IMG/VR virus record: IMGVR_UViG_3300021961_000598
Coordinates: 1-24,808 of that record
Strand: one strand, 5' to 3'
DNA length: 24,808 nt
Origin: a virus
Shown: piece after piece, positions 1-24,808 of the stretch
How positions within the stretch are numbered: position 1 is the stretch's first letter
Layout: the number at the start of each line of letters is the position of its first letter
Made by a program: the position numbers and the translations under genes
The notes under the pieces: generated by a model
What the model was told of the DNA's origin: nothing
Seen by the model: only the letters and a program-made list of their open reading frames with translations
Database searches by the model: none

Positions 1-2587
1 CAGGAGCATTTACCCCTGCTATTGTAGGTTCTGTACCGTTAGCATTAATTTTAAAATCAATATACTCATAAATGTCTTGCACAATTCCAGCGGCTGCTGC
101 GCCAGCGCCTGCAGATCCTGCAGGTCGCGTAGTTACTTGTAACTCTGCATTACTTGTTGATTTTGTAATACCAATGTTTTGTACTACATCACTGATGATT
201 GCTTGTAGTCTAGAAATAGCATCAATAGTATAAGCAACATCGCCCGAATCAATTAAACTTCCAGCTGGCATAATTGTTGTTGAGCGCAATTCATCGCCAA
301 CAACTGTACAGTTTTCTGGAACTATTATTGGCAATACTTCTTCAAAGTCTCCTGTTTTAACTGTAATAGTGTCGTACGGCTTACGTTCAGCAGGGACACC
401 AGCTGTCGAACCTGCGGTAATTGCATTTACTACTATATTAATTAAACTTTCAAGCAATGCTTGAGCATCGCTTTCTTCAGTAAAATTAGTATTAACTACT
501 TGATCTATGTTTCCGTATTTTGTACCTGTGTCTACTCCAATAGTTAAATTAGACAACACTGAATCTGCAATGCTTTTAATTTGACTAATACCGTCAGCAG
601 TCTCAGTTGCGTTATCCGCAAGATATGTTACACCGTCTGTATCAAAGTAAGAAATTGCTGCTGCTCTAGTACGTGAATTTCCGCCATGTGTTAAATCCCA
701 TACAACTGCATCAACTATTTGTCCAATATCTCTACGACAGGTCTCTTTTGTATATGTAAGTGCTGGATATGTAGCATCTATATATTCAACTACTTCTTCT
801 TGTATAAAACTTCTATTTGGTTCTAATAAATTTTTAGCATTGTATTTTAATGCACCGGCTTGTACTTGCTCTGTTGCATAACGTAACGTTTTCCAAGGAC
901 GATCTAAAGATACACCGTTATTTGGAGCAGGAGTATCACTACCGTTTGCACCTACATAAAATACATTATTAAGAGATCCAAAGTATTTCCATTCTGGTGC
1001 ATTACCTGCTTGGTTTACAACAAGAACTTGTCCTGGGTTGCCAATTGGTAGTCTACGTGGGCCTGTAGAGCTATAGTAAACAATGTCGCCTAGCGTAGTT
1101 AAATTACCAGTTTCGGCTCCTGCATTTAGCAAATTCCAATTTGTGCCTAAAAGATCTTGATCTGGTCTATTTTGTACAGTAATTTCATCAGACGTATGTT
1201 CTAAAATACAAATGTAGCTATTAACACCATATTGTACAGCATCTCCTGCGTCATAGAACGTAGCATCAGTCCAAGTGTTTTTCCATTTGATTCCGCTGTT
1301 TAATCTTTGCCAATAAGTTAAATTAGGTGGACGTTGATTACTATGATCTAGTATACACAAATAAGTGTATCCGCCTAAACGAATTACATCACCAACTAGA
1401 TAGCTAGTTGCACCAGACCAGTCGTCAATAAATTTAAACCCAGTTGTAAATAAATTCCAGTCTGCTATATTATTTGGGGGAACAGAGTTATTATTGTTTG
1501 TAATAGCAACATAAGAATAACCACCATATGTTACAAAATCTCCAGGCTGATAAAGTGTACTAGAGTTCCAACTATCTTCGAATTCTAAACCTTCAACAAA
1601 CTGATCCCAATTTGCTTCGTCGGCTGCTAAACTAACTCCTGCGGTGTGTTCTGTTGTACATATCCAAACGCCACCGCCGTATTTTACAACATCGTTTATC
1701 TTATATCTTGTTGCTGATGTCCAAGTTCCTAAATATTCTAATCCTTTGTTTAAATAATCCCATTTAGATTGATCTGCTTCAAGTCCTAGTGAGTTTGTTG
1801 CTGCTGAAGTATGGCCTTGGTTACAAACATAAATTTGTCCTCCGTACTTTACAACATCATTAACGCGATATCTTGTTGATACTGCCCAGTCTGTAGTCCA
1901 ATAAAGGCCTTCAGTAAACTTATCCCATTTAGATTGATCTGCTTCAAGTCCTAGCGATTCTGTTGCTGCTGAAGTATGACCTGTGTTACATACATAAACA
2001 ATACCATTATATTTAATGACATCATTTACTCTGTACCGTGTACCAACAACCCAATCATTTCTCCAATAAAAACCATCAGAAAATACGTTCCATTTAGCTT
2101 GATCAACTTCTAAGCCGTCTGCTTCTGTTACAGCTGAAGTGTGTTCTTGTATACAAATATAAACAACACCGTTATATTTTGCAATGTCGTTTACTTTGTA
2201 TCTTGTAGATACAGTCCAATCTTCTTTGTAGTCAAACCCTTCAGCAAATAAGTCCCATTTAGATTGATCTGCTTCAAGTCCTAGCGATTCTGTTGCTGCT
2301 GAAGTATGGGCAGTATTTGCAATATATAAGTATCCGCCGTATTTTACAATGTCCTTTACTTTATAATAAGTAGAAATTGCCCAATCTGATTTCCATTCAA
2401 TACCATCAGAAATTTTATTCCAGTAATAAGATTGATCAGTAGTGAATAGAGTGGGAGAAGTATGTCCTGCAATACATATGTATGTATTGCCACCGTTCCT
2501 AACAATATCATCTTTATAATAAGTAGTGGCAGAGGCCCAATTGCCTTTCCATATAAATCTAATTCTACCTAATTTAAATTCAGCCAT
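1..2587 (-). CDS. Giant tail fiber/adhesin with nine CBM5/12-like repeats (partial, C-terminus beyond window)
   Basis: The frame is open from an ATG at 2587 to the window edge, giving 862 codons with no stop, so the C-terminus is missing. Residues 8-490 are nine repeats of about 50-60 residues, with W...W...T.Y..GD.V.Y.G..Y.C...HT and a final W; this pattern resembles the CBM5/12 (ChtBD3) carbohydrate-binding fold. A linker with LPIGNPGQVLVV follows, then the FYVGANGSDT start of a right-handed beta-helix (about 542 on). The helix is interrupted by a helical segment (about 578-734) with the motif CRRDIGQIVDAVVWDL. The N-terminus MAEFKLGRIRFIWKG closely matches MADFRIERIRFNWKG of the 1638-aa gene immediately upstream, so the two are tandem paralogs. 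GGAGTG precedes the start at good spacing, and a late promoter element lies just upstream. A virion surface adhesin is the likely role, inferred from domains; sugar binding is unproven. Confidence 0.88.
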   Translation of the reverse strand, partial: MAEFKLGRIRFIWKGNWASATTYYKDDIVRNGGNTYICIAGHTSPTLFTTDQSYYWNKISDGIEWKSDWAISTYYKVKDIVKYGGYLYIANTAHTSAATESLGLEADQSKWDLFAEGFDYKEDWTVSTRYKVNDIAKYNGVVYICIQEHTSAVTEADGLEVDQAKWNVFSDGFYWRNDWVVGTRYRVNDVIKYNGIVYVCNTGHTSAATESLGLEADQSKWDKFTEGLYWTTDWAVSTRYRVNDVVKYGGQIYVCNQGHTSAATNSLGLEADQSKWDYLNKGLEYLGTWTSATRYKINDVVKYGGGVWICTTEHTAGVSLAADEANWDQFVEGLEFEDSWNSSTLYQPGDFVTYGGYSYVAITNNNNSVPPNNIADWNLFTTGFKFIDDWSGATSYLVGDVIRLGGYTYLCILDHSNQRPPNLTYWQRLNSGIKWKNTWTDATFYDAGDAVQYGVNSYICILEHTSDEITVQNRPDQDLLGTNWNLLNAGAETGNLTTLGDIVYYSSTGPRRLPIGNPGQVLVVNQAGNAPEWKYFGSLNNVFYVGANGSDTPAPNNGVSLDRPWKTLRYATEQVQAGALKYNAKNLLEPNRSFIQEEVVEYIDATYPALTYTKETCRRDIGQIVDAVVWDLTHGGNSRTRAAAISYFDTDGVTYLADNATETADGISQIKSIADSVLSNLTIGVDTGTKYGNIDQVVNTNFTEESDAQALLESLINIVVNAITAGSTAGVPAERKPYDTITVKTGDFEEVLPIIVPENCTVVGDELRSTTIMPAGSLIDSGDVAYTIDAISRLQAIISDVVQNIGITKSTSNAELQVTTRPAGSAGAGAAAAGIVQDIYEYIDFKINANGTEPTIAGVNAP
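1118..2566 (-). repeat. Nine tandem CBM5/12-like repeats (coding) in the partial giant fiber
   Basis: Nine units cover residues 8-490. Units 2-5 are exactly 55 residues (165 bp) each; units 6-9 are 51, 50, 49 and 58. Units 2, 4 and 5 share the segment SLGLEADQSKWD. At DNA level the plus-strand stretch starting tcccatttagattgatctgc occurs at about 1758, 1923 and 2253, that is at multiples of 165 bp, so the copies are recent or homogenised. Unit 7 lacks the Cys (YVAITNN) and unit 6 is shortened near ADEANW; the upstream paralog shows the same peculiarities. Confidence 0.85.
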
Positions 2588-2611
2588 TTAAGACACTCCA
2601 AATGTTTTTTA

Positions 2612-2619
2612 TATTTATC
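2612..2619 (-). promoter_or_regulatory. T4-type late promoter element GATAAATA
   Basis: On the minus strand this reads GATAAATA, a 7/8 match to the T4 late consensus TATAAATA. It lies in the 38-bp gap between the two giant fiber genes. Transcription starting about 6-7 bp downstream would leave an untranslated leader of about 18 nt containing GGAGTG before the ATG at 2587, a sensible layout. Recognition by a gp55-like late sigma factor is inferred from the T4 family. Confidence 0.5.
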
Positions 2620-2625
2620 AATTTA

Positions 2626-5600
2626 TTAATTTAGCTTTTGTCCAAAAGTAAAGTACTGCAACGCTAGGTATTTTCCTGCTGCTGCACTACTAAACTTTGT
2701 AGGACCTACTATATCTATTCGTTCACCAGTTGTTGTTGTTAATCGATTAGAATTTACTTTAACTTTTCCGGCAATAAGTGTTGTTGTATTTGCATTTGAT
2801 CCTCCACTTGTGATTCTACCTGACAAATACCTTATTATTGCTGCTTGTGTAGGAACAATGTTGTTTGAATTAGCTACAAATGTTCCTTCTTTAGAAAACT
2901 CTCTAATAATAACAGGGCTTGCACCTACTGCTAGTCCGCCTAAACTTATTTCATTTAAACCTGATATATCAAAAAATTCCGAGCTAACAGAAACAATCCC
3001 TGTTGCTTGATCAACTCTAAATAGCTCTCCAACACGGAAGTTGCCGTCTTGGTCGGTTGATGTATAAAACACGCGGCCTCCACCAATTTCAGTTGTTTCC
3101 TGTGGTTGTATTCCTTCTGGAGCAGTATAGTAACTTGTTCCGTATCTATCAGGATAATCAGTATTTTCAAAATTGCCTGAACCAATATCTAAGAAATCGT
3201 GTCCAGTTAATCTTACCTGGCTGTATTTTTGTCTAATAGTAATAGTGGTTTCATCATCAGGACTTTCAAGTGCAGCAATTGATGGAGTTATTCTAATTGT
3301 TGCTGTTAAATTAGGCGCAATTCCTGAAATATTTGTTGTACTAACTACTCTATAAACTTGATCATCAATTCCAGATATTAATAAATTGTCTCCAGGTCCT
3401 GGTTCAGTAGATAAATTTTTAACTTTTAAATAATTTCCTAGCTGATGCTCATTTGCGTTTCCGTTTCCGGCAACTGTACACGATGCTAAATTATATCCTG
3501 TTCCTCTATTATAGAAAACAGGTTGTGTTAATACTCCATTAGCTACAGCTACTTCAAACGATCCGTCAATAGTATTTTCAGGATCAATTATAGTTATTGC
3601 AGGCGTGCCAAGATAATAACTTCCAGGATCATAAACTAAAAAGGCAGAGATTCTACTTGAATCAACTACTGCTCTTACAATTGCTCTCGATCCTGTTTCA
3701 ATCGTGTTCCAAGAAGTTGACCCTGTTGCTGTTAAAATTATTTTTTCACCAGATCTTGCTAATTGCCCCCAATCGTTTGAAACAGTTGTATTATATAATC
3801 CTGGAAAATCACCAGACGATGCTGTTTTCCATATTTTACCATCTTTTGATTTGGCTAATATATTACCTAGTCCAGTTGCTAAAAACTCTCCAGAATCGTA
3901 AGATAAAACAGACAGTGTTGTTAGAGAATTTATAGAAGACTCATACCATGTTATACCATCAAAACTATATGCAGTATTATTATTGTCATCTACAGTAACA
4001 AATCTTCCATTACCATAACGCATATCACCCCAGTTTTTAGCTGATAAAGGTGTTATAGTAGTAAACGTCAATGCACCATCTTTACTATAAGCAATAGATC
4101 CTGTTCCGCTATTGTCATTTACAACATATGTGTTATTTCCGTATGCAGCTGAATTCCATGTTTCTGTTGTTGTACTTAAATTTGCAGAAACACTCCAAGA
4201 AGTTCCATTATTATAACTGATAAGTACTTCTCCGTCTGCTGATGATAATATTAGTTCACCTGTACCTGTAGATGCAATACCTTTCCATATTTTTGTAGAA
4301 GGCAGTGTAATTGTAGACCACGTGTCGCCGTTATCTGATTGTAATAGTTCGGCAACTGCTGCTCCTAGGTTATTTTCTTGCTTAACTACAATATACTTTG
4401 AACCAGTATATAACACGTTATTAACAACAAAGTCAGTACCTAAACTAGACGGCTCAGACCAGGTGCTGCCATCATCTGTACTAGTAGAAACGTACACTGT
4501 TCCTGTACCGCCGGCAGTAACTGTTACTAGTTTATTGCCGTTCATGATAAACTTCCAATTACTATCGCTTGGTCCTGTTATTAACTCAGGAGTAAAGGAC
4601 GGCTCTGGTATAAATACCCTAGGTTCAATTGAATAAAGTGTACTTCCGTCTAGTAGCGGCTCTATAGGATATCCAGGATATATGTGATCCCACCCTAATG
4701 CGCCATCAGATTCTCTACTAATTTCAGCTACTTTAGATACATCATCATAATTTGTTATCTTTCCATATTGTCCTATACCTTTTCCTGATACAATAAACAC
4801 TCTCATACCAACATATTTTTCAGAAGTTCCTGTTAAATCTGAACCTGCAAAAGTAATAGATTCGGTGTTTCCATCTTGGGCATAGTTTCTTAGATACTGA
4901 TAGTTTAGTCCTCCAGGGATTGAGGAATCAGCTTGTCCTAGCACTCTAATGTTAGATATAGCGCCGTTTCTAAATTCTTCAATAGAAGAATTAACACCAT
5001 ATCCGCTACCGATAAATGTTAAGGATGCAGATGAATAATTTTCTCCAGCATTACTGTATGCTAGTGCTATTATGTTTGATCCATTAGTATGAGTTCTATC
5101 AATTTGTGCTTGTAAAGTCTTATTATCTACTTGAGCAGTAATTGGTGTTTCTGTTGCATCAACTCCTTCTGCCCTAGATCCAAATGTTCCGTACGAGTTA
5201 TTTCCGTTTGCTGAACGTATAACTCCGCCGTTAGTTGACAAGTATCCAATGTATGCGTAGTACGTAAACACAGACACTAGTTCTACTTTTCCAGAACCGT
5301 TTGCCCAAATTGCAATACCATCGTTTATTATTTGTGTAAAGTCGTTGGCGACTATAGTTTTATTTCCGCCATTGTGCAAGGTTCCATCAATTTTTAAACC
5401 TACACATGCAGTACCAAACGTTGATACACGTTGTACATACGGAGACCTAGTAGTAATCCATGTGCTGCTATCATTTGGTCCTGTTCCGGGGTCAAGAGAC
5501 ACATATGCACCTGCACTTGGTCTTTTAGAATTATACTCTCCTTCAACACCAAGTGTTCCTATTAGTCCTTGAAGTGTTAAATTTTGAAGACTGGTTGCAT

Positions 5601-7542
5601 TTCTAACATAAAACATGTTAGATGTTTCATATCCAACAGCCGGAATAACTGTTACGCTTCTCAACTCGTCTCCTACTAGAGAAACACTAGCAGGTATAAC
5701 TATAGGTAGCTGTTCTTCATATATTCCTGTTTTTACAAAAACTGTTGCAGGTGCGCGACTAGCTTCATCTTCAAGAATATATTCCATTGCGTACTTAATT
5801 GTTTTAAATGGTAAATTAGTTGTTAGGCCAGCAGTTTCTTGGTCTGAACCGTTTTCATAGGATACAAAATAAACTTTGTTTGTATTATCAAATACATTCC
5901 ATGCAACTGCATCGTTAACTACTTTTAGTGCTTGACCTGGCAATCCAATTGCATGGCGGGTTGTATTAACGCCGTCATGAGTTCTAATGTCACCTATTGT
6001 AGTAAGTACATTTCCTGCTGTACCTTGTATTAAAGTTTCCCAGTATAGTCCTGCGCCTGCAACATCTGTTAAAGGATTATCTAATCCGCCCGTAGAGACA
6101 TGTCTAGCAATACAATGATAGGTTGTTCCTGCTAGAGTTACTATGTCTCCTATATAATATTGATGGCCAATTTCCCATGTATTTTTCCAAAACGTACCTT
6201 TTACTAGCTTAGTCCATGACACTTCTAGATCAGGGTATTCTCCAGAACTATCGGCGTTAGCATAATATAAATATCCGTTGTTTCTTACTACGTCACCTGT
6301 TAGGTAACTTTCACTAATGCTCCATTCCCCTCTATGATTGTAACCTTGTTTTAATAGTTCCCAATCACCTGTGTCTTGTAAAATTCCGTTTATACTAGGA
6401 ATAGATGCAGTATTATTGGTTAATGCTAGATAAGCATATCCGCCATAAAGTACAATATCGCCCTTTTTATATTCTTCAGAGCTAGACCAAACGTCTTCGT
6501 ACCCTAAGCCAGGTAACCACTCAGTCCAATTTGATTCATCATCTCTTAAGTTTGTTGTTCCGCTAGTATGATAAGTTGTACAAATCCAAAGCGAATTGCT
6601 CCATTTTATAATATCATTTAATTTATATCTTGTACTAATTGCCCAATGAGATTTATATTCTACGCCTGAAAAAACAATTTCCCATTTAGCTTGATCTGCT
6701 TCGAGCCCTAATGTTGTGTTAGCAGCAGAGGTGTGTGCTGCAATGCACCTATATACAATTCCGCCATATTTTACAATATCGTCTACAATGTATCTGACAT
6801 TTGTACCCCAATTAGTGTGCCATTTATCTGATCTAGAAACAATTTCCCATTTAGCTTGATCTGCTTCGAGCCCTAATGTTGTGTTAGCAGCAGAGGTGTG
6901 TCCCACAATACATCTGTATGTAGTTCCGCTATATTTTACAACGTCGTTAACTTTATAACGTCTATTGACAGTCCAGTTAGCATACCAGCTATCAGATACG
7001 GTTACAACAGTCCAGCTAGCTTGATGTGCTTCTAATCCAAGTGCAAGTGTTGTTGCTGAAGTATGTTTGGTACTACAAATATAAGTAATACCTCTGTAAT
7101 TGACAACATCACCTAAATCGTAATATGTAGATACAGTCCAATCGTTTAACCAGTTATATGTTGTTGCTATTAATGTCCAGTTAGAAATATTCCCCGGTAA
7201 GCCAAGACTTACGGTAGAAGTTGATGTATGGTTATCTGTACATTTATATACATACCCTTTATATTTTACAATATCTCCAGGGGTATAGTAAGTTGATGCA
7301 CTCCAATTACCTTTCCATTCATACCCGTCTAACATTAGTTCCCATTTAGCATCTGCTACTAACGGGCTTTCAGTAGTATATTCTAGGTCTGTATAAAAGT
7401 ATGTACTGTCTGATGTATGTGTAACTAGGCAGACATATGCTTTACCTCTATATAAAACAATGTCATCTTTAATATAATTGGTGGATGCTGTCCAGCTGCC
7501 CTTCCAGTTAAACCTAATTCTTTCAATTCTAAAATCTGCCAT
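2626..7542 (-). CDS. Giant tail fiber/adhesin: nine CBM5/12-like repeats, beta-helix, Asp-box propeller (1638 aa)
   Basis: Largest protein in the window. Residues 10-507 are nine CBM5/12-like repeats (W..NW..ST.Y..GDIV.Y.G..Y.C..HTS). A linker with GLPGQALKVV (about 533-542) follows, then a pectate-lyase-like right-handed beta-helix from FVSYENGSDQ (about 559) to about 790, including the VGDELRSVTVIPA segment shared with other fibers here. Residues about 985-1245 hold six Asp-box motifs (such as STDDGSTW, QSDNGDTW and YSFDGITW), the mark of a BNR/sialidase-type beta-propeller. The C-terminal part has FYTSTDQDGNFRVGELFRVDQATG (about 1492-1515), also found in the 830-aa and 1119-aa proteins. 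AGGAACG precedes the ATG. Most likely a virion adhesin or long fiber; glycan binding or hydrolysis is inferred only from domain types. A catalytic sialidase Arg triad could not be established by eye. Confidence 0.9.
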   Translation of the reverse strand: MADFRIERIRFNWKGSWTASTNYIKDDIVLYRGKAYVCLVTHTSDSTYFYTDLEYTTESPLVADAKWELMLDGYEWKGNWSASTYYTPGDIVKYKGYVYKCTDNHTSTSTVSLGLPGNISNWTLIATTYNWLNDWTVSTYYDLGDVVNYRGITYICSTKHTSATTLALGLEAHQASWTVVTVSDSWYANWTVNRRYKVNDVVKYSGTTYRCIVGHTSAANTTLGLEADQAKWEIVSRSDKWHTNWGTNVRYIVDDIVKYGGIVYRCIAAHTSAANTTLGLEADQAKWEIVFSGVEYKSHWAISTRYKLNDIIKWSNSLWICTTYHTSGTTNLRDDESNWTEWLPGLGYEDVWSSSEEYKKGDIVLYGGYAYLALTNNTASIPSINGILQDTGDWELLKQGYNHRGEWSISESYLTGDVVRNNGYLYYANADSSGEYPDLEVSWTKLVKGTFWKNTWEIGHQYYIGDIVTLAGTTYHCIARHVSTGGLDNPLTDVAGAGLYWETLIQGTAGNVLTTIGDIRTHDGVNTTRHAIGLPGQALKVVNDAVAWNVFDNTNKVYFVSYENGSDQETAGLTTNLPFKTIKYAMEYILEDEASRAPATVFVKTGIYEEQLPIVIPASVSLVGDELRSVTVIPAVGYETSNMFYVRNATSLQNLTLQGLIGTLGVEGEYNSKRPSAGAYVSLDPGTGPNDSSTWITTRSPYVQRVSTFGTACVGLKIDGTLHNGGNKTIVANDFTQIINDGIAIWANGSGKVELVSVFTYYAYIGYLSTNGGVIRSANGNNSYGTFGSRAEGVDATETPITAQVDNKTLQAQIDRTHTNGSNIIALAYSNAGENYSSASLTFIGSGYGVNSSIEEFRNGAISNIRVLGQADSSIPGGLNYQYLRNYAQDGNTESITFAGSDLTGTSEKYVGMRVFIVSGKGIGQYGKITNYDDVSKVAEISRESDGALGWDHIYPGYPIEPLLDGSTLYSIEPRVFIPEPSFTPELITGPSDSNWKFIMNGNKLVTVTAGGTGTVYVSTSTDDGSTWSEPSSLGTDFVVNNVLYTGSKYIVVKQENNLGAAVAELLQSDNGDTWSTITLPSTKIWKGIASTGTGELILSSADGEVLISYNNGTSWSVSANLSTTTETWNSAAYGNNTYVVNDNSGTGSIAYSKDGALTFTTITPLSAKNWGDMRYGNGRFVTVDDNNNTAYSFDGITWYESSINSLTTLSVLSYDSGEFLATGLGNILAKSKDGKIWKTASSGDFPGLYNTTVSNDWGQLARSGEKIILTATGSTSWNTIETGSRAIVRAVVDSSRISAFLVYDPGSYYLGTPAITIIDPENTIDGSFEVAVANGVLTQPVFYNRGTGYNLASCTVAGNGNANEHQLGNYLKVKNLSTEPGPGDNLLISGIDDQVYRVVSTTNISGIAPNLTATIRITPSIAALESPDDETTITIRQKYSQVRLTGHDFLDIGSGNFENTDYPDRYGTSYYTAPEGIQPQETTEIGGGRVFYTSTDQDGNFRVGELFRVDQATGIVSVSSEFFDISGLNEISLGGLAVGASPVIIREFSKEGTFVANSNNIVPTQAAIIRYLSGRITSGGSNANTTTLIAGKVKVNSNRLTTTTGERIDIVGPTKFSSAAAGKYLALQYFTFGQKLN
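3808..4590 (-). other. Sialidase-like (BNR/Asp-box) propeller domain within the 1638-aa fiber
   Basis: Residues about 985-1245. Six Asp-box-type motifs are visible, beginning near residues 1021 (STDDGSTW), 1069 (SDNGDTW), 1109 (SYNNGTSW), 1153 (SKDGALTF), 1193 (SFDGITW) and 1232 (SKDGKIW), spaced about 39-48 residues. Six blades fit a six-bladed propeller. Asp-boxes are structural and occur in non-enzymes too, so enzyme activity is not implied. Confidence 0.75.
6028..7515 (-). repeat. Nine tandem CBM5/12-like repeats (coding) in the 1638-aa fiber
   Basis: Nine units at residues about 10-507. Units 4 and 5 share HTSAANTTLGLEADQAKWEI exactly. At DNA level a 65-bp block is identical at 6672-6736 and 6837-6901, 165 bp apart (55 codons). 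Unit 6 is short (DDESNW), unit 7 lacks the Cys (YLALTNN) and unit 8 is the shortest. The same order of peculiarities appears in the paralogous array at 1118-2566. Confidence 0.85.
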
Positions 7543-7557
7543 GATCGTTCCTAATTA

Positions 7558-7938
7558 TTATAACCCGTTAGATGATGAATTTTCATCGTATGTATATCGA
7601 CGATTAATTCTAGCTACAAGTTCGCCCTCGTCGTTTATATAATAGAAAATGTTTCTATCATCCCATCTAAATTGCTCGTAGTTTAAATTACTATAGACTA
7701 AATTGTGAAGTGCATCTCGTCCTTCATAAAAGTCTTGACCTTGTTCAAACGTTGGATAGTTATTTGCTGGATCTCCAGGCTTATTAACAGAAATTGTATC
7801 GCTCGTTCTATCTAGTTGATCAGTTTTACCAACAAATAGTTCACCGTCGTCAGTTCTACGCAATCCATAAAAATATCTATCCTGAGTAGCTGAATAAATA
7901 TGATCTGGAGTTTGGCCTACATAATTACTACTTGACAT
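7558..7938 (-). CDS. Conserved small structural-type protein of the fiber cassette (126 aa)
   Basis: I choose the ATG at 7938 (MSSSNYVGQTPDHIYS) because AGGAAGAAG lies just upstream and this start clears the preceding gene by 11 bp. A longer reading from 7989 would add a Cys/Arg-rich segment overlapping that gene. The protein is hydrophilic and rich in Tyr, Asp and Asn (RYFYGLRRTDDGELFVGK, NIFYYINDEGELVARINRR), with no signal peptide or membrane segment. I do not recognise the family. Its place between the fiber-associated 109-aa protein and the giant fiber suggests a small virion or fiber-linker component, by context only. It ends 15 bp before the giant fiber gene. Confidence 0.8.
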   Translation of the reverse strand: MSSSNYVGQTPDHIYSATQDRYFYGLRRTDDGELFVGKTDQLDRTSDTISVNKPGDPANNYPTFEQGQDFYEGRDALHNLVYSNLNYEQFRWDDRNIFYYINDEGELVARINRRYTYDENSSSNGL

Positions 7939-7949
7939 AGTCTTCTTCC

Positions 7950-8279
7950 TTATACAATATCTACATAACTTATAATTGCATCTAAACAATCATCTTGATC
8001 AGCTACAATATACAATTGATTATTTGGTGCTAAGATTAATTTTTCACCTGCGCTTAAAGCCCTCAAACTTGAATTAGCCGGAACCATTACATCTTTTAAA
8101 TAATAACCTCGTACGCTTGTGTCGTCTTGTAACATAATACTTACAAACACAGGAGTATCTATTAAATTTGCTAAACTAATGCCAATAATGGTCGACCGTG
8201 TTGCACCATCTGTTTCAAGTGCAAGGATAGGAACCTCGCCTACTTCTTTTATAACTTTACTTTTAAATATTGTTGCCAT
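7950..8279 (-). CDS. Small beta-rich virion protein, distant paralog of the 107- and 126-aa pair (109 aa)
   Basis: Starts at ATG 8279, six bases after the stop of the 1119-aa fiber, with AGGATAAAAAGAG upstream. Alternating hydrophobic residues predict a beta sandwich. The pattern STIIGISLANL...V.V..SSLR.LSAGEKLILAPNNQLYIVAD..LDAIISYVDIV parallels the YAITNVLVCNT...VGETFTFDNEKIILEEGD...ATISWMEV scheme of the protein at 14821-15144, though identity is low. Such small proteins next to long fibers could be adaptors, capping domains or decoration proteins; this is inference. The family has no name I can give. Confidence 0.82.
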   Translation of the reverse strand: MATIFKSKVIKEVGEVPILALETDGATRSTIIGISLANLIDTPVFVSIMLQDDTSVRGYYLKDVMVPANSSLRALSAGEKLILAPNNQLYIVADQDDCLDAIISYVDIV

Positions 8280-8285
8280 CTCTTT

Positions 8286-11200
8286 TTATCCTAAGGTTAA
8301 CACATACTCTACTGCTAAATTTTCAGCAGCGGAGTATGTAATTGCACCCGATGATCCTGCTACCGAAACCCACGATGTGCCATCAAAAATTTCTAAATAG
8401 TTTTGGTTAGTATTAAAGCGAACCATACCTATTTCTCTATTTGCAGCTGGCGGTCTCTGAATATCAAGACCAACTGGAACAACGAACCCTCCTGTACTAT
8501 CAATTTTAAAATAACCATTACCAGTATTTCTAATGTAAGTTATACCGTTATTAGTCCTGTTTGTAATAGATGAATTTTTGAAAGCTAGTTCGTCTATTAC
8601 AACAGATCCAGTTCCGTTTGCACTTAAATCTAAATCTGTATTAGTTGTTATTGTACTTATTAAATTTCCGTCTATTACAATGTCATCAACTTCAATTCTA
8701 TCTGCCCTAAACCTAGTTTGATTAATATCGGCTACTAAAGAGCCGTCTGCATAGAATCTAATAATATTATCATTAGCACCAGGTGTTAGTTCTGCTGTAA
8801 TATAAGTGTTTAGATCTAAATCGTACACTCCATTTAAAGCTATCCAATTTCCGTCATATCCTTCAAACAAGTTAGTATCTGTATTATAACGTATCATACC
8901 AACTTCGGGTGATGTAGGACGCTGTAAGGTTGTACCTGTTGGTAGATTAAATGCTCCTGTACTTTCTACTCTAACAGTTTCACTAGCAGAGTCTAATATA
9001 ATATCTCCAACTAGACTTTCAATAGTGTTCCCGCTAATTCTTAAATTACCAGTTTCAATTTTTTGACCTGATAAAATTGTAGTACTTCCGCCAGTAGTAA
9101 TAGTTAAACCAGTTGAAGTGTCAATATTAAACGAAGCACTTGTAAAATTAACTGTTCCTGTTTGTTGGTCTACGTGGAAAAGGTCACCAACTCTAAAGTC
9201 CCCTTTATGATCAACGGAACTATAACGTACTTTAGCATTGTTTAGCTCAGTTACTTCTTGTGTTTGAATTGCGTTTATTGGATCATTAGTTGTTTCTTTT
9301 CCTGCACCTACATATGCAAAGTTATGGCTTATTAAATACATTAATACACCAGGGCCATCGCCATATGCACCATAATTACCATATATTGATGCGCTACTTA
9401 TTGAACGCAACTCTCCGCCAAAGTCGGTATAGTCAACTAATGTAAATTCAGTTGCAGTTGCACCCCCGCTAAATCTAATATCTTGTTGATAAATTACATC
9501 ATCTTGAAATTCAGTGGATCCGTTGTTGCCATCAAATCTGGCCATTAAGACCGTTTCAGGCGTAACAATAACTCTGGTTGCAGGTGCTGTAAAGTTAGCA
9601 GTATATATTGCTACAGTGTTTACAACTCTAACATCGTCAATATAACCTTCTAGTTCGTTTAAGCCATTGTAGTCTGCTCCTAACACTAGAGGTTTTGCTA
9701 CACCGTAGTTGTTTCCGTCGGTATATGTTATACCTACTTGAGTTCCATCAACAAATAACTTAGTGTTGCCGTTTTCTCTTGTTACAGCAATATGATGCCA
9801 TGTGTTTGTAGACAGTGTTCCACCTGTTATTTTGTCTGCGCTATCTGTATAGTATCTAACTTGTCCGCTACTTGTAACATATACTGATGGTGCAATATCT
9901 GCTGCTGATCCTGCTCTGAAATCAAATATTTGTTGAGTGCCTGTTAAATTACTTAGATAAATCCATGTTTCAACAGTAAAATCATCAGTTAAAAATCCAA
10001 AATCATTTGTAGCTGATATATTTGCATAGTCTCCAGTTCCGTCAAGATAAAGACTTGACTCACCAAACTTTTGCTGTGTTATACTAAGTTGTGCATCACC
10101 GTTGGCTGTAATAGTTTTGCCGCCGCGTTCTACTGCTGTATTAAACCCGGATACTTTTCCGCTGATGTAAAATTTTCCATCTGCATCTACACTGTCAATT
10201 GTTCCAGTTGCCAACACAGTTGTATTATCAAAATCGTAATAAGTAACTGTTTCTCCAGCAACATACGAACCATTTACTCCAGTTACACGAAGTGCAGTCT
10301 TGCCTTGACCTGCAATTCCCGAATTGCTATCAAATAGATACATTGCTCTGTTTGCAAAATACGTAAAGCACGACATCCATTCAATTCTTGTTCCGTTAGT
10401 TGCAGTTACAGCATCAACACCGGGTGTAATAAATGTTGTACTTTGGAAAAGCACAGATGCTTCGTTAGTGCTAGGGTCAGCTACTGATGCATCAAAGTAT
10501 CCGCCTTTACCTGCGTCGCCTGATGCAAATCCTCTCGGATCAGATCCGCTAGTAACACTACCTTGTGTAATTACAGATACGTTTCTAATGTAAGGGCTTT
10601 TAGTTGAAACAGTAAACCCAGAATTAAACTTAAAAGCATAACCTGTGTTATTTAGGTTATCATAGTAAAAATCTTTAATTGTTAAATCTTCTACAGTTAC
10701 TTGACCGTTAAGTAAAAAGGCGTCATTACTTTGTGTTGCTAAAGAAGGTTTAATGTTAACACTTCTTAAACTATGTCCTTTAACAGTTACGCCTGCAGGA
10801 ATTGTAATTGGAAATGTTTCTGTATACGTACCTGGGTATATATGTACAGTGTCGCCTGCACTTGCATTTTCAACAGCATACTTAACTGACCCATAAGGAT
10901 CATTTGGATGATCGCCTGAATACGTGTCGTCACCATTTTCAGCAACATACCAAATATTTCCTTGGCGTAATGCAACATCAACGCCGTCAACTTCTAAGCT
11001 AGTAGTTGTAACAGTTCCTGCATAAAAATTATTAACCCAAACATCAGCCCATTGTTTTCCGCCTGCTGTTGGATCACTACCAAGACTCCATACATTGTCT
11101 TGATCAGGAATTATATTAGATTGTATTTCTGCATTAAAGACAACATTATCAGTATCTGCATCACCAATTGTAATATTTCCGTCAGCAGTGATAGAGCCTG

Positions 11201-11645
11201 TTGCAACAATGTTACCATATACATTAGTATCAGCAAAAATTTCAACAGTTCCTGTGCCGTTAGGGCGAAGCTCTAAATTAACATCTGCTGTTGAATCATA
11301 GTTATTAGTTCTAATAACATTGTTTTCTAATTCAATGCTATCTATTTGCAACTTGTTTTGATAGACTACAGTATCTGCTGTTCCTAAGTTTAGTCTTGGT
11401 TGTGAGGTAGATATTGTGTTTCCGGTTATAGTTATGTTTGCTATATTTGCAATAGAAGAAACATTTAATCCGTTAACTGAACTTGTTCCGCGTATGTCTA
11501 AATCATATTGAGGTTGATCAGTATGAATACCGATTCGGCCGTTCTGAACATCTAAATAAAGTAGGTCGGTCTCAAAGGCCAGATTAACCCCTTCGCGAAG
11601 GAGGTTAGCCTTTAAGAGCGGACCTGTAATACGACCAACAGCCAT
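8286..11645 (-). CDS. Tail fiber-like beta-helix protein with inserted LamG-like domain (1119 aa)
   Basis: The N-terminus VGRITGPLLKANLLREGVN matches the 830-aa neighbour (NGRIGGGVLKDNLLRNGIN). Residues 20-230 are fiber-shaft sequence (NGTGTVEIFADTNVYGNI, then SLGS...WADVWVNNF). A right-handed beta-helix starts at WYVAENGDDTYSGDHP (about 232) with PGTYTETFPITIPAGVTVKG, GFASGDAGKG and TFITPGVDA. At about 449-739 a segment absent from the neighbour is inserted; it includes a concanavalin/LamG-like domain (about 521-705: FTVETWIYLS, WHHIAVTRENG, LFVDGTQVG, GYIDDVRV). The backbone resumes with GGELRSIS..IYGNYGAYGDG and DFRVGDLFHVDQQTG. The C-terminal part carries two GM[IV]R[YF]NT...GxW motifs and ends in EYVLTLG. 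TGAGGAGAAGAG precedes the ATG. Probably a virion fiber subunit; ligand unknown. Confidence 0.9.
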   Translation of the reverse strand: MAVGRITGPLLKANLLREGVNLAFETDLLYLDVQNGRIGIHTDQPQYDLDIRGTSSVNGLNVSSIANIANITITGNTISTSQPRLNLGTADTVVYQNKLQIDSIELENNVIRTNNYDSTADVNLELRPNGTGTVEIFADTNVYGNIVATGSITADGNITIGDADTDNVVFNAEIQSNIIPDQDNVWSLGSDPTAGGKQWADVWVNNFYAGTVTTTSLEVDGVDVALRQGNIWYVAENGDDTYSGDHPNDPYGSVKYAVENASAGDTVHIYPGTYTETFPITIPAGVTVKGHSLRSVNIKPSLATQSNDAFLLNGQVTVEDLTIKDFYYDNLNNTGYAFKFNSGFTVSTKSPYIRNVSVITQGSVTSGSDPRGFASGDAGKGGYFDASVADPSTNEASVLFQSTTFITPGVDAVTATNGTRIEWMSCFTYFANRAMYLFDSNSGIAGQGKTALRVTGVNGSYVAGETVTYYDFDNTTVLATGTIDSVDADGKFYISGKVSGFNTAVERGGKTITANGDAQLSITQQKFGESSLYLDGTGDYANISATNDFGFLTDDFTVETWIYLSNLTGTQQIFDFRAGSAADIAPSVYVTSSGQVRYYTDSADKITGGTLSTNTWHHIAVTRENGNTKLFVDGTQVGITYTDGNNYGVAKPLVLGADYNGLNELEGYIDDVRVVNTVAIYTANFTAPATRVIVTPETVLMARFDGNNGSTEFQDDVIYQQDIRFSGGATATEFTLVDYTDFGGELRSISSASIYGNYGAYGDGPGVLMYLISHNFAYVGAGKETTNDPINAIQTQEVTELNNAKVRYSSVDHKGDFRVGDLFHVDQQTGTVNFTSASFNIDTSTGLTITTGGSTTILSGQKIETGNLRISGNTIESLVGDIILDSASETVRVESTGAFNLPTGTTLQRPTSPEVGMIRYNTDTNLFEGYDGNWIALNGVYDLDLNTYITAELTPGANDNIIRFYADGSLVADINQTRFRADRIEVDDIVIDGNLISTITTNTDLDLSANGTGSVVIDELAFKNSSITNRTNNGITYIRNTGNGYFKIDSTGGFVVPVGLDIQRPPAANREIGMVRFNTNQNYLEIFDGTSWVSVAGSSGAITYSAAENLAVEYVLTLG
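9531..10085 (-). other. LamG/concanavalin A-like domain within the 1119-aa fiber
   Basis: Residues about 521-705. FGESSLYLDGTGDYANI, DDFTVETWIYLSN, NTWHHIAVTRENGNTKLFVD and LEGYIDDVRVVNTVAIYT follow the Laminin_G_3 (PF13385) pattern in order. The domain is typically a sugar- or protein-binding jelly roll. It is bounded by residues that align with an uninterrupted stretch of the 830-aa paralog. Confidence 0.8.
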
Positions 11646-11777
11646 CTCTTCTCCTCAATACGGGGATCCTGTCCCTCTAACCAAATTTTCAGCTTGCGCT
11701 CTTTGCTGGTTAACCACAGTATGGACCTGCAAAAGTTGGTCGCTTCTGCATTAATAGTATTTATCGTTTTTGAGATT
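11646..11777 (-). other. Non-coding junction with late promoter and cryptic short frames
   Basis: This 132-bp gap between the 830-aa and 1119-aa fiber genes holds a late promoter element at 11758-11765. A 13-codon frame opens at an ATG at 11751 (MQKRPTFAGPYCG, stop at 11710). A different frame is open for 31 codons (11750-11655), ends in VNQQRAQAENLVRGTGSPY, and has its stop codon overlapping the ribosome-binding site of the 1119-aa gene. Neither frame has a canonical start with a Shine-Dalgarno sequence, so I do not call a gene. Confidence 0.4.
11758..11765 (-). promoter_or_regulatory. T4-type late promoter element GATAAATA
   Basis: GATAAATA on the minus strand (7/8 to TATAAATA), 112 bp upstream of the 1119-aa fiber start. 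The 13-mer ATAAATACTATTA beginning one base inside it also occurs exactly at 21950-21962 just after the portal gene, where the full element is TATAAATA. This shared extension supports a real phage promoter class. Confidence 0.55.
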
Positions 11778-14270
11778 TTACCCTAGGACAAGGGTATAAA
11801 GATCCATAATTTCATTCATAACAGTAACATCAACATTAGCACCTTCACCCGATGCTCGTATCCAGTTTAAACCATTATGAACTTCAAGAAAGTCTCTTTC
11901 AGTATTCCAACGTATCATTCCGGCTTCTACAGCACCTGGGTAATTTGAATTATTACCTACAGGAATGACAAATCCTCGATTAGTATCAATTTTAACGTAT
12001 CCTCTGCCTGTATTTGATATTGAAAATACACTGCCGCTAGAGTCTTCAATTACGCTAGCATCAATTTTTAAATTATATATGTTAGTAACTCCTAGTCCGT
12101 TGGGAGTTAGTAAAAGGTCATCAGAGTTTTGAGTTGTGGTGATTAATTTGTTATTAGCTAAAATATTATTTGTTTCTAGCCCATTAAGCTGGAATTCTGT
12201 TGCAGTTACTCTACCTGTTTCTATGTTATTTGCAGTAAGTACAATATTACCTAATGCATTATTTGCATTAATATTTGTTCTCCTGTTATCACTATAAACT
12301 CCATTAAAAGAAACATTAGCTGAACTAAATCCTTCGTATGCATTTAGTTGTGTGTTGAAACGAATATCCGACTCTTCATTCTTGCGCTGACTAGTAGTTC
12401 CTCTTGGGAGAATAAAAATACTGTTATTTGTGTCTACGTCAAATACTTTGGTTGTAGGAGACCATATTAAGTCTCCGTCAACGGTTTCTATAACATTTCC
12501 ATTAAATCTTATATTTCCTGTGTCAACACGTTCGCCATCTATGTATGTTATGCTGTTAGCAGTAGCAATATATATTGCTGTAATGCCACTAAAATCAACA
12601 GTGTTAGCATCAATACTAGTACTACCTTTTTCAAAATCTGCAAAGAATGCGTTGCCTACGCGAAAGGTTCCTAAATGATCAGTTGTAACAAAGTAAATTT
12701 TTCCACCGTTAAGTTCTACAATTTCTTGATCTTGTAATGCTAATGAAGCATCGTTGGAATAATCTTTTCCGCTTCCAGTATATGCAAAACTGTGTCCAAC
12801 AAAGTACATTACGCAGTTTGCACCGTCAGCAACTGCTCCATAGTTTCCATAAGAAGTAGATGTACCAATACTTCTAAGTTCTGCGCCGTACTTAGCACCT
12901 AGACTAAAAAGTCCCAAGGTTCCTTGTGTTGCATATATTGCCCTGTTAGAGAAATATGTAAAACAATTTACCCATTCAACCCTTACTCCATTTTTCATAG
13001 TAAGTGTGTCAACACCTGGTGTTATAAATGTTACTTTTTCAAATAACATGCTAGGATGCACGGTACTGCTATGAAGAACACTACCGTCAATTAAAGCGCC
13101 TTTACCTGCGTCGCCTGATGCAAATCCTCTTGGATCCAACGGATCTGTTCCTGCTGTTGATCCATATGTTACAACAGTTACATTTTTAACATACGGACTT
13201 CTGTCAGTGATAATTGCTCCAGGTGCAAAGCTAAATGCATAGCCTGTGTCGTTTAAATTATCATAAAAAAAGTCAGCAATAGTTACATGTTCTACCATTG
13301 TGTTTTGATTTAATTCAAAAACATTTTTTGACTCAGATCCGGCTGCTGGTTTAATAATTACACCACGAATATTTTCGCCAGTAACTGTAGTATTTTCAGG
13401 AACAACTAATGGTAAGTTTTCTTCATACTCCCCTGGATAAACAAATATAGTAACAGGACCGGCTGTGCTAGAATCAGCAACAGCTAAGGCATGTTCAATT
13501 GTTCTAAATGCACCATGTTGATGATCGCCTACATTAGTATCATCTCCTAGAGTACTAACATAAAAAATATTACCTTGACGTAATGCTAATGATGTATCAG
13601 AAACTGCAAAAGATCCAACTTCTACTCTAAGACCGTTTAGTAGATTACTGTATAAGTCTTTCCATTTTTTAGTTGGCGAACCTAAAGACCTAGTATTATC
13701 ATCCGGTATAATATCACTGTTAACATCTGATTCGAAATCAACTACATCGGTTGCATCATTGCCTAAAGTTAAATTTCCACCAAAGTTAATATTTCCAGTA
13801 GCATGTAAACTTCCGGTAATATTTGTATTTGCATATAGTTCTAATTTTCCTAATCCTACAGGTCTAATTTCTAAATTAGTATTTGGTGTATTAGTTGAAA
13901 TTGTGTTAAAATTAAAATTAATATTGTCTGTACTAATCGAAGAAGCAACAATTGTTGACGCTGATTGTATGTTTATATTACCAGAACTATCAAATGCATT
14001 TATATCGTTATTTTGTATTTCAAAAGTGGCTATATTAGCATATGCAGGATCTTCTAAAAATGTAGTTGCTAACGTTCCATTAACAGATAAATCATTAGAA
14101 GGAAATTCTGTGTTAACACCAATGCGATTGTTTACAACATCAAGTTGTAGTAGCGGTCTGTTTGCAGCAATCTCAGAAGAAGTATTGGCAAAATTTAAAT
14201 TTATTCCGTTGCGTAATAGATTGTCTTTTAATACGCCGCCGCCGATACGGCCATTTTGTGGTTCAGACAT
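11778..14270 (-). CDS. Tail fiber-like beta-helix protein (830 aa)
   Basis: Starts at ATG 14270 behind a strong AGGAGG. The N-terminal NGRIGGGVLKDNLLRNGIN and LQLDVVNNRIGVNTEFPSN are fiber-type beta repeats. NLEIRPVGLGKLELYANTNI and SLGSPTKKWKDLYSN follow, then a right-handed beta-helix from FYVSTLGDDTNVGDHQHGAF (about 236) to about 530, with YPGEYEENLPLVVPENTTV and RGFASGDAGKG. C-terminal motifs IRFNTQLNAYEGF (about 636) and GMIRWNTERDFLEVHNGLNW (about 784) follow, ending DLYTLVLG. Full-length similarity to the 1119-aa protein shows the two arose by duplication; this copy lacks the LamG insert. There is no trypsin-like S74 chaperone domain. Likely a structural fiber subunit, by homology pattern and context. 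Confidence 0.9.
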   Translation of the reverse strand: MSEPQNGRIGGGVLKDNLLRNGINLNFANTSSEIAANRPLLQLDVVNNRIGVNTEFPSNDLSVNGTLATTFLEDPAYANIATFEIQNNDINAFDSSGNINIQSASTIVASSISTDNINFNFNTISTNTPNTNLEIRPVGLGKLELYANTNITGSLHATGNINFGGNLTLGNDATDVVDFESDVNSDIIPDDNTRSLGSPTKKWKDLYSNLLNGLRVEVGSFAVSDTSLALRQGNIFYVSTLGDDTNVGDHQHGAFRTIEHALAVADSSTAGPVTIFVYPGEYEENLPLVVPENTTVTGENIRGVIIKPAAGSESKNVFELNQNTMVEHVTIADFFYDNLNDTGYAFSFAPGAIITDRSPYVKNVTVVTYGSTAGTDPLDPRGFASGDAGKGALIDGSVLHSSTVHPSMLFEKVTFITPGVDTLTMKNGVRVEWVNCFTYFSNRAIYATQGTLGLFSLGAKYGAELRSIGTSTSYGNYGAVADGANCVMYFVGHSFAYTGSGKDYSNDASLALQDQEIVELNGGKIYFVTTDHLGTFRVGNAFFADFEKGSTSIDANTVDFSGITAIYIATANSITYIDGERVDTGNIRFNGNVIETVDGDLIWSPTTKVFDVDTNNSIFILPRGTTSQRKNEESDIRFNTQLNAYEGFSSANVSFNGVYSDNRRTNINANNALGNIVLTANNIETGRVTATEFQLNGLETNNILANNKLITTTQNSDDLLLTPNGLGVTNIYNLKIDASVIEDSSGSVFSISNTGRGYVKIDTNRGFVIPVGNNSNYPGAVEAGMIRWNTERDFLEVHNGLNWIRASGEGANVDVTVMNEIMDLYTLVLG

Positions 14271-14290
14271 TGATCCCTCCTAAGACAATG

Positions 14291-14298
14291 TATTTATT
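14291..14298 (-). promoter_or_regulatory. Possible late promoter element AATAAATA
   Basis: AATAAATA on the minus strand (7/8 to TATAAATA), overlapping the end of the 175-aa gene and 20 bp upstream of the ATG at 14270. A start about 7 bp downstream would give a short leader that still contains the AGGAGG. Followed by C like the other elements here. AT-richness makes chance matches likely, so this is weaker. Confidence 0.35.
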
Positions 14299-14821
14299 TG
14301 TCAAAGTTATGAATAACAGTTATGTCTTTTCCAAAAGGTACTGCTGAACCAAACTCTAAATAATGCCCCGAAGGTTTACCACTAGGGTTTTGTACTATAG
14401 TATAGTTAGTATAAGGTATTTGATAAACGTTTTCTACAAATACTAAAATGTGCATCTCGTTTTCCGGAATTGGGAAATCAGTATCTCCGGAATTTAATGT
14501 TCCAAAAATAGTTTCAACTCCATCTGCTCCAGTAAATGTTTGCATGTGTATACCAGGGTTTCTGTTTGGCTCTTTAAATCTAATTTTTCGCCATGCACCA
14601 TTTTGATATGTCTCTAATTCATTCGAGTCTGTGTTATACCTTATTTGTCCGTTAGTTGATCCAGTTATAATTCCTGTTTCTCCGGGACGCTCTGGTGTAG
14701 TTCCAACAGGTACAACTAATGCACGATCGCTGTCAACAATTACTTGATCGTCAACATCGTAATGCACACCTTTTCCTGCAGGTGATCTAGTATTTGTGCT
14801 TTGACGTTTAATATATCTCAT
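14294..14821 (-). CDS. Fiber-cassette protein with IRYNT motif (175 aa)
   Basis: I take the ATG at 14821 (MRYIKRQSTNTRSPAGKG), which overlaps the stop of the upstream gene by one base (TAATG) and has GGAAG close upstream. An in-frame ATG at 14836 would add five residues (MDGSI). The middle holds DRALVVPVGTTPERPGETG and GQIRYNTDSNELETYQNGAW (about 58-77), a motif repeated in both large beta-helix fibers. The C-terminal half, about 100 residues with IFGTLNSGDTDFPIPENEMH and VFVENVYQIPYTNYTIVQNP, looks like a separate beta domain that ends HNFDK. Translation is probably coupled to the preceding gene. A small tail or fiber component is likely from motif sharing and position. Confidence 0.85.
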   Translation of the reverse strand: MRYIKRQSTNTRSPAGKGVHYDVDDQVIVDSDRALVVPVGTTPERPGETGIITGSTNGQIRYNTDSNELETYQNGAWRKIRFKEPNRNPGIHMQTFTGADGVETIFGTLNSGDTDFPIPENEMHILVFVENVYQIPYTNYTIVQNPSGKPSGHYLEFGSAVPFGKDITVIHNFDK

Positions 14822-15144
14822 TATACTTCCATCCAACTTATTGTAGCACTTAAATTTGCAGGAAGTTCTCCTAGCATTACTACAGAGTCGCCTTCTTCTA
14901 AAATTATTTTTTCATTATCAAATGTAAAAGTTTCTCCTACAGGTACCGGACAACTTCTTAGTATCATGTTTGCAATACTTTTAGGTTCGCCGCTCTTAAC
15001 TAGATGCATATCAAATACAGTATCGTTAGCACCAGAAGTAGCTGTATTACAAACAAGTACATTCGTTATAGCATAACGCTTGCCTACAGGAACTGTAAGT
15101 AGTGTTGTATCAATAATTGTTAGTTGTGCGTTTGCTATTCCCAT
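14821..15144 (-). CDS. Small beta-rich virion protein, paralog A (107 aa)
   Basis: MGIANAQLTIIDTTLLTVPVGKR aligns along its length with the 126-aa protein encoded just before it; shared features are TTLL.VP..K.YA.T..[IL]VCNT, FD.HL, GET[FY].F..EKIIL, D.VV and L.AT[IV]S[WY].E. The pattern predicts a compact beta sandwich. Starts one base after the stop of its paralog, with TTGGAAATAT upstream, and its stop overlaps the next start, so the three genes are probably translationally coupled. No signal peptide. Function unknown; position suggests a fiber accessory or decoration protein. Confidence 0.85.
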   Translation of the reverse strand: MGIANAQLTIIDTTLLTVPVGKRYAITNVLVCNTATSGANDTVFDMHLVKSGEPKSIANMILRSCPVPVGETFTFDNEKIILEEGDSVVMLGELPANLSATISWMEV

Positions 15145-15145
15145 T

Positions 15146-15526
15146 TTATATTTCCAAATAACTTACTGTTGCAGAAAGAAAAGTGTAACCGGTTGGACTT
15201 CCTAAATTTTCATCAGGGGTTGATACTAATACAACTGCATCTTCTTCAGTTAATATTATTTTCTCTGAATTAAAACTGTAAGTTTCACCAGCATCTAAAA
15301 CAATTGCATTTATTACTTTATTTCTATCATCTATTGCATCTGCTACTACACCCAGTGCAGCATCAATTTCTGATTTAGTTATTAAATGTAAATCAAACTG
15401 TGCTAAACTGCCTGGCGGCGTATCTGTGTTACAAACTATTAAAGAGGTTAACGCATAACTTTTAGATGCAGGAACAGATAGCAATGTTGTATTTCCAGTG
15501 TTTAATCTTTTATTTTCTATTGCCAT
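15146..15526 (-). CDS. Small beta-rich virion protein, paralog B (126 aa)
   Basis: MAIENKRLNTGNTTLLSVPASK is clearly related to the following 107-aa gene and is longer because of an insert around residues 52-75 (KSEIDAALGVVADAIDDRN) and a longer loop near the C-terminus (TPDENLGSPTGYTF). AAGGA lies upstream of the ATG at suitable spacing. The pair is a local tandem duplication. A third, more divergent relative lies at 7950-8279 beside the giant fiber. No enzymatic motif seen. Confidence 0.85.
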   Translation of the reverse strand: MAIENKRLNTGNTTLLSVPASKSYALTSLIVCNTDTPPGSLAQFDLHLITKSEIDAALGVVADAIDDRNKVINAIVLDAGETYSFNSEKIILTEEDAVVLVSTPDENLGSPTGYTFLSATVSYLEI

Positions 15527-15535
15527 TGTGTATCC

Positions 15536-16522
15536 TTAAAAAATCATGCTATAAATTAATGATCTATTATTACTTATTATTTCGTCTCGTGTTGTTTGAT
15601 GATTAACAAAAAACAACCCGCTGCCGCCAACGCCTTGATCTCTTACATATAGCTTTAGTCCGTCAATAGAACTAGCTGGATTTGAGTCTGCATTATCTGG
15701 ATAAGGCTGATTTAGTAAATTTTTAATTTCTAATGTATCGTCAACTACAACTACGCCAGTGCCAGGAGCAGATAAAATTAGATCATCATTTGATGATATT
15801 GTTTCTATTCGTGTTCCTACAATCCTAACATCGCTTAGTTCTAATCTATCTTCATAAAATGTTGCTACCGGAACTGTGTCAATCGCAACTTCAACGTTAC
15901 TTGGTAATCCAGTTGTCTCTGTATCACGTGCCCTAACTGTTGTTGGGGTAATAATACCATCACCAATTTGCGTTAACAGTGTATTTGCAAATGCAGTAAC
16001 AATAGAATCGTCAACGTATTTTTTGTTAGGTACGTGATCGTCATCTATTACTCTAGATTCATAATTAATAGTGCCTTCAACGCTTATAACTCCTACGCCT
16101 GAATTAATTAAATATAAATTACTTCCGGCAGTATTAATTGAATTAGTTCTTATACCAACTAAGCCGCTATTTGTTGCTGCGGTAGTTTTGAAAGCAAAAG
16201 CACCGTTATACGAGTTGCCGCCGGCGTACCAAGAAATATCTTCGTCAAATACAAACGTAGTATCAGGGTATACACCTCTGTCTATACGTATACCAGCTTC
16301 ATTTAAAGTTACACCCGATCCTGTTTCTCCGCTGTTTACAACAATAATGTTATCGCGAACGGTCAAGTCTTCAGATTGTACAGTAGTTGTGTTTCCTTGT
16401 ACATACAAGTCGCCAGTAACCCATACCCGACCCATTTCTGGACCAGTGTTTAATGTTATCTGACCACCGTGTTCTACTTGAATTTGGTAGTTACCGTTTG
16501 GTATATTTAAAAACTTAGACAT
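15536..16522 (-). CDS. Fiber/baseplate-associated structural protein (328 aa)
   Basis: The N-terminus MSKFLNIPNGNYQIQVEHGG leads to GDLYVQGNTTTVQSEDLTVRDN (about 37-58), a shaft-type beta repeat. GIRIDRG and FVFDEDISWYAG follow, then HVPNKKYVDDSI (about 163-174) and a C-terminal beta region with LILSAPGTGVVVVDDTLEI, the same style as the NGTGSVVIDELAF stretch in the large fibers. It ends with the hydrophobic SLIYSMIF. The upstream sequence is only weakly purine-rich (GGGAATCGAG), unlike the strong sites of its neighbours. First gene of the fiber cassette, separated from the preceding gene by a GC-rich hairpin. Probably a virion structural protein; exact place unknown. Confidence 0.85.
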   Translation of the reverse strand: MSKFLNIPNGNYQIQVEHGGQITLNTGPEMGRVWVTGDLYVQGNTTTVQSEDLTVRDNIIVVNSGETGSGVTLNEAGIRIDRGVYPDTTFVFDEDISWYAGGNSYNGAFAFKTTAATNSGLVGIRTNSINTAGSNLYLINSGVGVISVEGTINYESRVIDDDHVPNKKYVDDSIVTAFANTLLTQIGDGIITPTTVRARDTETTGLPSNVEVAIDTVPVATFYEDRLELSDVRIVGTRIETISSNDDLILSAPGTGVVVVDDTLEIKNLLNQPYPDNADSNPASSIDGLKLYVRDQGVGGSGLFFVNHQTTRDEIISNNRSLIYSMIF

Positions 16523-16540
16523 TCTCGATTCCCGATTAAA

Positions 16541-16560
16541 GTGGGGGATTGCTCCCCCAC
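16541..16560 (-). terminator. GC-rich hairpin, weak terminator or processing site
   Basis: On the minus strand GTGGGGGA-GCAA-TCCCCCAC makes an 8-bp perfect stem with a GNRA tetraloop, followed by TTTAAT. The U tract is short, so it may attenuate transcription or protect the 3' end of the upstream mRNA rather than fully terminate. It lies in the 47-bp gap between the 133-aa and 328-aa genes. Confidence 0.6.
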
Positions 16561-16569
16561 ATAATTACC

Positions 16570-16971
16570 TTACGGTGTTTCATCGCCTTCAAAATCGTCA
16601 GCGTTGGTTAGTGCTGCGTCTTCGCCTGCTTCTTCAATTTCAACTGTAGCGCCAGTACCTGTGAAGTCCCAGTTAATACGTGAACCGTTGTCCATTGTTA
16701 CTACGCGACCTGAAATTTTAGTAACTTGACGTGCAGTTGCACCATCAAGAACTGTGATTGACATTTGGCCTGCTGTTAGTGCTGCGGCTGCTGCGTCTGT
16801 TAAAACGCAATCGCGTGTAGCAGAACCGTCTGTGCAACGGAATTTTTTAGAACCTAGTTGCTTAACAATCCAACCTGGAACACTTGCTGTACCGTTGTAG
16901 AATTGAACTTTAATTTCGTTGCCGCCTGCTGTTGGCTCTCCAAAATATCTTTTGTTTAGTGGACGTCCCAT
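16570..16971 (-). CDS. Small conserved virion-type protein downstream of gp23 (133 aa)
   Basis: Starts MGRPLNKRYFGEP behind a strong AAGGAG. The body is predicted beta-rich (NEIKVQFYNGTASVPGWIVKQ, KKFRCTDG, CVLTDAAAAALTAGQMSI, TMDNGSRINWDFTGTG) and ends in a strongly acidic tail (VEIEEAGEDAALTNADDFEGDETP begins near 110). It has two Cys but no catalytic motif or membrane segment. The gene has its own late promoter element and is bounded by a strong terminator upstream and a hairpin downstream, suggesting separate, perhaps high-level, expression as expected of an abundant virion protein. I cannot assign it to a named T4 protein; a capsid decoration role is only a guess. Confidence 0.85.
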   Translation of the reverse strand: MGRPLNKRYFGEPTAGGNEIKVQFYNGTASVPGWIVKQLGSKKFRCTDGSATRDCVLTDAAAAALTAGQMSITVLDGATARQVTKISGRVVTMDNGSRINWDFTGTGATVEIEEAGEDAALTNADDFEGDETP

Positions 16972-16982
16972 TTGTTTTCTCC

Positions 16983-17021
16983 TTATAATGACGTTCTAGG
17001 TCTACGCGGCGGGTACCGCAT
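16983..17021 (-). CDS. Possible 12-codon leader ORF (MRYPPRRPRTSL)
   Basis: An ATG at 17021 preceded by GATGAGGACTT (GAGG spaced four bases) opens a 12-codon frame rich in Arg and Pro. Its TAA overlaps the AAGGAG of the 133-aa gene, which would couple translation. It lies within the transcript expected from the late promoter at 17057-17064. It is too short for coding statistics, so this is a candidate only. Confidence 0.25.
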   Translation of the reverse strand: MRYPPRRPRTSL

Positions 17022-17032
17022 AAGTCCTCATC

Positions 17033-17048
17033 AAGAGGCTCTCCTCTT
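17033..17048 (-). promoter_or_regulatory. 5' leader hairpin of the 133-aa gene transcript
   Basis: AAGAGG-AGAG-CCTCTT on the minus strand forms a 6-bp stem with a 4-nt loop, about 9 bp after the late promoter element, so at the very 5' end of the predicted mRNA. Such a stem could protect the 5' end or control entry of ribosomes; role inferred. Confidence 0.35.
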
Positions 17049-17056
17049 AGACAAAG

Positions 17057-17064
17057 TATTTATC
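17057..17064 (-). promoter_or_regulatory. T4-type late promoter element GATAAATA
   Basis: GATAAATA on the minus strand followed by C, in the 168-bp gap after gp23, about 86 bp upstream of the 133-aa gene. It lies downstream of the gp23 terminator, so it would restart transcription for the next unit. Confidence 0.55.
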
Positions 17065-17091
17065 TAATAAAGAAAAAGCCTTAGAGATAAA

Positions 17092-17117
17092 AAAATAGGG
17101 CCTTGCGGCCCTATTTT
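17092..17117 (-). terminator. Intrinsic terminator after gp23
   Basis: On the minus strand AAAATAGGGCC-GCAA-GGCCCTATTTT is an 11-bp perfect stem with a GCAA tetraloop. The T run continues to 17089, giving seven Ts. It starts 22 bp after the gp23 stop. This is the clearest rho-independent terminator in the window. The A-rich 5' arm means it could act partly in the other direction too. Confidence 0.9.
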
Positions 17118-17139
17118 AGTTTGTTTACCTAGTAAACTA

Positions 17140-18312
17140 TTACTTGAAGCTTACGCTACCAGAAGTAATAGCAACGTTTGCTAGGTAATCTGCTGCGTTA
17201 CCAAGAGACGAAGCAGTATTGTTTAGCTCGACATATCCGTAACGTGTCATAAAGCTGACAGTTGGTTCGAATGTGCCTGGATCTAGAACAACACCACTAC
17301 TCATCAATGGAATGTATGGGCAGTAGAATGCAGGTGCATCAGACTCTGATGTACCTTTGTATCCAACGATAACGTTAGCATTGTCAGCAGCATATGTGTT
17401 GACGTATACTTTCATTGCGTTGTTTAGTGTACCAACTAGTTTAGTGTTAGTTGGAGCCTCAAATGCACCTTCAGTTGTACGTGCAAATGCAGATGTAGTA
17501 GCTGACTGTAGGATAGTTAGCGCAAATGGGCTAACAACAGCATAGTTACCAGCACCGCGACGTGTACGCTGTGCAATCAAGTTTGCAGCACGGTTGATTA
17601 GAACAGCTAGTGCAGCGTGTTCGTCACCAACAAATGTTGCAGTACCACTAACAGCAGTTTGGTCGTATGTTTCAACGGCCGAGCCACCTAGTGTGTTTAG
17701 TGAAGCAAGAACTTCCTGATCAATCTCAGCAGTAATTTCTTGTGCTAGAGCTGCCATGATTTCAGCTTCAACGTCGATGCCATGCATGGACTGTGCGTCC
17801 TGTGCAGATTCAAAAGTCCAACGTGCGCTGAGCTTACGAGTCTTGGCTTCAACAGTCTGCTTTAAGATCTGAATGCTTAGTCTGTTACCAGCTTCACCTT
17901 CTAGTGCAGCAGTAGCAGCAGCTCTACCGGATGTTGCACCGGAGTAGCTTTCAGCAATCTTAAATGGACTTAGAGCTTCTTCACCAGCAGTTGCACCAGA
18001 TGCACCTGCGTTAAATGTGTCTGCATAGCGGACACGTAGAGTGTGGATCTGACCCACTGGACCAGTCATTGGTTGTACACCAACTAGTTCGTTTGCAATA
18101 ACTGTTGGCATTACACGTCTGATCACTGGAAGGATCACACGATTTAGAGTTGCGACATTACCGGCAGAAGTAGCACCAGCAGTGGCAGTTTCTGAAAGAT
18201 ACTTGCGAGTATTTTCTAGTGTTGTTGCCATTACTGTCTTTTTGTTGCCTTGAAGGCCTTCAAGAAGTGCTGTCTTCGTGTCCTGCCAGCGACTTTCTAG
18301 TAGTTCTGACAT
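17140..18312 (-). CDS. 23: Major capsid protein gp23
   Basis: Shell subunit of the T4-like head. Diagnostic block VILPVIRRVMPTVIANELVG, then VQPMTGPVGQIHTLRVRYAD (residues about 59-98), corresponds to the T4 gp23 region with ILPVIRR and GVQPM. Central RKLSARWTFESAQDAQSMHG and EAEIMAALAQEITAEIDQEV and the C-terminal FYCPYIPLMSSGVVLDPGTFEP and TRYGYVELN are also gp23-typical. At 390 aa it is well shorter than T4 gp23 (521 aa). The region before the conserved block is only about 57 residues; L-x-E sites at LLE18 and LSE41 are candidate gp21 cleavage points, LSE41 better placed. AAGGAGA precedes the ATG. Followed by a strong terminator, consistent with high expression. Confidence 0.97.
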   Translation of the reverse strand: MSELLESRWQDTKTALLEGLQGNKKTVMATTLENTRKYLSETATAGATSAGNVATLNRVILPVIRRVMPTVIANELVGVQPMTGPVGQIHTLRVRYADTFNAGASGATAGEEALSPFKIAESYSGATSGRAAATAALEGEAGNRLSIQILKQTVEAKTRKLSARWTFESAQDAQSMHGIDVEAEIMAALAQEITAEIDQEVLASLNTLGGSAVETYDQTAVSGTATFVGDEHAALAVLINRAANLIAQRTRRGAGNYAVVSPFALTILQSATTSAFARTTEGAFEAPTNTKLVGTLNNAMKVYVNTYAADNANVIVGYKGTSESDAPAFYCPYIPLMSSGVVLDPGTFEPTVSFMTRYGYVELNNTASSLGNAADYLANVAITSGSVSFK

Positions 18313-18322
18313 TATTATCTCC

Positions 18323-19420
18323 TTAATTTAATCCAGCTAGACGGCGAATGTCAACTACGACGTTATCGCTATCTGCTTTACTACTAACTATATTTTGATT
18401 TCTATTGCCTGTTACTTCTTTTGCCTCTGATAGGGTTGCCTTCTGCTTTGCTGGAGTCTTTCCGTCAATAACTGCCGGTAGGTACTTGTCAAACTGTGTG
18501 CGTAGCTTTGCAGTCTGAACACTTTCCAGTAAGTCTTTCATAATCTCGCGTTGATCTTTGCTTAATGGCGCAATCAATTCGTTCATTATATCTTTACGCT
18601 GTGCAGATTCTACAAGACGCTTCTTTTCAACTTCTTGTGCTTCTGCAAGCTGTTTTGCTTTTGTAGCAAATGCTTTTGCTTCTTCAAGTTGCTTGTCTTT
18701 AGCAACAAGTACTTTCATTAGTTTAGCAGTTTCTGATTTTTCATTTAAGTATGAAGTGCCATACTCTGCTGCAAATGCTTCAAATATTTTACGACCAAAG
18801 TCGTTGTGACGTGCTTCATCGATATCACTTTTTAGTGCTGAAATCTCTTTATTAAGAGTTTTAGCAACTGTCTCTGATACTAATGTTGCACTTCTTTCAA
18901 CAAAGTTTTTCTTAACTTTTGCGAAGTGTTCCTTGGCTTCACGTACTAAACGTACTTTAGTTTCTGCCAAATCTTTCTTATCTTCATAAAACTCTGCAAT
19001 TTCGGTTGATAGAGCTTCTACAACAAATTCTTCTAGCTTTGCCTGTTGTTCAGCCATTGCTTTCTTATCTGCATGTAGTTCTTTGATCTCACGTTGCAAC
19101 TGTTCAATTACAAAACCTTTTAGACGATTTGCATTTTCGCGCATAGCAACAGCATATTTTGCTTTTGCTTCTGCTAACTGCTTACGATCATCTGCAAATT
19201 CTGCAATTTCTTCAGCTAGACGCTCAGATAGCAAACTATCAATGGCTTCAACCATTGTTTGCTTATCGTGCTCGTACTTAGAAGCAAATTCCTCACGTAG
19301 TTCGGTTGCTACTTGCAACTTATTTTCGCGAACCTTTGCATTCCATGCTTCTTCGATCTCTGCTCTGATTTCTTCTGAAACAACATTATTTTCAAAGAGG
19401 GTTTTCAGTGCATCCAACAT
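18323..19420 (-). CDS. 22: Prohead core scaffold protein gp22
   Basis: Forms the internal scaffold around which gp23 assembles and is degraded by gp21 during maturation. The 365-residue sequence is almost wholly charged alpha-helix/coiled coil. An internal repeat built around LxxEIxEFxxDKKxLAExK occurs about three times between residues 65 and 200 (AEEIAEFADDRKQLAEAK, QREIKELHADKKAMAEQQ, STEIAEFYEDKKDLAETK). The C-terminal LLESVQTAKLRTQFDKYLPA is typical of marine T4-like gp22. Many L-x-E/I-x-E sites are available for the protease. AGGAGA precedes the ATG; placed between gp21 and gp23 as in T4. Confidence 0.95.
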   Translation of the reverse strand: MLDALKTLFENNVVSEEIRAEIEEAWNAKVRENKLQVATELREEFASKYEHDKQTMVEAIDSLLSERLAEEIAEFADDRKQLAEAKAKYAVAMRENANRLKGFVIEQLQREIKELHADKKAMAEQQAKLEEFVVEALSTEIAEFYEDKKDLAETKVRLVREAKEHFAKVKKNFVERSATLVSETVAKTLNKEISALKSDIDEARHNDFGRKIFEAFAAEYGTSYLNEKSETAKLMKVLVAKDKQLEEAKAFATKAKQLAEAQEVEKKRLVESAQRKDIMNELIAPLSKDQREIMKDLLESVQTAKLRTQFDKYLPAVIDGKTPAKQKATLSEAKEVTGNRNQNIVSSKADSDNVVVDIRRLAGLN

Positions 19421-19437
19421 AATCTGTTCTCCTAGGT

Positions 19438-20061
19438 TTACTGGAGCTTGTTGATGATACTCATCAACGATTCCTTAAGGTACTTTTGAGCCTGTTTGTC
19501 GCCTCTAACTTCTTGTGCTATTCTAAATGCCTGATACCCGCCACGAGTGTTCATTAAATGTTCATAAATTGGTGTTGGGTATGCACCTGGTGCGCTTGGC
19601 TGTGCCACTACGTCCACTGTGATGATTTCAAAATCTGACACTTCGCCAGATCCGTCTTCTTTTACATTACCGCTACCACGAGATGAAACGCCTAGTTTAA
19701 CTCCGCTTTCAAGCATTGTTTTAACTAGGCCTCCCATTGGTGTCGGTAGGATTTTTAATTTTCCATAACCATTAGGACCGTCCATCCACATCTCTGTAAT
19801 CATATGTGATACACGATCTAAGTTTATATTAAGGCCTTCTGGATGATCAACTTCGCCGAGAACTGAGTAACCGCCGGTAATTTGATCATTGAGAGTTTTG
19901 ACAGCCCTGCCAATTTCATTTACAGGATACACTCGCTGATTAGCGTTGCGTACACCGCCCTGAATGCAAATACCTTTCATATAAAGGTTTTTACCTTCGT
20001 CGGCATGCTCGACTACCATTCTTGCCTGGTCGTAGCTCAAATGCTCTCGTAAGTTTATCAT
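19438..20061 (-). CDS. 21: Prohead core protease gp21
   Basis: Serine protease that matures the prohead by cutting scaffold and capsid proteins after (L/I)-x-E. Visible motifs: GGVRNANQRVYP (about 35-46), GEVDHPEGLNINLDRVSH with His73, the phage-protease block LGVSSRGSG with Ser126/127, and VDVVAQPSAPGA with Asp150. His-Ser spacing of about 53 resembles the T4 His85/Ser140 pair (MEROPS S80). The length of 207 aa is close to T4 (212 aa). The C-terminal tail (KYLKESLMSIINKLQ) may be self-cleaved. AAGGAG precedes the ATG. Positioned directly before gp22 as in T4. Confidence 0.96.
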   Translation of the reverse strand: MINLREHLSYDQARMVVEHADEGKNLYMKGICIQGGVRNANQRVYPVNEIGRAVKTLNDQITGGYSVLGEVDHPEGLNINLDRVSHMITEMWMDGPNGYGKLKILPTPMGGLVKTMLESGVKLGVSSRGSGNVKEDGSGEVSDFEIITVDVVAQPSAPGAYPTPIYEHLMNTRGGYQAFRIAQEVRGDKQAQKYLKESLMSIINKLQ

Positions 20062-20070
20062 CTAAACTCC

Positions 20071-20985
20071 TTACTTGCTGCCAATAATTGATTTTTTATT
20101 AGCTGCATTTTCGCCTGCGCCTTTCTTTTCAGCGCCGTGGCCTTTTGACTGTGCGTTTAACTTAGAAGCACTTGCACCAGGAACATTTACGTTCCCCATG
20201 TTGTCTTCTTTTGCTGCGCCTGCTTTACCGCCTTTTTCATCAGCACCCTGTACTAGGTTGCTAGCAGTTCCGCCCATGTCGTTTTTGTTAGCTACTGGAG
20301 ACTTGGTGTTTGCACCGTTATCGCCCATTTTAGCAGTTACTTTCTCGACATATTCACGCATTTGTTCTGCGCTTGATTTAGGAGTAGATTTTTCTTCTAC
20401 TTCTTCGTCATCGCTTTCTTCTACTTCTTCGTCGCTTGCTTCGCCAAAGTTAAAGGCTTCTTTTTCTTCGTCGCCTTCATCGTCTCCTTCATCACCCATG
20501 TCCATGTCGTCAGCGCCATCGTCACTGTCGTCACCTGCCATCATTTTTTCAAATTCGGCTTTTAGGTCTTCAAGAGCATCTTCTAGGTCTTCAACACGAT
20601 CTTCCATGTCGTCTTCAGAACCTTCTTCCTCGTCGTCGCCGTCTTCGATATCAGCCATCATATCGTCAGCTGGGTCGCCGCCCATATCTGCCATTGGATC
20701 AGCTTCTACTTCAAACTCGTCAAGGTTAAAATTTTCATTAGTTTCTTCGTCATCGTCTTCCTCTGAAGATTCGTCTACTTTATCTTCGTCTTTATCTTCG
20801 TCTTTGGAAGCTTCATCTACTTCTTCATCATCAGACTCTTCAATGTCTGCATCGTCTTCTAGTAGTGATTCATATATGTCACGTGACTTCTCCACAACTA
20901 ATTGGTGGAATAATTCTTCTGCGCCTTCGCGATCCTCATTTATGAGACGCTCTAGCATTTCTTCAAATTTATTACGATCGGCCAT
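20071..20985 (-). CDS. 67: Acidic prohead core protein, gp67-like
   Basis: The N-terminus (FEEMLERLINEDREGAEELFHQLVVEKSRDIYESLL) is a short helical domain like the start of T4 gp67, followed by extremely acidic sequence (residues about 44-210, runs of D, E and S), the hallmark of gp67. T4 gp67 is only about 80 residues; this is 304, with an added Ala/Gly/Lys/Asn-rich C-terminus (VAKNDMGGTASNLVQGADEKG, KKGAGENAANKKSIIGSK) that is basic. It likely joins the prohead core and is cut by gp21. AGGAGAG precedes the ATG; directly upstream of gp21 as in T4. The symbol is by likeness; a gp68 fusion or other core protein is possible. Confidence 0.8.
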   Translation of the reverse strand: MADRNKFEEMLERLINEDREGAEELFHQLVVEKSRDIYESLLEDDADIEESDDEEVDEASKDEDKDEDKVDESSEEDDDEETNENFNLDEFEVEADPMADMGGDPADDMMADIEDGDDEEEGSEDDMEDRVEDLEDALEDLKAEFEKMMAGDDSDDGADDMDMGDEGDDEGDEEKEAFNFGEASDEEVEESDDEEVEEKSTPKSSAEQMREYVEKVTAKMGDNGANTKSPVANKNDMGGTASNLVQGADEKGGKAGAAKEDNMGNVNVPGASASKLNAQSKGHGAEKKGAGENAANKKSIIGSK

Positions 20986-21043
20986 TTTACTCTCCTATAA
21001 ATTGTAATACCGTAATGAAACGATATGGTAAGGCTGTCAGTTT

Positions 21044-21051
21044 TATTTAGT
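21044..21051 (-). promoter_or_regulatory. Weak late-promoter-like element ACTAAATA
   Basis: ACTAAATA on the minus strand within the 119-bp gap upstream of the gp67-like gene; 6/8 to TATAAATA. No other promoter candidate is visible in this gap. Low confidence. Confidence 0.2.
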
Positions 21052-21071
21052 ATCGTTGAGAAAATATGCAT

Positions 21072-21100
21072 ACAAATAGGCTCAAAACGAGCCAATTTGT
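21072..21100. terminator. Hairpin with T-run on the plus-strand side
   Basis: acaaat-a-ggctc / gagcc-a-atttgt forms an 11-bp stem with one A-A mismatch and an aaaac loop. On the plus strand it is followed directly by a run of seven T, so it is a good intrinsic terminator for plus-strand transcription. On the minus strand the trailing sequence (ATGCATATTTTC) is a weaker U tract. It lies right after the stop of the 197-aa gene, so it may also mark the end of that minus-strand unit. Confidence 0.55.
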
Positions 21101-21104
21101 TTTT

Positions 21105-21698
21105 TTATCGCAACATACAGTTATTTTCTGTAAAATTTGCAACTGTTATGTGTGTTAAATTGTGAATACTTTCAAGTTCTTTAGGTATAAATCCTTTATT
21201 TTCTATCACTCTTATATATCTTTTATGACTAAATTGTTTTATAGTAGTATAAGTTTGTTTTAACCAATTTCCGTAATATGTTGCTTTTTCTGTTTTTTGC
21301 TTGTAGTTAATTGTACCAGCATATATGTTATTAACTTCTTGCTTACCTTCACCAATACCTTGATAATCAAACCCTAGTATGTATATTTCAGTATTGTCGT
21401 GTTGAGAAGCAAGCCATAATGCTGTTGGACCGCTACTCCACCCTTTACTAGGATTAAAGAAGTTTAATCCGTGCATTTTTGCATACGCTTTGTTAGGATT
21501 TGTCCAAACAGGCACCTTGTGTTGGTATTTTGCATTGTTGATTTCTATAATCATTTTAGTATCAACAGCAATAAGGAAATCGGGATCAAACTCTCTATAT
21601 AGAGCATTACATCCGTAAATTTTACCTTTAGTTTTTAATGGTTCTAATGGTATTGTAGATCGGCTTACACCGTTACCAAGAACATACGCAGTAGACAA
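21105..21698 (-). CDS. Sialyltransferase/DUF115-like protein in the head cluster (197 aa)
   Basis: The N-terminus AYVLGNGVSRSTI followed by GKIYGCNALYREFDPDFLIAVD, and later KGWSSGPTALWLASQHDNTEIYILGFDYQG (about 84-113), follow the order of motifs in the GT42/CST-I sialyltransferase and DUF115 fold: GNGxS, a [RG]CN motif, then SG..A...A....EIY..G.D[FY]. Whether it is an active glycosyltransferase cannot be told. The frame starts at TTG 21698, with GGAG eight bases upstream; no in-frame ATG occurs before the Met in DTKMIIEI, which would remove the conserved GNG motif. It is more basic and AT-rich than the neighbouring capsid genes, suggesting a cargo gene set into the head cluster. It could modify virion or host surface glycans (inference). 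Confidence 0.8.
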   Translation of the reverse strand: MSTAYVLGNGVSRSTIPLEPLKTKGKIYGCNALYREFDPDFLIAVDTKMIIEINNAKYQHKVPVWTNPNKAYAKMHGLNFFNPSKGWSSGPTALWLASQHDNTEIYILGFDYQGIGEGKQEVNNIYAGTINYKQKTEKATYYGNWLKQTYTTIKQFSHKRYIRVIENKGFIPKELESIHNLTHITVANFTENNCMLR

Positions 21699-21701
21699 TT
21701 A

Positions 21702-21950
21702 TCATACTCCGCCTGCTTCTGCATTAGAAGCAATACCATACATTTGTTTAATAAAATCAAGTTCTAATGTTTTATCTTTACTATGTAGGTCGGCGGCTTT
21801 ACGAATACGGTTAATTTGTGAAAGTGTTAGACGTGTTTTGCGTGTGTCATCAAAGTCAATAGGACTTTGATCGTGCTCTGGTTCGTAACGATTGTCTTCG
21901 ACCGGCTCGATAGTTTCTTTATCAAAATAAAATAGTTCACGCAATATCAT
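21702..21950 (-). CDS. Small conserved protein after the portal gene (82 aa)
   Basis: MILRELFYFDKETIEPVEDNRYEPE is followed by DDTRKTRLTLSQINRIRKAAD and an amphipathic helix ending near KQMYGIASNAEAGGV. No membrane segment or enzymatic motif. It sits between gp20 and the prohead core genes, where T4-like phages carry small core or head proteins, so a head-assembly role is plausible but unproven. There is no Shine-Dalgarno sequence before the ATG; instead a perfect TATAAATA lies five bases upstream, overlapping the portal stop codon. Its stop is three bases before the TTG of the next gene, suggesting coupled translation. Confidence 0.85.
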   Translation of the reverse strand: MILRELFYFDKETIEPVEDNRYEPEHDQSPIDFDDTRKTRLTLSQINRIRKAADLHSKDKTLELDFIKQMYGIASNAEAGGV

Positions 21951-21955
21951 AATAG

Positions 21956-21963
21956 TATTTATA
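21956..21963 (-). promoter_or_regulatory. Perfect T4 late promoter consensus TATAAATA at the end of the portal gene
   Basis: An exact TATAAATA on the minus strand, its TAA serving as the stop codon of the portal gene. With the usual spacing, transcription would begin at or beside the A of the ATG at 21950, making a leaderless or nearly leaderless mRNA. The following CTATTA is shared with the element at 11758-11765. Confidence 0.55.
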
Positions 21964-23704
21964 CCGTTTGGGCTGTAGGCGCCGGTGTTGCTCCAGGAGC
22001 AGTGCCTGTTGCTGTTTCAGGTGCTGTTCCTGTGCCGCCTTCGATTGGTGCTTGACTTATATCAGCAGTGTCTTCGGCGCCGGCTGCATCTGATGATATA
22101 CCTGCACTACTTAATCCTGCACTTCTTAGTTCAGCACTTGCATCACTTGGTGGCGGAGTTAGGTTTTCATCGTTTTCTTCTTTCCATAAACGTTCGTTTT
22201 CTGCAAGTTCTTCTTCAGTTAGTCCTAAGAAACGCATTAATGCAAAACGATTTGAAATATAAGGTATTTGAGCCATTTGTGTGTAAGTTGGTACACGAGC
22301 ATTATCAATTTCACTTTGACGGTAAGCAGCAAAGTTTTGTGGTGGCTGGAATTTTAAATCAAACATGTTAGTGTCGATGTTAATTCCTTTTTCAAGTAAG
22401 TATCGTTTAAACTCTTGATCAAATTCTTCAGTGACTAGTCCTTGTAAACGTTCGCAGTAGGTGTTGAAACGCAGTTCTTGAATATATGCTGTTCCTACTC
22501 GTCCATCGTTATATTGTGCAGCACTATCATCTGCTCCAGTTGGTAAGTAAGAACTAGGAATACGTAAGCCGCGTACTAGTTTGTTTGTGAAATAACGTAA
22601 ATCGTCAATCTCACCTAGGTTAGTACCGCCCGGTAGTGTTTCAACTTTTGATCCGCGTCCTTCTGCAGTCTGGGGGAAGAAGTAGTCTTCGTTAATTGAC
22701 AGTGGGTTATAACTTGAATCAATTACATTTGATCCCCCACCTGTTGAACTTGGTATACGTCGTTGATGTATTTCTGTTTTAACTCTTTCCACAAATTGCA
22801 TTGCTAAGTGGGAAGGCATATTACCAACATCAACGTAAAACACGCGGCGTTCAGGAGCTCGCTGCACACGGTAGATAATGATGGCATCTTCTAATAGTTC
22901 CTTCTGTTTGTATACTTTGAAAATAGTTTCAAGTAATGAATTACCAAACGGATAGTTGTTGTCTAATCCTTCTGACAAACTTAAATGCACAACATGACTT
23001 GCATCAACAGTTAATTCGTTTTGGTCATTTTGAAAACGTGTGCCCGGTGCCTGGTTGTTAGCATTACCAGTCATTCCTCGAACACCACCTGTTAGATATC
23101 CTTGGCCGCCACCGGTTACATTTCCGTTTGTCTGATATGGAGTAGTAGCAACTGCTTCCACAAAATTTAAATTAAAGTTTTTAACAACATATTGCTCAGG
23201 TTTTTTACCCTCGCTTTCATTAACAATTATTTTAGTTACATTTGCAGGATCCACATGAAACCAACGTTTTGTTTCGGGGTCTCGAATAAAAAATTGGTCA
23301 CCGTATTTGAAAATGTTACGAAATATTCTAAACATTTTAGTTTCAAAATCTTGTAACTTACACCACTGTTGCAAATATTTTTGAATAATTGTAATTTCGC
23401 TGTTAGTTGCATCTGTCTTATAATCAATAATAAAACTAGTATTATTTGATTTATTTTTTTGCGTACAAAATTCTGCTAGAATATCTAGTGCAGCATTTAC
23501 TTCAGAGTCAAGGTCCATTACATTATATTGACCATAACGTTCAACTCTGTTTGGACTACCAGTGTAAACATCAGGAAGAAAAGAACTATAGTTAGTTCGT
23601 GCAGGACCAGCTTGACCGCCATAAAATCTACCGCCAAGAGGGGAATAACTTCCGTTTGGATTATCTCCCGTTTTTACTGGTGTGAAATATTTTTTCCAAC
23701 TCAT
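21959..23704 (-). CDS. 20: Portal vertex protein gp20
   Basis: Dodecameric portal through which DNA enters and to which the neck attaches. MSWKKYFTPVKTGDNPNGSY, RYGQYNVMDLDSEVNAALDI, LEDAIIIYRVQRAPERRVFY with VDVGNMPSHLAMQFVERVK, NEDYFFPQTAEGRGSKVETL with PGGTNLGEIDDLRYF, and KLVRGLRIPSSYLP are all characteristic of T4-like gp20. The length of 581 aa exceeds T4 (524), partly from an Ala/Thr/Pro-rich low-complexity C-terminus from about residue 520. AAGGAA precedes the ATG. It follows the repeat protein by 10 bp; in T4 the tube gene 19 precedes it. Confidence 0.97.
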   Translation of the reverse strand: MSWKKYFTPVKTGDNPNGSYSPLGGRFYGGQAGPARTNYSSFLPDVYTGSPNRVERYGQYNVMDLDSEVNAALDILAEFCTQKNKSNNTSFIIDYKTDATNSEITIIQKYLQQWCKLQDFETKMFRIFRNIFKYGDQFFIRDPETKRWFHVDPANVTKIIVNESEGKKPEQYVVKNFNLNFVEAVATTPYQTNGNVTGGGQGYLTGGVRGMTGNANNQAPGTRFQNDQNELTVDASHVVHLSLSEGLDNNYPFGNSLLETIFKVYKQKELLEDAIIIYRVQRAPERRVFYVDVGNMPSHLAMQFVERVKTEIHQRRIPSSTGGGSNVIDSSYNPLSINEDYFFPQTAEGRGSKVETLPGGTNLGEIDDLRYFTNKLVRGLRIPSSYLPTGADDSAAQYNDGRVGTAYIQELRFNTYCERLQGLVTEEFDQEFKRYLLEKGINIDTNMFDLKFQPPQNFAAYRQSEIDNARVPTYTQMAQIPYISNRFALMRFLGLTEEELAENERLWKEENDENLTPPPSDASAELRSAGLSSAGISSDAAGAEDTADISQAPIEGGTGTAPETATGTAPGATPAPTAQTV

Positions 23705-23714
23705 TTGTTATTCC

Positions 23715-24808
23715 TTACATAAACTCTGGTTTAGTGTTTCTTTCAATCTTGGCGTCAATTTCTTTCATTTCTTTTAATAAAACATATACATCATTCATTA
23801 TTTTTGTTAATGTTTCATTAGATTGCGAACCACTACCTGTATTTACACTAATCTTCTGCAATACTTCTGTCATAGTGGGTCCTGACGATCCGCCCATCCA
23901 ACCCTTTTGAGTTCCTTTAGCCATTTCTTCATTTAGTTTAGATAAAGCAGTAGACAATTCTTTTATACTATTAGTATAATTGGTTAGTTGAGTATTGTCA
24001 AGGCCTTTTAATGAATCGAATACCGATTTTAGTGCTGGAGTGCTACCTGCTTCTGCAATTGCAGCAAATCCTTTTGCAGCACTATCAAGTCCGCCTCGAT
24101 AGTTTAAAGTTGCTAGCCTTGCTATGTTTTCTACTGTGCCTGAGCTTATACCTAATGTTGCACCATCGGTGCTTTGCATTCCTTTTAGTGCTGTGCTAAA
24201 AACAGTTAGGGCTGCTGCATTTTTAGCAACAGCATCTGCATTAAGTGGTAGTTCACCAAATTGTTTAAGTTGATCAAACGGACCTGTCCCCGAACCAAAT
24301 AAAGAAGCTAGAGCATTCTTAAATGATTCAAACACACTTACTTCAGGTGTTTTGGGGAAATCTTTTATTGCATTAGCATAGACTTTTACTGCTAGACTAT
24401 TTGATGTAATCTTTCCTAAATTTAAATCTAGTCCACTAAAAGCAACAAGACCTGCCCAAGGACTTGCATCAACACCCATCAGTTTGGCTAGTCCTTGTTT
24501 GAATATATCAAACACATCAGCTGCTGGCGTTGTAGGAAAATCTTTTATTGCATTAGCATATGCCTTTACTGCTAGACCATTTGATCCAATTGCAGCTTTA
24601 TCTAGTTCAAGTAATTGAAAACTTTTTAGTCCAGCCCAAGGACTTGTATCAACACCTATCAGTTTGGCTAGTCCTTGTTTGAATATATCAAACACATCAG
24701 CTGCTGGTGTTTTGGGGAAATCTTTTATTGCATTAGCGTATGCCTTTACTGCTAGACTATTTGATTCAATTGCAGCTTTATCTAGTTCAAGTAATTGAAA
24801 ACTCTTTA
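23715..24808 (-). CDS. Structural-type protein with 60-residue repeats (partial, N-terminus beyond window)
   Basis: The frame is open to the right edge, so only the last 363 residues are seen; a GTG at 24695 (in PAADVFDIF) lies inside a repeat and is not the true start. Three 60-residue units (VFDIFKQGLAKLMGVDASPW, then SLAVKVYANAIKDFPKTP) lie in tandem, with a partial fourth upstream; the last is diverged. The C-terminal 150 residues are helical (LKGLDNTQLTNYTNSIKELS, NETLTKIMNDVYVLLKEMKE) and end in a likely coiled coil, KIERNTKPEFM. No catalytic motif, signal or membrane segment. The gene directly before gp20 is not the expected tube gp19. Amphipathic helical repeats resemble tape-measure-type proteins, but I cannot name the family. 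Confidence 0.82.
   Translation of the reverse strand, partial: KSFQLLELDKAAIESNSLAVKAYANAIKDFPKTPAADVFDIFKQGLAKLIGVDTSPWAGLKSFQLLELDKAAIGSNGLAVKAYANAIKDFPTTPAADVFDIFKQGLAKLMGVDASPWAGLVAFSGLDLNLGKITSNSLAVKVYANAIKDFPKTPEVSVFESFKNALASLFGSGTGPFDQLKQFGELPLNADAVAKNAAALTVFSTALKGMQSTDGATLGISSGTVENIARLATLNYRGGLDSAAKGFAAIAEAGSTPALKSVFDSLKGLDNTQLTNYTNSIKELSTALSKLNEEMAKGTQKGWMGGSSGPTMTEVLQKISVNTGSGSQSNETLTKIMNDVYVLLKEMKEIDAKIERNTKPEFM
24156..24806 (-). repeat. Tandem 180-bp (60-residue) coding repeats
   Basis: Units at 24695-24516, 24515-24336 and 24335-24156, plus a partial unit at 24806-24696. The first units are nearly identical in DNA: the plus-strand segment agtttggctagtccttgttt recurs 180 bp apart (24481 and 24661). 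The third unit keeps only the pattern (VFESFKNALASLFG). The array continues beyond the window. Confidence 0.9.

Follow-up and report, generated by a model that had tools for sequence, protein, structure and literature searches.

Why two adjacent phage tail fiber genes carry the same number of CBM5/12-like units, arranged in the same order, is the question raised by this locus. The window, which is the whole stretch of DNA analysed here, is a 24,808-nt (24.8-kb) contig of a marine phage with T4-type genes on the minus strand. The genes for the portal (Portal_T4 match, E 9e-114), the prohead protease and the major capsid protein are followed by a series of large fiber-like genes.

17140..18312: major capsid protein; the nearest relatives (66–69% identity) include those of the jumbo T4-like phages Phosso (a Sinorhizobium phage), Vibrio phage 2.275.O and PA5oct

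Because the capsid protein is closest to those of jumbo T4-like phages, the contig probably represents part of a large genome, and membership of the phage in the Kyanoviridae was not assumed. Two further fiber-like genes (8286-11645 and 11778-14270) match phrog_13163, which is annotated as a baseplate wedge subunit; both have a region in common with the phrog_9851 fibers described below and are without a CBM array, and the former encodes a Laminin_G_3 (concanavalin A-like) domain. A 180-bp tandem repeat at 24454-24808 (two copies, 94% identical) encodes repeated segments (KSFQLLELDKAA...) that have no Pfam match; its gene (23715-24806, minus strand) is cut by the contig end.

The two fiber genes, A and B, adjoin, and A precedes B. 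By profile match and common domain order, both belong to phrog_9851, a known family of tail fibers; a search of A and B against NCBIfam gave no match.

2626..7542, minus strand: gene A, a 1638-aa tail fiber with nine N-terminal CBM5/12-like units, then a beta-helix and a C-terminal part; PF02839 E 7.4e-56, phrog_9851 E 4.5e-194
2..2587, minus strand: gene B, a paralogous tail fiber with an N-terminal nine-unit array, truncated by the contig end (at least 862 aa); PF02839 E 3.3e-53, phrog_9851 E 2.2e-170
4663..5850 (approximate limits), minus strand: post-array beta-helix region of A, pectin-lyase-like (AlphaFold model, Foldseek)
2650..3675, minus strand: C-terminal region of A common to B-type genes; 43% identity to the B gene of relative L012

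The arrays occupy 6013-7506 in A and 1118-2551 in B. A first-pass annotation of the window had counted nine repeats in each gene, and PF02839 finds the same number: 18 matches, nine per frame, of which 13 exceed the Pfam cut-off of 26.2 bits. The matches mainly span positions 1-31 of the 44 in the profile, and whole-protein scores (hmmscan) are 186 bits for A and 178 bits for B. The span 1118-7515 previously assigned to the repeats holds both arrays but also takes in ~3.4 kb of the non-repeat C-terminal part of A. The individual units are as follows.

7318..7506, minus strand: A unit 1, N-terminal cap slot
7153..7317, minus strand: A unit 2, middle block
6988..7152, minus strand: A unit 3, middle block
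6823..6987, minus strand: A unit 4, middle block; 78% DNA identity to unit 5
6658..6822, minus strand: A unit 5, middle block; like unit 4, it matches slot 4 of eight-unit relatives
6502..6657, minus strand: A unit 6, which opens the fixed block of four C-terminal units
6337..6501, minus strand: A unit 7, no Cys
6190..6336, minus strand: A unit 8, shortest
6013..6189, minus strand: A unit 9
2396..2551, minus strand: B unit 1, N-terminal cap slot
2231..2395, minus strand: B unit 2, middle block
2066..2230, minus strand: B unit 3, middle block
1901..2065, minus strand: B unit 4, middle block; slots 3 and 4 of eight-unit relatives fit equally well by score; likely the added unit
1736..1900, minus strand: B unit 5, corresponding to slot 4 in relatives with eight units
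1583..1735, minus strand: B unit 6, which opens the fixed block of four C-terminal units
1433..1582, minus strand: B unit 7, no Cys
1286..1432, minus strand: B unit 8, shortest
1118..1285, minus strand: B unit 9

The two arrays correspond slot by slot. Both proteins begin with the motif MA[DE]F..[EG]RIRF.WKG, as had been pointed out, and the peculiarities ascribed to single slots recur in both genes: unit 6 is short and contains DE[SA]NW, unit 7 is Cys-free and contains Y[LV]A[LI]TNN, unit 8 is the shortest and unit 9 is long. The unit lengths are 63, 55, 55, 55, 55, 52, 55, 49 and 59 residues in A and 52, 55, 55, 55, 55, 51, 50, 49 and 56 in B; Cys is also absent from units A8 and B2. A tree of the 18 window units leaves 11 of 15 branches open, the units being too short to resolve, and slot pairing was judged instead by a permutation test and by slot profiles built from orthologues. 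The matching order of the units is confirmed by the permutation test, in which the identity order scores best among all 362,880 A-B unit pairings (summed alignment score 1188 versus a mean of 826, sd 72). Within the window, slots 1, 6, 7 and 8 are reciprocal best matches across A and B, slot 9 pairs weakly, and slots 2-5 are without a clean pairing. Across 98 eight-unit pairs, slots 1, 4, 5, 6, 7 and 8 each find their best match in the same slot of the other gene, with a blurred signal for slots 2 and 3; most slots also pair across genes in 57 seven-unit pairs. Slot identity is therefore old.

Sequence comparison identifies A and B as ancient full-length paralogues that arose by duplication of a whole gene with a slot-specific array. 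Homology between A and B extends beyond the array in all 25 sampled pairs, with 39–53% identity after the array in L012, and a single branch with support of 100 divides all A genes from all B genes in a tree of the C-terminal part, so the duplication predates the sampled family. The idea that a whole nine-repeat gene had been duplicated thus survives in its first half, through the full-length homology and the slot pairing in the 98 eight-unit pairs; the nine repeats before duplication do not, since the nearest relatives, L012 and L034, have 8+8 units and the window is nested among such pairs. It groups with these two in the joint tree (support 99/82 and 100/96) and the A tree (95/92), and more weakly in the B tree. 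In terms of slot profiles, the array of A reads A1 A2 A3 A4 A4 A5 A6 A7 A8 and that of B reads B1 B2 B3 B3/4 B4 B5 B6 B7 B8. In A, the additional unit (either unit 4 or unit 5) resembles a duplicate of A slot 4; in B, it resembles one of B slot 3/4. These profiles and the DNA identity of A units 4 and 5 indicate that A and B each gained a middle-block unit from within themselves. By this evidence, nine units are a late state that was reached separately in A and in B.

The number of units is strictly equal in the two genes throughout the family. Relatives were gathered by eight IMG/VR scans, each contributing the best 80 of roughly 570 family matches; all were found by similarity to A or B, and pairs with a very divergent partner could escape. 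For counting, a profile restricted to the N-terminal half of the unit was used; it distinguishes units well from noise (<6 bits), and its threshold was lowered from 12 to 7 bits. Among the matches listed, 254 complete adjacent pairs were reduced to 171 non-redundant ones (kmer cut 0.7), and the numbers in A and B are equal in 171 of 171: 8,8 in 104 pairs, 7,7 in 66 and 9,9 in one, which is the window. No unequal pair occurs among these 254 complete or 171 non-redundant pairs, nor, again among the matches listed, in the 104 pairs left by the strictest redundancy cut. L078/L151, L152 and L250/L300 at first appeared unequal, with one insert-split or divergent unit at 7-10 bits; the counts of L078, L152 and L250 were inspected and read as equal, one such unit being found in each, and at the final threshold of 7 bits these contigs count as equal. 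The gap between A and B is ~0-80 nt in 170 of the 171 pairs listed.

This equality has persisted through repeated change. Trees of 65 and 84 pairs require at least about six changes of unit number, four to five of them forced by supported branches, and on the best tree the number always changes in both genes. A single clade of seven-unit pairs is rejected (AU p = 5e-7). When six random changes per gene are simulated, all pairs come out equal in 0 of 20,000 runs, with a mean of 20 of 84 pairs unequal. The phylogenetically independent contrasts number ~3-5, too few for a sign test to reach significance; the three on supported branches are all in step. The changes hit the same middle block in both genes, with slot 1 and the last four slots fixed. 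Array spans in residues are uncorrelated between A and B among 8,8 pairs (r = -0.03), because large inserts occur in the loops of single units, in either A or B; the unit count is therefore what is constrained. In L014, L025, L034, L043, L051 and L054, large insertions are located in loops of single units of A or B, in slots that do not match. The contigs of L016, L070, L080, L092, L154 and L169 contain elsewhere a ~5000-aa frame with weak CBM_5_12 matches.

The units have the fold that their profile matches predict. An AlphaFold monomer model of the B array (mean pLDDT 87, pTM 0.59) has the same strand pattern in most units and is confident within most of them; it is weak around units 3-4, where eight-unit relatives offer no aligned partner. 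The units are modelled as small twisted beta-sandwiches with an aromatic core, a CBM5/12-like and not an unrelated fold, and Foldseek matches the array to the CBM domains of chitin deacetylase, to chitinase C, to the long tail fiber of phage 7-7-1 and to the receptor-binding complex of the Milano baseplate. Residues equivalent to Trp656, Tyr662, Val668, Tyr670, Tyr675 and Trp696 of the ChiA1 chitin-binding domain are retained in the phage units, the core positions being kept in 92% (W656), 88% (Y662), 77%, 62%, 75% and 56% of units, where the final Trp was used for selection. The exposed tryptophan of ChiA1 that stacks on the sugar is Trp687 (PMC3701571, PMC2265269). No Trp is present in the corresponding loop of any of the 18 window units, and only 2 of 944 family units have one. 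With the core retained and Trp687 missing, the fold has been kept and the known binding residue lost. The label CBM5/12-like therefore holds for the units by PF02839 match, fold and core residues, but is not supported in the sense of a chitin-binding module.

What the equal arrays do can be read in several ways. The first-pass annotation suggested polyvalent chitin- or glycan-binding strings, a reading which the clear PF02839 matches favour; the His-Thr of the site region is also often kept (H681 in 67%, T682 in 58% of units), and other glycans are conceivable. This interpretation is nevertheless unsupported and highly improbable, given the loss of the ligand tryptophan from units with an intact core and the location of the array at the N-terminal end, which is usually virion-proximal. 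In solved phage tailspikes, the CBM5/12-type fold lies at the virion-attachment end, and polysaccharide binding by it is unreported (PMC3966878, PMC10811340); the authors of the CBA120 TSP1 structure stated that sugar binding by such virion-binding heads had never been reported (PMC3966878). PF02839 matches on phage fibers should accordingly not be read as chitin or glycan binding before the ligand residue is checked. Alternatively, other tailspikes could dock on the arrays, a different partner on each slot, within a branched receptor-binding complex. The slots are individually distinct and conserved, and the N-terminal domains of CBA120 TSP4 and TSP2 have such a role (PMC8825819), but the XD domains of TSP4 are T4 gp10-like and are not likened to the chitin-binding fold in that work. 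Docking alone leaves both the equal A and B counts and the near-copy middle units unexplained, and we regard it as unlikely.

Equal counts could also arise without any structural demand, if gene conversion or unequal crossing-over copied unit changes from one gene to the other. Tandem paralogues with similar repeats can recombine, a tree of the beta-helix core mixes A and B a few times (five changes), and 4 of 515 A units have a marginally better match among the B units of their own genome than among orthologues. However, none of 515 B units has a better match in the partner gene than in an orthologue, the units added in the window resemble those of their own gene and not those of the partner, and the C-terminal tree keeps A and B apart. 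Gene conversion was tested as the source of the equal counts and not seen, and concerted evolution seems very improbable. A more serious possibility, though still a rather doubtful one, is that A and B form two homotrimeric fibers side by side on the tail or baseplate with the same reach, or are both matched to a third object such as the sheath, a whisker or another fiber. A common ruler would give equal counts too, the short tail fibers of Milano run parallel to and contact the tailspike (PMC10811340), and the different insert domains of A and B suit two separate fibers. Reach, however, depends on total length, and the post-array lengths differ widely (1237-2940 aa in A); the array spans of 8,8 pairs are uncorrelated. 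In the larger contigs, no third gene has an array of the same number, apart from the scattered matches in the ~5000-aa frame.

On balance, we consider that the A and B arrays are probably virion-proximal stalks assembled in register and not glycan-binding strings, most likely within one heterotrimeric fiber. We infer the virion-proximal position and the co-assembly of A and B; a trimeric stacking of the slots would follow the example of known tailspike heads. The N-terminal CBM5/12-fold arrays would form a stalk near the virion, with the two arrays assembled together, slot against slot. In the favoured arrangement, a heterotrimer of A and B chains, each slot would constitute one three-fold disc, and the discs would stack into a rod that continues into a trimeric beta-helix. 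Loop insertions in single units would point outward and would thus be tolerated in one gene only, whereas all chains would need the same number of discs; the gain or loss of a unit in one gene would persist only when the other gene follows. The strict equality would then have a simple reason, namely that A and B chains lie in one rod, most likely a heterotrimer. More tentatively, A and B may be an obligate heterotrimeric tail fiber derived from a duplicated homotrimer gene, in which the equal disc number acts as a heritable register of the two genes. Against the heterotrimer, A and B carry different insert domains, which one fiber would have to accommodate.

The region behind the array is consistent with a fiber of this type. 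The AlphaFold model of post-array A is confident only over its first ~280 residues; Foldseek, at weak TM-scores, places it closest to the tail fiber of phage 7-7-1 (9rkv) and to beta-helix enzymes. On this model, a beta-helix follows the N-terminal module, as in trimeric beta-helix tailspikes and fibers. The 9rkv structure is matched by both the array and the post-array models, and the array profile hits residues 29-89 of 9rkv_M at a non-significant E of 0.046.

In limited open-access searching, we found no description of matched repeat numbers in adjacent paralogous fibers and no paper on such arrays among the literature on phage CBM5/12 fibers. The strict repeat-number match points to co-assembly that can be addressed at the bench, and the question of whether A and B form a hetero-oligomer becomes directly testable. 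Matching repeat numbers may serve more generally as a genomic signature of proteins that assemble together in register.

Solitary homologues vary in unit number, with 5, 6 or 10. A single gene of this kind is present in cultured phages of Prochlorococcus, Synechococcus and Pelagibacter; its units, five in P-SSM2, S-CAM1, S-CAM3, S-SSM7, Sf-FS3 and S-BM3 and six in Mosig, correspond to the outer slots. L319/L320 have one ten-unit gene, and no partner gene was found within 10 kb upstream (L319) or ~7 kb downstream (L320). L144, with nine units, was dropped as a solitary gene; its contig ends before any partner gene could appear. In Synechococcus phage S-BM3 (L206, 8992-9891), a version of the fiber of ~298 aa consists almost only of the five-unit array, and a large virion structural protein gene lies directly behind it. 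The phrog_9851 fibers of P-SSM2, S-CAM1, S-CAM3, S-SSM7, Mosig and others begin with MA[DE]F..xR[IL][RK]F, as do A and B, and the solitary ones share with A and B the N-terminal CBM5/12-like array, the same slots at the end of the array and the beta-helix behind. In these phages the fiber gene is single and encodes 5 or 6 units, in contrast to the A/B type, a tandem pair with 7-9 matched units.

Among domains of known structure, the ChiA1 chitin-binding domain shares its core with the phage units, which differ in having no Trp687, in a longer loop ahead of the last Trp and in being arrayed on a phage fiber. Subdomain D2 of CBA120 TSP1 superposes on the ChiA1 domain with 2.1 A over 38 CA and, like the A and B units, has the chitin-binding-domain fold; in TSP1, it is part of a trimeric head that attaches to the virion (PMC3966878). 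TSP1, a homotrimer, differs from A and B in having a single such domain, of very low sequence identity to ChiA1. The long tail fiber of phage 7-7-1 is a trimer in which an N-terminal region anchors to the baseplate and a beta-helix comes next (PMC12796354). Both this protein (gp015 of an Agrobacterium phage, 9rkv) and the Milano tailspike gp124 have small N-terminal beta domains followed by a trimeric beta-helix (PMC12796354, PMC10811340), and both are matched by the array model, with 7-7-1 also matched by the post-array part. Each, however, is encoded by one gene with two small N-terminal domains, whereas A and B carry nine-unit arrays and form a matched pair.
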